Assembly: GCF_963677155.1 (NCBI RefSeq) | Contig: NZ_OY781884.1 | Span: 4,770,501-4,834,500 of the forward strand | Reading direction: 5' to 3' | Origin: an uncultured Draconibacterium sp. | GTDB taxonomy: Bacteria > Bacteroidota > Bacteroidia > Bacteroidales > Prolixibacteraceae | Length of the DNA stretch: 64,000 bases | In this document: one piece after another, positions 1 through 64,000 of the stretch | Layout: each line of letters starts with the position of its first letter | Position numbering within the stretch: the stretch's first letter is position 1 | Notes under the pieces: generated by a model | What the model saw: the letters and a program-made list of their open reading frames with translations, nothing else | Database searches by the model: none | What the model was told of the DNA's origin: nothing | Made by a program: the position numbers and the translations under genes

Positions 1-324
1 CAACTGATAAAATCGATTGCTGATTTTGATGAACAGGTAAAAGATGCCGACTGGATTGTTACCGGCGAAGGAAAATTTGATGAGCAAACTTTTTCGGGAA
101 AAGTAATTCAAGGTGTGCTTGATTCAAGAACCAGTCAGCAGCTGGCTGTTTTTTGCGGTTTAAGTGAGTTAAACGAACAACAAATTAAAGCACATAAAAT
201 CGACTTTTTAGCCGAAATGATGCAACAGGCTAGCAGTGTAGAGGATTCAATTAAAAATGCAGAAAAATACCTGGAAGAAGCTGCCGAACAGTTTGCAGCG
301 AGCATTAAATCAGTGAAACTCTGA
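1..324 (+). CDS. glycerate kinase, C-terminal end (partial)
   Basis: An open frame runs from the window edge to a TGA at 322-324, so only the last 107 residues are present. The stretch VTGEGKFDEQTFSGK (residues about 20-34 of the fragment) is the conserved glycerate kinase family 1 segment, usually seen as a TGEGxxDxQTxxGK pattern. The family phosphorylates glycerate with ATP and is cytosolic. The rest of the fragment, with a lysine- and glutamate-rich helical end, fits the C-terminus. The true start lies outside the window. No terminator hairpin is obvious after the stop. The family call is sound; which glycerate carbon is phosphorylated cannot be told from this piece. Confidence 0.8.
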   Translation, partial: QLIKSIADFDEQVKDADWIVTGEGKFDEQTFSGKVIQGVLDSRTSQQLAVFCGLSELNEQQIKAHKIDFLAEMMQQASSVEDSIKNAEKYLEEAAEQFAASIKSVKL

Positions 325-426
325 TTTCAGAAACGATAGTGCACTGAAATGATGAAACCGAGCTGACTCCTGAGGCGTATTCATCCAGGGAAATGATTCC
401 ACGATAACAAAAAACTCAGGCAAATC

Positions 427-801
427 CTAGTCTTGAGAATTACATAAAGAATTTTCAGATTTCCATAGTGTCGATATTTCAGTTAGCTCATCGAATACAT
501 CATTGGTTAAGCCCAGGCTGTCTCCTGTACAGTTTCTTATAATTGAAACGTAGTTTGTACTCGAATTACAATTGCCATAATAAAACACCGTTTCTTTATG
601 ATAAGTGGCCATATTATAAAAAGAGTATTGGTCATCTTCTACATTATCAATCTTTTCTTTTAGCCAGGCTAGTTCCTCAATTGGATTTGATACATTGCAA
701 ATATTGTTTGTGGGATTATTGTTTTCATCTTCATCGCATGAAAATAAAGTGGTTAAAACGGCAATTGCAGCTAGTCCTAGTAATTTAAAATTCTTTTTCA
801 T
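427..801 (-). CDS. small lipoprotein of unknown function
   Basis: A 124-residue protein that I do not recognise. It starts with MKKNFKLLGL, has a hydrophobic segment and a lipobox LFSC, so Cys22 is the likely lipidated residue. The mature part begins with an acidic, Asn-rich linker (DEDENNNPTNN), typical of Bacteroidota lipoproteins and possibly a surface-export signal. It contains four further cysteines. It lies alone between the convergent glycerate kinase gene and about 500 bases without a gene. The lipoprotein call rests on sequence; no function can be given. Confidence 0.7.
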   Translation of the reverse strand: MKKNFKLLGLAAIAVLTTLFSCDEDENNNPTNNICNVSNPIEELAWLKEKIDNVEDDQYSFYNMATYHKETVFYYGNCNSSTNYVSIIRNCTGDSLGLTNDVFDELTEISTLWKSENSLCNSQD

Positions 802-1297
802 TTGTTTTTTTTATGAATTAATAGTTGATAGATGCAATTTGTTTGGTTTTGGTTGCTTACAGTAAAGGTGATTGCTGTTATTTATTGAATTTTATGGTCA
901 GTAACTCTACTTTTTTTCTTTTTATTTTAATTCAATGTTCAGGTAGTCAGGTGAATAATGGGTTTTAACTTTGTTTTTATTGATAGGATTTTAAAGCTGT
1001 AAAACAGAAAGTCAGGGATGTTACTTTCAAGTAAGGCCTTTTATTTTATAAGTAAAAGCAAGAAAAATGTCATTTAATATGGCCTTCAAGTTTTTCAGAT
1101 AATACTTTTTAATTTATCATAATTTGCAGCCACTGGTTTAAACATTGTTGATTCAATGGTCTCGAACGAATGGGGGAGATACTAGTCGTTTAATTTTCAG
1201 ATTTTGGAATATGGGGAGTTTTATCTTTTTAGTGTTCGGAGCGGTTAGTACATAAAACATTTGGCATTTGGGTGCCAAATGTTTTATGTACAGGTAT
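802..1297. other. gene-free stretch, about 500 bases
   Basis: AT-rich DNA with stops in all frames and no recognisable protein fragment. The only clear structure is the long perfect inverted repeat at its right end (1248-1291), just after the IMP dehydrogenase stop codon. Confidence 0.6.
1248..1291. repeat. perfect 19-bp inverted repeat with 6-bp loop after guaB
   Basis: The left arm, GTACATAAAACATTTGGCA, is matched exactly by its complement after the loop TTTGGG. It starts 6 bases past the IMP dehydrogenase stop on the minus strand. In RNA it would form a 19-bp hairpin, probably the 3' end or a stabilising structure of that transcript. No run of T follows on either strand, so it is not a textbook intrinsic terminator. 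It could also be a protein-binding palindrome. Confidence 0.7.
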
Positions 1298-2794
1298 TTA
1301 TTTGTCAACTTCTTTTACAATTACATCATGAGCTCCACCTTCAATTATACTTGTTGACGAAACTAAAGTGATTTTTGCATTTGATTGTAATTCCTGCAGT
1401 GTTGAAACCCCACAACTGCACATTGTTGATTTTATTTTTCCTAATGTTTGATCCAGGTTGTCTTTTAGTTTACCAGCATATGAAACATAGCTATCAACAC
1501 CTTCCTCAAATTTCAGGTTGCTATTTCCGCCCATGTCATATCTCTGCCAGTTTCTTGCTCTGTTGGAACCTTCGCCCCAGTATTCTTTTACATAGTTTCC
1601 TCCTACCATTAATTTTCTGGTAGGACTTTCATCAAAACGAGCAAAATACCTTCCCATCATTAAAAAGTCGGCTCCCATTGCTAATGCAAGTGTCATGTGG
1701 TAATCTTGTACAATACCGCCGTCAGAACATATCGGAATATATTCACCTGTTTTTTCAAAATATTCATTTCTTGCCTCAGCGACTTCAATTATCGCAGTAG
1801 CCTGGCCTCGCCCGATTCCTTTCTGTTCTCGTGTAATACAAATAGAACCTCCTCCTACACCAACTTTTATAAAATCAGCGCCTGCTTCTGCAAGGTATAA
1901 GAATCCATCTTTATCAACTACGTTTCCGGCTCCGATTAATACATCATTGCCGTATTTTTCTTTTGTGTATTTTATAGTTTCTTTTTGCCATTCCGAAAAT
2001 CCGTCAGATGAATCAATACACAACACATCAACACCAGCTTCAACAAGTGCGGGAATTCTTTCTTCGTAATCCCGGGTGTTTATTCCAGCTCCAACAATTA
2101 ACTGTTTTTTTGAATCCAACAGTTCATTTGGATTTCTTTTATGACTATCGTAATCTTTTCTGAAAACGAAATACTTTAGATTTTGATTTTTATCAATAAT
2201 TGGTAATTGATTCAATTTATGTTCCCAAATAATGTCATTGGCATCGCCCAGAGAAATCCCGTCGTCGGCAGTAATCATATTCTCTATCGGGGTCATAAAG
2301 TCTTTTACTTTTTTGTCCAGACTGTCTCTGCTTACTCTATAATCTCTACTTGTTACGATTCCAAGAAGCTTGCCTGATGATTTTCCATTGTCAGTTACTC
2401 CCACCGTTGAAAATCCAGTTGCTTCTTTTAAATCCAGAATATCTTTGAGAGAGCTTTCAGGCCTTATATTTGCTCTGCTTTCTACAAATCCGGCTTTATA
2501 TTTTTTCACTTCCATTACCATTTTGGCTTGGTCTTCTATTGATTGAGATCCAAAAATGAAAGATAATCCACCTTCTTTAGCAAGTGCAATCGCTAATTTG
2601 CTGTCTGAGACAGATTGCATAATGGCAGATACGAAGGGTACATTTAAGGTTATTTTTGAAGCCTCACCCTTTTTATACCGCACCAATGGAGTTTTCAGAT
2701 TTATATTATCAGGGGTATGTAATTTTGTTGTTAATCCCGGAATAATTAGAAATTCATTGAAAGTTCTGGAGACTTCGTTTAATATATTTGCCAT
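1298..2794 (-). CDS. guaB: IMP dehydrogenase, Tritrichomonas foetus type
   Basis: Oxidises IMP to XMP with NAD+, the committed step to GMP, in the cytosol. The barrel core is split by a CBS pair (about residues 103-218). An ATG two codons further upstream (2800) exists, but starting at 2794 makes residue numbers coincide with the T. foetus enzyme as I remember it: catalytic Cys319 in [18 protein letters not shown], the Arg418-Tyr419 pair in NWQRYD, Lys310, and Glu431 in EEGVDSY. The usual bacterial loop reads more like GPGSICTTR followed by a different flap. The near-identity over the loop, flap and C-terminus places it in the divergent clade that the protozoan is thought to have acquired from bacteria. 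It may be a second IMPDH besides a standard guaB elsewhere; that cannot be seen here. Confidence 0.9.
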
Positions 2795-2949
2795 CGTCAA
2801 TTTTTTTAAAAATTTCGCGAAGTTATAATTTAATTTAGCTATGCACTAATAATGCTTGCAGTTTCTGTTGATACTTAACTTTAAGACCAGTGTCAGACCT
2901 GTCTGCCCGAAGCGAAGGTTTGTCTTAGACCACGCTTTATTGGCTGTTG

Positions 2950-3405
2950 TTAATTCATAGCGATATAAATTTTAACTTCTGAATCTTTTCCGTTCAGAGA
3001 TTTTTCTCCATAAACTTCCATATCATAAGTATATTTTCGTTTTAACTCTTTATCCCTTTGCCAAATATCTATCCAGGTATTTATTACTGCATCGGGCATT
3101 TCTCCTTTTGCTGCAAACTCTTGAAATTTTTCAGGTTGAAATTCACGCCCAATTAGTCCGTTTGGAATTTTGTCAAGCGTTGAAACTGGCACTCCGATTA
3201 TTGTTGTGTAATCTTCCGTAAAGTCACTTTTATAGTCTGTATAAATTGAAAAAATTTCGTCTGATATTTTATTCGGAATTTTTTCAAAAATATTATCAGC
3301 ATAAAACTGTTCCCAAAGTTTGCCCAAATCTTGTTGAGATTGGTTGTCTTTGTTTGTCGTCCTTGTTGATATTCCAATTATTTTAAATCCTTTTGTCATA
3401 TTCAT
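2950..3405 (-). CDS. GyrI-like effector-binding domain protein
   Basis: A 151-residue stand-alone protein resembling the effector-binding domain of AraC/MerR regulators (GyrI-like, Cass2-like). Visible family traits are a start with a KxxIGIS-type strand, a central LWEQFY helix, TTIIGVPVS in the middle, and a C-terminal strand pattern ending KIYIAMN. There is no DNA-binding domain. Such proteins bind amphipathic or cationic small molecules; the ligand here is unknown. Its ATG abuts the stop codon of the gene upstream (TAA at 3406-3408 on the minus strand), so the two are probably co-translated. A second ATG lies two codons in. Confidence 0.7.
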   Translation of the reverse strand: MNMTKGFKIIGISTRTTNKDNQSQQDLGKLWEQFYADNIFEKIPNKISDEIFSIYTDYKSDFTEDYTTIIGVPVSTLDKIPNGLIGREFQPEKFQEFAAKGEMPDAVINTWIDIWQRDKELKRKYTYDMEVYGEKSLNGKDSEVKIYIAMN

Positions 3406-3900
3406 TTATTTTTTAATCTTTAGTTTTATTATTGAATTGCAATTATTCTTTTTAATTCGCTTAATTTTAGCTGAAACGATGCTCTCAGGTTTTAAGCTTG
3501 TCAATTTGTAGTATATACTATCATTCCAGTCAACTCTGTTGTTATTGATTTCGATCTCAGTGTTAGGGTGGCTATATACCCAATTATCTGTTAATTCTAG
3601 AATTTTTTTTGCTCCAATGTTAATTGAATCCTTTGTGAATATTTTTACAATTCCAAGATTTGTTAATTGTCCATTATAATCAAAAATAGAGTCTGTCTGA
3701 ATTGAAACAGAGTCGATAAGCTCATTGTTGTCTTTGGTGAAAATATCTTTTGAAATATTAGATGTTAATCTTATTCCGTCAAAAATGAATATAGGCTCTG
3801 GCTGTTTAGGGACAGGAACAATCCTGATTTTCTTATTCTGTCCTAATGTTATCATTGAAATTAACGCGAAAAAAAGAGTCAATAAATATTTGTCTCTCAT
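3406..3900 (-). CDS. secreted protein of unknown function
   Basis: A 164-residue protein with a signal peptide (MRDKYLLTLFFALISMITLG, likely cut after LGQ). The mature part is rich in Ile, Asn, Ser and Lys with alternating beta-like patterns and a very basic end (IKLKIKK). I do not recognise the family. Its stop codon touches the start of the effector-binding protein, which argues that this pair is one transcription unit. Nothing else in it suggests a function. Confidence 0.65.
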   Translation of the reverse strand: MRDKYLLTLFFALISMITLGQNKKIRIVPVPKQPEPIFIFDGIRLTSNISKDIFTKDNNELIDSVSIQTDSIFDYNGQLTNLGIVKIFTKDSINIGAKKILELTDNWVYSHPNTEIEINNNRVDWNDSIYYKLTSLKPESIVSAKIKRIKKNNCNSIIKLKIKK

Positions 3901-3953
3901 AGGCTAAATTTGTCATTAGAGCTACTTCATTTAGCTTGCACACAAGCAGTTTC

Positions 3954-4670
3954 TTATTTTATCAAGTCTATTAGAAGACCAATCCCTGAGGCTGCAAGGA
4001 AAAAAGTAATCAATCCTAAAAAATATGAAATAGGAGCTTTTGCATAATTCAAGATTTTTCTTTTGTCAAAAAATTGACCAATTGCCCAGAAAGCATAAAT
4101 TAAAACAAAGTAAGTTCCAAAAGTTAAAATTGGTGTTTTTGTTAAACTCTCCAGTGCACCTAATAATGCGAACATTAGCATTTGCATTCCGCTTATGAAA
4201 AGCAATAGAATTAGAATCTCATAAAAGTTATAGTCATATTTTCGATAAAACATTTTAATCCATATAGCAACAAAAACTGCCATTAAAATATTTGAATAAC
4301 CATAATTTTGAGTTATCCATTGAAATATTAAACTCATTGCCGAATTGGGATCATCAAAATGAAAATTAATGTATCCATCCTTAAATTCAAAAATCTGAAC
4401 AAATAGAGTATAGGTTAATGAGCAGATTATTATAAAAAGAATTGGTTTTACAAGTCGATTTCTATCTTCAGAAATAAATTGTCGAATATTTTGTCCTGGT
4501 TTTATAAGTAGTTCTTTTATTGTGTGAAAAATTCCTTTCTGAAAGTTTAAAACACTTGCAATTTCGGATATAATATAACGACTATTTATCCTTTCTAATT
4601 TCTGAGGATGTCCACAGTTAAAACAATAATTGCCTTCAAATTCATTGTTACATTTTTTACATATATTCAT
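3954..4670 (-). CDS. DUF3667 membrane protein with zinc ribbon
   Basis: A 238-residue protein with an N-terminal zinc ribbon, Cys4-x2-Cys7 and Cys16-x2-Cys19 (the latter in CFNCGH), followed by a cytoplasmic stretch with KELLIKPGQNIRQFISEDR, the mark of DUF3667, and about five membrane segments (roughly residues 75-95, 115-135, 148-170, 180-200, 212-235). The family is widespread in Bacteroidota and has no established function. The next gene downstream begins 53 bases later on the same strand. Confidence 0.8.
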   Translation of the reverse strand: MNICKKCNNEFEGNYCFNCGHPQKLERINSRYIISEIASVLNFQKGIFHTIKELLIKPGQNIRQFISEDRNRLVKPILFIIICSLTYTLFVQIFEFKDGYINFHFDDPNSAMSLIFQWITQNYGYSNILMAVFVAIWIKMFYRKYDYNFYEILILLLFISGMQMLMFALLGALESLTKTPILTFGTYFVLIYAFWAIGQFFDKRKILNYAKAPISYFLGLITFFLAASGIGLLIDLIK

Positions 4671-4680
4671 CTATTCTATG

Positions 4681-4854
4681 TTATTTATCAATTTTCCAGA
4701 ATATCTTTCTTTTATTGAGTCTGCTTGATGAAATTTTTGTAATTGGTTTTAAATCATACCATGTTATCCCAACTTCAGGAACTCCTCTTGAAGAACTTCC
4801 ATCAGGATTCCACTCCTCCAATGTCTTTATCTTGACCTTCTTTAAATTCTTCAT
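4681..4854 (-). CDS. possible small protein, 57 residues
   Basis: A short frame from an ATG at 4852-4854 to a TAA at 4681-4683, ending 10 bases before the DUF3667 start on the same strand. The product has a protein-like composition, with GVPEVGITWYDLKPITK in the middle and a basic C-terminus, but no signal peptide or known motif. An in-frame stop lies about 40 bases upstream of the ATG. It could be a real small gene, the tail of a decayed one, or chance. Low confidence. Confidence 0.3.
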   Translation of the reverse strand: MKNLKKVKIKTLEEWNPDGSSSRGVPEVGITWYDLKPITKISSSRLNKRKIFWKIDK

Positions 4855-5203
4855 CAACTTTGAAAACCTCTGTAAAAATGTAAAACTGTTTTATTGTCTG
4901 TTTTCTAATTGTGGACAAATTACTGTCTAGCACTATTGTTGTTATACATCTTATTGGGCATGTAAAACAAGCTTATTCTGTTATTTTACATTTTGCTGCT
5001 ATTTCAGGGCGTGAGTTCACGGAAATTGTTTTTAGTGCTTTAAAGCTAAATATATTTTTTATGTTTTTGTACAACAGAACAGCAAAAACAATTGATGAAC
5101 AGTTCGAATACAGTTAGTAATTCGTCTTTTGCATAAGAAGAGTTTCCGCTGATTAAAGGATAAGAGAGAACGAAAGGAATGGCGTTTTCTACTCGACTAA
5201 TAC
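4855..5203. other. gene-free stretch, about 350 bases
   Basis: No supported gene. A 68-codon plus-strand frame (4911-5117) is rich in Ile/Phe with no motif and looks like chance in AT-rich DNA. No terminator or repeat is evident. Confidence 0.5.
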
Positions 5204-6982
5204 TTATTTAACTTTGGGAAACGGCAGTTTAAAAAAGAACTGTGAGCCTGCACCTTTTTTACCGCTACTTTCAACACCCACTTCACCATCGAGCTTATCG
5301 ATAATACGTTTTACTATCGACAGGCCGAGTCCGTATCCAGAGGCCTTTTCGGGTTGCAGGCGTGTATGTTTACTAAATATTTGCTGTTGTTGATCTTTCG
5401 GAATTCCATCCCCATTGTCTTGCACCCAGTATTTCACCATTCCATGTTCGCTAAGTTCGCAGCCTACTTTTATCACCGGCGGAACTCCTCCGTATTTCAT
5501 TGCATTCGATAGCAGGTTTATCCATATTTCCTCTATCCATGGCGCATAACCTTGTGCATCTATCCAGCTGTTTTCTACTTCAATAGTAGCCTTATAATTG
5601 CTAACAATATCTGTAACTTGCGCCAATGCTACAGCATAAACTTGCTGCATCTCAATTGGTGTGGTCGCAACATTTTCGTGTCCTGCAGTAGCCATTTTTA
5701 ATAGCTCGTTGGTTACGCTTATGGTTTTCGATGATGAATCTTTAATTACCGTCGAAAATTCCTTAATCGTATCCATATCACCCTCTTCAATCGCTTCCAA
5801 AATAATATCGCTCGAGGAGTAGATCACGGCTAACGAGTTTTTCAAATCGTGAGCCAGCGTATGGGCATAAGCATCCAAATCGTCAATTAGTTTCTCGTTT
5901 CGTTTGTTTTGTTCTTTTAGCTGTTCGTTGCTTTTGGTAAGCTGAATTTTAGCCAGCCGAATTGATGAAACATCGCTTACAACCATCAGTTTTCCGCTAA
6001 GTTTGCCTAGCTTGTCGTAAAGCGTTGAAACTCTGATTTGGTAATAGTTGGTTTGACTGTTGTTTTGAAGCTCAAAGTCGATGAAATTGTCGTTTCCCGA
6101 CTTAATAAGCTCAATAATATTCGGAAATCTTTTAAATGTATTAACGAAGTTGGAGTGAATGATTGTTTTTTCATTCAGACGAAATATTTTTATCAGGGCC
6201 GGATTGGCTTCTTCAATAATCTCTTTTGTATTGATTACTAAAACTCCTTCGTTCATAGTGTCAAGCAGTTTTTCGCGGGCAAGCGGAATCAATTCAAAAA
6301 TTTTGTAGCGGAATATGCCAAATGCAATAATCAATCCGGTTAAAACAAACGAAACGGTAGTCCAGTCGAAACCCGGAATCGGATTAATGTTAAAAATATA
6401 CATCAGGTTAGCAATTACCGGAACCAGAGAACCAATGATCAATATCCGAATTTGCTTCTTATAAAAAGCAGTAAATATTGAAATTGAGCTAATCAGGTTA
6501 AAAATCCCCCAGCAAATTAGTGTAAACGCATATATATCGAAAAGCCAAAACCAAATTCCATGTTTGTAATACACCATGTTAGTGCTACTGTTTAGTGTGT
6601 ATTTTTGCCAGATAAGTCCGTGTTTATCGTTGGTAAATACCAGTATTAGCGTTATTACGGGAATAATGAGTGTAAGAAAAATAGTCTGTTTATTTATTAA
6701 ATGAAATTTTTGACTAAATGCGATAGTGAAAAATAAATACGAAACCGGAATAAATGCAATCCCCAGATACGATAATTGCGAATAAAATAATTTTTCTGCC
6801 AGAAGAAGTGTTCCAAATTCGAGTGCATAACTAAATGACCAGATGGCAACAAAAAACTCCAGTAAAATCAGGAAACGTACCTCAACGGCTTTTCTAAATT
6901 TCCATAGAACTGTACATGTTGTTATTGCTACAAACGTGGTTATTAGCTGAATAATGCTGTTGTTGGGTAAAAAATCAATCAT
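5204..6982 (-). CDS. 7TM-type sensor histidine kinase with PAS domain
   Basis: A 592-residue membrane sensor kinase. Residues 1-228 hold about seven hydrophobic segments and match the 7TM histidine-kinase sensor type (HisKA_7TM). A PAS domain follows (about 235-345, with MNEGVLVINTKEIIEEANPA), then a coiled linker, the H box AYAHTLAHDLKNSL with His378 as the likely phosphoacceptor, and a HATPase domain with N box LLSNAMKYGG, G1 box DNGDGIP and G2 box GYGLGLS. It has no receiver domain, and no response regulator gene is adjacent, so its partner is elsewhere. It probably autophosphorylates on a cytoplasmic dimer. The signal is unknown. A -7-like element lies 25 bases upstream of the start. Confidence 0.9.
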   Translation of the reverse strand: MIDFLPNNSIIQLITTFVAITTCTVLWKFRKAVEVRFLILLEFFVAIWSFSYALEFGTLLLAEKLFYSQLSYLGIAFIPVSYLFFTIAFSQKFHLINKQTIFLTLIIPVITLILVFTNDKHGLIWQKYTLNSSTNMVYYKHGIWFWLFDIYAFTLICWGIFNLISSISIFTAFYKKQIRILIIGSLVPVIANLMYIFNINPIPGFDWTTVSFVLTGLIIAFGIFRYKIFELIPLAREKLLDTMNEGVLVINTKEIIEEANPALIKIFRLNEKTIIHSNFVNTFKRFPNIIELIKSGNDNFIDFELQNNSQTNYYQIRVSTLYDKLGKLSGKLMVVSDVSSIRLAKIQLTKSNEQLKEQNKRNEKLIDDLDAYAHTLAHDLKNSLAVIYSSSDIILEAIEEGDMDTIKEFSTVIKDSSSKTISVTNELLKMATAGHENVATTPIEMQQVYAVALAQVTDIVSNYKATIEVENSWIDAQGYAPWIEEIWINLLSNAMKYGGVPPVIKVGCELSEHGMVKYWVQDNGDGIPKDQQQQIFSKHTRLQPEKASGYGLGLSIVKRIIDKLDGEVGVESSGKKGAGSQFFFKLPFPKVK

Positions 6983-7006
6983 AGTCAGGGTTTGTTACAT
7001 CTCGTA

Positions 7007-7014
7007 CAAAATTA
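7007..7014 (-). promoter_or_regulatory. candidate -7 promoter element for the 7TM kinase gene
   Basis: Minus strand reads TAATTTTG, an exact match to the Bacteroidota TAnnTTTG. The start codon at 6982 would follow a leader of about 20 bases. At the expected -33 distance there is CTG rather than TTG, so only half of the promoter is well matched. Confidence 0.4.
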
Positions 7015-7242
7015 ACGATTAAAATGAATTTTCAGGTGCCTTGTTTATTATATTTGATATCTGATTTGCTGGTTTAACAAAAATTAGGAAGACAGGAATT
7101 GTGCTCCGTTTTTATTCAGCGAGCCCCAAATTAAAGGAGAGAAACGTACTGCAATTTGATGACAATTCAATCATCAAAATGTTTTAAATCATTGTTTTAT
7201 TTCTGCGGTTTTATTCTCTTTGACGTTTAAAAATTTTCAAGC

Positions 7243-9390
7243 ATGATAAAGAAGAGTTTGTTGCTATTATTACTTGGTTTAAGTCTGTTTCAGCTTTCGG
7301 CTAAAGAAGGAATGTGGATTCCGATTTTGTTGGAGAAATACAACTTGGCAGAAATGCAGGAAATGGGGTTTAAGCTAACTGCCGACGATATTTACGATGT
7401 TAACCACGCCAGCATGAAAGATGCAGTGGTTCTTTTTGGTAGAGGATGTACCGGAGAACTGATATCGGACAACGGACTGCTGATTACCAATCACCATTGC
7501 GGATACAGCCAGATTCAGTCGCATAGTACAGTGGAACACGATTACCTTACCAACGGGTTTTGGGCTATGAGCCGCAACGAAGAGCTGCCAAACAAAGGGC
7601 TAAGTGTAAGTTTTCTGGAGTATATGGAAGATGTTACCGACAAAGTAATGGCCGGAACCGAAAACCTGGAAGGTGAAGCAGCAGACAAAAAGATAAAAGA
7701 AAATACCGACCGCATTATTAAAGAAGCTAAAAACGACGGGAAATTTACTGCTTCGGTAAAACCGCTTTTTTACGGCAACCAGTATTTCCTTTATGTTTAC
7801 AAAGTTTATAAAGATGTACGTTTGGTAGGAGCGCCACCATCGGCCATTGGTAAATTTGGCGGCGATACCGATAACTGGATGTGGCCGCGACATACCGGCG
7901 ATTTTTCGCTGTTTAGGATTTATGCCGATGAAAACAACGAGCCGGCCGAGTATTCGCCCGACAATGTGCCGTACAAACCCAAAAAATCATTTCCGGTTTC
8001 GATAAAAGGTATTGAGTCAGGTGATTTTACAATGGTTTTTGGTTACCCCGGATCAACCACAGAATACTGGCCACGCCAGGCAGTTGATGTAACCATGAAT
8101 CAGCGCGATCCGGATCGGATTATGTTACGCGATAAAAAACTTAATATTATTGGACGTGATATGAAATCGGATCCGAAAATTCGAATTCAGTATGCGGCAA
8201 AATATGCAAGTATTAGTAATGCCTGGAAAAAATGGCAAGGCGAAATTAAAGGATTAAAACGCCTGGATGCCATTAATAAAAAGCTGGCTTACGAGGAAGA
8301 ATTTAAAAAATGGGCACAGCAAAACAATACCTGGGATAATAAATACGAACCGGTTTTTGATGCTTTTGATGTGCTGTACGCCGACTATGCAAAGTATATA
8401 AAAGCCTATGATTACTACCGCGAAATTGTGATGGGGGGAGTAGAGGCGTTTAAACAGGCACGCACCATCAATTCTATAATCAATAGTATTGAGAACGGAC
8501 AGGATGAAAGAGCAGAAAACATGCGTTCGGCTATGCTAAAAGGGCTCCCCGGCTTTTACAAAAATTTTAATCAGCCAACCGACGAAGCTTTGTTTGCTAC
8601 ACTTATGCCGGAGTTGATTCATGGCCTCGATGCTTCTTTTATACCAGCCGAAGTAATGGAAATAATAAATCAAAACGATCGGGATAGACTTATTAAAAAA
8701 ATCTATCAGAAATCGATATTAACCGATCGCGAAAAGTTGGAAAGTTTGCTGGAAAACGGATCGGAAAAACAAATATTGAAATTGCGCAAAGATCCGATTA
8801 TTGCCCTTTTTAATCAGCTGAACTTTATTTCCGAAAAAGATATTATTGCGGAGGTTCAAAAGATTAGCAAATCTATCAACGACAACATGAAGGTATACAT
8901 GGCCGGTTTAATGAAGATGAAAGAAGGACAGGCCTTTTATCCTGATGCCAATTTGACTTTGCGTGTAGCCTACGGAAAAGTGGAAGGTTACGAGCCTAAA
9001 GACGGCGTACAATACAAGTATTATACAACGCTTACAGGAATAATACAAAAAGACAATCCGCAGATTTACGACTACGATGTGCCTGATCGTTTAAAAGAAC
9101 TATACCGAACTAAAGATTTTGGGCAATACGAAGTAAACGGCGATGTGCCGGTTTGTTTTACGGCATCAAATCATACTTCTGGTGGCAATTCCGGTAGTCC
9201 GGTTATAAATGGTAACGGCGAATTAATTGGGGTGAATTTCGATCGTTGCTGGGAAGGAACAATGAGCGACATCATGTTCGACCCGGAGCACTGCCGCAAT
9301 ATCTCACTCGATATTCGTTACGCCCTTTTTATTATCGATAAGTTTGCGGGAGCCGGATATTTACTTAATGAGATGGAGATTGTGAAATAA
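7243..9390 (+). CDS. dpp11: S46 family dipeptidyl peptidase, DPP11-like
   Basis: A secreted or periplasmic serine exopeptidase that removes dipeptides from peptide N-termini. It has a signal peptide (MIKKSLLLLLLGLSLFQLSA) and full family length, 715 residues. The triad is visible: His85 in TNHHCGY, Asp in the conserved GDTDNWMWPRHTGDF region, and Ser650 in GGNSGSPV. The residue 18 positions after the serine sets specificity in the family: Gly in DPP7 and Arg in DPP11. Here it is Arg668 (NFDRCWEG), so cleavage after Asp or Glu at the second position is expected. This supports an amino-acid-fermenting lifestyle. It stands alone between a divergent kinase gene and another sensor gene. Confidence 0.93.
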   Translation: MIKKSLLLLLLGLSLFQLSAKEGMWIPILLEKYNLAEMQEMGFKLTADDIYDVNHASMKDAVVLFGRGCTGELISDNGLLITNHHCGYSQIQSHSTVEHDYLTNGFWAMSRNEELPNKGLSVSFLEYMEDVTDKVMAGTENLEGEAADKKIKENTDRIIKEAKNDGKFTASVKPLFYGNQYFLYVYKVYKDVRLVGAPPSAIGKFGGDTDNWMWPRHTGDFSLFRIYADENNEPAEYSPDNVPYKPKKSFPVSIKGIESGDFTMVFGYPGSTTEYWPRQAVDVTMNQRDPDRIMLRDKKLNIIGRDMKSDPKIRIQYAAKYASISNAWKKWQGEIKGLKRLDAINKKLAYEEEFKKWAQQNNTWDNKYEPVFDAFDVLYADYAKYIKAYDYYREIVMGGVEAFKQARTINSIINSIENGQDERAENMRSAMLKGLPGFYKNFNQPTDEALFATLMPELIHGLDASFIPAEVMEIINQNDRDRLIKKIYQKSILTDREKLESLLENGSEKQILKLRKDPIIALFNQLNFISEKDIIAEVQKISKSINDNMKVYMAGLMKMKEGQAFYPDANLTLRVAYGKVEGYEPKDGVQYKYYTTLTGIIQKDNPQIYDYDVPDRLKELYRTKDFGQYEVNGDVPVCFTASNHTSGGNSGSPVINGNGELIGVNFDRCWEGTMSDIMFDPEHCRNISLDIRYALFIIDKFAGAGYLLNEMEIVK

Positions 9391-9666
9391 GTAAAATCTG
9401 GCAGGTATTAAGTTTCTAACTGATGTAAAAAAACAACAAATTATAGGCTAATATCGATTTTTAATCTTTTTTGAAGGAAATATAATCACTTTTAATCACT
9501 TAAGTCTCAATTATTAGAATATTTTTGTAATTGACCAAGGCTGTACATCAATGGTAAATTTCTATTGAATCGTGGAGTGATAGGAATTACCGGAATGTTT
9601 AAAGGGGTTTTGGTTTAAGAAACACCTAAACCGGCTAACTTTTACATTGTTAAAAGTATAGTTCTT

Positions 9667-12600
9667 ATGATAAAATCGATTACGAAAAAATGTTCGGCCA
9701 AATTTCTTTTACTGTTTTGTACAATCATTATTTCTGTTGTTTCATTTGCTGAAACCATCGACTTTATATATGCCGATCCGATTAAGGATAAGGAATTTGA
9801 AAGTAAAAACAGTACATGTATTATTCAGGACGACAATGGTTTTATTTGGATTGGAACCAACGACGGATTATATTGCTTGAGGGGCGACAATCTGGATCTT
9901 TACCTTTCTGGAGGTACTGATAGCACTAGTTTATACGATAATCGGATTCAGAAACTGTTTATCGATCAATCTGGATTGCTTTGGGTTATCTCCATGTGGG
10001 GAGTATGTACTTACAACCCGCATCTTGATAACTTTAATCGTGTTCTGAGTGGATTTGAATTGATGGAGGATGGGTTTCATCAAATTTCGGCTATAAATCA
10101 AGATAAAAATAACCAAATTTATGTTTCATCCGAAAATTCGATTCATAGTATCGATCAGCAGCAAACTGCACACGAACTTGTTTACGACAACTCCGAACTT
10201 CGGATAACAGACTTTCTTTTCGACGAAAACAATAACATATGGATTTCTTCCAGTAATGGAGGATTGACCTGTTTCGATAGATCGGAACAAACAATAACAA
10301 GGTATGTTGCTAACGAAAAGGATAGCAAGAGTATAGCCAATAATAATATTACTGATATTTGTTTAGTAGATAATTCAAAACTCTGGATAGCTACTTATGG
10401 GGGAGGTATAAATGTTTTGGACACAGAAACCCGGGAAATAAAACGATATGAAACGAATAATACCTATGCCGACTTTGTGTTGTGTACGTATTTGGATAAT
10501 CAGAATAATATCTGGGTTTGTGATTTAGAAGGATTACGAAGACATGATGAAGAAACTGATACTTTTGTGGAGATAGAAACCTTCAATTCTTCAGGAGAGC
10601 TTATTAAAGAATTTCCTTCTCGGATAATTCAGGACAAACAAGGAAATTACTGGACGGTAAATACCTCCAGCGGCGTTGGACTAAGATATCCTGCAAAGGG
10701 GATAACAGTATATGATGGCAATCGGTCGAAATTCTGGCATACGATCAATAATAATATTTCTGCAATCGTTTTTGACGATAATAACGTCTGTTGGATTGGA
10801 AATGGAAATGATGGCCTCGATGTTTTTGATTTTAGTAATAAACGTCACCGAATTTATCATTCCGACCTAAATGATGACAACAGTCTGGGATTGGGAGCCG
10901 TTTTATGTTTATATAACGATAGCCAAAACAGGATGTGGGTGGGAACCAATCTAGGAGGACTGCAATGCTACGACCCTGCAAAGGATAATTTCATTACCTA
11001 TTTAAATGATCCACTGGATTCATTCTCCATTTCGAATAACGACATTAGGGGAATACAGGAAGATGCCGATGGTAATTTTTGGATTATAACACATGGAAAG
11101 GGAATTGATTATTTCGATTATGAGGAACAAAAGTTTTATAATTACAACTCTTCAAAAAACGGATTGTCGTGTGACTGGACATTCCAGATTTTGCTTGATT
11201 CAAGTGAAAACCTTTGGGTAGCAACTTCCAATGGAGTTAGCGTATTGAAAAAAGGTGATAAAAAATTCACATGCTATTATAACAACCCGGAATACACTAA
11301 TACAATTCCCAATGATTATGTAAATTGTTTGTTTGAAGATTCAAAAAAACGTATTTGGATTGGAACATTTTCGGGATTGTGCAGATACAACCCTGAGAGT
11401 GATGATTTTTACCGACTTGATCCAGGTTTTCCGGTACAGAACATCTGTTCCGTAGAAGAAGACAGAGATGGAAATTTATGGGTATGCTCAGTTACCGGAA
11501 TTACTAATTTTAATCCTGATAACGAGCAGTTAATTCTGAATCTGGATGAGGGAGACGGACTTCCTCCCGGGATATTTAAACCCGGGTGTAGTACTAAAAA
11601 TGCCGATAATGTTCTTTTTTTTGGTGGAAATAAAGGAGTTGCTGGTTTTGATCCGGAAAAACTGATAATAAATACTGAGATACCTGATGTATTTATAACC
11701 GGGATTTTTCTTCAGAATAAAAAAGTTGAGAAGTTTGGGAAAAATGAAATTTTGCCCCAAAGCCCTTTGTTTATCGATGAAATAAATCTGAGACACAACG
11801 AAAACTCCATTGGTTTTGAATATGCTTCTACCAATTACCTCGATCATGTCAAAAATAAATTTAAATATAAACTTGAAGGGCTTGAGGATAAGTGGATTGA
11901 GGCAGAGAGTTCGAGTGTGAATTATAATTATCTGCCATACGGAAAATATGTGTTTAGGGTTATTGCAGCAAATAACGACGGTGTATGGAACAATGAGGGG
12001 GCATCGATACAAGTTGTGATTCATACTCCATGGTGGTTTCAGTGGTGGTTTATTGTAAGCTTTATCGTATTTCTTATTTTCTTGGTAATTGTGATTTTCA
12101 GGTACCGCGTAGCTGTACTTAAGGCTGAGAAACAAAGGTTGGAAGATGTTGTAGAAAACAGAACGAAAGTTCTAAATGATAAAAATCGTATTCTGGAGAA
12201 ACAAAAGAAGGAGCTCTACGAAAAAAACTCGTTACTAAAGCAGCAAAAACAGCAAATTGAAACACAGGCAAATAAAATAGCAGAGGTAGCAGAGAACCTT
12301 TCTCAATTAAATGTTGAGCTTTCGACAGCTAATAATACAAAAGATAAGCTTTTCTCGATAATTGCGCATGATCTCCTAAATCCGTTTAATGCAATCCTGG
12401 GGTTTGCGGAGGTATTAAATGAAGGTTACAAAAACATGGATGAAGAGAACCGGGTTGAGATTATAAAACATATATACGAGTCTTCGCGTAACGCTTTTGA
12501 TTTACTGAACAGCTTGTTGCACTGGGCGCGAAGTCAGGATGGAAAAATTGAATTTAATCCGGAACACTTAAACATTGTAGAGATCTTTGCCAATGTAATT

Positions 12601-13026
12601 GTAGAGGTTTCTGCAACGGCATTAAAAAAACAAATTAATATTGAAAACAAACTCGAAGATAAGGATTTGGCGATATACTTTGACCGGAATATTCTCATGC
12701 TGATCATACGAAATCTGTTAATGAATGCCATAAAATTTAGCAATGAAGAAAGTAGTATATTTATTAATGCAGTTCAAACAGAGTCGGGTCCAGTACTTTT
12801 ATCGGTACGAGATTTTGGTGTTGGAATGAAGCCTGATTATGCAGCAACTATTTTCAAAGATGACGTGAATATTAATATTGCAGAAGGAACATCCGGTGAG
12901 AAAGGTGTTGGCCTTGGTCTAAGATTATGTAAAGAATTTGTAACCAGTCATAATGGTGAGATTTGGGTGGAAAGTACTCCGGGCGAAGGAAGTACCTTCT
13001 TTTTTACTATTCAGGGAAAACAGTAA
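9667..13026 (+). CDS. large periplasmic-propeller sensor histidine kinase
   Basis: A 1119-residue sensor. Signal peptide (about 1-28), then repeated Reg_prop blades with the recurring pattern DxxGxxWIGTxxGL (about 30-690), a Y_Y_Y domain (about 715-785), one membrane segment (about 789-812), a long coiled coil rich in Gln and Lys (about 815-885), a HisKA domain with His901 in IIAHDLLNPFNAILGF, and a HATPase domain (RNLLMNAIKFS, DFGVGM, GVGLGLRL). It ends after the HATPase, so unlike the hybrid regulator at 42 kb it lacks receiver and AraC domains and needs a separate response regulator. The ligand is unknown; homologous sensors often bind glycans. A TATTTTTG element lies at 9520-9527 upstream. 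The downstream gene converges with only 27 bases between. Confidence 0.9.
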   Translation: MIKSITKKCSAKFLLLFCTIIISVVSFAETIDFIYADPIKDKEFESKNSTCIIQDDNGFIWIGTNDGLYCLRGDNLDLYLSGGTDSTSLYDNRIQKLFIDQSGLLWVISMWGVCTYNPHLDNFNRVLSGFELMEDGFHQISAINQDKNNQIYVSSENSIHSIDQQQTAHELVYDNSELRITDFLFDENNNIWISSSNGGLTCFDRSEQTITRYVANEKDSKSIANNNITDICLVDNSKLWIATYGGGINVLDTETREIKRYETNNTYADFVLCTYLDNQNNIWVCDLEGLRRHDEETDTFVEIETFNSSGELIKEFPSRIIQDKQGNYWTVNTSSGVGLRYPAKGITVYDGNRSKFWHTINNNISAIVFDDNNVCWIGNGNDGLDVFDFSNKRHRIYHSDLNDDNSLGLGAVLCLYNDSQNRMWVGTNLGGLQCYDPAKDNFITYLNDPLDSFSISNNDIRGIQEDADGNFWIITHGKGIDYFDYEEQKFYNYNSSKNGLSCDWTFQILLDSSENLWVATSNGVSVLKKGDKKFTCYYNNPEYTNTIPNDYVNCLFEDSKKRIWIGTFSGLCRYNPESDDFYRLDPGFPVQNICSVEEDRDGNLWVCSVTGITNFNPDNEQLILNLDEGDGLPPGIFKPGCSTKNADNVLFFGGNKGVAGFDPEKLIINTEIPDVFITGIFLQNKKVEKFGKNEILPQSPLFIDEINLRHNENSIGFEYASTNYLDHVKNKFKYKLEGLEDKWIEAESSSVNYNYLPYGKYVFRVIAANNDGVWNNEGASIQVVIHTPWWFQWWFIVSFIVFLIFLVIVIFRYRVAVLKAEKQRLEDVVENRTKVLNDKNRILEKQKKELYEKNSLLKQQKQQIETQANKIAEVAENLSQLNVELSTANNTKDKLFSIIAHDLLNPFNAILGFAEVLNEGYKNMDEENRVEIIKHIYESSRNAFDLLNSLLHWARSQDGKIEFNPEHLNIVEIFANVIVEVSATALKKQINIENKLEDKDLAIYFDRNILMLIIRNLLMNAIKFSNEESSIFINAVQTESGPVLLSVRDFGVGMKPDYAATIFKDDVNINIAEGTSGEKGVGLGLRLCKEFVTSHNGEIWVESTPGEGSTFFFTIQGKQ

Positions 13027-13053
13027 AGTGCTGGTAGATAACACCTAACTCAC

Positions 13054-14031
13054 TTAATTCCCAAACACGTAAATAATGGAAAGTTGTTGTTGTTGATCGA
13101 GGGTATCCCAATCAACTAAGTGCATCGACATGTTGAATTTTCCTTTTATTTTTTCGTGGTTAATAAAATACCAGATTAAGTCGGTGCGCCAGTAATCATT
13201 GGCTCGGTAGTACGGATCGCCATACATAAATTTGTGTCCGCCTCCCATATTAAGAACCGATTTTATTCCAAGGTTTCTGTGCCGGCCTGCTAGTTCTGCA
13301 AAAAATGTGGTGGCGACATCATAACCATCAGTTACTCCGCGTTCCCTATATGTTGAATTAAGAATTCCGGCTTTCAGATAGCCGTTAAAAGCTGAGTTCT
13401 TATTGGTTCGAATTCCAGCCTGAAGGGCAAAACCCATAAAATCTTCAATATGTAATGGCGGATCGTTATGCAGTGTATGGGCGTTATGAAACATTAAAAG
13501 GTAATTCTGCAAAAACAGGTTTTTGTGGAAGACCTCGCCTGAAAATCCTGCCATAAACTGCTCGCGTTGTGTTTCGGTTTGTCGGCCAACCCAGTCAACA
13601 AAGCCATTCTGATGACCCCAGTCCCAGCTGATTTTTCCATACATACCTTCAATATTGGGGCGATAATACTGTAACGTATCAGTTAGCATCGCCAACGGGA
13701 AATCTATTTTATCGCGGCGGGGAAAAGCTCCAAAAGCAAATTCTTTGTCTTCATCCTGAAACTGGTAATACAAAGTCAGTTTTGGTTTTTGCGCATCTAA
13801 ATCGCTGCCAAACTCAAGCAACTGGCTTAATCCTCCGCGTATTTGGTGGTTGTCAATGTCAACACCCACTTCAAAAGCACCACGGCTTCCCATAATGGTT
13901 TGCGGATAGGCATAAGGCTGCGTAAACTCGCGGTTATCGCCAATACCTTCGAATAATAGTTGGTATTTAAATTCTTGAGCGTGGGCTAAAACCCCCATAA
14001 ATATCAGTAGTAAGAGTAATGTTTTTTTCAT
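13054..14031 (-). CDS. outer-membrane beta-barrel-like protein, unknown
   Basis: A 325-residue exported protein: signal peptide MKKTLLLLLIFMGVLAHAQ, then alternating aromatic and polar residues, with a final residue run LSIIYVFGN resembling a barrel-closing strand. It is rich in Phe, Tyr, Trp and His. I do not recognise a named family. The composition and spacing of predicted beta strands suggest an outer-membrane barrel, perhaps 12-14 strands. It converges with the upstream sensor kinase gene. The barrel call is inference from pattern. Confidence 0.6.
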   Translation of the reverse strand: MKKTLLLLLIFMGVLAHAQEFKYQLLFEGIGDNREFTQPYAYPQTIMGSRGAFEVGVDIDNHQIRGGLSQLLEFGSDLDAQKPKLTLYYQFQDEDKEFAFGAFPRRDKIDFPLAMLTDTLQYYRPNIEGMYGKISWDWGHQNGFVDWVGRQTETQREQFMAGFSGEVFHKNLFLQNYLLMFHNAHTLHNDPPLHIEDFMGFALQAGIRTNKNSAFNGYLKAGILNSTYRERGVTDGYDVATTFFAELAGRHRNLGIKSVLNMGGGHKFMYGDPYYRANDYWRTDLIWYFINHEKIKGKFNMSMHLVDWDTLDQQQQLSIIYVFGN

Positions 14032-14136
14032 TCTGAAATGTTTGTTTGCGAAAGTAATAAAAGCTTTGTCAATTGGTTAATTGTTAAACTGCAAATTTGT
14101 TAAATTGAGACTGGAAACTGCTACTGTGAACTGATT

Positions 14137-14949
14137 TCAGTCGCACAAAATATAGTTATCTTTACGTGGATTGATAACCATTACCGGAAGTTTACCTGCC
14201 GCTTTTATAACCTTTTTTTCAGGCAACCCAATCAGCAAATCCAGTGGGGTAATATTCGAGCTTCCCAAAATTACCAATAAGTTACAATCGGAAACCAAAG
14301 CCATTTCCAATGCTTCAAAAACGTTACGCAAACTCGATTTGCTTCCTCTAAATAGTTTATGAACAATTTTGAATTTCTTGTACAGTTTCCGTGTTAGCGC
14401 TGTATTTTTCATCACATTCTGTTTGGCTTCCTGTGTTTTGTCATTCGCCGATATGGTAACGATCTGCGCAGCATTAAAACGTCCAAAATACGAGCACCAG
14501 AGCGAACTGTCGCTTATTTCTTTGCGTAGGTCAATGGGCTGTAACAGGTGGTTATAATCCATAATTTTCGATTCAGGATGAACAAATAAAAAAGGAATTG
14601 ATGTTTCTGCAAGTGCCGTTGAATAATTTTTTAAATTAAGGGAATTGATTACAACGATTATCGCTTCATAATCTTCGGCAAGCAAATCGGGGAGCCTTGT
14701 TTGACTCTCGGATAAGAGCAGAGTGGAAACTTTTTGCTTTGGTACTTCCTGTTTTACAATGGCCGCATAATTTTGAACTTTTTGCTTAAACGCATCGCGC
14801 TGTTTTTTTTGTTTGGGCAGGTAATTATAGAGTAAACAAAGTTCTTTTTTGAAAATAGCAGCCAGTTTTAATCCATGAACAATTAGTCCCTGATCCGAAT
14901 TGCTCAGCTCGGTAAACACAACTATTTTCTGTTCTTTGCTATCGGTCAT
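14137..14949 (-). CDS. tandem universal stress protein (UspA-like)
   Basis: A 270-residue cytosolic protein formed of two UspA-like halves. The first half starts with IVVFTELSNSDQGLIVHGLKLA; the second (about 135-265) ends with LLVILGSSNITPLDLLIG and KAAGKLPVMVINP. The ATP-binding Gly pattern of classic UspA (G-x2-G-x9-GS) is poorly kept: only GSS appears, so nucleotide binding is doubtful. It diverges from the acyl-CoA synthetase gene with 113 bases between. Usp proteins usually respond to growth arrest or stress; the specific role is unknown. Confidence 0.8.
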   Translation of the reverse strand: MTDSKEQKIVVFTELSNSDQGLIVHGLKLAAIFKKELCLLYNYLPKQKKQRDAFKQKVQNYAAIVKQEVPKQKVSTLLLSESQTRLPDLLAEDYEAIIVVINSLNLKNYSTALAETSIPFLFVHPESKIMDYNHLLQPIDLRKEISDSSLWCSYFGRFNAAQIVTISANDKTQEAKQNVMKNTALTRKLYKKFKIVHKLFRGSKSSLRNVFEALEMALVSDCNLLVILGSSNITPLDLLIGLPEKKVIKAAGKLPVMVINPRKDNYILCD

Positions 14950-15062
14950 TATCGTTTTTCAGGTAAAAATAAGTTTTTCAGCCATGCATTTATTTGATGT
15001 TGAAAAAAATCAGGAAAGGTTAACATGTATTTGTCTACTTTTATGGTGTTAAAGTACGAACT

Positions 15063-17120
15063 ATGATTAACGAAAAATTGCTCAGTCCCAACAGTATTGT
15101 AGTTGTTGGTGCGTCGAATAATATTGCAAAGCCCGGTGGAAAAGTCATAAAAAACCTGTTAGATCACAATTTTGCAGGCGATCTTTTTGCCATTAATCCT
15201 AACGAGTCAAAAATTCAGGGAATTCCTGCTTTTCCCGATGTGGCGGAATTACCTGAGATTGATTTGGCAATTTTAGCTATTCCCGCCAAATATTGTTTGC
15301 AAACCATTACCGATTTGGCAGAGCAAAATAATACTAAAGCATTTATTATCATCTCTGCCGGATTTGGCGAAACCAGCGATGCTGGAAAAGAACTTGAGCA
15401 GGAAATTGTAAAAGTGGTTGAGGAACACGATGCTTGTTTAATCGGGCCAAATTGTATTGGAGTGATGACACCCTGGCATGCCAGTGTTTTTACCACGCCT
15501 ATACCGGAACTTACTTCCGAAGGTTGCGATTTTATTTCCGGCTCGGGAGCAACTGCTGTTTTTATTATGGAATCCGGTATCTCGAAAGGTTTACGTTTTG
15601 CCAGCGTTTTTTCGGTGGGAAACAGCGCACAAATTGGTGTTGAGGATGTTTTGGCTTACCTTGATGAACACTACGTTGATGGCGAAAGCCCGCGCGCAAA
15701 ATTGTTGTATATTGAGAATATTAACGATCCGGATAAATTGTTATATCACGCTACCTCGTTAATTAAAAAAGGCTGCAAAATAGCTGCGATAAAAGCCGGA
15801 AGTTCATCGGCCGGAAGCCGTGCGGCATCATCGCATACCGGAGCACTTACCAGTTCAGATGCTGCTGTTGAGGCATTGTTTCGCAAAGCCGGAATTGTAC
15901 GTTGCTATGGCCGCGAAGAGTTAACAACTGTTGCCAGTATATTTATGTGCAAAAAGTTGCAGGGCGAGAAACTGGCGATAATAACACATGCCGGAGGACC
16001 TGGGGTTATGCTTACTGATGCACTGGAAGACGGTGGATTAAAAATACCGGAGATCGCTGATTCTCCGGCAAAAACTTCTTTGTTGCAAAAGTTATTTCCC
16101 GGATCGTCGGTGGAAAATCCCATCGATTTTTTGGCAACAGGAACCGCAGAACAATTAGGACATATTATTGATGCCTGCGAGAATGATTTTGATGTAGATG
16201 GAATGGCAGTGATTTTCGGAAGCCCGGGATTATTTCCGATTGGCGATGTTTACGATGTGCTTTCCGAAAAGATGAAAGTTTGTAAAAAACCGATTTACCC
16301 GATTCTGCCATCGATTATTAATGTAAAAGATGATGTCGCTCACTTTTTATCGCGAGGCAATGTAAATTTTCCCGACGAGGTGTTGCTGGGCCGTGCGTTA
16401 ACAAAAGTAATGAATACTCCACAGCCTGTTGCAGAAGTTGAAAATGCGCACGAAATCGATCCTGAGGCAGTTAAAGGAGTAATTGCCGAAACCGAAAATG
16501 GTTACCAGCCGCCGGAAATAATTCATAAATTGTTCGATTTGGCGGGAATTCCAAGGGTAAAAGAAATGGTAGCTAAATCAGAGTCGGAAGCAGTGCTGGC
16601 TGCCATGAATATTGGTTTTCCGGTGGTAATGAAAGTGGTTGGCCCTGTACACAAAACCGAAGTTGGTGGGGTAATTCTTAATGTTCGGAATGTTACACAG
16701 GTGCGCAAAGAGTTTCATCACCTGTTTCAGATTGAAGGAACAGAGGGAGTATTAATAGCTCAAATGGCAGCCGGAACAGAACTGTTTTTAGGAGCTACTT
16801 ACGAAGAACCTTTCGGACACGTTGTGTTGTGCGGAATGGGCGGCATTTATGTGGAGGTGATGAAAGATGTGGCATCGGGTCTGGCACCGCTAACACGCAG
16901 CGAAGCCCGGTCGATGGTTACCAATCTTAAATCATACAAAATACTAAAAGGTTTTCGCAAGCAGGAAGGCGTAAATATCGATAAGTATGTGGATATTATT
17001 GTGCGTCTGTCGTGGTTACTGCGTTTTGCTACCGAAATTAAAGAAATTGACATTAATCCGTTGTTGGGGAACGAACAGGAAATTTTGGCGGTTGATGCCC
17101 GAATTCGTATAGAACGGTAA
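15063..17120 (+). CDS. ADP-forming acyl-CoA synthetase, fused alpha-beta
   Basis: Converts an acyl-CoA plus ADP and phosphate into the free acid, CoA and ATP (reversible), giving substrate-level ATP in fermenters. The 685 residues comprise a CoA-binding domain (SIVVVGASNN at the start), a ligase/flavodoxin-like pair with the phosphohistidine segment SSHTGALTSSDAA (His258, equivalent to the alpha-subunit catalytic His of this family), and a C-terminal ATP-grasp domain (about 470-685, with FPVVMKVVGPVHKTEVGGV). Substrate range spans acetyl-CoA to arylacetyl-CoA in known members and cannot be read from sequence. Its position 2.5 kb before iorAB makes arylacetyl-CoA a reasonable guess. Confidence 0.9.
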   Translation: MINEKLLSPNSIVVVGASNNIAKPGGKVIKNLLDHNFAGDLFAINPNESKIQGIPAFPDVAELPEIDLAILAIPAKYCLQTITDLAEQNNTKAFIIISAGFGETSDAGKELEQEIVKVVEEHDACLIGPNCIGVMTPWHASVFTTPIPELTSEGCDFISGSGATAVFIMESGISKGLRFASVFSVGNSAQIGVEDVLAYLDEHYVDGESPRAKLLYIENINDPDKLLYHATSLIKKGCKIAAIKAGSSSAGSRAASSHTGALTSSDAAVEALFRKAGIVRCYGREELTTVASIFMCKKLQGEKLAIITHAGGPGVMLTDALEDGGLKIPEIADSPAKTSLLQKLFPGSSVENPIDFLATGTAEQLGHIIDACENDFDVDGMAVIFGSPGLFPIGDVYDVLSEKMKVCKKPIYPILPSIINVKDDVAHFLSRGNVNFPDEVLLGRALTKVMNTPQPVAEVENAHEIDPEAVKGVIAETENGYQPPEIIHKLFDLAGIPRVKEMVAKSESEAVLAAMNIGFPVVMKVVGPVHKTEVGGVILNVRNVTQVRKEFHHLFQIEGTEGVLIAQMAAGTELFLGATYEEPFGHVVLCGMGGIYVEVMKDVASGLAPLTRSEARSMVTNLKSYKILKGFRKQEGVNIDKYVDIIVRLSWLLRFATEIKEIDINPLLGNEQEILAVDARIRIER

Positions 17121-17336
17121 TTTATTTTCCACAAATAATACAAAGTCAGCAAAAACAGGATTTAAAGAATTTTAGTGCTCGCAGTGAATTTAAATGCGCC
17201 TATTGCTAATCAGGAGGAATAGTTGCTGGTTTCCAATTTACACTTCATTAAGATTAATTCAGAATAAAATATTAAAAGGATTAATTCGAATGTTGAGAGT
17301 CGATCCAGATTATTGGTCAGATATTTCTAATTTGGT

Positions 17337-18605
17337 ATGATCAAAACATTGAATATGCTTAAACATGTGGCCTTAAACGGCGATGATCTGGCGATGGATT
17401 CTGTCTTTATAAAAAGGCTTTTAAGAGGGGAGTCGGAGTATTTTTCCGAATTGAAGGGAAAAAAAGGAGTGTTATTTTCGAATACAACACTGGCGAAGTT
17501 TATCGAGGATGAATTCAAACACGATAAATACGAGTTAACGAAAAGCTATGGGCGCAGCATACGGACCTTATCAAGCGGAGAGCAAAAAAAGGCGCTATTG
17601 GAATTTCTAATGGAGAAACAGCCCGGTTTTATTATTTTGGATAATCCTTTCGATGCGCTGGATGTGGCTTCTGTAAAGCAGTTAAAAAAGCGTTTGGAAA
17701 GCATTGCCAACAAAATGACTATTATACAGATTTTTAAACGAAAGAGTGATCTGCTGCCGTTTATAAAGCATGCCATGCGCGTTGATAGTGGAAAAGTTGT
17801 TTTCAATGATGGAGTTGAACAATACCTTGAAAAATATGAGCTGGCATCAGAGGCAAATTTTAGCTTTAATATTCCCGGCCCTTTACACGAAAATTACGAA
17901 TGTTATGAAGAGTTGATCAAACTAAATGATGTTTCGGTTAACTACCAGAAACGACAGATTCTGAATAGTATTAATTGGACGATTAAAGCCGGAGAGTTCT
18001 GGCAATTAAAAGGCCCAAACGGATCGGGAAAAACCACTATTCTAACCATGATATATGGAGATAATCCAAAAGCATTTGGGCAGAACATTGAACTGTTTGG
18101 CCGCCGTAAAGGAACAGGCGAAAGTGTTTGGGATATAAAAAAGAAGATCGGGTATTTTACACCGTCAATGATGGAGTTGTTTAAACGCCGTCATACCGCC
18201 GAACAAATGGTGATCTCGGGTTTTCACGATTCCATTGGGTTGTACCACCGGCCAAGCGAAATACAAAGACATGTGGCTAACGAGTGGTTGAACGTGCTGG
18301 GACTGGCCGATAAGGGGAACCGGGCTTTTGTCGATCTTTCACAGGTGCATCGCAGGATGGTGCTGATAGCCCGCGCCATGATTAAACATCCGCCGCTGCT
18401 GATTCTCGACGAGCCTTCAACCGGACTGGACGATAAAAGTGCAGCACTACTTTCGGCGCTAATCAATAAAATAGCGGCCGAAAGCCAAACGGCTATTCTT
18501 TATGTTTCGCACCGAACGGAGCCCGATTTAAAACCTGCGTTTGTTTTTGAACTGAAACCCGGCGAAAATGGTTCGGTGGGGGAGGTGGTGAGTTTTAGAT
18601 CTTAG
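17337..18605 (+). CDS. double ABC ATPase (ModF/PhrA-like) with one ATP site
   Basis: A 422-residue soluble protein with two ABC domains and no membrane segments. Half one (1-165) has a signature (LSSGEQ, 78-83) and Walker B (FIILD, 98-102), but no Walker A, and Asn103 sits where the catalytic Glu should be. Half two (195-422) has Walker A (GPNGSGKT, 226-233), Walker B with Glu359 (LLILDEP) and the His-loop (SHRTE, His392), but its signature is broken (LSQVH, 334-338). The pieces left make exactly one complete composite site. It is about 70 residues shorter than ModF at the N-terminus, and no missing P-loop is seen upstream. Role unknown; relatives are linked to molybdate or photorepair only by name. 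It overlaps the convergent next gene by 4 bases. Confidence 0.8.
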   Translation: MIKTLNMLKHVALNGDDLAMDSVFIKRLLRGESEYFSELKGKKGVLFSNTTLAKFIEDEFKHDKYELTKSYGRSIRTLSSGEQKKALLEFLMEKQPGFIILDNPFDALDVASVKQLKKRLESIANKMTIIQIFKRKSDLLPFIKHAMRVDSGKVVFNDGVEQYLEKYELASEANFSFNIPGPLHENYECYEELIKLNDVSVNYQKRQILNSINWTIKAGEFWQLKGPNGSGKTTILTMIYGDNPKAFGQNIELFGRRKGTGESVWDIKKKIGYFTPSMMELFKRRHTAEQMVISGFHDSIGLYHRPSEIQRHVANEWLNVLGLADKGNRAFVDLSQVHRRMVLIARAMIKHPPLLILDEPSTGLDDKSAALLSALINKIAAESQTAILYVSHRTEPDLKPAFVFELKPGENGSVGEVVSFRS

Positions 18606-19390
18606 CTTTTTACGGCTTTAACCGAATACACCAAAGGAAACTTATTTTCAAGCCCTTCAATCTTATATTTCCCTTCTTCAACCTCAACTAAATTTTCGAG
18701 GCAATCGTAGGGTGAATAGTTGTATTCTTTGAAGTCGGTAAGCGTGAGTCCTGATTTTATAAGTGAATCGATTACTGTGCTTAGACCGTGGTTCCAGCAA
18801 ACCGACTTTCCCTTTATCTGCACATCACTATCGGTATAGGTGCCTTCCAGTTCTTCTACAATCGCTTCCGATTCCATATAGTCAAACTCCACCCGCTTAA
18901 AATCGTAGCTAAACATCAAAACAATCGGATGAAACTCAACAAACACCAGCTGCCCTCCTGGCTTTAAGAAATGCTCAATAACCTTTGCCCACTTTTTCAT
19001 GTCGGGTAGCCAGCTAATTACTCCGTACGACGTATATACGATATCAAATTTTTCATCCAGAATTTCGGGTAATTTGTACACATCGCTCTGAATAAACCGT
19101 GCGTTGGTGCCAAGCTGTTCGTTCAGTTGTCTGGCTTTTTCAATGGCTTTTTCAGAGAAATCAACTCCTGTTGCCGATGCGCCATGCCGTGCCAGAGAAA
19201 TAGTGTCCTGTCCAAAATGACATTGCAGGTGAAGAATCTTTTTTCCCTCGATATTTCCCAACAATTCAGTTTCAATCGGATTTAATGAATCCTTTCCATT
19301 TATAAAGGCATTTACATTGTAAAAATCAGATTTGTAATGAATGTCTGTTTTCTCGTTCCAAAGTCTTTTATTGATATTGATGTAGTCCAT
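18602..19390 (-). CDS. class I SAM-dependent methyltransferase
   Basis: A 262-residue cytosolic methyltransferase. Motif I is visible as KILHLQCHFGQDTISLARHG (about 50-69), followed by the acidic end of strand 2 (GVDFSEKAI) and motif II/III (FDIVYTSYGVISWL, then FLKPGGQLVFVEFHP). The C-terminal part is larger than the minimal fold and likely binds the substrate, which is unknown. Its stop codon shares three bases with the stop of the convergent ABC gene (TAA at 18602-18604 on the minus strand, TAG at 18603-18605 on the plus strand). Confidence 0.85.
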   Translation of the reverse strand: MDYININKRLWNEKTDIHYKSDFYNVNAFINGKDSLNPIETELLGNIEGKKILHLQCHFGQDTISLARHGASATGVDFSEKAIEKARQLNEQLGTNARFIQSDVYKLPEILDEKFDIVYTSYGVISWLPDMKKWAKVIEHFLKPGGQLVFVEFHPIVLMFSYDFKRVEFDYMESEAIVEELEGTYTDSDVQIKGKSVCWNHGLSTVIDSLIKSGLTLTDFKEYNYSPYDCLENLVEVEEGKYKIEGLENKFPLVYSVKAVKS

Positions 19391-19527
19391 GTGTTGCGAT
19401 TAAATGAGCTTAAATATATGGATTTGTTCATTAGCTTCTATATTTATTGTATCAGCTTTCTTTATGGAAGAAAGTGGAGGCATAGCTAATTTGTATTCAT
19501 TATAAAGATAAAACATGACAATTCTGA

Positions 19528-19557
19528 TTGCATAAAAACCTCAAATTAATACTTTTG
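19528..19557 (+). promoter_or_regulatory. promoter of iorAB
   Basis: TTG at 19528-19530, 19 bases, then TACTTTTG at 19550-19557, an exact TAnnTTTG element. Transcription would begin near 19564, leaving a leader of about 17 bases before iorA. The same architecture and spacing recur at 21910-21939. Confidence 0.6.
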
Positions 19558-19580
19558 TTGACTTCGAAAATTAAACCAAA

Positions 19581-21200
19581 ATGCAAAAGAATCTATTTTT
19601 AGGAGTGGAAGCCGTTGGGCAGGGAGCTATTGATGGCGGAATCTCAGGGGTTTATGCCTATCCCGGCACTCCTTCAACCGAAATAACAGAGTTTATTCAG
19701 GAAAATGAACTGGCCATTGAAAAAGGCATTCGCAGTAAATGGTCGGCTAACGAAAAAACAGCTTACGAAGCTGCTTTGGGCATGTCGTACGCCGGCAAAC
19801 GAAGCATGGTTTGTATGAAACATGTGGGACTGAATGTGGCTGCCGATGCTTTTATTAACTCGGCGATTACCGGAATTAACGGCGGTTTGATCATCACTGT
19901 AGCCGACGATCCGTCGATGCACTCGTCGCAAAACGAGCAGGACTCGCGTTTCTACGGCAAGTTTGCCATGATTCCGATTCTGGAACCCAGCAACCAGCAG
20001 GAAGCTTACGACATGGTTCGCGAAGGTTTTGAGCTTTCTGAAAAACTGGAAGTTCCGGTAATGCTGCGTATTACAACCCGTTTGGCACATTCGCGTGCCG
20101 GAGTAATTCGCAGCGAAGTTCTGGCTGAAAACGAAATGGTTTTACCAACTGATCCAAGTCAGTTTGTTTTGCTGCCTGCCATTGCCCGAAGAAGATACAA
20201 AGGGTTGCTTGAAAAACAGGAACTGTTCGAGAAGACCGCCAAAAAATCGAAATACAACACATACTTCAAAGGCGAAGACAAAAGTTTTGGAATTATTGCC
20301 TGCGGTATTGCTTACAACTACCTCAAAGAAAATTATCCGAAAGGCGATTGTCCGTATACCGTATTGAAATTGTCGCAATACCCGGTTCCACAAAAATTTT
20401 TGGATAAAATGGCCAAACATTGCGAAGAAGTGCTGGTACTGGAAGAAGGTTATCCGGTAGTAGAAGAGCATGTTAAAGCTGCTTTTAAAAAGGATATTCT
20501 TGTTTCGGGACGCTTAAGTGGTGCCTTGCCACGCGATGGTGAATTGAATGCCGACCTGGTTGCAAAAGCATTAGGTAAAGAAACACAACTTGGTGCCGAT
20601 GTTCCTGAATTGGTGGTAAATCGTCCGCCGGCATTGTGTCAGGGATGCGGTCATCAGGATATGTACAAATCATTAAATGAAGCGTTGGATAAATACACCA
20701 AAGGGCGTGTTTTCTCTGATATCGGATGTTATACACTAGGGGCGCTGCCTCCCTACAAAAGTATTTATTCTTGTGTTGACATGGGAGCTTCGGTAACCAT
20801 GGCTAAAGGAGCTGCCGATGCCGGATTGATTCCTGCCGTGGCTGTTATTGGCGATTCAACCTTTACTCATTCGGGAATTACCGGTTTGCTGGATGCTGTT
20901 AACGACGGATCGAATATCGTAGTTGTTATTTCTGATAACGAATCGGTATCGATGACCGGAGGTCAGGATTCTTCAGCACTTGGAAAGGTTGAAAGTATTT
21001 GTAGAGGTGTTGGTGTTGCCTCAGATCATATTCGCGTGTTAACACCGCTGAAAAAGTATCACGATTTGATGGTGCAGACTTTCGAAGAGGAAATTGCCTA
21101 CGAGGGTGTTTCTGTAATTGTGTTCCGTCGCGAGTGTATTCAGGCCGCAGCAAAACGACTGCGCAAACAAAAGAAAATGAAAGATAACCCTAATAAATAA
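19581..21200 (+). CDS. iorA: indolepyruvate ferredoxin oxidoreductase, alpha subunit
   Basis: Decarboxylates aromatic 2-oxoacids (indolepyruvate, phenylpyruvate, hydroxyphenylpyruvate) to arylacetyl-CoA using thiamine diphosphate, passing electrons to ferredoxin. The N-terminal pyrimidine-binding domain opens with GVYAYPGTPSTEITEF. The TPP domain shows CQGCGH (Cys353, Cys356) and GDSTFTHSG with SDN further on. Archaeal IorA is about 100 residues longer because it ends with a domain binding two [4Fe-4S] clusters. This 539-residue protein ends in a basic tail (RLRKQKKMKDNPNK) with no cysteine cluster, so it lacks that domain. Six bases separate it from iorB. Confidence 0.92.
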   Translation: MQKNLFLGVEAVGQGAIDGGISGVYAYPGTPSTEITEFIQENELAIEKGIRSKWSANEKTAYEAALGMSYAGKRSMVCMKHVGLNVAADAFINSAITGINGGLIITVADDPSMHSSQNEQDSRFYGKFAMIPILEPSNQQEAYDMVREGFELSEKLEVPVMLRITTRLAHSRAGVIRSEVLAENEMVLPTDPSQFVLLPAIARRRYKGLLEKQELFEKTAKKSKYNTYFKGEDKSFGIIACGIAYNYLKENYPKGDCPYTVLKLSQYPVPQKFLDKMAKHCEEVLVLEEGYPVVEEHVKAAFKKDILVSGRLSGALPRDGELNADLVAKALGKETQLGADVPELVVNRPPALCQGCGHQDMYKSLNEALDKYTKGRVFSDIGCYTLGALPPYKSIYSCVDMGASVTMAKGAADAGLIPAVAVIGDSTFTHSGITGLLDAVNDGSNIVVVISDNESVSMTGGQDSSALGKVESICRGVGVASDHIRVLTPLKKYHDLMVQTFEEEIAYEGVSVIVFRRECIQAAAKRLRKQKKMKDNPNK

Positions 21201-21206
21201 GTAGAA

Positions 21207-21788
21207 ATGAAGACAGATATTATATTAGCCGGAGTTGGCGGACAGGGAATTCTTTCCATTGCATCAATTATTGGCGATGCGGCCATTAACGAGAACTTAT
21301 TTCTGAAACAGGCAGAAACACACGGAATGAGCCAGCGTGGAGGGGCAGTGCAATCGCACCTTCGTATTTCCGACAGCGAAATTGCTGCTGATCTAATCCC
21401 GATGGGAAAGGCCGATTTGATTTTGTCGGTTGAGCCAATGGAAGCCTTGCGTTACTTGCCGTTTCTCTCTTCCGAAGGTTATGTAGTAACCAATATAACG
21501 CCTTTTATCAATATTCCCAATTACCCGGATGTTGACGCTGTTTTGGCAGAAATAAAAAAACAACCACGTTTTGTAGCTATCGATGCGGATAAAATTGCTT
21601 CGGAAATTGGTAATAAACGTGCTTCGAATGTGGTAATACTGGGAGCTGCTACTCCTTTTCTGAATATTGAGCCGGAAAAAATTGAAGCCGGAATTGCACA
21701 TATTTTCAGTAGAAAAGGCGAAGCCGTAGTAGAAATGAACCGAAAAGCTTTTAAAGCCGGTTTGGATTTTGCAATGGCAAACAAATAG
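21207..21788 (+). CDS. iorB: indolepyruvate oxidoreductase, beta subunit
   Basis: A 193-residue partner of IorA, homologous to the gamma domain of pyruvate:ferredoxin oxidoreductase. The start matches the family: ILAGVGGQGILSIASIIG, then QAETHGMSQRGGAVQSHLRI, the segment expected to contact CoA and the alpha subunit. It carries no cysteine-rich cluster motif, as usual. The gene follows iorA by 6 bases and is followed by an intrinsic terminator, so iorAB is a two-gene unit. Confidence 0.92.
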   Translation: MKTDIILAGVGGQGILSIASIIGDAAINENLFLKQAETHGMSQRGGAVQSHLRISDSEIAADLIPMGKADLILSVEPMEALRYLPFLSSEGYVVTNITPFINIPNYPDVDAVLAEIKKQPRFVAIDADKIASEIGNKRASNVVILGAATPFLNIEPEKIEAGIAHIFSRKGEAVVEMNRKAFKAGLDFAMANK

Positions 21789-21810
21789 AAAAATCATAAC
21801 CATCAATAAG

Positions 21811-21850
21811 AAACCCGTTCCGAACAATTGTTCGAGGATGGGTTTTTTTA
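21811..21850 (+). terminator. intrinsic terminator after iorB
   Basis: The arm starting AAACCC pairs with the arm ending GGGTTT around an inner GAAC-AATT-GTTC hairpin, followed by a run of seven T. It separates iorAB from the porin-paaK unit. Confidence 0.75.
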
Positions 21851-21909
21851 TGTGTAGTTTGAAATCAAAATAAATAAGCACGGTTTGGATTCAAATTGTA
21901 ACCAGAACG

Positions 21910-21939
21910 TTGGGTAGACCTCTGAAATTGCTAATTTTG
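21910..21939 (+). promoter_or_regulatory. promoter of the porin-paaK-ACT-symporter unit
   Basis: TTG at 21910-21912, 19 bases, then TAATTTTG at 21932-21939, an exact TAnnTTTG element with the same spacing as the iorAB promoter. The leader to the porin start at 22066 would be about 120 bases, long enough for regulation, though I see no clear structure in it. Confidence 0.6.
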
Positions 21940-22065
21940 GACCTCGTGTTTAAAACAGCTAAATATTATTATTCATTAGATTACCTCTGTTTTCACCTGA
22001 AGACCTGATTGGGAACTTCGGGTAATCAATCTATTCAATCAACAACAAAAACTAATCAGCTTACA

Positions 22066-23325
22066 ATGAAAAAAATACTTGCTATTGCATGTGGTGTATG
22101 CCTTTTCTATTCAGGAATAACAGCTCAGGAAAAACAATTTAAAGCCGAGGTCTACGGTTTTATACGAAGCGAATTCTACCACGATTCTTATAAAGGTATC
22201 AATGCCGCAATGGACAATTTTTACATGTTTCCGGCGTATGCGGGTGTTGATCCCTCGGGAAAAGAAATCAACAAAAATGGGATGACTAACTACACAGCCA
22301 TGGCAACCCGTTTTGGTTTTAATATTACCGGCCCTGAATTGTTGGGGGCTAAATCATCAGCTAATTTTGAAACCGATTTTTCCGGAATTGTAAGCGAATA
22401 CCCGGAAGTATTACGATTGCGAAAAGCTTATTTAAAACTCGATTGGGAAAACGCATCGCTTTTGGTGGGGCAAACCTGGCATCCGCTGTGGAACGGAATG
22501 GGGGGGAATTATCCAAAGGTTGGTAATCTGAATACCGGAGCCCCTTTTAATCCGTTTAATCGTTCGCCTCAGATAGATTTTGATTACCGAACTGGTAATA
22601 TTACTTTGTCGTTTACTGCACTTTATGAGCAACAATATGTATCGCGTGGATTCTATGATACACCAAATAGCAACTGTAAAAACCTGCCCAAACGTAATGC
22701 CGGAATACCAGAGCTGGTAATTGGAATCAATCACAGCAATGGCGCAGTAACTGCCGGAATTGCTGGTCAGTTTAATGCTATTCAGCCTATGTCGATTACA
22801 GATATGGGCTATGTTACAGAGGAACTGAATACCAGCCTGGTGGGAATGGCATATCTGACCTATAAAAAGGATAAATTGTATATGCTTGCCAAAGGATTGT
22901 ACGGGCAAAATATGGCAAATATGTTGATGTTGGGAGGCTACGGAGCTAAAACTTACGATTTAACTACTGGTGAAATGACCTATACCAATTATAATAACTA
23001 CAGTGCTTTATTTAACCTGGTTTATGGCACTAAAGTACAACTGGGATTGTTTGCCGGTATCGCCGGAAATCTTGGAACTGTAGATCCGCTTTATAACTTT
23101 GATGGTAATGCCAAAATTGCCGGTTTGGCAACGTCGTTAAAAAATATGTCGCGTGCCTCAACTTCTCTGGCTTACAATATTCAAAATCTGAAATTCGTTG
23201 CCGAGTACGAAATAACATCGGCAGATTGGGGAGCAGGGGAATTCGATTTCTCCGACGGACTTTATGAGGATACAAATAACGCAACCAATCACCGTTTTTT
23301 GTTAATGGTGATGTATAATTTTTAG
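22066..23325 (+). CDS. porin-like outer-membrane protein (DcaP-like)
   Basis: A 419-residue outer-membrane barrel. The start at 22066 gives a clear signal peptide (MKKILAIACGVCLFYSGITA); a longer frame from a TTG at 22009 would add 19 polar residues and hide it. The mature N-terminus AEVYGFIRSEFYHDSY and LLVGQTWHPLW in the middle resemble DcaP-type porins, and the last residue is Phe in LMVMYNF, the barrel-closing signature. It stops 3 bases before the first paaK gene, so the two are co-translated, which suggests it admits the aromatic acids or related compounds handled by the unit. The substrate is inference. Confidence 0.75.
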   Translation: MKKILAIACGVCLFYSGITAQEKQFKAEVYGFIRSEFYHDSYKGINAAMDNFYMFPAYAGVDPSGKEINKNGMTNYTAMATRFGFNITGPELLGAKSSANFETDFSGIVSEYPEVLRLRKAYLKLDWENASLLVGQTWHPLWNGMGGNYPKVGNLNTGAPFNPFNRSPQIDFDYRTGNITLSFTALYEQQYVSRGFYDTPNSNCKNLPKRNAGIPELVIGINHSNGAVTAGIAGQFNAIQPMSITDMGYVTEELNTSLVGMAYLTYKKDKLYMLAKGLYGQNMANMLMLGGYGAKTYDLTTGEMTYTNYNNYSALFNLVYGTKVQLGLFAGIAGNLGTVDPLYNFDGNAKIAGLATSLKNMSRASTSLAYNIQNLKFVAEYEITSADWGAGEFDFSDGLYEDTNNATNHRFLLMVMYNF

Positions 23326-23328
23326 AGA

Positions 23329-24648
23329 ATGGCACAAGAATTTTGGCAGGAAGAGTTTGAAACACTGGAGAAGAAAAGATTGCAAAAGCTTCAGGTTGAA
23401 CGCTTGAATAAAACAATTGAGAGTGCTTGTCAGTCGCCTTTTTATGGTGAATTGTACAGCCGGAAGAAAATAAAACCGGGTATAATAAAGGCCATTTCGC
23501 AGATTACGGAATTGCCTTTTACCACCAAACAGGATTTACGCAATCATTTTCCGTATGGCTTCTTAAGTTTGCCTAAAAAGGATATTATTCGTTTGCACAG
23601 CTCGAGTGGAACCACCGGAAATCCAACGGTAATTTTTCACAACCGTCACGATCTGAATTCGTGGGCCAATTTAATGGCGCGTTCGCTGTTTTGCGCAGGA
23701 GTTCGCGATACCGATGTTTTTCAGAATATTTGTGGTTACGGATTGTTTACCGGAGGCCTTGGTTTTCAATATGGAATTGAAACGCTGGGGGCTTTGAGTA
23801 TTCCTGCAGGAGCGGGAAACAGCCTGCGCCAGATTAAATTAATGCGCGATTACGGAACAACAGCAGCACACGCCATTCCAAGTTATTTGGGACGTTTATA
23901 CGAGGTTTTTCAGGCTGAAGGGCTGGATCCGAAAAAGGATACCAAACTAAAAACTCTGGTTATTGGAGCTGAACCACATACGGATGCACAACGCAAACGT
24001 ATTGAAGAAATGTATGGTGTACGTGCTTTTAACTCGTTTGGACTTTCGGAAATGAACGGTCCGGGAGTGGCTTTTGAGTGTACGTACCAAAACGGGTTGC
24101 ACATTTGGGAAGATTCGTACCTGGTGGAAATTATTGATCCGGAAACGCTTCAACCTGTTCCCGATGGCGAATATGGCGAATTGGTAATGACAACACTCGA
24201 CAGGGAATCTATGCCCTTAATTCGCTACCGAACACGCGATATCACCCGGATTATTCCAGGCGAATGTGCTTGTGGAAGAACTCACCGTCGTATTGACCGA
24301 ATTACTGGCCGATCGGACGATATGTTTATTATAAAAGGTTGTAATGTATTCCCGATGCAAATTGAGGGAGTGCTGATGAAAATACCGGAAGTGGGATCGG
24401 ATTATATGATTAATCTGGAAACAATGAATGGTGTTGATGAAATGGTAGTAGAGGTGGAAGTAAAAGCAGATTGGTTTAGGGGAGATATAAAACGCCTGGA
24501 TGGTTTGAGCAAAACCATTACCCGCCAGATTCGAGATGAGGTACTGGCAAAGCCAATTGTAAAACTGGTGGAAGCCGGTTCCATACCCAAGTCGGAAGGC
24601 AAAGCCATTCGCGTATGCGATAACCGTAAAAACGGACTTTTAAAATAG
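23329..24648 (+). CDS. paaK: phenylacetate-CoA ligase (first copy)
   Basis: An AMP-forming ligase that joins phenylacetate or related arylacetates to CoA. Of its 439 residues, SSSGTTGNPT (91-100) is the phosphate-binding P-loop of adenylating enzymes; FGLSEMNGPG is the A5-like motif; YRTRDIT and the cysteine pair in CACGR precede the hinge (DRITGRSDDM), and the C-terminal lid ends with a lysine (KSEGKAIRV) near the usual catalytic position. It lies between the porin and an ACT gene. With IorAB, it could feed arylacetyl-CoA back to 2-oxoacids for aromatic amino acid synthesis. Confidence 0.9.
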   Translation: MAQEFWQEEFETLEKKRLQKLQVERLNKTIESACQSPFYGELYSRKKIKPGIIKAISQITELPFTTKQDLRNHFPYGFLSLPKKDIIRLHSSSGTTGNPTVIFHNRHDLNSWANLMARSLFCAGVRDTDVFQNICGYGLFTGGLGFQYGIETLGALSIPAGAGNSLRQIKLMRDYGTTAAHAIPSYLGRLYEVFQAEGLDPKKDTKLKTLVIGAEPHTDAQRKRIEEMYGVRAFNSFGLSEMNGPGVAFECTYQNGLHIWEDSYLVEIIDPETLQPVPDGEYGELVMTTLDRESMPLIRYRTRDITRIIPGECACGRTHRRIDRITGRSDDMFIIKGCNVFPMQIEGVLMKIPEVGSDYMINLETMNGVDEMVVEVEVKADWFRGDIKRLDGLSKTITRQIRDEVLAKPIVKLVEAGSIPKSEGKAIRVCDNRKNGLLK

Positions 24649-24690
24649 CATTAACTTGAAACTTTGAACTTTTAAATCGAAACTAAAACT

Positions 24691-25125
24691 ATGGCTTACG
24701 AAGTATCAATATTTCTCGAAAACAAAATTGGTCATTTCGAACGCATAACCAGCGTATTGAAAGCGGCTAAAATTAATATCCGGTCGATGGCGATAAACGA
24801 CACGGCAAACGGCTGGGGAATTCTAAATCTTATTGTTAGCGATCCGGGAAAAGCAAAAAATGTACTTTCTGAAAAAGGAGTGTCGGTGGCATTGCGTAAA
24901 GTAATTGCTCTTGAAATGCGCGATGAAACAGGTGGCCTCGACGATTTGCTGATGGAAGTAGCAAGGGCCAAAGTAAATTTCGATAATGCCGTTGGTCGCG
25001 TGATCACCGAAAAACAAAAAGCTATTCTGATATTACATGTTGATGATTATGCCGAATCGATAAAGAAACTCGAAAAACAAGGGGTACAAATTATCGACGA
25101 CCAAACCGTTTACGGAACCAGTTAA
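24691..25125 (+). CDS. tandem ACT domain protein A
   Basis: A 144-residue protein of two ACT domains with no catalytic part. The first begins VSIFLENKIGHFERITSVLK, the second after about residue 68. ACT domains bind amino acids, often at dimer interfaces. Its closest relative in the window is the protein at 27041, which shares most of the first 40 residues and the VIALEM and VYG segments, so the two look like duplicates. Such genes commonly lie next to paaK in Bacteroidota; sensing of aromatic amino acids or their derivatives is inference. Confidence 0.85.
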   Translation: MAYEVSIFLENKIGHFERITSVLKAAKINIRSMAINDTANGWGILNLIVSDPGKAKNVLSEKGVSVALRKVIALEMRDETGGLDDLLMEVARAKVNFDNAVGRVITEKQKAILILHVDDYAESIKKLEKQGVQIIDDQTVYGTS

Positions 25126-25156
25126 TAAAATACTCAACCAAAAAACTAAAAAACTT

Positions 25157-25336
25157 ATGCTAGGAATCAACGATCCCGGGATAATTCTCGGCTATCTTTT
25201 ATCTGTGGTAGGTTTAATTGCCTGTGTGGTTTATGGGGCATTAAACTGGAATAAAGGAATGGAAACCAGTACCGACGAAATTCAGCGCGATCTGGATTGG
25301 GAAGAAAAAGACGAACATTTAAAGGACGAAATATAA
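25157..25336 (+). CDS. symporter small accessory protein
   Basis: A 59-residue protein with one membrane segment (about residues 9-29, IILGYLLSVVGLIACVVYGA) and an acidic, charged tail (EEKDEHLKDE). The stop is 10 bases before the symporter start. Small single-span proteins of this kind precede sodium:solute symporter genes in several bacteria and are named for that. The topology and position support the call; the mechanism is unknown. Confidence 0.75.
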   Translation: MLGINDPGIILGYLLSVVGLIACVVYGALNWNKGMETSTDEIQRDLDWEEKDEHLKDEI

Positions 25337-25346
25337 TACAACTGCT

Positions 25347-26933
25347 ATGAACTCATTTACGCTGGGATTGGTAGTTGTAATCTACCTTTTAGTTATTGCT
25401 TACCTCGGATACCGGGGCTACAGTCAAACAAAATCGGCAAAAGACTATCTGCTTGCCGGAAGAGATATTCATCCCTTTGTGATGGCGATGTCGTATGGAG
25501 CCACTTTTATTTCAACTTCGGCTATTATTGGGTTTGGAGGAATTGCTGGTGTGTACGGAATGGGATTAATTTGGTTAACAGCATTGAATATAATAATTGG
25601 TGTGTTTATCGCATTTATCTTCTTTGGGCGCGTTACCCGAAAGATGGGGCACAACCTCGATGCACATACCTTTCCCGAATTTTTGGGTAATCGTTTTCAA
25701 TCGAAAAAAATTCAGATCATCAGTGGAGCGGTAATTTTTGTTTCAATGCCGCTTTATGCGGCGGTTGTATTGATTGGTGGTGCACGGTTTATCGAAAGTA
25801 TTTTCGAGATTGATTTTTCGCTGGCTTTAACTTTTTTCTCCATTATTATTGCTGCCTATGTAATTGCCGGTGGTTTAAAAGGTGTAATGTACACCGATGC
25901 ACTGCAGGGAAGTATTATGTTCCTTAGTTTGTTCTTTTTGCTGATTGTTACCTACCAAAAACTTGGCGGAGTAAGTGCCGCACACCATGCGCTTACCAAT
26001 ATGGCAGACATAGTGCCGGAAAATTTGAAAACAGCCGGACACGAAGGGTGGACAGCTTTCCCAAAAATAAATTCAGCATGGTGGTGGGCATTAACAACCA
26101 ATATTTTGCTAGGTGTTGGCATTGGTGTTTTGGCACAACCTCAACTTGTTGTGCGTTTTATGACCGTAAAAAGTAACCGCGAGCTGAACCGTGCAGTGTT
26201 GATTGGAGGAGTGTTTATTTTTGTGGTTACCGGTTTTATTTATACTGTTGGTGCACTTACCAATGTTTATTTTCATAATGAAGCGGGGCAGCTGGCTATT
26301 CAATTTGCGCAGGGAAATGTCGATTTAATCATTCCCGAATATATTAGCTCCGCGATGCCCGAATGGTTTGTTTATCTGTTTATGCTGGCGCTGTTATCGG
26401 CCGGAATGTCAACTCTTAGTTCGCAGTTCCATGCAATGGGAACTTCGCTGGGGCGCGATTTTATCGAGAATATTTTTCCAAATAGAAAATTCAATAGCAT
26501 GATGTTATCGAAATTATCAATCATTGTTGCAATAATTATAAGTATAATAATTGGGTATAAACTACCGGGAAGCATTGTTGCACGCGGAACAGCCATTTTC
26601 TTTGGTATTTGTGCAGCGGCTTTTTTACCGGTTTATTTTGCAGCGCTGTATTGGAAGCGGGCAACAAAAAAGGCTGCCGTTTGGAGTATTCTTGCGGGTT
26701 TGGGAGCAAGTGCTTTTGCCCTGACTTTTATGCATGCAAAAGAATCGGAACCGCTGGGAATTTGTCAGGCCCTCTTCGGAAAACCATCGCTGGCAACCGA
26801 ATTTCCATGGATGATCATAGACCCGATAATGATTGCCATGCCGGTATCGATAGTGGTGCTGATCGCTGTTTCTTTGTTTACGCAAAAAACGTCCGACGAG
26901 CACCTGGCAACCTGCTATCAAGGAATAAAATAA
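25347..26933 (+). CDS. sodium:solute symporter family transporter
   Basis: A 528-residue integral membrane protein with about 13 hydrophobic segments and the family's early GYRGYSQTKSAKDYLLAGRD and GATFISTSAIIGFGG segments, the latter contributing to the sodium site. Substrates in the family include monocarboxylates, amino acids, sugars and, in some cases, arylacetates. Between two ACT and two paaK genes it is most likely an importer of phenylacetate-type acids, which is inference. The small accessory protein precedes it directly. Confidence 0.9.
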   Translation: MNSFTLGLVVVIYLLVIAYLGYRGYSQTKSAKDYLLAGRDIHPFVMAMSYGATFISTSAIIGFGGIAGVYGMGLIWLTALNIIIGVFIAFIFFGRVTRKMGHNLDAHTFPEFLGNRFQSKKIQIISGAVIFVSMPLYAAVVLIGGARFIESIFEIDFSLALTFFSIIIAAYVIAGGLKGVMYTDALQGSIMFLSLFFLLIVTYQKLGGVSAAHHALTNMADIVPENLKTAGHEGWTAFPKINSAWWWALTTNILLGVGIGVLAQPQLVVRFMTVKSNRELNRAVLIGGVFIFVVTGFIYTVGALTNVYFHNEAGQLAIQFAQGNVDLIIPEYISSAMPEWFVYLFMLALLSAGMSTLSSQFHAMGTSLGRDFIENIFPNRKFNSMMLSKLSIIVAIIISIIIGYKLPGSIVARGTAIFFGICAAAFLPVYFAALYWKRATKKAAVWSILAGLGASAFALTFMHAKESEPLGICQALFGKPSLATEFPWMIIDPIMIAMPVSIVVLIAVSLFTQKTSDEHLATCYQGIK

Positions 26934-27040
26934 TGGAATGGGTTTTACCCGAACTGAAAATATGATTTCCGTTGTGGAAAGTTTACCTAATAAACTTTAT
27001 TTTTACGGAACCATGTTGAATAAACGAAAAAACTACAATT

Positions 27041-27472
27041 ATGGCATTTGAAATATCTGTTTTTCTTGAAAACAAGATCACCCATTTTGAGGCGATCACT
27101 GCGCTGTTAAAAAAAGAAGGAATAAACATTCGTACGCTTACTTTAAATAACATGGCACACGGATGGGGGGTATTAAGTCTGCTGGTCGATAATCCAGATG
27201 AGGCTTACAAGCTTCTTACCGACCATGGAAACTCTGTGGCGATGAAAGAGGTGATTGCGCTTGAAATGAAAGACGAAGCGGGAGGATTGGATGAGATACT
27301 GGTGACAATTGCACGTGCCGGGATTCACATTGAAAGTGCTTATACGCGCCTTATTGCCGAAAGTAATCTTGCCGTACTGTTACTTGAAGTGCCAGATGTT
27401 TTGGAGGCTGTTCGTCGTTTGGAAATCAACCATGTGAAAATTCTTGATGATAAAGTAGTTTACGGAAAATAG
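27041..27472 (+). CDS. tandem ACT domain protein B
   Basis: A 143-residue double ACT protein. It begins [20 protein letters not shown] and shares [25 protein letters not shown] and a final VYGK with protein A at 24691, at the same spacing. It sits 107 bases after the symporter and 65 before the second ligase. It probably forms homo- or heterodimers with its paralogues and binds an amino acid; the ligand is unknown. Confidence 0.85.
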
Positions 27473-27537
27473 CATTTGCCAAAATACCCGATTGTAGACC
27501 AAAAACAACATGTAAAACCAAAGATGAACTAAATTTT

Positions 27538-28836
27538 ATGATTTGGAATGAAAAGATAGAATGCGCCTCTCGCGATGAGATGGCCGCTGTTCAAAGCGAG
27601 CGATTAAAACAAACCGTTCAGCGTATTTACCACAATATACCGAGCTACCGCACAAAAATGCAGGAAATAGGCATGTTGCCGGGTGATGTACGTTCGGTAG
27701 AAGATTTAAAAAACCTGCCGTTTACCAATAAAACCGATTTGCGCGATAATTATCCGTTTGGAATGTTTACCGTACCCATGAGCGAAATTGTACGTGTACA
27801 TGCCAGCTCGGGAACTACTGGAAAACCAACGGTTGTTGGCTACACCCGAAACGACCTGAGTATGTGGGCTGAAGTGGTTACCCGCTCGCTATGTATGTCG
27901 GGCGTAACGCGTAACGACATTGTACAGGTGGCCTATGGTTACGGACTGTTCACCGGCGGTTTGGGATTACATTACGGAACCGAAAATCTTGGTGCAACGG
28001 TAATTCCAATTTCGGGGGGGAATACGAAGAAGCAAATTCAGTTGATGCAGGATTTTGGTTCGTCGGTAATTGCGTGTACACCTTCGTATGCTTTATTTTT
28101 GGCCGAGGTAATGCAGGAAATGGGCATTGAACCGGAAGAACTGAAACTGCGGGTTGGAATTTTTGGTGCCGAGCCCTGGAGCGAAAGCATGCGCAAGGAG
28201 ATTGAAGCAAAACTGAAGTTAAAAGCGATTGATATTTATGGGTTAAGTGAAGTAATTGGACCAGGAGTTTCGTGCGAGTGCGAGCACCAGGTTGGAATGC
28301 ATGTTAACGAAGATCATTTCATTCCGGAAATTTTGGATACGGAAACACTCCAGCCTGTTACTCCCGGAGAAGTGGGAGAGTTGGTATTTTCAACCATTAC
28401 GAAGGAAGGAATTCCGATTTTGCGTTACCGTACGCGCGACCTTACCCGACTGATTTACGATAAATGTGAGTGCGGACGTACGCTGGTGCGCATGGAAAAA
28501 TGTAAAGGCCGCTCTGATGATATGCTAATCATTCGTGGTGTGAATGTATTCCCATCGCAAATTGAAAGTGTATTGCTTGAAATGAGTGAAACAGAACCAC
28601 ACTATCTGTTAATTGTGGAGCGCGAAGGAACTTTGGACATACTAAAACTAATGGTGGAAGTTCAGGAGCAGTTTTTTTCCGATGAAGTGCGAGAACTGGA
28701 GAAACTGAAGAAGAAAATAACGCACAATATTCAAAGTACGCTGGGTATTTCAGTAGATGTGAAACTGGTGGAACCAAAAACCATTGAGCGTACAGCAGGA
28801 AAAGCAAAACGTGTAATCGATAACCGTAAAATCTAA
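27538..28836 (+). CDS. paaK: phenylacetate-CoA ligase (second copy)
   Basis: A 432-residue ligase paralogous to the one at 23329. Its P-loop, [10 protein letters not shown] (89-98), followed by VVGYT, matches canonical PaaK more closely than the first copy (GTTGNPTVIFH). [22 protein letters not shown] and CKGRSDDM are all present, as is a C-terminal lysine-rich end. Two ligases in one unit suggest different aromatic acids, for example phenylacetate and indoleacetate or hydroxyphenylacetate; that is inference. The next ACT gene starts 4 bases after its stop. Confidence 0.9.
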
Positions 28837-28840
28837 AGCT

Positions 28841-29269
28841 ATGATCATTAAACAAGTTTCAGTTTTTTTAGAGAACAAGTCAGGGCGATTAAACGAAGTG
28901 ACAAAAATACTGGCTGATGCCGGAATAAACCTGTCGGCGTTTACTATTGCCGATACTTCCGATTTTGGAATTCTACGAATGATCGTTTCTGAGCCGGAAA
29001 AAGCATGCACGGTGTTAAAAGATAGCGGGTTTTCGGTAAAAACCACCGATGTTGTTTTGGCCAAAACGCCCAATCAGCCGGGAAGCTTGAGCAAGCTGCT
29101 GGATATTCTGCAAAAAGAGGAAGTGTTTATTGAATACATGTACGCTTTTTCTATGAAAGATGAAGGAGCAGTTACCGTAATTCGTCCAACACGTGTTGAA
29201 CGTTGTGTTGAGATGTTGCAGAAACATAAAACGGAATTAATACGGGCCGACGAACTTTACCAACTGTAG
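28841..29269 (+). CDS. tandem ACT domain protein C
   Basis: A 142-residue double ACT protein, clearly more diverged from A and B (start IIKQVSVFLENKSGRLNEVT, second domain after about residue 70 with PGSLSKLLDIL). It has the classic ACT glycine after the first strand (NKSGRL and NQPGSL), which places it nearer to regulatory ACT proteins of amino acid metabolism. It is coupled to the second ligase by a 4-base gap and followed by a strong terminator. Confidence 0.85.
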   Translation: MIIKQVSVFLENKSGRLNEVTKILADAGINLSAFTIADTSDFGILRMIVSEPEKACTVLKDSGFSVKTTDVVLAKTPNQPGSLSKLLDILQKEEVFIEYMYAFSMKDEGAVTVIRPTRVERCVEMLQKHKTELIRADELYQL

Positions 29270-29291
29270 TCGCAAATCGATACGAAAATAT

Positions 29292-29327
29292 AAAAGCGGA
29301 TTTCCGGGAGGGGATCCGCTTTTTTTG
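29292..29327 (+). terminator. intrinsic terminator ending the aromatic unit
   Basis: AAAAGCGGAT pairs with ATCCGCTTTT around a C/G-rich loop, followed by T residues. It ends the porin-to-ACT C unit 22 bases after its last stop. Confidence 0.8.
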
Positions 29328-29422
29328 TGCATTTCTGTTTTATGATCCAAGCTAAATTAAAATTCATTGCAACTGAACGGAATCATTATCGTAAATTGGA
29401 GGATCAAAAAAAACGATAAAAC

Positions 29423-30157
29423 ATGGAAGTACTTGGAATTGATTTTGGCGGATCGGGGATTAAGGGAGCAATTGTGGATACCAAAACAGGAGAGTTAGTT
29501 ACTGAACGACACCGTATTGAAACTCCGCAACCGGCAACTCCTGACGCTGTGGCAGAAGTAATGGCACAACTTACCCATCATTTTAACTGGAAGGGCAAAG
29601 TTGGAGTTGGTGTTCCTGCTGTAGTAAAAAACGGTGTGATGTTAACCGCTGCGAACATCGATAAAAGTTGGATAGGACAGGAAGTCAACAAGCAATTATC
29701 AGATAAAACAGGCTGCGAAGTGGAGTGTGTAAACGATGCCGATGCTGCAGGAATTGCCGAGATTCATTTTGGTGCCGGAGCCAAAGAAAAAGGCATGGTA
29801 TTTCTACTTACTGTAGGAACCGGAATAGGAACAGTAATTTTTATCGACAAACACCTTGTTCCGAATTTGGAGTTGGGACATCTGGAGTTTAATGGCAAAA
29901 CCATTGAACGTTATTCTGCAGATTCAGTGCGAAAAAGAAAAAACCTGTCGTGGGAAGAGTGGGGCATACGTTTTAACAAAGTACTGGATTATTACGACAA
30001 GATGTTTAATCCCAACCTGTTTATTATTGGTGGCGGAGTAAGCAAAAAAATGGATAAGTTTGAGGATTGTGTAAAATTGGATACTCCGGTAGTACCTGCC
30101 GAAATGCAAAACAATGCCGGTATTATCGGCGCTGCTTTAAATATGGTTTATAAGTAA
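29423..30157 (+). CDS. polyphosphate glucokinase-like ROK protein
   Basis: A 244-residue ROK-family sugar kinase. The phosphate loop is [13 protein letters not shown], and GTGIGTVIF is the second nucleotide motif. The zinc-binding cysteine motif of most ROK proteins is absent; instead it has [19 protein letters not shown], as in polyphosphate glucokinases, and the length fits that group. It probably phosphorylates glucose with polyphosphate and perhaps ATP in the cytosol. It is monocistronic after the terminator and converges with the serine hydrolase gene, 20 bases between. Confidence 0.82.
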
Positions 30158-30177
30158 TCTGTAACCAGTGAATTCCA

Positions 30178-31233
30178 TCAATGGGCATTATGATGTTTCT
30201 TTACGATTCTCATAACCCGCCTGTATACAATTTCCATTGTGCTCCATTCGTATCCTTCAAAATTGGTAGTATTTACAAATTGAATAACAACTGTGTCGAT
30301 GTCTTTGTGGTATTTGGCAATGCTCATGTAACCCGGCATTAATCCTGTGTGTTCGTAAACGTAAATTGAGGAGTAGATTTCCTGTTCACCCTCATTAAAC
30401 ACCGAGCCATCATTTAATGCCCGCAGAAAAATGCCAACGTCTTCGGCGCTGGCAACCATCGAAGTAAGCTTGGTTCCGTAATCTCCGGCTTTAATATCTT
30501 CTTCAATTCCACCATAATAACCACTCATTACATCGTCAATATTTTGTTCGTTAATTGCTCCATAAGTATTTTTCAGTCCAAGCGGATCCAGAATTTCCTT
30601 TTTAATTGTTTGAAATACTTCTTTTCCTGTCACCTTTTCAATCAGCATCGAAATCAACAAATAGTTGGTGTTCGAGTATCGGTATTTTGCATCGGGGGCA
30701 AAGTCGGCTGGTAAATCAAGCACGCGTTCAAGTGCCTCTTCACTGCTCGACGGTGGAGTAACCCAAAAGTTTGGTGTATCGGTTAAATTCGGAATCCCGC
30801 TGCGGTGTTGCACCAGCATTCTGAGGGTGATTTTGTCCGCATTTTCAATTCTTCCAATCAACTCGGGGAAATAATCAGCTAGCGTTTTATCCAGCGACAA
30901 ACGTCCGTCGTTTACCATTTTTGCAATAACAACCGCATTATATAGCTTGCTGATGCTGGCAATTTTGAATAATGAATGGGGATCTGCCGGAGTCTTGTTT
31001 TCTCTGTTTTTGTATCCGGCAGCATAAAAAGCAGGTTCTTTTCCGGCTTCATCAACATATACAATTATACCGTCAAACCCGTATTTGATGCTTTTGTCGA
31101 GCTGTTGCTGAACCGTATCAGGGAGTGGAGAAAGCATAATTTTCAACAATAACCACGGAACAAAAAATAGTGATATGGCGGTTCCTGTAAATAGTATTAT
31201 TCTGATAATTAGTGTTGTTTGTTTCTTTTTCAT
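30178..31233 (-). CDS. membrane-anchored serine hydrolase (class C beta-lactamase fold)
   Basis: A 351-residue protein with one N-terminal membrane segment (about 8-33) and a periplasmic beta-lactamase/D-aminopeptidase-like domain. Ser93-x-x-Lys96 (SISK) is the nucleophile motif, YSN in YRYSNTNY is the second, and HTG in EHTGLMPGY is the third. True beta-lactamase activity is unlikely to be the main role; relatives are peptidases or esterases acting on peptidoglycan or D-amino acid peptides. It is last of a three-gene set (ankyrin, acyltransferase, hydrolase) with gaps of 21 and 28 bases. Confidence 0.88.
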   Translation of the reverse strand: MKKKQTTLIIRIILFTGTAISLFFVPWLLLKIMLSPLPDTVQQQLDKSIKYGFDGIIVYVDEAGKEPAFYAAGYKNRENKTPADPHSLFKIASISKLYNAVVIAKMVNDGRLSLDKTLADYFPELIGRIENADKITLRMLVQHRSGIPNLTDTPNFWVTPPSSSEEALERVLDLPADFAPDAKYRYSNTNYLLISMLIEKVTGKEVFQTIKKEILDPLGLKNTYGAINEQNIDDVMSGYYGGIEEDIKAGDYGTKLTSMVASAEDVGIFLRALNDGSVFNEGEQEIYSSIYVYEHTGLMPGYMSIAKYHKDIDTVVIQFVNTTNFEGYEWSTMEIVYRRVMRIVKKHHNAH

Positions 31234-31261
31234 TATTGCAATTTTATTCTGAATGAAGTAT

Positions 31262-32350
31262 TTATGCTGCCTTCTGTAACAGTCTCTTTTCTACTTTGTT
31301 GATTTTGGGTTTTAAACCAAACAGTGGTCGTAAAAATCCAATTCTTCTTATTATAAGTTCATAAATAATAAAACAAGTGACAAAAGTAAATGCTGTTACT
31401 GCAATAAATTTAGCCATTGGTGGTAGTTGTGTTGGCAAAATTAGTAGTGCGCCTGCATATAAAACAAACATATGAATAATGTAAACAGGATAAGCAGCGT
31501 GGCTTAAGTAATTAAGTGCGGCGCTTGGTTTGTTGAGGTATTGATTTCCCAGACCGAAAATGCCAAATATCCAGCAATTTGATTCGATAGCCATCAAATA
31601 TCCCGGAGAATTGGTTTCGAACAACTGTAAGCGGATGGCGTATAATACCAATGCCAGCCCAAGATACAACCATTTCCATTTCGATACGGTTTGCCAAAAC
31701 AGTTGTCCGCTGTACACAAATAGAAACCCCAAAAAGAAGGCTAGTAGTCCCAGAAAAAAGCCGTGCCATGTTTCGGCGTAAACAGAAAAGATTTGAGGTT
31801 TTACCAGCAGGGTTTCAGCAATAAAAAATACCGATAAAGCTAAAGGACCCAATGGGTTTTTCGTTAAAACAGACATTGCCTTTCTGAATTTTCCTTCCTT
31901 GTTGTTCATCAAGTAAAAAAATAGTGGAGTTAATACCAATACATAAATGAAGATGTTGCCAAGAAACCATAAATGTCCCATGTGCGGATAATAACTTAAT
32001 GGCAAATTATAGAACGTTTGAAAAATCATAAAATGAAGAGGAGTAATGGCCAGTACTCCAAAAATTAGTGGAATCATAATCCGGCGGGTGCGTTCGCCAA
32101 GTAATTGTGCATAGTTGCGTTTTCGCATGGCAAAATACAAACCCATTCCCGATACATAGAACAAGAGAGGAATGCGCCAAACATTCAGCAACGTCATGGG
32201 CTTCCATAAATTTTCAAGGCTTTCATCGCTTTTTATAAAGCCAACAAACATGGCCCATGGTTGGAAAACGATGGCGATGTGGTAAATCAACAATAACCCG
32301 ATTGCCAACACACGTAACCAATCAATATCGTATCTTCTTTCTGTTTTCAT
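31262..32350 (-). CDS. acyltransferase 3 family membrane protein
   Basis: A 362-residue integral membrane acyltransferase with about ten membrane segments. The start, RYDIDWLRVLAIGLLLIYH, carries the family's D-x-L-R motif with the catalytic His (His21). MGHLWFLGNIFIY is the second conserved region. Members transfer acetyl or other acyl groups to sugars of cell-surface glycans or peptidoglycan. The target is unknown, but the adjacent serine hydrolase gives an envelope setting. Confidence 0.88.
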   Translation of the reverse strand: MKTERRYDIDWLRVLAIGLLLIYHIAIVFQPWAMFVGFIKSDESLENLWKPMTLLNVWRIPLLFYVSGMGLYFAMRKRNYAQLLGERTRRIMIPLIFGVLAITPLHFMIFQTFYNLPLSYYPHMGHLWFLGNIFIYVLVLTPLFFYLMNNKEGKFRKAMSVLTKNPLGPLALSVFFIAETLLVKPQIFSVYAETWHGFFLGLLAFFLGFLFVYSGQLFWQTVSKWKWLYLGLALVLYAIRLQLFETNSPGYLMAIESNCWIFGIFGLGNQYLNKPSAALNYLSHAAYPVYIIHMFVLYAGALLILPTQLPPMAKFIAVTAFTFVTCFIIYELIIRRIGFLRPLFGLKPKINKVEKRLLQKAA

Positions 32351-32371
32351 TTTCTTTTAGCTTTAATCTGA

Positions 32372-32962
32372 TTACTGCAACATCATGGCAACTACGGGGC
32401 GGTTTTTTTCCACTTCCTCTAAATTTATGGTTATACCAAGAGGCTCCAGTTGTTGCTGCATCATTAGGTAAATGGGTTTCATCTCGGAAAAGGGAGCCAA
32501 AACAGATTCACGTGCAGTTACACCGTAATTGTTTTTTAAGGTTTTATCTGCTTTGGCATCAATCAGCATCTGTACAATTTCTAGGTGTCCAAAAAATGCA
32601 GCTGCATGCAGTGCTGTCGATCCATCGTTATTTTTCAGGTTCAGATTGGCACCGGCGTCGATCAATGCTTTTGTAATTTCTTTTCTGTCAAACGACACCG
32701 CCGAAATTAGGGGTGTTGAACCACTCATCTGGTCTTTTAAATTAATATCGCTTCCTGCCTCAATGTGTTGTTTAATGGCTTCGAGGTTGTTCGACATAAT
32801 TGCCGCTTGCATATTGATTTTTGGTTTTTCTACTGCTGATTTTGTATTTGTACTATTTCCTGTATTATTACTTCCAGAATTAGCGCATGACGTTAATATT
32901 AAAAGTAAAATGAACGAAAAGTTTACTGCTGTTTTCACTGAAATTCTTTTTAATGTCTTCAT
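32372..32962 (-). CDS. ankyrin repeat lipoprotein
   Basis: A 196-residue exported protein. The start at 32962 gives MKTLKRISVKTAVNF, a hydrophobic segment and a lipobox LTSC; an upstream extension of 50 residues lacks any signal and is unlikely. The mature part has three to four ankyrin repeats (TPLISAV, KALIDAGANLNLKNNDGSTA, LHAAAFFGHLEIVQMLIDA). Ankyrin repeats mediate protein contacts. It leads the three-gene set with the acyltransferase and serine hydrolase and diverges from the AraC-TPR regulator. Confidence 0.85.
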   Translation of the reverse strand: MKTLKRISVKTAVNFSFILLLILTSCANSGSNNTGNSTNTKSAVEKPKINMQAAIMSNNLEAIKQHIEAGSDINLKDQMSGSTPLISAVSFDRKEITKALIDAGANLNLKNNDGSTALHAAAFFGHLEIVQMLIDAKADKTLKNNYGVTARESVLAPFSEMKPIYLMMQQQLEPLGITINLEEVEKNRPVVAMMLQ

Positions 32963-33174
32963 CTTTTGAAATTTTAATGTTTTTGATTTTGAAAATTGTT
33001 TATACAAAGATGATGGTTTCGTAAACGCTTGATTTAAACCATATGCAGCTATAAGTGTTAAGTTTGAATCGGGCATGCAACTTATGAGGCAATAATGCCA
33101 CATTTGAAGCACCCGGACTTTTTTACGCCTGCATTTTCATAAAATTTTCTACTTTCGGGTTAATTAAATTCAGC

Positions 33175-35229
33175 ATGTCGGACAGATCAATTTTTGGAGC
33201 AGATTTTATTGAAAAAGCGGAAGCGATCATTCTGGAGAATATCTCGAATGAACAGTTTGGCGTTTCTGAACTGGCCGAGCTTCTGAATATGAGCCGTTCC
33301 AGTTTACTCCGAAAAATAAAAACGCACACACAGCTTTCGGCAAGTCAGTTTATTCGTCAGGTTCGTGTTACAAAAGGCATGGAAATGCTGAAGCAAACCT
33401 CGCTAACAGTTGCCGAGATTTCGTACCAGGTAGGTTTTGGAAACACCTCATATTTCATTAAATGCTTTCGCGAACAATACGGGTATTCTCCTGGCGAAGT
33501 GCGGAAAGGAGTTTTACCGGAGGAGAACGAGAATGTTCAGGAAAGTTTTTTCAATAAATACAAATGGTATGCGCTTGGGGCAATGGCTTTGGTGGTAATG
33601 GTTCTGTCTGTTTTACTTCTCAGCAGAAAAAGCGAACCTGCCGTTGAGATAGAGAAATCGATTGCCGTGTTACCTTTTGTAAACGAGAGCAGCGATTCGC
33701 TAAATCTGTATTTTGTAAACGGGCTCATGGAATCGACTTTAAACAACCTGCAGAAAATTGGTGATCTGCGTGTTATTAGCCGAACTTCAGTGGCTAAGTA
33801 TCGCAATACGGACAAAGGTATTCCTGAAATTGCTGATGAGCTGAATGTAAATTACCTGGTGGAGGGGAGTGGACAACGTTTTGGAAATCAGGTTTTGCTA
33901 AATATCCAGTTGATTGAAGCAGCTACCGACCGGCCAATTTGGGGCGAACAATACAGTCGTGAAGTGGACGATGTATTTGCGCTTCAGAATGAAGTGGCCA
34001 GAAAAATCGCTGGCGCCATTAAGGCTGTGGTAACACCTGCGGAATTAAAACAAATAGAGAAAATACCCACTGAAAGTATGGAGGCCTACGATTATTACTT
34101 GCAGGCACTCGATTTGTATTACAACCGCACCCCCGAAAATCTAAAAAAGGCAATTTCGTTATTTGATAAAGCGATAGAAGAGGACGATCAGTTTGCGCTG
34201 GCTTATGCCAATGTGGCTATTTCGTATTATTTTCTCGATGTAAATCAGAAAGAAAAACAATATACCGAGGAAATCAACAATTTTGCTGATAAGGCGCTGC
34301 TTTACGATTCTAAATCTGTTGAAAGTCTTATTGCCAAAGCACTTTATTATATGCAAATAGAGGAGTATCAGCTAGCTCTTCCACATCTTGAAAAAGCGCT
34401 TGAGTACAATCCCAATTCATTGGCGGTGGTACAGATGCTGGCCGATTTGTATGCCCGTGTAATTCCGAATACCGCGAAATACCTGGAGTATGCGCTAAAA
34501 GGTATTCAGCTCGATATTGCAGCAAACGATTCTATCGGTAAAAGCTACATTTATTTGGCTCTGAGTAACGCGCTTGTTCAAAATGGTTTTGTTGATGAGG
34601 CGGCTACTTATATCGACAAATGTCTCGATTTTAATCCTGAGAATTATTATGCGCCACTGATGAAAGCTTATATTTTGTATGCTGAAGATGGCGATGGAGA
34701 GCGAACCAAAAAAATATTGCTTAAAGAGTGGAGGAAGGATACTGCCCGTCTGGATCTTTTGCAGGAAGTGGCAAAAGTTTATTACTACCAGGAGGATTAT
34801 GACAGTGCCTTTTATTATTTCGAGAAGTTTGTTGATGCCAGAGAAAAAGATGGCCTGGATATTTATCCACAAGAGGATGTTAAAATTGCCAGAGTCTATG
34901 AAAAGATGGGTTTGCAGGCGCAGGCCTCTAAGTTTTTCGATAGTTATAAGGCGTATTGTGAGAAAGACCAATCGATATACAAAAGTGCCAGTATGGCGGT
35001 AATGTACGCGTATGAAGGAAAATACGAAGAAGCAATTGGACAGCTTAAGATTTTTGCAACACAGGATAATTACCAGTATTGGATTTTACTTTTTCAGACC
35101 ATGGATCCGATTTTGAAACCTCTGGAAAGTAACCCTGAATACCGGAAAACGATTCAAAAAATTAACGATCGGTTTTGGAAAAAGCATGAGATTATTGAAA
35201 AAGTATTGGAGGATAAGGGATTGATATAA
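33175..35229 (+). CDS. membrane-anchored AraC-type regulator with TPR domain
   Basis: A 684-residue one-component regulator. Residues 8-110 form an AraC double helix-turn-helix (VSELAELLNMSRSSLLRKI and VAEISYQVGFGNTSYFIKCF). One membrane segment follows (about 124-146). Outside is a TolB/FlgO-like domain (SIAVLPFVNESSDSLN, then RPIWGEQYSREVDDVFALQN, about 160-300), then five or more TPR repeats up to the end. So DNA binding is cytoplasmic and the sensor is periplasmic. It diverges from the ankyrin lipoprotein gene, a possible target. A weak TACTTTCG element lies upstream. Confidence 0.85.
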   Translation: MSDRSIFGADFIEKAEAIILENISNEQFGVSELAELLNMSRSSLLRKIKTHTQLSASQFIRQVRVTKGMEMLKQTSLTVAEISYQVGFGNTSYFIKCFREQYGYSPGEVRKGVLPEENENVQESFFNKYKWYALGAMALVVMVLSVLLLSRKSEPAVEIEKSIAVLPFVNESSDSLNLYFVNGLMESTLNNLQKIGDLRVISRTSVAKYRNTDKGIPEIADELNVNYLVEGSGQRFGNQVLLNIQLIEAATDRPIWGEQYSREVDDVFALQNEVARKIAGAIKAVVTPAELKQIEKIPTESMEAYDYYLQALDLYYNRTPENLKKAISLFDKAIEEDDQFALAYANVAISYYFLDVNQKEKQYTEEINNFADKALLYDSKSVESLIAKALYYMQIEEYQLALPHLEKALEYNPNSLAVVQMLADLYARVIPNTAKYLEYALKGIQLDIAANDSIGKSYIYLALSNALVQNGFVDEAATYIDKCLDFNPENYYAPLMKAYILYAEDGDGERTKKILLKEWRKDTARLDLLQEVAKVYYYQEDYDSAFYYFEKFVDAREKDGLDIYPQEDVKIARVYEKMGLQAQASKFFDSYKAYCEKDQSIYKSASMAVMYAYEGKYEEAIGQLKIFATQDNYQYWILLFQTMDPILKPLESNPEYRKTIQKINDRFWKKHEIIEKVLEDKGLI

Positions 35230-35406
35230 GGAGTTGATTCGCGTTTGGTAAAACTTCCAACTTGATTTTTTTTACTGTATAGTCGCATGTGTATAGTACC
35301 CCTTCGCGAGTTCTTTCTTCAAAAGAAGTCCGTTTTCAACAAAAACAATTACATTAAGCAGCCGTTTTTGTTCTTAATGGTTTTACGAAAAAAACTATTC
35401 TGTTTA

Positions 35407-37251
35407 TCAATATTGCAAACACACAACTTTTCCGTCGAGTAGTGAAACGATGACTCGGTCTTTATCTATCGGTAAAATATGGTTTACCAGTGCATTTGAT
35501 AATTTGTATTTCCAGGCTATCTGGTGTGTTGTTTTGTTAATGGCGCAAACAATTCCTTCGGTGGTAGGAACAAAAATAAGGTTTCCTGCCTCGGTAATTG
35601 GCGATGGAGCTATTTCGTATCCCAGCTTTGCATTGCATTCCCATGCCAGCTTTTGTTCGTTGGCAGAAGTGTCGAACGCATCAACATTTCCTTCGGTCAT
35701 ATTTTTAATGTAAACCAGTTTTCCGTCGTTTGAAATTCCAATTGATTCGCGGCAGGAATATTTTTTAGAATGCCAGATTTCCTCTCCGGTTTTGGCGTCG
35801 AGGGCTGTCATGTACCGATCGGGGGCCACAATAAATATTTTTCCGTTGGCGGCTACCGGCCAAACTGCTGCCGGCGATAACATTCGGTTACTGTATTTCT
35901 CGCGTTTCCACACCAGCTTTCCGTTTTTACTGTTTAGAGCATAAAAAGTATTTCCCCAAGAGCCAAAATACAGTTTGCCCCGGTAAACAAGAGGTTTGCT
36001 TTCTACAAAATTTTTCACCTCGGTAAATGCCCAGTTCAGCTTGCCCGTTTTTAAATTGATGGAACGAAAAATTCCTTCTGACGAACCGATGTAAACCGAT
36101 TTCTTGCGAATAACAGGTGAGGCAACAATCGATTTTTCGGTTGCGAAACTCCATTCTTCTTGACCTGTTTTCAGGTTTAAACAATAGATAGTATTATCGG
36201 TTGAAGCACAAACTACCTTATCATTTGCAATGGCGGGAGTAGAGTAGATTTTTCCGCTTGTTTGAAATTGCCAGATTATTTTACCGGTGTTTTTATCGAG
36301 CGCCACAATAACACCAGCGGCATTTCCGTAAACTGCGATATTTCCTTCCTCTGTAATCCCGGTCCCGATATCGCTTACATCTTGTACTTCCCACACCTTT
36401 GATACCTCGGGGTACTTATTGTTGATTGAATAATCAGGACGAGGATAATCCGTTTTTTCTGTATCAAAATGATGATTTACCAAGGGCACCTTGCACCAGA
36501 CTTCATGTGTTTCACCCCCAGGAGTCCGCTCGGTGTAAAACATCGTGTCTTGTTTAATGGTGACAATATTATAACCTCCAATTTCATTTTTTGCGCGTAA
36601 ATTAGAACGCCCCATCACTCCGGGAATGCCTTCAAAATCGAATAATTTATTTCGGTGTCCATGCCCCAGCAAATCAGCCTGTATGTTTCTGGTTTTAAGC
36701 ATATCAATAATCTTGTCCCAGTTCGACAATGAATTATCCAGCGGATAATGATTGACAAAAATGATGGGTTGATTAATATCTTGCATATTATTCAAAACCG
36801 AATCAAGAAAAACAATTTGTTCATGCGGAACAAGGCCGGGAGACATACGCATGTTCGGCCCGCTTGCTGTTCCAATAAACAGGTAACCACCGGCTTCGAA
36901 TGAAAATTCTTCGTTCCCGAAAATGCGAACAAAGCTGTTATTGCCACTTTCCGACCATTTTGAGTCGTGGTTCCCAGGAACAACATACCACGGTTTATTT
37001 AATTTTGAAATGATTGATTTTGCTTTACTTAACTCTTCATCCGAACCAAACTCAGTAATATCTCCCGATAGAATTACAAAGTCAATTTCATCCAGTTTGT
37101 TGATATCATTTATGGTAATTGATAAATCTTCAGCTCCGGTTGCTCCGCCAACATGAACGTCGGTAACATGGGCAAAGCACACTTGTTGTGCCTGCGCAAA
37201 GGGTATTAACAAAAGAAATAAGCTTGCCAGAAAAAGTGTTTTCTTCATCAT
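35407..37251 (-). CDS. secreted metallophosphoesterase fused to PQQ-like propeller
   Basis: A 614-residue exported protein. After the signal peptide (1-21) comes a calcineurin-like phosphoesterase domain (about 24-270) with the metal ligands in CFAHVTDVHVG (Asp31, His33), LSGDITE, VPGNHDS, VNHYP and LGHGHRN. From about 285 to the end a PQQ-type beta-propeller follows, with repeated blades such as GKIIWQFQTSGKIYSTPAIA and KTGQEEWSFATEKSIVASPV. No quinoprotein catalytic residues were recognised, so the propeller is likely a binding platform. It follows the GH3 fusion gene on the same strand with a 166-base gap. The substrate is unknown. Confidence 0.9.
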   Translation of the reverse strand: MMKKTLFLASLFLLLIPFAQAQQVCFAHVTDVHVGGATGAEDLSITINDINKLDEIDFVILSGDITEFGSDEELSKAKSIISKLNKPWYVVPGNHDSKWSESGNNSFVRIFGNEEFSFEAGGYLFIGTASGPNMRMSPGLVPHEQIVFLDSVLNNMQDINQPIIFVNHYPLDNSLSNWDKIIDMLKTRNIQADLLGHGHRNKLFDFEGIPGVMGRSNLRAKNEIGGYNIVTIKQDTMFYTERTPGGETHEVWCKVPLVNHHFDTEKTDYPRPDYSINNKYPEVSKVWEVQDVSDIGTGITEEGNIAVYGNAAGVIVALDKNTGKIIWQFQTSGKIYSTPAIANDKVVCASTDNTIYCLNLKTGQEEWSFATEKSIVASPVIRKKSVYIGSSEGIFRSINLKTGKLNWAFTEVKNFVESKPLVYRGKLYFGSWGNTFYALNSKNGKLVWKREKYSNRMLSPAAVWPVAANGKIFIVAPDRYMTALDAKTGEEIWHSKKYSCRESIGISNDGKLVYIKNMTEGNVDAFDTSANEQKLAWECNAKLGYEIAPSPITEAGNLIFVPTTEGIVCAINKTTHQIAWKYKLSNALVNHILPIDKDRVIVSLLDGKVVCLQY

Positions 37252-37417
37252 TAAATTATTTTCAGTCGCTTAATGTAATAAGTCTTTTTTGCGCATTTGC
37301 TTAAAATTGTCGAGATATACTTTCTGCGATTTGCATATTTGTTCTTCGCTACCTTATTCGGATTAGTTAGTTCATCAGTGTGTTTGTGAATAATAATATC
37401 GTGTAATTGATTTCGTG

Positions 37418-40400
37418 TCACTTTTTTTTCATTTCATCATAAAATGCCTGTAAAATATTGGTTCTAACATTCAGCTTTCCAAGCGTATTTCCCTCGCGCG
37501 TTGGGTAAACACGATTACTTAGGAAGATGTAAATCAGCTTATAAGTAGGATCGGCCCAGACAAATGTTCCGGTAAATCCAGAATGCCCGAAACTTTCGGG
37601 GCTGGCTCCCGGACACGGATAACTTTGCTCAGGGCTAAGTTCCGAATTATTCAAAAGCGGTTTGTCAAAGCCCAATCCCCGGCGGTTGTTGTTTCCCGGA
37701 AACTGGACACGTGTAAATTCTTTCATGGTAGCCTGACTCAAATACTGCTCGCCACCGTATGTGCCCATTTGCATGTACATCTCAATTAGTTTGGCCAGAT
37801 CGTTGGCATTGGCAAAAAGGCCTGCATTCCCTGCCACGCCACCAAAAACAGCAGCAGCTTCGTCGTGCACTGTGCCCTGAATTTGTTGTTTTCGGTAGTA
37901 CGAATCGTATTCTGTTGGAACAATGCGGCTTTTCGGAAATTTATTTAGCGGATTATAGGTAATGTTATAGGCCCCTAGTAAATGGTAATAATTGGCATCT
38001 AAAAAGTCGGTGTAAGTCTGCCCCGAAAGATCTTCGGTGATTTGCGGAATCAATAGAAATGATAAGCCACTGTACACGTATTTACCCGGAGGATTTAGCT
38101 TCGATTTCCAGATATCCTTGTAGATCTTTTTCTTGAAATCGTTTTTTAGAAACAGGTTCGGAGTTACTTCCAACTGATAATCGTCTGTTTTTTGGACGGA
38201 ATACCAACGTTTCTTAAGCTGTCCGTCTTTTGCTGTTTCTTCCCAATAAGTGAGGTAGGGGATTAGCCCTGCCTGATGGGCTAGAATCTCGCGCCAGCCC
38301 AAATTTTCTTTATTCGACGAGTGAAATAAACGGTTTTTCCAGTCGGGCCAGTAAGCTGAAAATTTGTCATCAATATTGATTTTTCCTTCATCGCGAAGTT
38401 TGAGTACAGCAGCCAGTGCTCCCGAAACCTTGGTTACCGAAGCCAGGTCGTAAAGGTCGTTTTCCAAGACCGGTATGCGGTTGGCGTAGGTGTGGTAACC
38501 ATAGGTTTTTCGGAATATTATTTTACCATCTTTTGCCGCCAGAACGCTGCAGCCCGGTGTTGCCCGTTTAGCAATGGCATCGTGAACAAGTGAATCGATA
38601 CGGTGATTCAGTCGTGTGCTATTCATTCCAGCCTCTTCAGGAATGGTATATTTCATGCGAACAGCTTTGTCAATGTTTAGCCCGTGCCCAATTTTATAGT
38701 AGTTGCCCAGAGTTACCGGGAGTTTCCCCGATGCTCCAATGCCGCCAAAAATTTGCTGTGCGGCTAATTCCTGTACCAGCGAATCATTTTGATAAGCCAT
38801 AATCAATCCGGCTGGAGGAGTAAAATTACCGACTTCGGTTAAGGCATACGGACTGGAAAAGAATACAACGATTGACTTTTTATTATTCGACAAATAGTTC
38901 AGTAAATTTTCCGTTTCGTCGGTTAGACCATAAGGCCTTTGGGGCCTTGTTTTTTGCAGACTACCCACCTGCATTGACCGCCTTGTTTTGCTTTCGTACA
39001 AGTGTAAACCGGCAATTACCAGGTTATAATCCTGAAGTTTTATTTTAACAGCATTAAGCTGTTCTTCCGTAAACTTTTCAGGAAGGAAAAAATTATCTGT
39101 TTTTGTGTATTCCGAAAGCATCGACTGGAAAGGAGTTTCTGTTGTCTCTCCAACGGTGAGGCAAGCTATTTTTAAAGTGTCAAGGCGTTTAAGTGGAATC
39201 AAATCGCTTTGATTCTCCAGAAGTGTTAACGAAGCCTCTATCAGTTTTCTTTTAACCAGTTCGGCTTGTGGGGTGTTCAAATCATCCATAAGGTTGACAC
39301 GCGAAACCGGAGCTAGTTTGTTTAAACCTGCTTCATATTTTGCAGCTAGCACTTTTCTGCATTTAAAATCTATTTCATCTTGCGTTAATAGCCCCGATTC
39401 AATTGCTTTTTTTATTCCGGCAATTGTTTGTTCCACATCTTCTGGAAATTCAACCACGTCGTTACCGGCTTTTAGTGCCAGTACTTCAATTTCACCCGGA
39501 GCACCAAAACTTTTAGCACCGGCCATATTCATGGCATCGGTAATAACCAGTCCATGGTAATTCCATTCGTCGCGAAGAATTCCGTCGAGTATTTTGGCCG
39601 ACAGGCTGGATGGAATTCCTTTTGTGCTGTCCAGTTGTGGAACATTTAAATGGGCACTCATCACACCGGCAACTCCGTTTTGCGTCAATTCTTTAAACGG
39701 ATACAACTCAACGGAATCCAGTCGTTCGCGCGAATAGGGAACCAGCGGAAGAGTAAGGTGCGAATCCGATTGAGTATCTCCATGACCGGGGAAATGTTTG
39801 GCAATGGCCAGAATATTATTTTCCTGTAAGCCCTGCATGTAAGCAATGCCGCACGCTGCAACTTGTTTGGGCGATTCGCCAAACGAGCGCATCCCTATAA
39901 TTGGATTTAATGGCTGTGTATTTATATCGACAACGGGGCCAAGGCTAACCTGAACCCCCAAACGCTTCATTTGTTTGGCCATTTCGGTGGTCGCTTGTTT
40001 AATTAACTCCGGATTGTGAGAGGCGCCCATCATCATATTGTACGGAAATGGCATTACATTGTGAAGTCGCATTCCTGCTCCCCATTCAGCGTCCATGGCA
40101 ACAAAAAGCGGTGTTTGTGCCGAAGCCTGATAAAAATTGGTGAGTTCCGCTTGTTTTTCCGGATTGCCGGTAAAAAAGATTACTCCTCCCAGATTATATT
40201 TTTTAATCAATTCTGCTACTTTTAACTGGCTCGATATGTTTTTATCCGCAGCAGTGTTTATCCAAATTAACTGAGCTATGCGTTGCTCGGCCGATAGAGA
40301 TTGAAAAACAGAATCTACCCAATGGTTTTTATCGGTTTCGGCAGGCTGTGTTTGCGCCATGGCTGTTTCCCGGATGGCAATGAGAATAAGGAGTAGTAAA

Positions 40401-40426
40401 GCTGCTTGTTTAATGTTCCAGATCAT
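37418..40426 (-). CDS. GH3 beta-N-acetylglucosaminidase fused to serine hydrolase
   Basis: A 1002-residue exported enzyme. Signal peptide 1-24. Residues about 35-400 are a glycoside hydrolase family 3 domain with the NagZ-type motif AKHFPGHGDTQSDSH (His/Asp acid-base loop, about 209-223) and the nucleophile Asp297 in VITDAMNM. Residues 400-600 form the second GH3 domain. From about 630 a beta-lactamase-fold domain follows, with Ser663-x-x-Lys666 (SVTK), YSG and HSGFTG. The pairing suggests release of GlcNAc and of peptide or ester groups from muropeptides in the periplasm. The NagX-like gene ends 35 bases upstream. Such fusions are known in Bacteroidota. Confidence 0.9.
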   Translation of the reverse strand: MIWNIKQAALLLLILIAIRETAMAQTQPAETDKNHWVDSVFQSLSAEQRIAQLIWINTAADKNISSQLKVAELIKKYNLGGVIFFTGNPEKQAELTNFYQASAQTPLFVAMDAEWGAGMRLHNVMPFPYNMMMGASHNPELIKQATTEMAKQMKRLGVQVSLGPVVDINTQPLNPIIGMRSFGESPKQVAACGIAYMQGLQENNILAIAKHFPGHGDTQSDSHLTLPLVPYSRERLDSVELYPFKELTQNGVAGVMSAHLNVPQLDSTKGIPSSLSAKILDGILRDEWNYHGLVITDAMNMAGAKSFGAPGEIEVLALKAGNDVVEFPEDVEQTIAGIKKAIESGLLTQDEIDFKCRKVLAAKYEAGLNKLAPVSRVNLMDDLNTPQAELVKRKLIEASLTLLENQSDLIPLKRLDTLKIACLTVGETTETPFQSMLSEYTKTDNFFLPEKFTEEQLNAVKIKLQDYNLVIAGLHLYESKTRRSMQVGSLQKTRPQRPYGLTDETENLLNYLSNNKKSIVVFFSSPYALTEVGNFTPPAGLIMAYQNDSLVQELAAQQIFGGIGASGKLPVTLGNYYKIGHGLNIDKAVRMKYTIPEEAGMNSTRLNHRIDSLVHDAIAKRATPGCSVLAAKDGKIIFRKTYGYHTYANRIPVLENDLYDLASVTKVSGALAAVLKLRDEGKINIDDKFSAYWPDWKNRLFHSSNKENLGWREILAHQAGLIPYLTYWEETAKDGQLKKRWYSVQKTDDYQLEVTPNLFLKNDFKKKIYKDIWKSKLNPPGKYVYSGLSFLLIPQITEDLSGQTYTDFLDANYYHLLGAYNITYNPLNKFPKSRIVPTEYDSYYRKQQIQGTVHDEAAAVFGGVAGNAGLFANANDLAKLIEMYMQMGTYGGEQYLSQATMKEFTRVQFPGNNNRRGLGFDKPLLNNSELSPEQSYPCPGASPESFGHSGFTGTFVWADPTYKLIYIFLSNRVYPTREGNTLGKLNVRTNILQAFYDEMKKK

Positions 40427-40461
40427 TTCAGTATGCTGTTAAAAATAGAATTTATAATGGT

Positions 40462-41571
40462 TTAAACTTTTATAAATATTTTCTTTTGATAGAGAACTCG
40501 TGCAATCAGCCAGAATAGCGCAACATGCGTAAGTGCAAAAAGTAGTGAACCGTTTAGTGGTCCTGCCAGTGGCTCAAATACCTGGTGATAAAGCCAGCTG
40601 TATCCGTTGGTTATTTGCCCCTCGCTATTTGTGAATTTTATTATACGAGTAAGGGTATTGGCCCATAAACCGGAAAGTGCAAAAATGAACAGTGGATTCA
40701 TTCCGAAAACCACAAAAAAGGATGTCCATTTTTTATGTGATTTTATATCGATGATCCAAATAAGTGCTGCCAGTACAACAGAAGCCCAGCCTGCTGTATA
40801 TAACACATAAGAGCTTGTCCATAACGGTTTGTTAATTGGGAAAACCATTTCCCACAATAAACCGGCAGCAATACCTGTCAGTCCGGCAAGAAAAAGCAGC
40901 TTCGGGATTTTGGTTTCTTCAGTTTTATGGATAAAGGCACCTGCCATATAGCCTAACAGTGCAGTAACAATTGCAGGAATGGTGCTCAGCAGGCCTTCAG
41001 GATCGAATGGAATGCCAAAACCATGATACATGTGGTTTTCGCCAAGAATTGCCAGATCGAAAGGAATTGTTGCATTTCCTTCTAAACTAAAAGGTGCTTC
41101 GTTGCCAAAGTAAAACAGGATACCCCAATAGATTAAAAGAATGGCTCCGGAAATGTAGGGCAACCATGTTTTTTTGACAGAGAGTACTATTAATGATGTA
41201 ATTCCGTAAACGATAGCTATTCGCTGAAGGACACCCAGTATCCGTAGTGTTGAGAAATCTCTGGACCATTGTGGAAATGAATTAAGAAACAAACCGATGG
41301 CAAAAATTAGAACGGTTCTTTTTACCAAGCGTTTAAAGGATTTCCGGTTTAAGGTATTTCCGTACTTCGAAAATGAAAAGTACATGGAAATTCCAACAAT
41401 AAACAAGAAAAATGGAAAAACTAGGTCGGTCGGAGTGCATCCATTCCAATGAGAATGTTTAAGCGGCGCGTAGATGTGCGACCAGCTACCAGGATTGTTA
41501 ACGGTGATCATTGCCACTATGGTTAAACCGCGCAGAACATCAAGAGCCAGATACCTTTTTACTGTTTTCAT
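40462..41571 (-). CDS. NagX/HGSNAT-like membrane acyltransferase
   Basis: A 369-residue membrane protein with about ten membrane segments. The N-terminus, RYLALDVLRGLTIVAMITVN, and SHWNGCTPTDLVFPFFLFIV match the heparan-alpha-glucosaminide acetyltransferase-like family (NagX, DUF5009), with the conserved His in KHSHWNG. Family members acetylate terminal glucosamine using cytosolic acetyl-CoA or are predicted GlcNAc transporters. Next to a GH3 fusion of NagZ type, a role in amino sugar salvage is likely. The 60-base leader follows a promoter at 41632-41666. Confidence 0.88.
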   Translation of the reverse strand: MKTVKRYLALDVLRGLTIVAMITVNNPGSWSHIYAPLKHSHWNGCTPTDLVFPFFLFIVGISMYFSFSKYGNTLNRKSFKRLVKRTVLIFAIGLFLNSFPQWSRDFSTLRILGVLQRIAIVYGITSLIVLSVKKTWLPYISGAILLIYWGILFYFGNEAPFSLEGNATIPFDLAILGENHMYHGFGIPFDPEGLLSTIPAIVTALLGYMAGAFIHKTEETKIPKLLFLAGLTGIAAGLLWEMVFPINKPLWTSSYVLYTAGWASVVLAALIWIIDIKSHKKWTSFFVVFGMNPLFIFALSGLWANTLTRIIKFTNSEGQITNGYSWLYHQVFEPLAGPLNGSLLFALTHVALFWLIARVLYQKKIFIKV

Positions 41572-41631
41572 TAATCGTTTTTTAGGTAATAAGGATTATA
41601 GACTTTCTTCTATTTCTTAGAAGCAGGTTCT

Positions 41632-41666
41632 CAAATATAAGGTGTTTTTGTAATAAGTAATACAAA
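41632..41666 (-). promoter_or_regulatory. promoter of the NagX-GH3 unit
   Basis: On the minus strand TTTG (41663-41666), 23 bases, then TATATTTG (41632-41639). Both elements match the Bacteroidota consensus; the spacing is at the long end. Confidence 0.5.
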
Positions 41667-42383
41667 TATGTGATAAATATCAATATTGAATTCATTTTCA
41701 AAAAGATTTTATTGGATTTCAAAGGTGGCATTATGTAGTAAAATGTCACAATATGAGTCTGAAATGACACTTTTTGATGAATGGTGGATGGTGCTTTCTT
41801 GACTATGAATGTAAATTATACAATTTATGGCAATGAAAAATGCAATATGTAATACAAATATTTGAACTTGGCTTTTGCATGTAGTTTGACGGCTTTATTT
41901 TTAGCACATATTAGCCTGTATTTGGCTTAATATTTTCAGTATTGATAAATAAAAGGCTCGATTTTGTAGAAACGAACCACTAAAAACAGAAGTGGCTGTT
42001 ATTAATCGGCTCTAAAATTGAACCTGAGATTAATCGGGTAACTGTTGTGCCCCGTTGTTTAGAGAAAATTCCTTTTAGGGCAGTCGGTTCTAAGCTATCA
42101 TTTTCACGATGCTTGGTGCCGATAGCCGGGATTTTGTAAATAAATGAAATCTTTAGGAGATACAAGGAAAGTACCACTTGTCACATGTTGTGGTTTGTCC
42201 GGTGTAAATAACTGAAAATACAGGTCTGGTGTTAATGAAATATTGATTGTCGGTTTTCTGTTGTATGTTACACCGTATTGGGCCAAATGATTTTAATAAT
42301 AAGCAAAGCATTTTGTTTTTTTGAGAGTATCTTTTTTCATATTATTGCAGTATTTACAATAATTGGGGATGTTGATGATGGGG
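41667..42383. other. gene-free stretch, about 700 bases
   Basis: AT-rich leader DNA between the divergent NagX and hybrid-sensor genes. Two short minus-strand frames (41980-42177, 42104-42286) overlap each other in different frames and match nothing I know; they may be degraded remains. No clear promoter element was found for the sensor gene. Confidence 0.5.
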
Positions 42384-45300
42384 ATGAAAAAATACGTATT
42401 ATTAAGTCTGTTTTGTTTGTTGGTTGCAGGTTTATCTATTGCTCAAAACAAGAATAATGTTCACTTTTATAACCTTAACGACAAATTTGGAATTTCTTTA
42501 CGCGAAACCAACTCGGTGTGTGAGGACGATAATGGTTTTATCTGGGTGTCGTCGAAAATGGGGATTATCCGATACACTGAAGACGATATCCGAATTTATC
42601 AGCTTCCGTATGAAAGTACAAATGTGGTAACTGCCGAATTGAGCTACAATCAAAATTTACTCTACGTTTATACCAATGCTGGGCAGATATTCAAATACAA
42701 TACCATTAAAGACCGTTTTGAATTGTTGCTCAATTTATCGCGGGTTCTTCGAAATCCCTATATCGGTATTTCAAGAATGCTTGTCGATCAGGAAAAACGT
42801 TTATGGATTTCGACAACGGCAGGACTGTTTTATTTCAGCGAAGAAAGTGGGCTTAAGGCAACCACTGCGGTAAATGACGTTTTGGTGATGACTTGGTACG
42901 ATACCGAAAACATTATTTATGCTGAACGCAATGAGTTGAGACTGTTCAATATTCATGAATTGGATTCCAAAATTTTTTATAAATTTTCAACTTCTGAGGG
43001 GTATAATGTTTCCACACTAGTGCATGACGAACAGCCGGATTTTTGGTGGATAGGAACTATGGGCAGCGGGCTTTTTGTGTTTGATAGTAAAGCGAAAAAG
43101 AAACTGACTCCTATTGAGCATATACCCAGTCAACCAATATTGGCAATCGAGAATTTTACAGCAACATCGGTGTTAGTCGGTATCGATGGGCAAGGTGTTT
43201 GGGAGTTGGATAGAAAGAGCCATGATGTTCTTGCCGTTATGAAAGAGAACGCTGACAATATGGGGTCGTTAAAAGGGAATGGTGTTTATGATATTTACCG
43301 CGACAATAATAACCGAGTGTGGGTATGTACCTATAGTGGGGGAGTTTCATATTTTAATGTGGCAAATCCGGTTATAACCCAAATTAATCATATTGCAAAC
43401 AACAAAAACTCGTTAGTAAATAACGATGTTAACGCTGTGTTGGAAGACAGTAACGGAAATTTCTGGTTTGCAACCAATAACGGAATCAGTTTTAGGAATA
43501 ATGCTACCGGACAATGGAAATCTTTTTATTACAATAACGAAATGCATGCGCAGGTTTTTTTAACTTTAAATGAGGATAGCCGGGGGCGTATTTGGGCTGG
43601 TTCGTACTCATCTGGGGTTTATTTGCTGGACAATAAAAGTGGTGCAGAGTTAAAACACCTTAGTCTTGAATCAACCGACGGGAAGTTTGGTAATAATTAT
43701 GTATTCGAAATATTTGACGATCAAAACGGGAAGTTCTGGATTGGTGGCGTTCGCGGGAATCTAATTTGTTATGATATTGAAGCAGATACGTACAGATCGT
43801 TTTTGAATGTAACGGTAGGCAAGTTAGTGAATTACAGGGAGAACAAATTGCTGATTGGAAACACCAACGGATTGGTTCAGTTCGATAAAAATACAGGACG
43901 AACAGAAACTATTGTTGAAGGATACATTGTAAACGATATTTTTTTGAAAGATGATGTTGCATGGCTTTGTACCGTGGGAAGCGGTATAATACGTTACGAT
44001 TTTATTACCCGCGAACAGGAGAATTTTACAGTGGATAATGGCTTACCATCGAACTTTGTCTCAAGTATTCAGTATATGGATGGTTATTTATGGATTGGAA
44101 CCGAACAGGGACTTTGCCGTTTAAAACAAACCGACCGCTCTTTTTTGACCTTTAACGCCTTGCCTGCAGTAAGTAACGTTTCGTACAATCTGAGGGCCAT
44201 TCAAGTGCTTGATGGCGAAAGATTAATGATGGGAACCAATAATGGTGCATTAATTTTTGATCCAAACGCAATTAAACCCGTAAAGAATAAAGGAAGTATT
44301 TTTTTGCAGGAACTTACCGTCTCAGGGAGTTCCATTCGCGAACTTGAATTTCCGTCGCTTACGAAACCTTTAAACGATCTTGAAAAACTGTCGTTAAAAT
44401 ATGCTCAGAATACGATAAGCCTGGAAATGCTGCCAATTGGAGTAACATCTCCGGGAGCTCGTTTCTCGTGGAAAATGGAAGGCCTTGATGCCGAATGGAC
44501 CAAACCCGCCAACAATAAAATTTTGTCATACTCTAATATTCCAACTGGAAATTATACGTTGCGGATAAAGATGTACGACAGTTCTAATACACAACTTCTT
44601 GCAGAGCGGGATATAAAACTTCATGTAATTCCACCATTTTGGGCCACCTTGTGGTTTCGTGTACTGATAATCTTGTTTGTTTTTGGTCTGGTAGTTTTCT
44701 TAATGGTGTACTACACTGAAAATCTTAAAAAAGTACATTCTGAAGAGAAAATCCGCTTTTTTGCTAATACGGCGCACGATATTCGTACTTCGTTAACATT
44801 GATAAAAGGACCGATTGAAGAGTTAAACAAAGAGCCCGTGCTAACATCAAAAGGTTACCATTATTTGCATTTGGCTACCGAACAAACACAAAAGCTTTTA
44901 AATGTTGTAACGCAGTTGATGGATTTTCAGAAGTCAGACATTGGTAAAGAACGTGTTTCGCTGCAAATGGTTGATGTAGTAAAGACCATTAAAAACAGGG
45001 TTATGATGTTTGAATCGTATGGCAATAGTAAAAATATTGAGATTCATTTTTCAACGAATATATCGAAGTTTGTTACGGCTATTGACGAAACGCTTATTGA
45101 TAAGGTTGTTGATAATCTTATCTCAAATGCCATAAAATATTCGAATCCTGATAGCGATGTAAATATTAGTTTGAATTGTACAGAACACCGGTGGGTTTTG
45201 GAGGTGAAGGATGCTGGAATTGGAATAAGCAAAAAAGCACAACGTCAGCTATTTAAAGAGTATTACCGGGCTGAAAATGTGATAAACTCCAAAATTGTTG

Positions 45301-46286
45301 GCTCCGGAATTGGTTTATTGCTGGTGAAAAATTATGTGAATCTACATGGAGGAAAAATCAATTGTATTAGTCAGCTGAATGAAGGATCAACGTTTCAGGT
45401 GGTAATTCCAACCCAAAAACTAGAGGAAGCACCCTCAGAAAAAGCAAGCATTCAGCATAAAGATCTGCAACCACCGGTAACAAAACAAGAGTTTAGTCAG
45501 GCTGTGCCGAATGAAGATGAAGAGCTGGATGCATCGAAAATGAAAGTTCTCATTGTTGAGGATAACGAATACCTGAGTGAGTTTTTGAAAACGGCAATGG
45601 AGCCACAATTTCAGGTTTATCTGGCTAAAAACGGGGTGCTGGCCTGGGAGCTTATTCAAAAGCAAACGCCCGACATGGTTGTGTCTGATATAATGATGCC
45701 TGAAATGGATGGTTTTGAGTTGTGTCGGAAAATTAAGTCTACTTACGAAACATCTCATATGCCGGTAATCTTATTAACGGCATTGGCCGGAAAAGCCGAA
45801 CAGTTAAAAGGTTTGGGACTAGGTGCTGATGATTATTTAACCAAACCATTCGATGTGTCTATTCTCCTGCAGCGAATTCGTTCGTTGATCAATAACCGTA
45901 AGCTTATCAGGGAAAAAGCCATGAAAAACATCGGTGGGGGCGATGATTCTACGATTGTAGAGAACGAACTCAACGATAAGTTTCTGAAGCGCATGGTAGA
46001 AGTGATTCATGAGAATATGGAAAATGCACAATTTTCTAAAAAAGATTTTGCTTCGGCAATGAATGTCAGTCCTTCGCTGCTATACAAAAAGGTAAAATCG
46101 CTAACCGATCAGTCACCTACTGATTTTATTAAAATGGTTCGTTTAAATCATTCGCTGGACTTGTTGCGCACAAAGCAGTATAATATTACGGAGGTAAGTG
46201 AACTTTGTGGTTTTGCCAGTGTAGGGTATTTCAGTACTGTTTTTAGGAAACATTTTGGCAAATCGCCAACGCAAATGCTCGGATAA
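42384..46286 (+). CDS. hybrid two-component regulator (HTCS)
   Basis: A 1300-residue single-protein signalling system. The start at 42384 gives a signal peptide (MKKYVLLSLFCLLVAGLSIA); an ATG at 42363 adds seven residues. Periplasmic Reg_prop blades (about 30-670, DxNGxFWxxTxxG repeats) and a Y_Y_Y domain (about 690-750) precede one membrane span (about 757-780). In the cytoplasm: HisKA with His798 (NTAHDIRTSLTLIKG), HATPase (NLISNAIKYS, DAGIGIS, GSGIGLLLV), receiver with Asp1102 (VSDIMMPEMDG) and an AraC domain to the end. Such proteins normally switch on polysaccharide-use loci; none is adjacent here. Confidence 0.93.
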   Translation: MKKYVLLSLFCLLVAGLSIAQNKNNVHFYNLNDKFGISLRETNSVCEDDNGFIWVSSKMGIIRYTEDDIRIYQLPYESTNVVTAELSYNQNLLYVYTNAGQIFKYNTIKDRFELLLNLSRVLRNPYIGISRMLVDQEKRLWISTTAGLFYFSEESGLKATTAVNDVLVMTWYDTENIIYAERNELRLFNIHELDSKIFYKFSTSEGYNVSTLVHDEQPDFWWIGTMGSGLFVFDSKAKKKLTPIEHIPSQPILAIENFTATSVLVGIDGQGVWELDRKSHDVLAVMKENADNMGSLKGNGVYDIYRDNNNRVWVCTYSGGVSYFNVANPVITQINHIANNKNSLVNNDVNAVLEDSNGNFWFATNNGISFRNNATGQWKSFYYNNEMHAQVFLTLNEDSRGRIWAGSYSSGVYLLDNKSGAELKHLSLESTDGKFGNNYVFEIFDDQNGKFWIGGVRGNLICYDIEADTYRSFLNVTVGKLVNYRENKLLIGNTNGLVQFDKNTGRTETIVEGYIVNDIFLKDDVAWLCTVGSGIIRYDFITREQENFTVDNGLPSNFVSSIQYMDGYLWIGTEQGLCRLKQTDRSFLTFNALPAVSNVSYNLRAIQVLDGERLMMGTNNGALIFDPNAIKPVKNKGSIFLQELTVSGSSIRELEFPSLTKPLNDLEKLSLKYAQNTISLEMLPIGVTSPGARFSWKMEGLDAEWTKPANNKILSYSNIPTGNYTLRIKMYDSSNTQLLAERDIKLHVIPPFWATLWFRVLIILFVFGLVVFLMVYYTENLKKVHSEEKIRFFANTAHDIRTSLTLIKGPIEELNKEPVLTSKGYHYLHLATEQTQKLLNVVTQLMDFQKSDIGKERVSLQMVDVVKTIKNRVMMFESYGNSKNIEIHFSTNISKFVTAIDETLIDKVVDNLISNAIKYSNPDSDVNISLNCTEHRWVLEVKDAGIGISKKAQRQLFKEYYRAENVINSKIVGSGIGLLLVKNYVNLHGGKINCISQLNEGSTFQVVIPTQKLEEAPSEKASIQHKDLQPPVTKQEFSQAVPNEDEELDASKMKVLIVEDNEYLSEFLKTAMEPQFQVYLAKNGVLAWELIQKQTPDMVVSDIMMPEMDGFELCRKIKSTYETSHMPVILLTALAGKAEQLKGLGLGADDYLTKPFDVSILLQRIRSLINNRKLIREKAMKNIGGGDDSTIVENELNDKFLKRMVEVIHENMENAQFSKKDFASAMNVSPSLLYKKVKSLTDQSPTDFIKMVRLNHSLDLLRTKQYNITEVSELCGFASVGYFSTVFRKHFGKSPTQMLG

Positions 46287-46547
46287 AGATTTTGGCCGTG
46301 TTTATAGTTTGGTTTTTTTTTAATTTGCACCGCTCTGGTAGGTAGAACCGTTTGTTGAAACCAAAGTATGTGTAAAGATTTCAATATGTTGTTCATTGAT
46401 CTTGGTTAGTTATGTTGCTTGGTGAACTATTAAGCTTTTGATGATAAAACAATTGCGAAAGAATGCAGTTGTTTGTTATTTGCATAAGTGGAGCTATAGA
46501 ATTGTAAAAAAATGGGAAAAATATTTAACGTCTAATGTTGTGTTAGG

Positions 46548-46814
46548 TCAGAAGTCAAATGCCTCAAACTCAACAGAGAGGTATTTTCTTTTGTCTTGAT
46601 CATAAATCGTCACTTTCCTGGCTTGCGAATTTTCAAAGATCAAAGCGTCATCTTTAAACAGTTTCCGCTTAACTGGCAGCAATCCTGCTTCATCAAAAGA
46701 AACAACATGTTTTTGTAATAGAGGGGACAGAAATCCACTTTGGTTTTTTACGTTGTAAGTGAGTTCATCATTTAACCGGTCAAAATTTAATATAGATATA
46801 TGTCTGGAAGATTC
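46548..46814 (-). pseudogene. remnant of a LacX-like aldose 1-epimerase
   Basis: An 88-codon open stretch with no start codon, bounded by an in-frame TAA upstream (46815-46817) and a TGA (46548-46550). The reading LLPVKRKLFKDDALIF followed by RKVTIYDQDKRKYLSVEFE matches the C-terminal region of LacX-type epimerases, where LPLxxxLFKxDALIF and VxVxFPxFPYLGIW are usual. It stops just before the expected GIW segment. Both ends are missing, so it is decayed. The family call is from memory of the motif and should be checked. Confidence 0.5.
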
Positions 46815-46970
46815 TTACAAAGTTCATTAAGAATGATGCCCACTGAGAGAAGCCCAATTTCATTTTTGTTATTTTTGATGATTGGTCAGAGTCGATAGGG
46901 CTGTATCGTATTGTAGCCACCCTATAAGCAGCAAATTATTTGAAGGAACAGTGCAAGCTTCAGAAAAAAA

Positions 46971-47003
46971 GGAAGCAAACTCTAAAATGAGTGCTCCCTT
47001 TTT
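46971..47003 (-). terminator. bidirectional-looking terminator after the M1 peptidase gene
   Basis: GGAAGC...CTC pairs with GAG...GCTCCC around TAAAAT, with one mismatch and a small bulge. On the minus strand the hairpin is followed by a run of seven T, which suits termination of the M1 gene ending at 47029; on the plus strand five T follow. Confidence 0.6.
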
Positions 47004-47028
47004 GACAATATATATGTCGCGGTTAGGC

Positions 47029-49350
47029 TTATTCCTTTTTTACCTTCTGCATAGGATTTTGGCCACCTCCAGGGTAACGACCACGGCCGTATCTTGATTT
47101 GTACAGTTCGAAACGGGTTGGTTGTTTACGTGTCGGCCAGTAGTTATTGTTCAAATCGGTATCGGCAGTTTCGCGGTAAGGGTCGAGGGTAATTTGCTTT
47201 ACCTCTTTGTTAAACATAAATACTTTTGAAACTTCTTCGTTGTTTTTTCTCCAAATCTCGGCAGGAATGTACTGAACATCTTCCGTCCCATCGGTGAATT
47301 CAAATTTTAAAATTACCGGCATTACCAGTCCTCCCAAATTTTTAAAGTCGATTTGGTAGAAGTTGAGATTGGCACCCAGCAATTCTTTTTCTTCGTCGCT
47401 CAGGCTTTTTACAAACTTGTCGTATTCTTCTTTATCTTCCTTGGTTACTTTATATTGGTCGTAAGTAGTGTAGAAATCGTCAGTTTTCGAATTTTTGGCG
47501 CAGTATGTTTCTTTAGTAAATGCTTTGTTACGCATGGTTGTAATTGAAAGAGCTGCTTCTTCGTCGGTGGCTTTTTTCAATGGTTTTTCTACTACCGGAT
47601 TTTTAGTATTGGCCTGATACCATTTTACGTTTTCCATCGAGATATCGCAATGGTCGGTGGTAAAAAACCATCCGCGCCAGAACCAGTCCAAATCAACTGC
47701 CGATGCGTCTTCCATAGTGCGAAAAAAATCGGCTGGGGTAGGGTGTTTAAACATCCAGCGTTGTGCATATTCTTTAAAAGCATAGTCGAACAATTCGCGG
47801 CCCATAACGGTTTCGCGCAAAATATTCAGTGCAGTACTGGGCTTGGAGTAAGCGTTGCTACCGAGGTTCCAAACCGACTCGGAGTTCGTCATTATAGGTG
47901 AAATAAATTTTGTGTCGCCACTCATGTAAGGAACAATATAGCTTGGTATTCCGTTCGACGATGGGTAACCAGGTTCCCATTCCTGTTCGGTTAAAAATTG
48001 TACGAATGTATTTAATCCTTCGTCCATCCAGGTCCATTGGCGTTCGTCGGAGTTTACAATCATCGGGAAAAAGTTGTGTCCTACTTCGTGAATGATTACG
48101 CTTATCATCTGATATTTGGCACGTTTGCTATAAGTTCCGTCGCTTTCGGGGCGTCCACCATTAAAGCAAATCATCGGGTATTCCATTCCGATGTTGTCGG
48201 TGTGTCCCGAAATAGCTACCGGGTAAGGATAATCGAAAGTAAATTTCGAGTATGTTTTTATGGTATGAGCCACCACGCGTGTTGAGTATTGCTCCCACAG
48301 CGGGTTACCTTCTTTTGGGTAATACGACATAGCCATCACGGTGCGGTTGCCAAATTTTACGGCCATTGCATCCCATATAAATTTACGTGAGCTGACAAAA
48401 GCAAAGTCGCGTACATTTTCGGCTTTAAATACCCATGTTTTTTCTTCTTTTGATTTTCCTTTTTCAGCTTTTTCAGCTTCTTCCTGCGTTACGATAAAAA
48501 CAGGATTTTCGGTATCTGCTTGGGCTTTTTCAAAACGATTGATCTGCTCCTGAGTCAGCACGTCGTCGGTATTCTGAAGAACTCCGGTTGCACCAACAAT
48601 GTGATCGGCCGGAACAGTGAGGTGCACTTCAAAATCGCCAAATGGCAGAGTAAATTCTCCGGTTCCGAGGAACTGTTTATGTTGCCATCCTTCCACTTCG
48701 TTATAAACCGCCATACGCGGGTAAAACTGTGCAATGGTATAAATGTAATTGTCTTCGTCTTTAAAATATTCGTACCCCGAGCGTCCACCATCAGTAAGAC
48801 GATCGTTAATGTTGTACCACCATTTTATTTTAAAAGAGAAAGACTCACCCGGTTTTAATGTTTCGGGCAAATCAACGCGCATCATGGTTTTATTTATGGT
48901 TGCCGGTAAATCGTTACCATTGGCATCCTGAACGTAATCCAGTTTAAAACCACCATCAAAATCGTACATCATGCGTTTCAACTGACGAAATGAAACACGT
49001 TGATTTAATCCTGAGGTCATAGTTTTGTAAGTATCCGAATTTTTTGCACGCATATTCTGGTCGAGTTGTAACCATAAATATTTCAGAACATCTGGCGACT
49101 GGTTATGGTAGGTAATTGTTTCTTCACCGTAAATTCGCTGGGTTGCGTCGTCCAGCCTGATGTTCATTTTGTAATCGGCTTTTTGTTGCCAGTATTCGTG
49201 CCCTGGCGCTCCTGAAGCGGTACGATAGACATTTGGCGTTGCTAACTCTTGTTTTAACTGCCTGAATTTATTTAGGTTAGTATTTTCTTGTGCCAAAGAA
49301 ACAATACTTGCAGTTACGAAAAGGGTAATAAAAAGTGCTACTTTTTTCAT
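47029..49350 (-). CDS. M1 family metallopeptidase (aminopeptidase N-like)
   Basis: A 773-residue exported zinc peptidase. Signal peptide 1-20. The gluzincin motif is complete: His421-Glu422-x-x-His425 in IIHEVGHNFF and Glu444 in WMDEGLNTF. The exopeptidase motif appears as GMEYP instead of GxMEN, as in several secreted Bacteroidota members, so strict aminopeptidase specificity is uncertain. The C-terminal quarter has a charged helical region and a basic Gly/Arg tail. It probably works with other exported peptidases here on peptides as nutrients. Confidence 0.9.
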   Translation of the reverse strand: MKKVALFITLFVTASIVSLAQENTNLNKFRQLKQELATPNVYRTASGAPGHEYWQQKADYKMNIRLDDATQRIYGEETITYHNQSPDVLKYLWLQLDQNMRAKNSDTYKTMTSGLNQRVSFRQLKRMMYDFDGGFKLDYVQDANGNDLPATINKTMMRVDLPETLKPGESFSFKIKWWYNINDRLTDGGRSGYEYFKDEDNYIYTIAQFYPRMAVYNEVEGWQHKQFLGTGEFTLPFGDFEVHLTVPADHIVGATGVLQNTDDVLTQEQINRFEKAQADTENPVFIVTQEEAEKAEKGKSKEEKTWVFKAENVRDFAFVSSRKFIWDAMAVKFGNRTVMAMSYYPKEGNPLWEQYSTRVVAHTIKTYSKFTFDYPYPVAISGHTDNIGMEYPMICFNGGRPESDGTYSKRAKYQMISVIIHEVGHNFFPMIVNSDERQWTWMDEGLNTFVQFLTEQEWEPGYPSSNGIPSYIVPYMSGDTKFISPIMTNSESVWNLGSNAYSKPSTALNILRETVMGRELFDYAFKEYAQRWMFKHPTPADFFRTMEDASAVDLDWFWRGWFFTTDHCDISMENVKWYQANTKNPVVEKPLKKATDEEAALSITTMRNKAFTKETYCAKNSKTDDFYTTYDQYKVTKEDKEEYDKFVKSLSDEEKELLGANLNFYQIDFKNLGGLVMPVILKFEFTDGTEDVQYIPAEIWRKNNEEVSKVFMFNKEVKQITLDPYRETADTDLNNNYWPTRKQPTRFELYKSRYGRGRYPGGGQNPMQKVKKE

Positions 49351-49394
49351 TCTGTAATTAAATGTTCGAGATCAATGTCAAAATGATAGGTGAA

Positions 49395-49402
49395 CAAAAT
49401 TA
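49395..49402 (-). promoter_or_regulatory. candidate -7 promoter element of the M1 gene
   Basis: Minus strand reads TAATTTTG, an exact TAnnTTTG match 45 bases before the start codon. No TTG at the normal -33 distance was found. Confidence 0.4.
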
Positions 49403-49496
49403 GCAATACTTTTAACTTTTTGTAATTTCTGCTGTGAAAAATCCGATTTGTTTACAAAAGTTTGTAATGGCTTCGAAATTGTTACAAGGAGAAAGT

Positions 49497-50075
49497 TTAA
49501 AAAACAGCAGGTGCTGTTTCTATCATTAAAATAACTGAAATACCAAAGGCCATTCCGGATACAAAAATGCGCCAGAAATCGTTTCTCAACTTAAACAGTT
49601 GAACACTAATAAATAACAGCGTAAAATAAATGGCAAGTATTAATAATTGACCTAACTCGAGCCCGATGTTAAAGGCCAGCAATGGCGTTAAGATATTTGA
49701 TTCGCGCCCCAGCAACTCTTTCAGGTAGTTTGAAAATCCCAGTCCGTGTATAAGCCCAAAAAATAAAGTAAGCACATAAACTATCCGGTTGTTTTTTGCT
49801 TTAAACGGTAAAATATTGGCAATAGCTGTTACACAAATAGTTGCGGGTATCAGAAATTCAATTAAACCGGACGAAATATTAACCACGTTTAAAGTCGATA
49901 GCGCAAGTGTAATCGAATGACCAATGGTGAAAGCCGTAATCAGTATAAATATCTTTTTAAACTGGTTTAAATTGTATCCGGCACATAACGCCAAAACAAA
50001 AACGATGTGGTCGTAAGCATGAATGTCGATAATGTGTTTGAACCCCAATTGGAGGTACATCTCAAATAAACTCAT
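49497..50075 (-). CDS. HupE/UreJ family membrane protein
   Basis: A 192-residue integral membrane protein with about six spans. MSLFEMYLQLGFKHIIDIHA at the start, followed by YDHIVFVLALCAGYN, then TAFTIGHSITLALS and FFGLIHGLGFSNYLKE, gives the family's histidines that probably bind nickel or another metal. An ATG twelve codons upstream (50111) would overlap the start codon of the divergent gene; 50075 leaves 34 bases. The pairing with the next gene recurs in Bacteroidota. Metal transport is inferred from the family. Confidence 0.82.
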   Translation of the reverse strand: MSLFEMYLQLGFKHIIDIHAYDHIVFVLALCAGYNLNQFKKIFILITAFTIGHSITLALSTLNVVNISSGLIEFLIPATICVTAIANILPFKAKNNRIVYVLTLFFGLIHGLGFSNYLKELLGRESNILTPLLAFNIGLELGQLLILAIYFTLLFISVQLFKLRNDFWRIFVSGMAFGISVILMIETAPAVF

Positions 50076-50109
50076 AAAATTTTTACTTTTGCGGAATAAT
50101 TTGAAGGGC

Positions 50110-50619
50110 ATGAAAATAAGTAAAAAATTATTTCTACCGGTTTTGTTTATTTTTTTAGGTGTGTTTTTCTCTAATGCACATCCTTTTTATGTGAGTATTT
50201 GCCAGGTAAATTATAACGAACAAAGCCAGTCGCTTGAAATTTCGGTAAAAATTTTTGCCGATGATTTGATAGAGGGATTATCGGAAGAGGGGCACAATAA
50301 ACTATACATCGGCGAAGTACGGGAAGATGCACATACTGATGAATACATTTACAATTATTTAAAAAAGAGTATCCGGTTTAAGGTAAACGATAAAGATGTT
50401 GAACCGGCATTCGTAGGGAAAGAGATGGAGAAAGATGTGGTTTGGTCGTATATGGAGATTGATAATATCTCCGATCTTAATAATATAGAAGTAAACTGCA
50501 ACTTGCTAACCGATGTTTTTAGCGACCAAAGCAACATCATACAGGTGAATAAGAATGGAAAAATAAAGAACCTGTTACTAAATAAACGCGATACAAATGG
50601 TCGGTTAGAATTTGATTAA
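50110..50619 (+). CDS. DUF6702 family exported protein
   Basis: A 169-residue protein. The start at 50110 gives MKISKKLFLPVLFIFLGVFF and a cut before HPFYVS; the frame extends 29 codons further upstream into the divergent HupE gene, without a signal, and that start is unlikely. The mature protein has HPFYVSICQVNYN and strand-rich segments (LEISVKIFADDLIEGL), as in DUF6702. The N-terminal His after cleavage could bind metal, and it is paired with the HupE-like gene, but the function is unknown. Confidence 0.75.
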   Translation: MKISKKLFLPVLFIFLGVFFSNAHPFYVSICQVNYNEQSQSLEISVKIFADDLIEGLSEEGHNKLYIGEVREDAHTDEYIYNYLKKSIRFKVNDKDVEPAFVGKEMEKDVVWSYMEIDNISDLNNIEVNCNLLTDVFSDQSNIIQVNKNGKIKNLLLNKRDTNGRLEFD

Positions 50620-50702
50620 AGCTGAACCTGCTTACTGTTTATGTATTAGGTTGAATAGTAACACAGATAAAATTATCTTTGCAACTTGAATAACCGAATA
50701 GT

Positions 50703-51083
50703 ATGAATCCACTAGCCATTATTGGTGCATTTGTAATTACTCTTTCGTTTCTTGCCTACGGTATTGGAAACATTTCGTTGGTGCGATTTAAAATTGTAGG
50801 ACGAATTGTAGTTGGCTTTTTATCGGTGGGCGTGGTACTGGATATTGCTGCAATTGTGTTAATGACCTTGGGATCAAAGGGATCTCCCTTTACCATGCAT
50901 GGCTTTCTTGGGGCAACGGCATTTTTAGTAATGCTGGTCAATGCAGTTTGGAGCTGGAGAATGTTTCTCGTATATGGTTGCGACTGCAAAGCCCGAAAAA
51001 ATCATATTATTTATGCCAAAGCCGCTTATTTATTTTGGGTAGTGGCTTATTTTACAGGAAGTATAATAGTAATTTGGAGGTAA
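50703..51083 (+). CDS. small four-span membrane protein (TIGR03987-like)
   Basis: A 126-residue protein with four hydrophobic segments (about 4-24, 30-54, 66-88, 103-124). [19 protein letters not shown] and the pattern of small residues resemble the TIGR03987 (HsmA) family, whose role is unclear. The two cysteines in YGCDCKARK between spans three and four could bind metal. Its stop is one base before the next start, so the two genes are co-translated. Confidence 0.6.
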
Positions 51084-51084
51084 T

Positions 51085-51432
51085 ATGTCGAATAATGACT
51101 GGAAAGAACGATTAGGAGTGGTATTTTCAACCAATCCTGATTTTAACTACGATAAGGAAGAACAGGAAGAGCAGAACACTTTGCCGGCCAACCAGCAGGA
51201 TTTGCGTGTAATGCTCGATCGTAAAAAACGAAAAGGAAAAGCGGTAACACTGGTAACTGGCTTTGTCGGTTCCGACGACGAATTGAAAGAGCTGGGTAAA
51301 AAACTGAAATCGAAATGTGGGGTAGGCGGTACCGTTAAAGATGGCGAAATCCTTATTCAGGGCGATTTTTGTCAGCGTATTATTGAGCTGCTAAAAGCTG
51401 ATGGATACAAAGTAAAACGATCAGGCGGTTGA
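51085..51432 (+). CDS. SUI1/YciH family translation initiation factor
   Basis: A 115-residue protein homologous to eukaryotic eIF1/SUI1. The domain spans about 35-112: [38 protein letters not shown] and [18 protein letters not shown], the last part being the most conserved. The bacterial factor affects fidelity of start-codon selection on the ribosome, at least in E. coli. The N-terminal 30 residues are acidic and variable. It is translationally coupled to the membrane protein and followed by a strong terminator. Confidence 0.9.
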
Positions 51433-51451
51433 TTTAGCCGGATACAAAAGA

Positions 51452-51488
51452 AAAGCCCCGTTTCTTTTGTATAAGGAACGGGGCTTTT
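51452..51488 (+). terminator. intrinsic terminator after the YciH gene
   Basis: AAAGCCCCGTTTC pairs with GGAACGGGGCTTT around TTTTGTATAA (with a single G-T pair), followed by six T. It is one of the strongest hairpins in the window. Confidence 0.9.
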
Positions 51489-51498
51489 TTATGCCGTC

Positions 51499-51884
51499 TT
51501 AGTTGGCTTTAAAACCATCCGGGCGTTTCCATCGTACTGGTGCAGCCGGTTCCGGTTTTAGTTGAAATTCATTTCCTTTTTCTGTTGGGCATGTTCAGTG
51601 CAATAATTCGCTCTGATATACCATTCTCGTCGATGGTGACAGTGACCTTATAAAGCAATCCACTTTTCATCGTTAGAAAAGTGAGGATTCTATTCCTGTC
51701 CTTCGTTTGTGGTTAAACGAATGGCGTCGCCTCCGTTTCTGTTAACCTTCCAGAGGTCGTTGGCATATACAAAAACAATACTTTCAGTAGAAATTGTTGG
51801 CTGACGAAGCAAACGTGTTCCTTGTGCGTTGGCAAAGGATGCGACAGCGAACATCAGCAAAATAAAGGGCGTTAAATATTTCAT
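51499..51884 (-). pseudogene. decayed tricorn-protease-like peptidase gene
   Basis: The first 64 codons from 51884 are a good N-terminus: signal peptide (MKYLTPFILLMFAVASFANA), then TRLLRQPTISTESIVFVYA and NDLWKVNRNGGDAIRLT, a TolB/PD40-type first blade as in exported tricorn-like S41 peptidases of about 1080 residues. A TAG at 51690-51692 interrupts NEGQE, yet the reading continues beyond it as NPHFSNDEKWIAL. After a frame change comes VTVTIDENGISERIIALNMP, which looks like a segment from deep inside the same family, then another frame holds PAAPVRWKRPDGFKAN and a stop. So a stop, frameshifts and a large internal deletion are present. Confidence 0.75.
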
Positions 51885-52014
51885 AAAATTGGTATTTGTG
51901 TATTAATATGAATTATGCGATATGAACATTCGAATTGTTTGATGTTTTGTTCAATTTGTACGTGAACAGGAGAATCTATTACAGTTTGTAAGTTAAAAAT
52001 TTTTTAGCAGAATC

Positions 52015-52220
52015 GGGAACACCCGAAAGTTTGTCTGGAGTTTATTTCTGCTCGTCGGGTGATCCCGAAAGCTTGTTTTCAATTTATTTCTACTTGTCGG
52101 GAAGCTCTGAAAGTTTGTTTTCAACCTGTTTCTATATTTCGGGGAACTCCGAAAGTTTGTTTTAAACTTCAGGCTAACTTTCGGAACCTCCCGAAAGCTT
52201 GTTTTTAGTCTTAGGGAGCA
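52015..52220. repeat. 42-bp tandem repeat with internal hairpins
   Basis: About five degenerate copies, starting at 52015, 52057, 52099, 52141 and 52183 (last one partial). Each copy carries CCGAAAG-TTGT and a start of GGG, so the junctions read as small inverted repeats such as TCGGGTGATCCCGA and TTCGGGGAACTCCGAA. The period is a multiple of three, and a minus-strand frame of 97 codons (51993-52286) stays open through it as a 14-residue repeat, but that frame has no signal or family match. The region between the decayed peptidase and rplS holds nothing else. Confidence 0.75.
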
Positions 52221-52283
52221 TTTCCTTACGTGCAGACGGTGTGTTTTTAGTTCGGTTGAGGCACTCCGGTAGAGAAGAGGGCA

Positions 52284-52313
52284 CAAAAAAAGGCCTCCAA
52301 AACGGAGACCTTT
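52284..52313 (-). terminator. intrinsic terminator after rplS
   Basis: Minus strand: AAAGGTCTCCG, loop TTTT, GGAGGCCTTT, then a T run. It lies 21 bases after the rplS stop. Confidence 0.85.
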
Positions 52314-52333
52314 CTATTATTGCGATGCAATTT

Positions 52334-52681
52334 TTAGAATCTTTTTTCTTTGATACGGGCTTTTTTACCTGTTAAGTTACGTAGGTAGAAGATACGCTTA
52401 CGACGAACGCTACCACGTTTGTTCAGTTCTATACTATCAATAAAAGGAGAGCTGATTGGGAAGATTCTCTCAACACCAATGTTTCCTGACATTTTACGGA
52501 TAGTAAAAGTTCTGGTATTTCCTCTTCCGCGTACCTGGATAACAACACCACGGAATTTCTGAATCCTTTCTTTGTTACCCTCTTTAATTTTATAGCTAAC
52601 AGTGATGGTATCACCTGCGCCGAATTTTGGGTGGTTGTTTTCCACTTCAAATTCTTTCTCTACTAATTTAACTAAGTCCAT
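52334..52681 (-). CDS. rplS: 50S ribosomal protein L19
   Basis: A 115-residue ribosomal protein of the large subunit, at the 30S-50S interface. FGAGDTITVSYKIKEGNKER and VQKFRGVV-type and GSVRRKRIFYLRNLTGKKAR segments match L19 along its whole length. It forms a single-gene unit with its own promoter, a leader containing a hairpin, and a terminator. It has its usual length for the phylum and no oddities in sequence. Confidence 0.97.
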   Translation of the reverse strand: MDLVKLVEKEFEVENNHPKFGAGDTITVSYKIKEGNKERIQKFRGVVIQVRGRGNTRTFTIRKMSGNIGVERIFPISSPFIDSIELNKRGSVRRKRIFYLRNLTGKKARIKEKRF

Positions 52682-52711
52682 TTTCTTAATTTTTAATAAG
52701 TTGGCAATATA

Positions 52712-52729
52712 TCCCGATGCTTATCGGGA
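52712..52729 (-). promoter_or_regulatory. hairpin in the rplS leader
   Basis: TCCCGAT-GCTT-ATCGGGA, a perfect 7-bp stem with a 4-base loop, lies in the roughly 65-base leader between the rplS promoter and its start. It could be an autoregulatory L19-binding site or simply a widespread Bacteroidota palindrome. Confidence 0.45.
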
Positions 52730-52752
52730 AAGAGATTGCATTAAATCGGCTG

Positions 52753-52782
52753 CAAAAATAGTGTTTTTTTCAACTCCTCAAA
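52753..52782 (-). promoter_or_regulatory. promoter of rplS
   Basis: On the minus strand TTTG (52779-52782), 18 bases, then TATTTTTG (52753-52760): both elements match the Bacteroidota consensus. The start of transcription would be near 52746. Confidence 0.6.
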
Positions 52783-52844
52783 CACTTTTATACTTTATTT
52801 TCCAATTATTTGCTTGGTTTTCAGTCTGAAAACACACTTTTCGT

Positions 52845-54533
52845 TTAGTGGCTGTTTCCCTTTACTTTAAAATGATCGCCGGTAGCGTTTACAACTGCTT
52901 TGTACCACCATTCGGGGTATCCTGCAAAAATAGGAGAGGCAGGCATTCCTGTTTCGGTGCGTGTAAACTCGCCGTTACTTTCGCGTTTTATGTTTCCATC
53001 GGTGTATTTTACAATCAGGTAATGATAAAGTTTTTTCCAACGGCGGGTCATGTTTTCGGCTTCGTTAACCGAGAATTCGGTAATAAATTTTCGTGCCTGT
53101 TCTTCGTTTGTGGTATTGTACAAAGTTTCGGCAGCTTTATCAACCACCGGAACAAAAGTCACAAATTTATCTTCCAGTCGGCGTTGAACGATTTTTACAT
53201 CTTTAATCATATCGTTGTAGCGCAAGTAAGCATAGTTGGCTACCTGACTAAATGTCCAGAAAGCTGATGTTTCGCTGTAAGTAAGTAAATCGCCGTTGCC
53301 AACTGCAAAACATTCCGGAATTTCGGTAATACCACAATACATAGGCGCGTAGCAGGTAGAGTAGGTGTCGTCGACTCCAAACCACAGAATTCCTCCAATA
53401 GGATCGGGTAACCAGCTGCGGCATTGCGCAACAAATGAAAATCCGGTTTGCTGTGTTGAAATCGCACGTTCGTTACAGTATTCAACCGAATCAACTTCCC
53501 ATGTTAACCCACGCCAGCGGTAGGGTAGCCCATAAGGTCCGGCTCCCATATCCTGGGTCATATCCAGTTCTGTGCCTTCAAAGTGGTCGCGCATCATGCC
53601 CATTACATCCTGAACACTCAGTTGTTTATCAGGTTTTACCCATAAAGGTAACCGATTGGTTGTATAACTATTTTCGCCACCTTTCTTTACAATTCCTTTG
53701 GCATACTCGGTGTATTTGTCCATTCCGCTGGCAACTTTATTAAAACCAGCCCAAACGCGGGCATCGCAAAAACGGGCTGCACCAAAATCAACCGGTGCAT
53801 ATACGTCCGAAAAACTAAAATCTTTATTGGTACCGGTAAACCAGCCTTTTTCGCGGGCAAAGGAAATTACATCTTTGGAGTACAGACAGTTTTTTGAATC
53901 GTTTAAAGGGAAAGTTGTAATGCGGGCCTGATTCGCGTGTCCGCTAATATAACCGTCGGGAATACGCATGGCCACCCAAACGGCTCCTTTTTCGCCTTTT
54001 CCTTTACCTATCATCTCCAAAATCCAAACTTCTTCAGCATCAGCAATCGAAAACGATTCGCCCGAACTGTAGTAACCATACTCTTCAACAAGACCGGTCA
54101 TCACCTCAATGGCTTCCCGGGCAGTTTTGGCACGTTGCAGTGTTACGTATATCAAGCTGCCGTAATCCATAATAGCTCCTGGTTGGCTCGATAATTCGCT
54201 GCGGCCGCCAAAGGTGGTTTCCGCAATGGCCAGTTGAAACTCATTCATATTGCCAATTACGCTATAGGTATGTGCCGGTTGAGGAATCTCTCCAAGATAA
54301 ATGCCGGTATCCCACTCGTAAATTTTTCTCATGGCACCTTCGGGGTAATCGGCTGCCGGTTGGTGATACAACTCGCCGTAAAGCACATGCGAGTCAGCCG
54401 CGTAAGAGATCATTGTTGACCCGTCGATAGAAGCGCCTTTTGAAATTAAAAAATTGGTACAAGCATTTGAAATTTGCTGATTAAATAGTATGAATGCCAT
54501 TAGCAGCATTCCTGTAACAGTGATTTTCTTCAT
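52845..54533 (-). CDS. C69 family dipeptidase, exported
   Basis: An N-terminal-nucleophile hydrolase of 562 residues cleaving dipeptides or acting on related amide bonds. Starting at 54533 gives MKKITVTGMLLMAFILF and a cut in NA-CTNFLISKGAS, so signal peptidase itself would expose the catalytic Cys25. SIDGSTMISYAADSH follows, as in the family. A longer frame to 54593 exists, but a promoter element lies inside it (54563-54570), so it is unlikely. GYYSSGESFSIADAEEVWIL and HANQARITTFPL are other conserved parts. It is single-gene. Confidence 0.9.
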   Translation of the reverse strand: MKKITVTGMLLMAFILFNQQISNACTNFLISKGASIDGSTMISYAADSHVLYGELYHQPAADYPEGAMRKIYEWDTGIYLGEIPQPAHTYSVIGNMNEFQLAIAETTFGGRSELSSQPGAIMDYGSLIYVTLQRAKTAREAIEVMTGLVEEYGYYSSGESFSIADAEEVWILEMIGKGKGEKGAVWVAMRIPDGYISGHANQARITTFPLNDSKNCLYSKDVISFAREKGWFTGTNKDFSFSDVYAPVDFGAARFCDARVWAGFNKVASGMDKYTEYAKGIVKKGGENSYTTNRLPLWVKPDKQLSVQDVMGMMRDHFEGTELDMTQDMGAGPYGLPYRWRGLTWEVDSVEYCNERAISTQQTGFSFVAQCRSWLPDPIGGILWFGVDDTYSTCYAPMYCGITEIPECFAVGNGDLLTYSETSAFWTFSQVANYAYLRYNDMIKDVKIVQRRLEDKFVTFVPVVDKAAETLYNTTNEEQARKFITEFSVNEAENMTRRWKKLYHYLIVKYTDGNIKRESNGEFTRTETGMPASPIFAGYPEWWYKAVVNATGDHFKVKGNSH

Positions 54534-54562
54534 TGTATTCTGTTTTATTTCTATCAAAATGG

Positions 54563-54570
54563 CAAAGATA
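54563..54570 (-). promoter_or_regulatory. -7 promoter element of the C69 dipeptidase gene
   Basis: Minus strand reads TATCTTTG, an exact TAnnTTTG match 30 bases before the ATG at 54533. Its position argues for this start and against the longer frame. The -33 part is poor (TTTT). Confidence 0.5.
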
Positions 54571-54654
54571 ATTAAATGATAAAACTGCCTCATGATTTTT
54601 ATTTCATTATGAAATAACAGAATAAGAGTGTGTTCGGTCTGCTTTTGGGCTACT

Positions 54655-55842
54655 TTATAAACACTCCTTTATGCGATTGAATACGGCTTCGATGTCATTA
54701 TCCAGACCAACAGAAAATCGTACCAGGCCATCCGATAATCCCATTTCTTTTTGAACTTCTGCCGGAATCTCTGACGATGTGCTGTGTCCCGAGCAGCTAA
54801 ACAAGGTACGAAAATACCCCAACGAAACGGCCAGGTAGCCAATATTGGCCTGTTGCATTTTAAACATTACTTCGTTGGCGCGTTTTTCAGTACCAAGATC
54901 AATCGAAAGCATTCCGCCATAGCCGTAATCTTTGTTCATCAAGCGAGTGTGTAGCTCATGCTGTGGATGGTTGGGAAGACCTGTGTATTTTATCGGTACA
55001 CCTTGTTCTTTGAGTTTTTGGGCAAGGAATAATGCATTTTTGCTGTGTTGTTTCATGCGCAAATGCAGGGTGTGCAAATTCTTAAGAATGCTCGATGATC
55101 GTAACGGATCGAGAACAGGACCAAGCAACATGGCAGTGCCGTCGTTAACATTTGATAGCTGACCAATAAATTCATTCGAACCGCAAATTGCACCGGCAAC
55201 ACAGTCGTTTTTTCCATTTATAAATTTCGTCATGCTATAAACCACAAAATCGGCTCCCAGCTGAGCCGGAGAGAAAATCATTGGGGTAAATGTATTGTCT
55301 ACCATTAGTTTGGCATTGTGTTCATGTGCAATTTTTGCCAGCTCAGGAATATCAGAAACCTGTAAAAGCGGATTGGTAACGGTTTCGGTGTAGATAACTT
55401 TAGTATTGGGACGCATCGCTTTTTTTACCTGTTCGTGGTCGGTAATGTCAACAAACGAAACTTCAATATTGTATTTCGGAAGCCAGTTTTTAAGAAACGC
55501 ATAGGTGCCGCCATAAGTAGTTACACTTGTTATTATGTGGTCGCCCGAGTGGCAAAGTTGCAGTATGGAACAGGTAATGGCAGCCATGCCGGATGATGTT
55601 ATCCACGCCGATTCTGTTCCTTCCATTGCAGCCAGTGCATCGGCAAGGAATTTATTACTCGGGTTCCAGTGGCGCGAGTACAAAAAACAACCTTCCAAGT
55701 GGCCAAGAAAGGTTTCTTCCATGGTTTCGCCTTCCAGAAAAGTATAGGTTGAAGAATCGGTTATAGATGGATTTACACCACCAAATTCGCCAAATTGCTG
55801 AATATCGAAAATTCTTTTTGCAGGATCTGAGTTCATGTTCAA
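54655..55842 (-). CDS. trans-sulfuration family PLP enzyme
   Basis: A 395-residue pyridoxal-phosphate enzyme of the cystathionine gamma-synthase/methionine gamma-lyase family. Lys206 in VYSMTKFINGKND binds the cofactor; Asp182 in MVDNTFTPM and the glycine loop TSSGMAAI bind its ring and phosphate; RHWNPSNKFL replaces the usual Y-S-R-x-x-NPT. The reaction cannot be fixed from sequence; a methionine gamma-lyase-like elimination yielding a 2-oxoacid is plausible for an amino acid fermenter. It is cytosolic and monocistronic. Confidence 0.85.
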   Translation of the reverse strand: MNMNSDPAKRIFDIQQFGEFGGVNPSITDSSTYTFLEGETMEETFLGHLEGCFLYSRHWNPSNKFLADALAAMEGTESAWITSSGMAAITCSILQLCHSGDHIITSVTTYGGTYAFLKNWLPKYNIEVSFVDITDHEQVKKAMRPNTKVIYTETVTNPLLQVSDIPELAKIAHEHNAKLMVDNTFTPMIFSPAQLGADFVVYSMTKFINGKNDCVAGAICGSNEFIGQLSNVNDGTAMLLGPVLDPLRSSSILKNLHTLHLRMKQHSKNALFLAQKLKEQGVPIKYTGLPNHPQHELHTRLMNKDYGYGGMLSIDLGTEKRANEVMFKMQQANIGYLAVSLGYFRTLFSCSGHSTSSEIPAEVQKEMGLSDGLVRFSVGLDNDIEAVFNRIKECL

Positions 55843-55954
55843 GTATTTAAGTTTGAGGGCAAGTTAGAGGGAATGAAAATACGAGAGAATGATTTTTGTC
55901 TGCAAATGAATCTTCCCTGTTGTAAGAATATTTAAATATTGTGATAAAGCCAGG

Positions 55955-57028
55955 TTAGGGCAAAAAGATCACACCGCCGCAACTGTTTTTTCGCGCCCCG
56001 GTTACCGATGCCAGGCAGTTTATCTGTTCTTTCAAACGAAGTACGCCCATAAAAGCAAACACGATGGCTTCTTTATAATCGATCAAATCCGGTTCGGGTA
56101 GCACGATTTTAGTTGTAGTTAAAGCCTGCATTCGTTCAATTAAAAAGGAGTTGAATGCACCACCGCCGGTTACCAGCATTTTCCCTTCGCCCGACAAATC
56201 TTTTGTTATTTGCACAGCAATGTGCTCGTAAAAGGTGCGCATCTTATCGTGTGTATTCAACTCTAATTCATTAAGAATGGGGAGAACATCAGATTCGATC
56301 CATTCTCGCCCCAGCGACTTTGGAGGCTTCTGGTGGTAGTAGGAGAGTGCATTCAATTTCTTTAGCAGCGATTCACTAACTTTTCCTTTCCGTCCCAGGT
56401 CGCCGTTTTTATCATAGGGCAAACCAAATTCTTCCGCCAGAGGATTTAGAACAATGTTTACCGGGCAGTTATCAAAAGCTAAACGAACGCCTTTTTCATC
56501 GTATGAAATATTGGCAAAACCACCCAGGTTGAGGCAGTAATCGTATTCCGAAAAAAGCAGGCTATCGCCAATGGGGACAAGCGGTGCTCCCTGACCACCC
56601 AATACAACATCGCCGGTTCTGAAATCGCAAATTGTAAGACAATTGCTTTTTGCTATAAGATGCGCTCCACTGCCAATTTGTAGTGTGAATCCATTCTCGG
56701 GTTGATGAAAAACCGTGTGGCCGTGTGAAGCAATTAAATCGGTAGCGAACTTTGTTTTTTCTATAAATTGACGGGCTTGTTCGCCCAGGAATGTCCCGTA
56801 TTCTGCATTTAGTCGTGTAAGTTCTATTCCCGAAAGTGTATGTGCTGTTTCAAGACGCTTTTTCCACTCTGTAGTGTACGAAATGGTCTCGGCTTCCTGT
56901 AATTTGAACGACCATTTTTTATTGTCTTCTGAAAATACAATAGCCGCAATGTCTAATCCGTCAAGCGAGGTGCCCGACATCATTCCAATGGCCTCAATCG
57001 TATTTTTGCTTTCATCGGAATTTTTCAT
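55955..57028 (-). CDS. anmK: anhydro-N-acetylmuramic acid kinase
   Basis: Phosphorylates 1,6-anhydroMurNAc to MurNAc-6-phosphate in peptidoglycan recycling, in the cytosol. The 357-residue protein begins near AIGMMSGTSLDGLDIAA, the family's ATP-binding start. LIASHGHTVFHQPE and TICDFRTGDVVLGGQGAPLV (substrate loop) and LVTGGGAFNSFL (second nucleotide loop) are all intact. An ATG sixteen codons upstream (57076) would overlap the M23 gene; starting at 57028 leaves a 16-base gap and is preferred. The two genes form an operon. Confidence 0.93.
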   Translation of the reverse strand: MKNSDESKNTIEAIGMMSGTSLDGLDIAAIVFSEDNKKWSFKLQEAETISYTTEWKKRLETAHTLSGIELTRLNAEYGTFLGEQARQFIEKTKFATDLIASHGHTVFHQPENGFTLQIGSGAHLIAKSNCLTICDFRTGDVVLGGQGAPLVPIGDSLLFSEYDYCLNLGGFANISYDEKGVRLAFDNCPVNIVLNPLAEEFGLPYDKNGDLGRKGKVSESLLKKLNALSYYHQKPPKSLGREWIESDVLPILNELELNTHDKMRTFYEHIAVQITKDLSGEGKMLVTGGGAFNSFLIERMQALTTTKIVLPEPDLIDYKEAIVFAFMGVLRLKEQINCLASVTGARKNSCGGVIFLP

Positions 57029-57044
57029 TTTTCCACAATTTTTA

Positions 57045-58742
57045 TCACTTCCAAAAGTGTGTTTCATAAACGGCATTGTTATTCCGATAATCGGAAATTA
57101 TTAATTTGAAGGTATGGTTTTTCCCCAGTTCAAATCGTTCCTTATCGAAATAATGCGTTATTGTTGCTGTTCTTGGATCGTATTCAAAAAGGGCCCACTT
57201 GCCATCGAGCAACCCTTCAATGGTTTTTATGCCCGCAAGATCATCGTTAATTTTAAAACGAATTCGGCTCGATTCCGTTTGTTTATTGTCTGCAATACTT
57301 AATGGTGTTATTTTCGGTGGAATCGTGTCGACCGTAACCGCATAAACGCCCAGATTGCGCGTCTCTGTTGTTACCCATCCATTTGCGTAACGGCCACCGG
57401 CAGCACTGAATTCGCCAGTTTCCGGGTCTACGTAGGCCATAATAACTTTCGATTCGAGAGGCTTTGGAAGATGATTGGTGCGAATAGCAATTGTTGCATT
57501 TTTATGTAAGGGAACGGTATTCTTGTAAAAGAAATGATAATCGGAGTAAAAATCTTCAGGGGCCTTTTTTGTGTGGTATTCAAAACGAAAATCAGTGTAT
57601 AAGCAACCTGCAGGAATTTCGATCCGTGCAGAGTCGTTCTGAAATCGATTAAAACGATTATAAGCAAAAAGTTCTCCGTTTGCAGAGTCGGCTTTTACAG
57701 ATGCTTTCTTGCCCACAATGTTAAAGTCTATCAATGATGCATTACCATACGAGTCTTGCAGTTCAATTGCAATCTTACCGTTTTGCCCGTTCTTCGGTAT
57801 AATGTGTCCTTCTGAGCAGTTATGCGTGTAAATGGGAAGTTTGTTGCCCGGATCAAGCCATGTTTTTACGTAACGGCGTTTTGCTGTTTTATATTGGCTG
57901 TAAACAATATGGCTGTTGATAAAACGCGTATCGCTAAATGAAAAACGGTTAAGTGTAAACGAGAATTGATCTTCGTTGTTAAACGACATGCGCAGCAAGT
58001 TTATCCCGCACTTGTTGTAGGTATCGTTAAAATAATCGTTGGCTTGTATGGCAACGCCAATTTCTCCCCAAACCGGAATGGTCGGATTGTTTTTTAAGTG
58101 GTATTTACCATCGTAGAAAACCACCTGATAACTTTTTGGCGTGTGCGAATAAGCCACATGCGAACTGTCGGTGAGCGGAACCAATAACACCGAAAATATT
58201 TTTGGGGCAATATCATCTTTCACTGGAAAGCCAAAATCTAAAGGATTTATCGGCTCTTCGGTTTCGGTGTCCCGAATTTCGAAATGCAGATGTGGTCCGC
58301 CAGAACTTCCGCTGTTTCCGCTTTTGGCTATTTCCTGATCCTGTTTTACCGGGAAAAGATAGGCTGGAACGGAGAGGTCTACCCGAAAAGACTGCTGTTC
58401 GTATTGCTGACCTTTTACATACTTCGCTATTTCAGGACTAAAAGCTTTTAAATGTCCGTAAACCGATGTGGTACCATTGGGATGATTGATATACAAAGCA
58501 TTGCCGTAACCTGTTGGGGAAACCGCAATACGCGACACATATCCATAGGCAACAGCATAAACCGGCAAACCTGTTGTTCCCTGGGTTTTTATGTCGATTC
58601 CCGAGTGAAAATGATTGCTGCGCAACTCGGCAAAACTTCCGCTAAGCAGCAACGGTATTTTAACAGGATCGGTATAATAACGCTGTTGCGCCATTCCAAA
58701 CAAGGCGAAAAAAAGAAAAAGGTGTGTAAAAAATGTTCTCAT
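57045..58742 (-). CDS. M23 family metallopeptidase (LytM-like)
   Basis: A 565-residue periplasmic protein. Signal peptide 1-18; LytM domain about 30-180 with the zinc ligands His46 and Asp50 in FHSGIDIKT and His151-x-His153 in GPHLHFEIRD, so it is probably active as a peptidoglycan endopeptidase. The remaining 380 residues are beta-rich, with an Ig-like segment (about 470-560, VDTIPPKITPLSIADNK), typical for this Bacteroidota type. Immediately upstream of anmK on the same strand, it links cell-wall cleavage to recycling. Confidence 0.9.
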   Translation of the reverse strand: MRTFFTHLFLFFALFGMAQQRYYTDPVKIPLLLSGSFAELRSNHFHSGIDIKTQGTTGLPVYAVAYGYVSRIAVSPTGYGNALYINHPNGTTSVYGHLKAFSPEIAKYVKGQQYEQQSFRVDLSVPAYLFPVKQDQEIAKSGNSGSSGGPHLHFEIRDTETEEPINPLDFGFPVKDDIAPKIFSVLLVPLTDSSHVAYSHTPKSYQVVFYDGKYHLKNNPTIPVWGEIGVAIQANDYFNDTYNKCGINLLRMSFNNEDQFSFTLNRFSFSDTRFINSHIVYSQYKTAKRRYVKTWLDPGNKLPIYTHNCSEGHIIPKNGQNGKIAIELQDSYGNASLIDFNIVGKKASVKADSANGELFAYNRFNRFQNDSARIEIPAGCLYTDFRFEYHTKKAPEDFYSDYHFFYKNTVPLHKNATIAIRTNHLPKPLESKVIMAYVDPETGEFSAAGGRYANGWVTTETRNLGVYAVTVDTIPPKITPLSIADNKQTESSRIRFKINDDLAGIKTIEGLLDGKWALFEYDPRTATITHYFDKERFELGKNHTFKLIISDYRNNNAVYETHFWK

Positions 58743-59084
58743 CGTTGTTTAATCTGTATAATCATCTCCACAAAGCAAACAGTTTTTCGGCGACATCGTT
58801 TCGTTCCCATTTTCGGAATTCAAAAATGGACTCAACTAAGTCGGGATTAACCCAGACAACATATCTATTGCTCGAATCAAATGAATTACCCGGATTAATT
58901 GGAGGCACCAAATTTAATCAAATTATAACGGCTGCAAGTCTTGTTTTTAACTTTATGTTCTTGTCCTCATTCTTCTTCGACAAACAACTAACATAGGTTT
59001 GTTAGCATAAAAAGAATGCAATCGATTTGATTTCCTTTTACAATAAGGAAAAAAAGTTAACTTTGTTCGCGAAATGCAGCTAAA
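58743..59084. other. gene-free stretch between divergent genes
   Basis: No gene or RNA recognised. An exact promoter -7 element, TAACTTTG, lies at 59058-59065 on the plus strand, 19 bases before the coiled-coil protein gene; no matching -33 TTG at normal distance. Confidence 0.5.
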
Positions 59085-59378
59085 ATGACCGAAGAGGATC
59101 ACTTGCTACTTAATGATTTAAAGCGCAATACACAGCAACTGTTCGAAAAATACAACGAATTGGAACAGAAAAATAAAATGCTGAGTGAACAGGTAGAGAA
59201 CCTGAAGCAGGAAATTGAATTAATGGAGCATGAAAAGATTGAATTAGGTCGGAGTTACGAGCAACTGAAAATAGCCAACCGGATTTTATCAGAACGAGAT
59301 GAAACCGGTGAAGCTAAACAGAGAATTGACTTTTTGATACGGGAGATTGATAAATGTATCGCATTACTAAACCGGTAA
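59085..59378 (+). CDS. small coiled-coil protein, ZapB-like
   Basis: A 97-residue protein that is almost entirely heptad-patterned (LLLNDLKRNTQQLFEKYNEL, then ENLKQEIELMEHEKIELG), ending in DFLIREIDKCIALLNR. Its size, lack of membrane segments and place directly before zapA suggest a cell-division accessory like ZapB, bundling FtsZ via ZapA. This is inference from position; coiled coils resemble each other by composition. The stop is 4 bases before the zapA start. Confidence 0.65.
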   Translation: MTEEDHLLLNDLKRNTQQLFEKYNELEQKNKMLSEQVENLKQEIELMEHEKIELGRSYEQLKIANRILSERDETGEAKQRIDFLIREIDKCIALLNR

Positions 59379-59382
59379 TGTT

Positions 59383-59685
59383 TTGAAAGATAAAGACTTT
59401 AGAATACATATTAAGATTGATGGACGGGTTTACCCTCTAAACATCAATCGCGACGAAGAAGAGAGATACAGAAAAGCTGCAAAGATTGTTGAAGAAACGA
59501 TTTCGTCATTTCGGAAAATGTTTCAGGATAACGACAATCAGGATATTTTGGCAATGACCGCATTTCAGGTAGCACTGCGTTACACCGAAGAGCAACAAAG
59601 CCGGGATTACTCTCAATTCGTTGATGATATAAAGGATATAAAGGATGATATTTCTGATTTTCTTAAGGAAAAGGAAGAGAAATAA
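59383..59685 (+). CDS. zapA: cell division protein ZapA
   Basis: A 100-residue FtsZ-ring stabiliser. IHIKIDGRVYPLNINRDEEE at the start, then YRKAAKIVEETISSF and the C-terminal coiled coil match ZapA. The start codon is TTG: the only nearby ATG (59378) is out of frame and soon stopped. This, with the 4-base gap from the upstream gene, suggests translation depends partly on coupling. A terminator follows, then rny. Confidence 0.88.
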   Translation: MKDKDFRIHIKIDGRVYPLNINRDEEERYRKAAKIVEETISSFRKMFQDNDNQDILAMTAFQVALRYTEEQQSRDYSQFVDDIKDIKDDISDFLKEKEEK

Positions 59686-59707
59686 AATCTGAATACATAA
59701 ATAATCA

Positions 59708-59758
59708 AAGCCCGTATTAGGCCGGTTCTAACGAGAACTAGGTTTATTACGGGTTTTT
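59708..59758 (+). terminator. terminator after zapA
   Basis: Outer stem CCCGTA/TACGGG with an inner hairpin GGTTCT-AACG-AGAACT, then six T. It fills most of the 94 bases between zapA and rny. Confidence 0.7.
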
Positions 59759-59779
59759 TAGTAACTAATTATTTGAAAT

Positions 59780-61333
59780 ATGGATATAATAATAGGAGTA
59801 GCCGCAGGGTTTATTGTGGGAGGCGCTTTAGCTTATCTGGTGTGGGATAAGGCCCTGAAGGCGAAAAAGAATCGGATTATCGGCGAAGGAAAATCCGAGG
59901 CCGAAGTGATTAAAAAAGATAAAATATTGCAGGCTAAAGAAAAGTTTCTGCAGTTAAAATCGGAACACGAAAAGTACATTAATGAGAAAAATTCGCAGTT
60001 AGCGAAGGAGGAGAACAAGTACAAACAACGTGAGACAACTTTAAATCAACGTCGCGATGAGTTAAATCGCAAAACAAAAGAATTTGAAAATACACGCCGT
60101 GAAGTTGAAGTCATTCGCGAGAATTTGAATACACAACTACAGCGTGTCGAACATAAAAGCGAAGAGCTTGATAAAGTGCACAGACAGCACCTTGAAAAAC
60201 TGGAGCAGATTTCAGGACTTTCGGCTGATGATGCAAAAGAGCAGTTGGTAGAATCGTTACAGGAAGAAGCCAAAACTGAAGCTGTTGCATACATTAATGA
60301 AATAATGGAAGAGGCGAAACAAACGGCCAATAAAGAAGCTAAAAAGATCGTTGTAAAATCGATTCAACGTGTGGCTACCGAAACGGCTATTGAAAACGCT
60401 GTTACTATTTTCCATATTGAAAGTGACGAAATTAAAGGACGAATTATTGGTCGTGAAGGCCGAAATATTCGTGCGCTTGAAGCTGCTACCGGTGTTGAAA
60501 TTGTTGTTGACGATACACCGGAAGCCATTGTGCTTTCAGCTTTCGATCCGGTACGTCGCGAGATTGCCCGCCTGGCTTTGCACCAGTTGGTAACCGATGG
60601 ACGTATTCACCCTGCCCGTATTGAAGAAGTAGTGCAGAAAGTGAAAAAACAAGTGGATGAAGAAGTTATTGAAACCGGTAAACGTACTGCTATCGACCTA
60701 GGAATTCATGGTTTACATCCTGAGCTGATTCGTTTGGTAGGTAAAATGAAATACCGTTCGTCGTACGGACAAAACCTGTTGCAACACTCGCGCGAGGTAG
60801 CGAACCTTTGTGCAACAATGGCATCGGAGCTCGGATTAAATCCTAAAAAGGCAAAACGCGCCGGACTGTTGCACGATATTGGTAAAGTGCCGGATGACGA
60901 GCCGGAATTGCCACACGCAGTACTGGGTATGAAACTGGCCGAGAGATACAAAGAAAAACCGGATATTTGCAATGCAATTGGTGCTCACCACGACGAAGTA
61001 GAAATGCAATCGTTATTTGCACCAATCGTTCAGGTTTGTGATGCTATTTCTGGCGCTCGTCCTGGTGCTCGTCGCGAGGTGGTTGAGTCGTATATTAAAC
61101 GATTGAAAGACCTTGAAGATCTGGCGCTCTCTTATCCTGGTGTACTGAAAACATACGCAATTCAGGCGGGTAGAGAATTACGTGTAATTGTTGGTTCTGA
61201 GAAATTAACTGATCAGGATACCGAACAACTTTCATACGATATTTCGAAACGTATTCAGGATGAAATGACTTATCCGGGGCAAATTAAAATTACTGTAATC
61301 AGGGAAACCCGTGCAGTAAGTTACGCAAAGTAA
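59780..61333 (+). CDS. rny: ribonuclease Y
   Basis: A membrane-anchored endoribonuclease starting mRNA decay. Its 517 residues: one N-terminal span (about 1-21), a long coiled coil (about 30-190), a KH domain (about 205-270, with [19 protein letters not shown]) and an HD domain with His365-Asp366 in [10 protein letters not shown] and HHDEVEM further on. The layout is complete and of standard length. It is followed by a strong terminator, so it forms a single-gene unit. Confidence 0.96.
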
Positions 61334-61355
61334 GAAGTACAAACAGATATAAAAA

Positions 61356-61386
61356 AAAACTTCGGCCAAACGGCCGAAGTTTTTTT
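61356..61386 (+). terminator. intrinsic terminator after rny
   Basis: ACTTCGGCC, loop AAA, CGGCCGAAGT, flanked by A and T runs, so it may act in both directions; the minus-strand gene ends at 61531. Confidence 0.9.
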
Positions 61387-61530
61387 ATGCTACAAATTTT
61401 GCCACGAGTGTCATGTCAAGTGCCAAGTATCGGGCACGTCATTCCGAACTTGTTTCGGAATCTAATGTTCATCGAAAGATGCTGAAATAAATTCAACATG
61501 ACGAACACAAGAGGCATGCTTGACTTTACA

Positions 61531-62403
61531 CTAAAACAAGCTAAGCAGCTGCTTTATCTTTCTTTCCTTTTCCGTAAATCCAACAGAATTGTATGCTTCA
61601 AGCATCGACTCTACCAAACGTTGTATAAACAATACATCCGGTTTGGGTTCGGCATACTTTTCAATGGGCTGATAATCATTTCTTTTTAAGTGGTAGTCGA
61701 TTTCTTTACGGCTGGTAATGGCTCCTTTGTTCGATGGATTAATGTAAAATAATACCTCCGTATCCCGAGTCGAACCATGTACTTTTTGTGCTAGTTCAGC
61801 ATCAACAATAGCTACTAGCGGGTTTTTAGGGAAATCAACCAAATATGCCGGAAGCTCGATGGCGCGTGCAATAATTGTATAAAAAATACTCATCGAAACC
61901 GGATTGCCACGTTTGGTGTCCAGTACCTGGTTTAAAAAGCAATTTTGTGGCGAATTGGGATTACTCAGATTCACTGAATAACCATTCAAGTTAAAAATGA
62001 AGTGGTTTAAAATGGTTGTTTTTTCAAGCAAAGTCAGCGAGTTATTCAACTCCAGCCAGATTGACTTTCGCAGGTTCTCGATTTTTAAGGTCAGGTTTAA
62101 GGGATTCAAATCAGGATACTGGAATTTATCTATCGCACAAAATCCTTCAAAAAGATCCTGCGTTCCCAGCGTTTGATTGATCCAGTTTTTTAGCCCGCCA
62201 AGAGTTCTTTTAAACTGAAGGCTTTGAATGATATTTTCAATACGATTCTGACTGTTCTCATCAAAGCTTTGTTCCCACTTTTTCTCTAATGCTGGAATAA
62301 TTGCTTCATCTTCTTTTAATAATTCCTGTTCAACCATTTGAAATACAGTTGTGTCGGGATCATCTAAAAGTGTCACAAGTGCATTAAATCTTTCTTGTTC
62401 CAT
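61531..62403 (-). CDS. transglutaminase-like domain protein (SirB1-type)
   Basis: A 290-residue cytosolic protein. The N-terminal 90 residues are helical (HEAT-like); about 95-240 is a transglutaminase-like core2 domain with QVLDTKRGNPVSMSIFYTII, LPAYLVDFPKNPLVAIVD and FYINPSNKGA. The usual catalytic Cys is not obvious: the segment where it is expected reads NCFLNQVLDTKRG, with Cys in NSPQNCFLN. It follows the nucleoside phosphorylase with a 2-base gap. Function unknown. Confidence 0.78.
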   Translation of the reverse strand: MEQERFNALVTLLDDPDTTVFQMVEQELLKEDEAIIPALEKKWEQSFDENSQNRIENIIQSLQFKRTLGGLKNWINQTLGTQDLFEGFCAIDKFQYPDLNPLNLTLKIENLRKSIWLELNNSLTLLEKTTILNHFIFNLNGYSVNLSNPNSPQNCFLNQVLDTKRGNPVSMSIFYTIIARAIELPAYLVDFPKNPLVAIVDAELAQKVHGSTRDTEVLFYINPSNKGAITSRKEIDYHLKRNDYQPIEKYAEPKPDVLFIQRLVESMLEAYNSVGFTEKERKIKQLLSLF

Positions 62404-62405
62404 GC

Positions 62406-63275
62406 CTAGTTGCTTAAATTATCGAGTACCGCTTTTATCAGTTTTTTCATCTCGTCGCGGTAGTTTTCGTTGGCGGTAAGCGTTACGCGGTTAGCTATAA
62501 TTAAACAAACTGTAAGCGCGTTGTGGCCCATTAATTTCGACAAACCATAAATGGCCGAACTCTCCATTTCGAAATTGGTTATCCACAAATCTTTGTACGA
62601 AAAGGTTTCAACCAATTCGTTCAATTGAGGAAAAGCCAAAGGCAAGCGCAACTCCCGCCCTTGTGGAGCATAAAAGCCCGGCGCCGAAATGGTAACACCT
62701 TTATTAAACTGTTTATCCGAAAATTTGTCCAGTAAACTTTGTCCGGCATCAACGGTATATGGTGCTGCCAGCGAATCGCTCCATTGGGTATGATTTCGAA
62801 ATGCTGCTTCAAACTCCATATCGGAAACCTGCTCGCGGTTGGCATAATAATTTAGCAAACCATCAAAGCCAATCGATTTCTCTGAAACCACAAAGCTGTT
62901 TACAGGAAGATCGGTTTGCAATCCTCCCGAAGTGCCAATACGTACAATATCAAGCGAACTCAGCTCTTTTTTCACGCTTCGGGTTTCCAGGTCGATATTT
63001 ACCAATGCATCTAATTCGTTTAATACAATATCTATATTGTCGGTGCCAATTCCGGTTGAAATAACGGAGATTTTCGTTTGCTTATAAAAACCGGTAACCG
63101 TTTTAAATTCACGATTTTGAACCGAAAATTCGATTTTGTCGAAAAAACCGGCAATGGTATCAACGCGGGCAGGATCGCCAACAAGAATAATTTGTCGACC
63201 AATGTTTTCCGGTTTCAGGTGTAAATGGAATATACTTCCATCGTTATTCAAAATTAATTCTGAGTGTTTAATCAT
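62406..63275 (-). CDS. nucleoside phosphorylase, uridine phosphorylase-like
   Basis: A 289-residue cytosolic enzyme that splits nucleosides with phosphate. IILVGDPARVDTIAGFFDKI is the phosphate-binding GDPxR motif; TGIGTDNIDIVLNEL and VRIGTSGGLQTDLPVNSFVV follow; ITNFEMESSAIYGLSKLMGH holds the ribose-binding Met-Glu. These suit the uridine/purine phosphorylase family; the base preference is unclear. It is tightly coupled to the transglutaminase-like gene. Confidence 0.88.
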   Translation of the reverse strand: MIKHSELILNNDGSIFHLHLKPENIGRQIILVGDPARVDTIAGFFDKIEFSVQNREFKTVTGFYKQTKISVISTGIGTDNIDIVLNELDALVNIDLETRSVKKELSSLDIVRIGTSGGLQTDLPVNSFVVSEKSIGFDGLLNYYANREQVSDMEFEAAFRNHTQWSDSLAAPYTVDAGQSLLDKFSDKQFNKGVTISAPGFYAPQGRELRLPLAFPQLNELVETFSYKDLWITNFEMESSAIYGLSKLMGHNALTVCLIIANRVTLTANENYRDEMKKLIKAVLDNLSN

Positions 63276-63519
63276 AGTGTGCTTTTATTATCTGATCAAA
63301 TCTATTTAAAATAACACGGAACACCAATGGTAGCGGCGAAAACATATAAACAGCTAAGAGCAAAGCTTTTGTTTTTATTCTGTGATTTTGTTAAAAACAT
63401 TACATATGTTAAGCAGGAAGGCTGATATTTGCAGAATTCCCCAGAATATTACGTTTTTATACTAAAAAAAACATTAAATTTTTATTTTTGATATAAATAC
63501 TAATCTAAGAGTAAACCAG

Positions 63520-64000
63520 ATGTCATTTAAAATTTTTTCATTTCAGCTTACAGGTAAGATAAAGTCGGTTGAGGTAATCGAAAAAAAGCGCAAGCAATTA
63601 GCCGACGATTACGCTGAGTTTTTAAAAACGGAAAGTTCAGATGAGCTAAAAACGTTTTTAGAGTTGGAAAAATATGTTACTTCCAGTGAATTTACCTCTA
63701 AAAAGAAGGAGATTGAAGGACAATCGTTTAAAGGAAGCGAAGAGGAAAAGCAATTAAAGGAATTTCAGCGTTTGCAAAAGGCTGCACGCATAAAGAATTA
63801 TTTTAAGATAGAAGGTTCAGCTGATCTGGTTCGGTACGAGAAAGAAAAGGAATCGCAAAAGCTTACAGACTTTTATGCGCTTGAAGAATATGTGAAAGAC
63901 GGTGATTTAGAGAAGGATAAAAAGGAAATTAAGGGACAGGTTTTTAAAGGATCGGCAGAAGAGAAGCATCTAAAGGAATTGGCAAAACTTGAAAAGTCGG
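63520..64000 (+). CDS. repeat-containing protein, N-terminal part (partial)
   Basis: The frame starts with ATG at 63520 and runs off the window after 160 codons. It has no signal peptide. Highly charged, helical sequence shows a 72-residue internal repeat: LEKYV at 49-53 returns as LEEYV at 121-125, and KKEIEGQSFKGSEEEKQLKE (62-81) returns as KKEIKGQVFKGSAEEKHLKE (134-153). A TATTTTTG promoter-like element ends 29 bases upstream (63483-63490). I have a faint recollection of similar repeats before a glycoside hydrolase family 16 domain, which the next window would show. Confidence 0.75.
   Translation, partial: MSFKIFSFQLTGKIKSVEVIEKKRKQLADDYAEFLKTESSDELKTFLELEKYVTSSEFTSKKKEIEGQSFKGSEEEKQLKEFQRLQKAARIKNYFKIEGSADLVRYEKEKESQKLTDFYALEEYVKDGDLEKDKKEIKGQVFKGSAEEKHLKELAKLEKS

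Follow-up and report, generated by a model that had tools for sequence, protein, structure and literature searches.

Tandem ACT proteins linked to PaaK-type ligases in a probable arylacetate assimilation unit of an uncultured Draconibacterium

Here we report a gene unit of an uncultured marine Draconibacterium sp. (Prolixibacteraceae) whose best-supported function is to convert arylacetates and aromatic amino acids into one another, probably in the direction of assimilation, which is that of its PaaK-type ligases. The full reading, to which we give a probability of about one half, is that the unit takes up arylacetates for conversion into aromatic amino acids, with two tandem ACT proteins (ACT A and ACT C) regulating the ligases and a third (ACT B) serving another side of the pathway. 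It is drawn from the gene content, conserved linkage, patterns of co-occurrence and loss, and the ACT fold. The window is the whole stretch of DNA that was analysed, 64,000 nt of contig NZ_OY781884.1.

The unit contains a run of eight genes, all on the + strand and separated by gaps of 3–107 nt, which encode an outer-membrane beta-barrel (22066..23325), the ligase PaaK1 (23329..24648), ACT A (24691..25125), a small accessory protein of the symporter (25157..25336), a sodium:solute (SSS) symporter (25347..26933), ACT B (27041..27472), the ligase PaaK2 (27538..28836) and, 4 nt past PaaK2, ACT C (28841..29269). All eight genes and their order were confirmed as an earlier note on this DNA had given them. 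The exact order was found again in 9 of 40 other loci of the host's family (L135–L174), and 2 further loci differ only by a doubled symporter, so the arrangement is not due to chance. The extent of 22066..29269 given in the earlier note was too short at its upstream end: the genes of an indolepyruvate:ferredoxin oxidoreductase (IOR; IorA, 19581..21200, and IorB, 21207..21788, both +), the second of which ends 277 nt before the porin gene that precedes PaaK1, also belong to the unit, and their omission had left the CoA esters without an evident destination. An ADP-forming acyl-CoA synthetase (ACD; 15063..17120, +; ATP-grasp_5, Succ_CoA_lig and CoA_binding_2 domains) lies further upstream, as it does in many relatives, and is possibly linked to the unit in function. 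No riboswitch or T-box was matched in Rfam at gathering scores between positions 14500 and 30500; predicted promoters (14 vs a mean of 22.7) and terminators (10 vs a mean of 11.0) were not above shuffled sequence, which leaves the gaps as the sole indication of operon structure.

IorA scored 523 bits with TIGR03336, below the equivalog cut-off of 650.9, over model positions 2–546 of 595; it contains the Pfam domains POR_N and TPP_enzyme_C, and the C-terminal double-cluster ferredoxin motif was absent in a motif check. IorB exceeded its cut-off (NF005324, 308 bits vs 222), whereas IorA fell short of its own. By sequence, PaaK1 and PaaK2 are complete PaaK-type ligases of the ANL type: AMP-binding and AMP-binding_C_2 domains are present (PF00501 and PF14535 in PaaK1), and the adenylation motifs are intact. 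Both ligases score below the equivalog cut-off of TIGR02155 (646.3 bits), PaaK2 with 613.2 bits and PaaK1, far under it, with 433 bits; this cut-off was passed by 0 of 149 genomes of an order-wide sample. PaaK2 matches the phenylacetate-CoA ligase 2y27 of the PDB (E 3.9e-145). The host genome has two PaaK-type C-domains, both inside the unit.

Of the transport proteins, the symporter is identified by PF00474 (207 bits) and TIGR00813 (201.1 bits, cut-off 184) and its accessory protein by NF045580 (61.6 bits, cut-off 35). The barrel had no Pfam or NCBIfam match; its identity as a DcaP-like porin is a resemblance of fold in a structure model (pLDDT 83.5; best PDB match 6eus, DcaP, E 1.2e-18, TMq 0.65). 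The porin matched no family at E 0.1, including the DcaP profile PF19577, which was matched by 2 of 24 members of the porin alignment. The passage of an aromatic acid across both membranes, which the earlier note had called present in every step, is therefore a prediction, as the sequence assigns a substrate to neither porin nor symporter.

ACT A, B and C all pass the cut-off (23.5) of the "ACT domain pair" ACT_8 (PF19571), with 64.2, 52.8 and 113.4 bits, and none of them contains a catalytic domain; they are free-standing double ACT proteins, as had been noted, and the three ACT_8 proteins of the host genome are all inside the unit. Identity is 49.7% between A and B, 29.8% between A and C, and 26.2% between B and C. 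In the tree, the ACT B branch arises inside the A-type clade, next to A-type sequences of the same genus (97/93), so that the earlier reading of A and B as duplicates, with C different, holds. A conserved glycine in the beta1-alpha1 loop of the first domain, presumably a ligand contact, was found in 29 of 29 A-type proteins (L074 left out) and in 67 of 67 readable C-type proteins (74 scanned), in 0 of 21 readable B-type proteins (23 scanned), and among six lone B-clade proteins only in L286. IlvH-type regulatory subunits of acetolactate synthase are free-standing ACT proteins that serve an enzyme; ACT C matches this type weakly (22.7 bits, far under the cut-off of 56.9), and the enzyme is a different one. 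The closest structural counterpart is the tandem ACT protein BT0572 of Bacteroides thetaiotaomicron (PDB 2f06), a fold relative of ACT A (best PDB match of a model with pLDDT 92.8; TMq 0.87) and a sequence relative of ACT C (E 8.4e-44). It was deposited as a conserved hypothetical protein, the listing names no function, and the one paper found with this code mentions it just once, among listed ACT structures.

The linkage between ligases and ACT proteins is close. Among the best 80 named loci, an ACT gene lies within 300 nt of PaaK in 76 and at 353 nt in one more. In the order-wide sample (n = 149), where a PaaK gene was counted if it scored more than 400 bits (a threshold set at a gap in the score list), 29 genomes had PaaK and ACT_8, 2 only PaaK, 1 only ACT_8, and 117 neither; ACT_8 was therefore present in 29 of 31 PaaK-bearing genomes. 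For 11 of the 48 PaaK genes in this sample, two of them at contig ends, no ACT gene was found in the surrounding stretch examined. In the family loci, which were selected by ACT, PaaK1 occurred with ACT A in 28 of 28 and PaaK2 with ACT C in 39 of 39 (in L155, the ACT C gene is interrupted by an internal stop). The 7 ACT proteins that adjoin PaaK1-type ligases beyond the family all form one fork (99/96), and 5 of the genomes concerned have a separate PaaK2 whose own ACT protein is placed elsewhere in the tree. No PaaK-ACT fusion was found among the extracted proteins (104 PaaK of up to 445 residues, 129 ACT of up to 148). The distances of adjacent PaaK and ACT proteins in a mirror-tree comparison correlated with r 0.80–0.97, a result that was discarded because shared ancestry alone gives such values.

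Patterns of loss differ between the ACT types. PaaK2 and ACT C are both broken in L292, and a PaaK-less ACT C was found in L283 and, minus its first 23 residues, in L285. Six relatives without PaaK retain ACT B between the porin and prephenate dehydratase (PDT), and ACT C is missing from all six. Judged from these sequences, ligase-specific pairing holds for PaaK1 with ACT A and for PaaK2 with ACT C, and it fails for ACT B because of its retention in the six PaaK-less relatives; the domain-1 glycine, too, is gone from most ACT B proteins. The proposal that each ligase has its own ACT partner is thereby borne out as linkage for A and C; ACT B adjoins PaaK2 yet survives without it. Comparison of synteny, which the earlier note had suggested, revealed that the pairing is not special to the window and is widespread in Bacteroidota and Chlorobiaceae. 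No account of ACT proteins as PaaK partners was found among the papers listed in a literature search that lay mostly outside subscription journals, and within this range the scheme is, as supposed, not described.

The wider context is aromatic. In 27 of 39 family loci, PDT lies 3' of ACT C (identified as such in L159), in most cases accompanied by an aminotransferase and VorABC. The presence of VorABC near PaaK in relatives is compatible with branched-chain acids as well. Four loci (L070, L072, L092, L180) have the arrangement IorAB-aminotransferase-PaaK2, and in L082 an ACT A-type gene follows aroC (chorismate synthase) at 270 nt. Together with PaaK and the upstream IOR, these neighbours uphold the aromatic-acid reading of the earlier note. 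The host genome encodes both chorismate synthase and PDT, and the synthesis of aromatic amino acids can therefore probably proceed without salvage. The ring-epoxidation proteins PaaA/PaaC (PF05138) had 0 matches in the host genome (controls were positive in 4 of 14 genomes), and an aerobic phenylacetate (paa) catabolon is not assigned to it.

From this context we infer the substrates, the direction of flux, the binding of amino acids and ligases by the ACT proteins and the sign of regulation. Phenylacetate, hydroxyphenylacetate and indoleacetate would enter through the DcaP-like porin and by way of the SSS symporter, aided by the accessory protein, and would be converted to CoA esters with ATP by PaaK1 and PaaK2. 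The IOR would carboxylate the esters reductively to arylpyruvates, which would yield the amino acids through an aminotransferase encoded outside the unit, a candidate being the one near PDT (C1:4675025-4676338). In the arylacetate route of methanogens, the IOR is likewise proposed to run in reverse from arylacetyl-CoA; we know of no three-ACT array in that route. ACT A for PaaK1 and ACT C for PaaK2 would be amino-acid-sensing regulatory subunits or effectors that, at high levels of the amino acid, probably damp the activation step and its use of ATP. As a duplicate of ACT A, ACT B may have a role independent of the ligases, more likely on the side of PDT and the aminotransferase.

The core of IOR and arylacetate ligase has already been published for Bacteroides: its authors describe an IOR-linked AMP-forming ligase that was assayed as an arylacetate-CoA ligase, suggest a role in biosynthesis, and mention the methanogen route (Jiang et al. 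2026, PMC13285125). Both systems have an IOR and a PaaK-type ligase, encoded together in one locus, arylacetate chemistry and a host in the Bacteroidota; the present unit differs in that a single run holds a pair of ligases, three tandem ACT proteins and a transport pair, and the terms "ACT domain" and "symporter" are both absent from the text of PMC13285125. AcuB of Bacillus subtilis likewise bears an ACT domain, and its gene lies near that of an AMP-forming acyl-CoA ligase, the acetyl-CoA synthetase AcsA; the function of AcuB is given as unknown (PMC11255334). AcuB has CBS domains and its operon an acetyltransferase, whereas the window unit has no CBS or GNAT domain.

The pathway might instead run mainly in the oxidative direction, from transamination through the IOR to arylacetyl-CoA and reduced ferredoxin and through the ACD to ATP and arylacetate, with PaaK and the symporter recapturing leaked acid and the ACT proteins sensing a surplus of amino acids. 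That this direction operates in vivo follows from B. thetaiotaomicron, where deletion of IorA (BT0430; IOR BT0430-0429) is reported to lower 4-hydroxyphenylacetate production (PMC10746243), and the ACD is found upstream even in the PaaK-less L283, L286 and L289–L291. Both the deletion result and the ACD near the unit, which fits ATP-yielding oxidation, count against assimilation. However, two AMP-forming ligases and an uptake symporter would then waste ATP, an argument similar to that made by its authors for the AMP-forming Bacteroides ligase (PMC13285125); one screen is reported to have obtained quantifiable indoleacetate from 0 of 66 Bacteroidota gut strains (PMC13290082); and the absence of ACT C from the six PaaK-less genomes with ACT B indicates that ACT C tracks activation. 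We consider a mainly oxidative role unlikely, if plausible.

Regulation of a target other than the ligases (symporter, porin, PDT or a transcription factor), with the PaaK linkage reflecting shared pathway membership, would suit ACT B in its porin-PDT setting, the ACT A-type gene after aroC and the PaaK-less ACT C genes. It appears quite doubtful, as PaaK is the tight neighbour in 76 of the best 80 loci, vs a porin relative in 12 and PDT in 13 (up to 6 kb on each side), and ACT clades are specific to the ligase type. Very improbable is a unit for isovalerate or 2-methylbutyrate assimilation, in which the ligases would act with VorABC on branched-chain or other short acids: a VorB-type oxidoreductase (531.7 bits, cut-off 399) does lie downstream in family relatives and both ligases miss the PaaK cut-off, but the adjacent enzyme is IOR, the VOR genes of the host are ~366 kb away, and the PDT and chorismate synthase neighbours are aromatic-specific.

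The detachable tandem ACT subunits could, in a speculative and rather unlikely extension, form a shared feedback layer in which A and C gate the ligases and B, with its altered ligand site, serves PDT or the aminotransferase, balancing salvage against shikimate-derived synthesis. ACT B is a natural experiment, a putative regulator present without the enzymes normally beside it. If the proposed regulation is true, the solved but unnamed structure 2f06 would gain a function, and control by free-standing ACT subunits would extend to AMP-forming acyl-CoA ligases. Phenylacetate, hydroxyphenylacetate and indoleacetate are of interest both in the gut and in the environment, and the pathway by which Bacteroidota form or use them includes arylacetate-CoA ligases. 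The PaaK-ACT pairing may switch the salvage of aromatic amino acids on and off, and gating of the ligase by a tandem ACT protein would explain when Bacteroidota salvage arylacetates rather than release them.

The eight-gene order claimed in the earlier note is real. On the plus strand of the window, the run at 22066-29269 encodes a beta-barrel porin, the arylacetate-CoA ligase-like protein PaaK1, the tandem-ACT protein ACT A, a symporter accessory protein of 59 residues, a sodium:solute symporter (SSS), ACT B, the second ligase-like protein PaaK2, and ACT C, with gaps of 3 nt between porin and PaaK1 and 4 nt between PaaK2 and ACT C. In the profile search, AMP-binding and AMP-binding_C_2 domains were found in both PaaK proteins, and their adenylation motifs are intact; both score below the cut-off of the equivalog profile TIGR02155, which was passed in none of the 149 genomes of the order sample. 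Each of the three ACT proteins is an ACT_8 pair and, as had been stated, lacks a catalytic part. The genome consists of one contig of 5,268,975 bases, and its two PaaK-type C-domains and three ACT_8 proteins all lie inside the run. The ACT A model (pLDDT 92.8) has BT0572 as its closest solved structure (2f06; TM 0.87), a protein that is also a sequence relative of ACT C; the closest solved structure to the porin model is DcaP. In some related loci the SSS symporter is doubled in tandem (L140, L141, L170), and in others its place between ACT A and PaaK2 is occupied by a membrane protein of ~230 residues that matches Mpv17/PMP22 below threshold (L080, L163, L164, L167).

PaaK and ACT belong together. 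Relatives of ACT C were confirmed at at least 568 loci among the matches listed, and the neighbourhood was examined in the best 80 named loci: PaaK lies within 300 nt of the ACT gene in 76, at 353 nt in one and at 5 kb in one, and is absent from the stretch in two. Among these 80 are loci from Parabacteroides, Bacteroides, Prevotella, Alistipes, Chlorobiaceae, a Melioribacter MAG, one Halanaerobiaceae MAG and one Clostridia MAG. Among the 149 genomes of the order sample, 30 encode ACT_8, 31 PaaK (>400 bits) and 29 both (Fisher p 2e-27, ignoring kinship, with most genomes from different families); the exceptions are two genomes with PaaK only (G135, G128) and one with a weak ACT_8 match only (G246). 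Counted by gene, an ACT lies no more than 500 nt away from 37 of 48 PaaK genes (>400 bits; by eye), and two of the ACT matches concerned contain a stop codon; none was found in the fetched stretch beside the other 11 (L175-L185), two of which are truncated by contig ends. In one genome (G213), four separate contigs carry PaaK1, PaaK2, an A-type ACT and a C-type ACT, so that both kinds of PaaK and ACT are retained even unlinked. A distance of 4-5 kb separates PaaK2 from the ACT gene in two Chlorobiaceae-type loci (L077, L255), with intervening genes on both strands in L077.

PaaK1 and PaaK2 form separate clades (support 100 each in a quick tree). Across 42 Prolixibacteraceae loci from 39 genomes (window, L080, L135-L174), selected for holding ACT_8, ACT A adjoins PaaK1 in 28/28 cases and ACT C adjoins PaaK2 in 39/39, and ACT B stands before PaaK2 in 23 loci. 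Outside the family, all seven ACTs adjoining PaaK1-type ligases form one fork (99/96), and five of these seven genomes also encode PaaK2 with its own ACT elsewhere in the tree. Such separation of ACT clades by neighbouring ligase type supports putative ligase-specific partners, PaaK1 with ACT A and PaaK2 with ACT C. ACT A and B make up a single long-branched clade (100/100, 52 rows), in which the 23 ACT B rows are set apart by one branch (100/100) that emerges from inside A, in agreement with the previous description of A and B as duplicates and of C as different. In a locus of another family (L082:6403-8202), an A-type gene follows chorismate synthase (aroC) by 270 nt, and a small Cys-rich reading frame separates the two.

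The simple scheme of one ACT per ligase, put forward in the earlier note, fits these two pairs and is broken by ACT B, which persists without any PaaK. In nine loci lacking PaaK1 (L146-L152, L173, L174), ACT B sits between porin and PaaK2, and a symporter remnant of 57 residues is still there in L148. Among 140 family genomes, ACT_8 was found in 111 and PaaK (E 1e-90) in 103; comparison of the lists gave 101 with both, 10 with ACT only and two with PaaK only. In six of the 10 ACT-only genomes (L286-L291), ACT B stands between porin and prephenate dehydratase, and neither a ligase nor another ACT_8 is present; a PaaK2 remnant of 25 residues is left in L287, and the dehydratase lies 2.7 kb further on in L291. 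Two others have ACT C without PaaK (L283; L285, first 23 residues missing), in one PaaK2 and ACT C are both disrupted (L292), and in another a contig end cuts PaaK2 (L284). Contig ends also cut off PaaK2 in the two PaaK-only genomes (L293, L294), one of which (G383) has a second, PaaK1-type copy. In the tree, these six lone ACT B-type proteins group within the B clade (100/99, 18 rows), where their label requires at least four changes. Every readable A and C protein has a glycine in the domain-1 loop; ACT B has lost it, and among the lone ACTs it occurs in L286 only. From the loss patterns in the ACT-only genomes, ACT C is usually absent where PaaK2 is absent; ACT B is not. In three PaaK-less loci (L285, L290, L291), the porin has an NrfH/NrfA-like cytochrome c pair as its neighbour (families tested for L290, the others assigned by likeness of the protein starts).

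The aromatic-acid unit is larger than the run first reported. Directly upstream lie the genes of indolepyruvate:ferredoxin oxidoreductase (IOR; IorA and IorB, 19581-21788), preceded by an ADP-forming acyl-CoA synthetase (ACD, 15063-17120). A ModF-like ATPase (below cut-off; 17337-18605) between ACD and IorA is kept in L136, L149 and L151. IorA of the window (19581-21200) and 25 related proteins (525-542 residues) all lack the C-terminal CxxC...CxxC motif (26/26, pattern check), so that a separate ferredoxin would be needed in the electron acceptor chain; the C.GC.H motif is still there (C.GCSH in one). Downstream of ACT C, prephenate dehydratase is found in 27 of the 39 family loci holding PaaK2-ACT C (2.8 kb past ACT C in L163), mostly in the company of flavodoxin, aminotransferase, ferredoxin and VorABC and often of a Crp-type regulator (families determined on the L159 copies). 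Of the remaining 12, 10 belong to the window's subclade and have polyphosphate glucokinase instead, and two stop short (L142, L164). A group of genes ~113 kb upstream of iorA in the window's genome (C1:4673496-4677004) encodes prephenate dehydratase, flavodoxin, aminotransferase and Crp, and the ferredoxin-VorABC genes lie ~366 kb upstream. Other families show the order IorA-IorB-aminotransferase-PaaK2 (L070, L072, L092, L180), without ACT in L180.

The core of IOR and arylacetate ligase is already known. No description of a conserved PaaK-ACT partnership, ligase-specific ACT clades or the separate fate of ACT B was found in the literature searched for a PaaK-ACT link. In the favoured scheme, the acid would be taken up, activated at the expense of ATP by PaaK1 and PaaK2, and reductively carboxylated by IOR, with ACT A and ACT C as putative amino-acid-sensing partners of the ligases. 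The direction of flux is the weakest step. For Bacteroides, Jiang et al. 2026 (PMC13285125) suggest a biosynthetic role, whereas oxidative working of the B. thetaiotaomicron IOR is shown in PMC10746243; the ACD near the present unit fits the oxidative direction, and both directions may be in use. The neighbourhood of IOR, aminotransferase and prephenate dehydratase points to interconversion of arylacetates and aromatic amino acids as the probable role of the unit.
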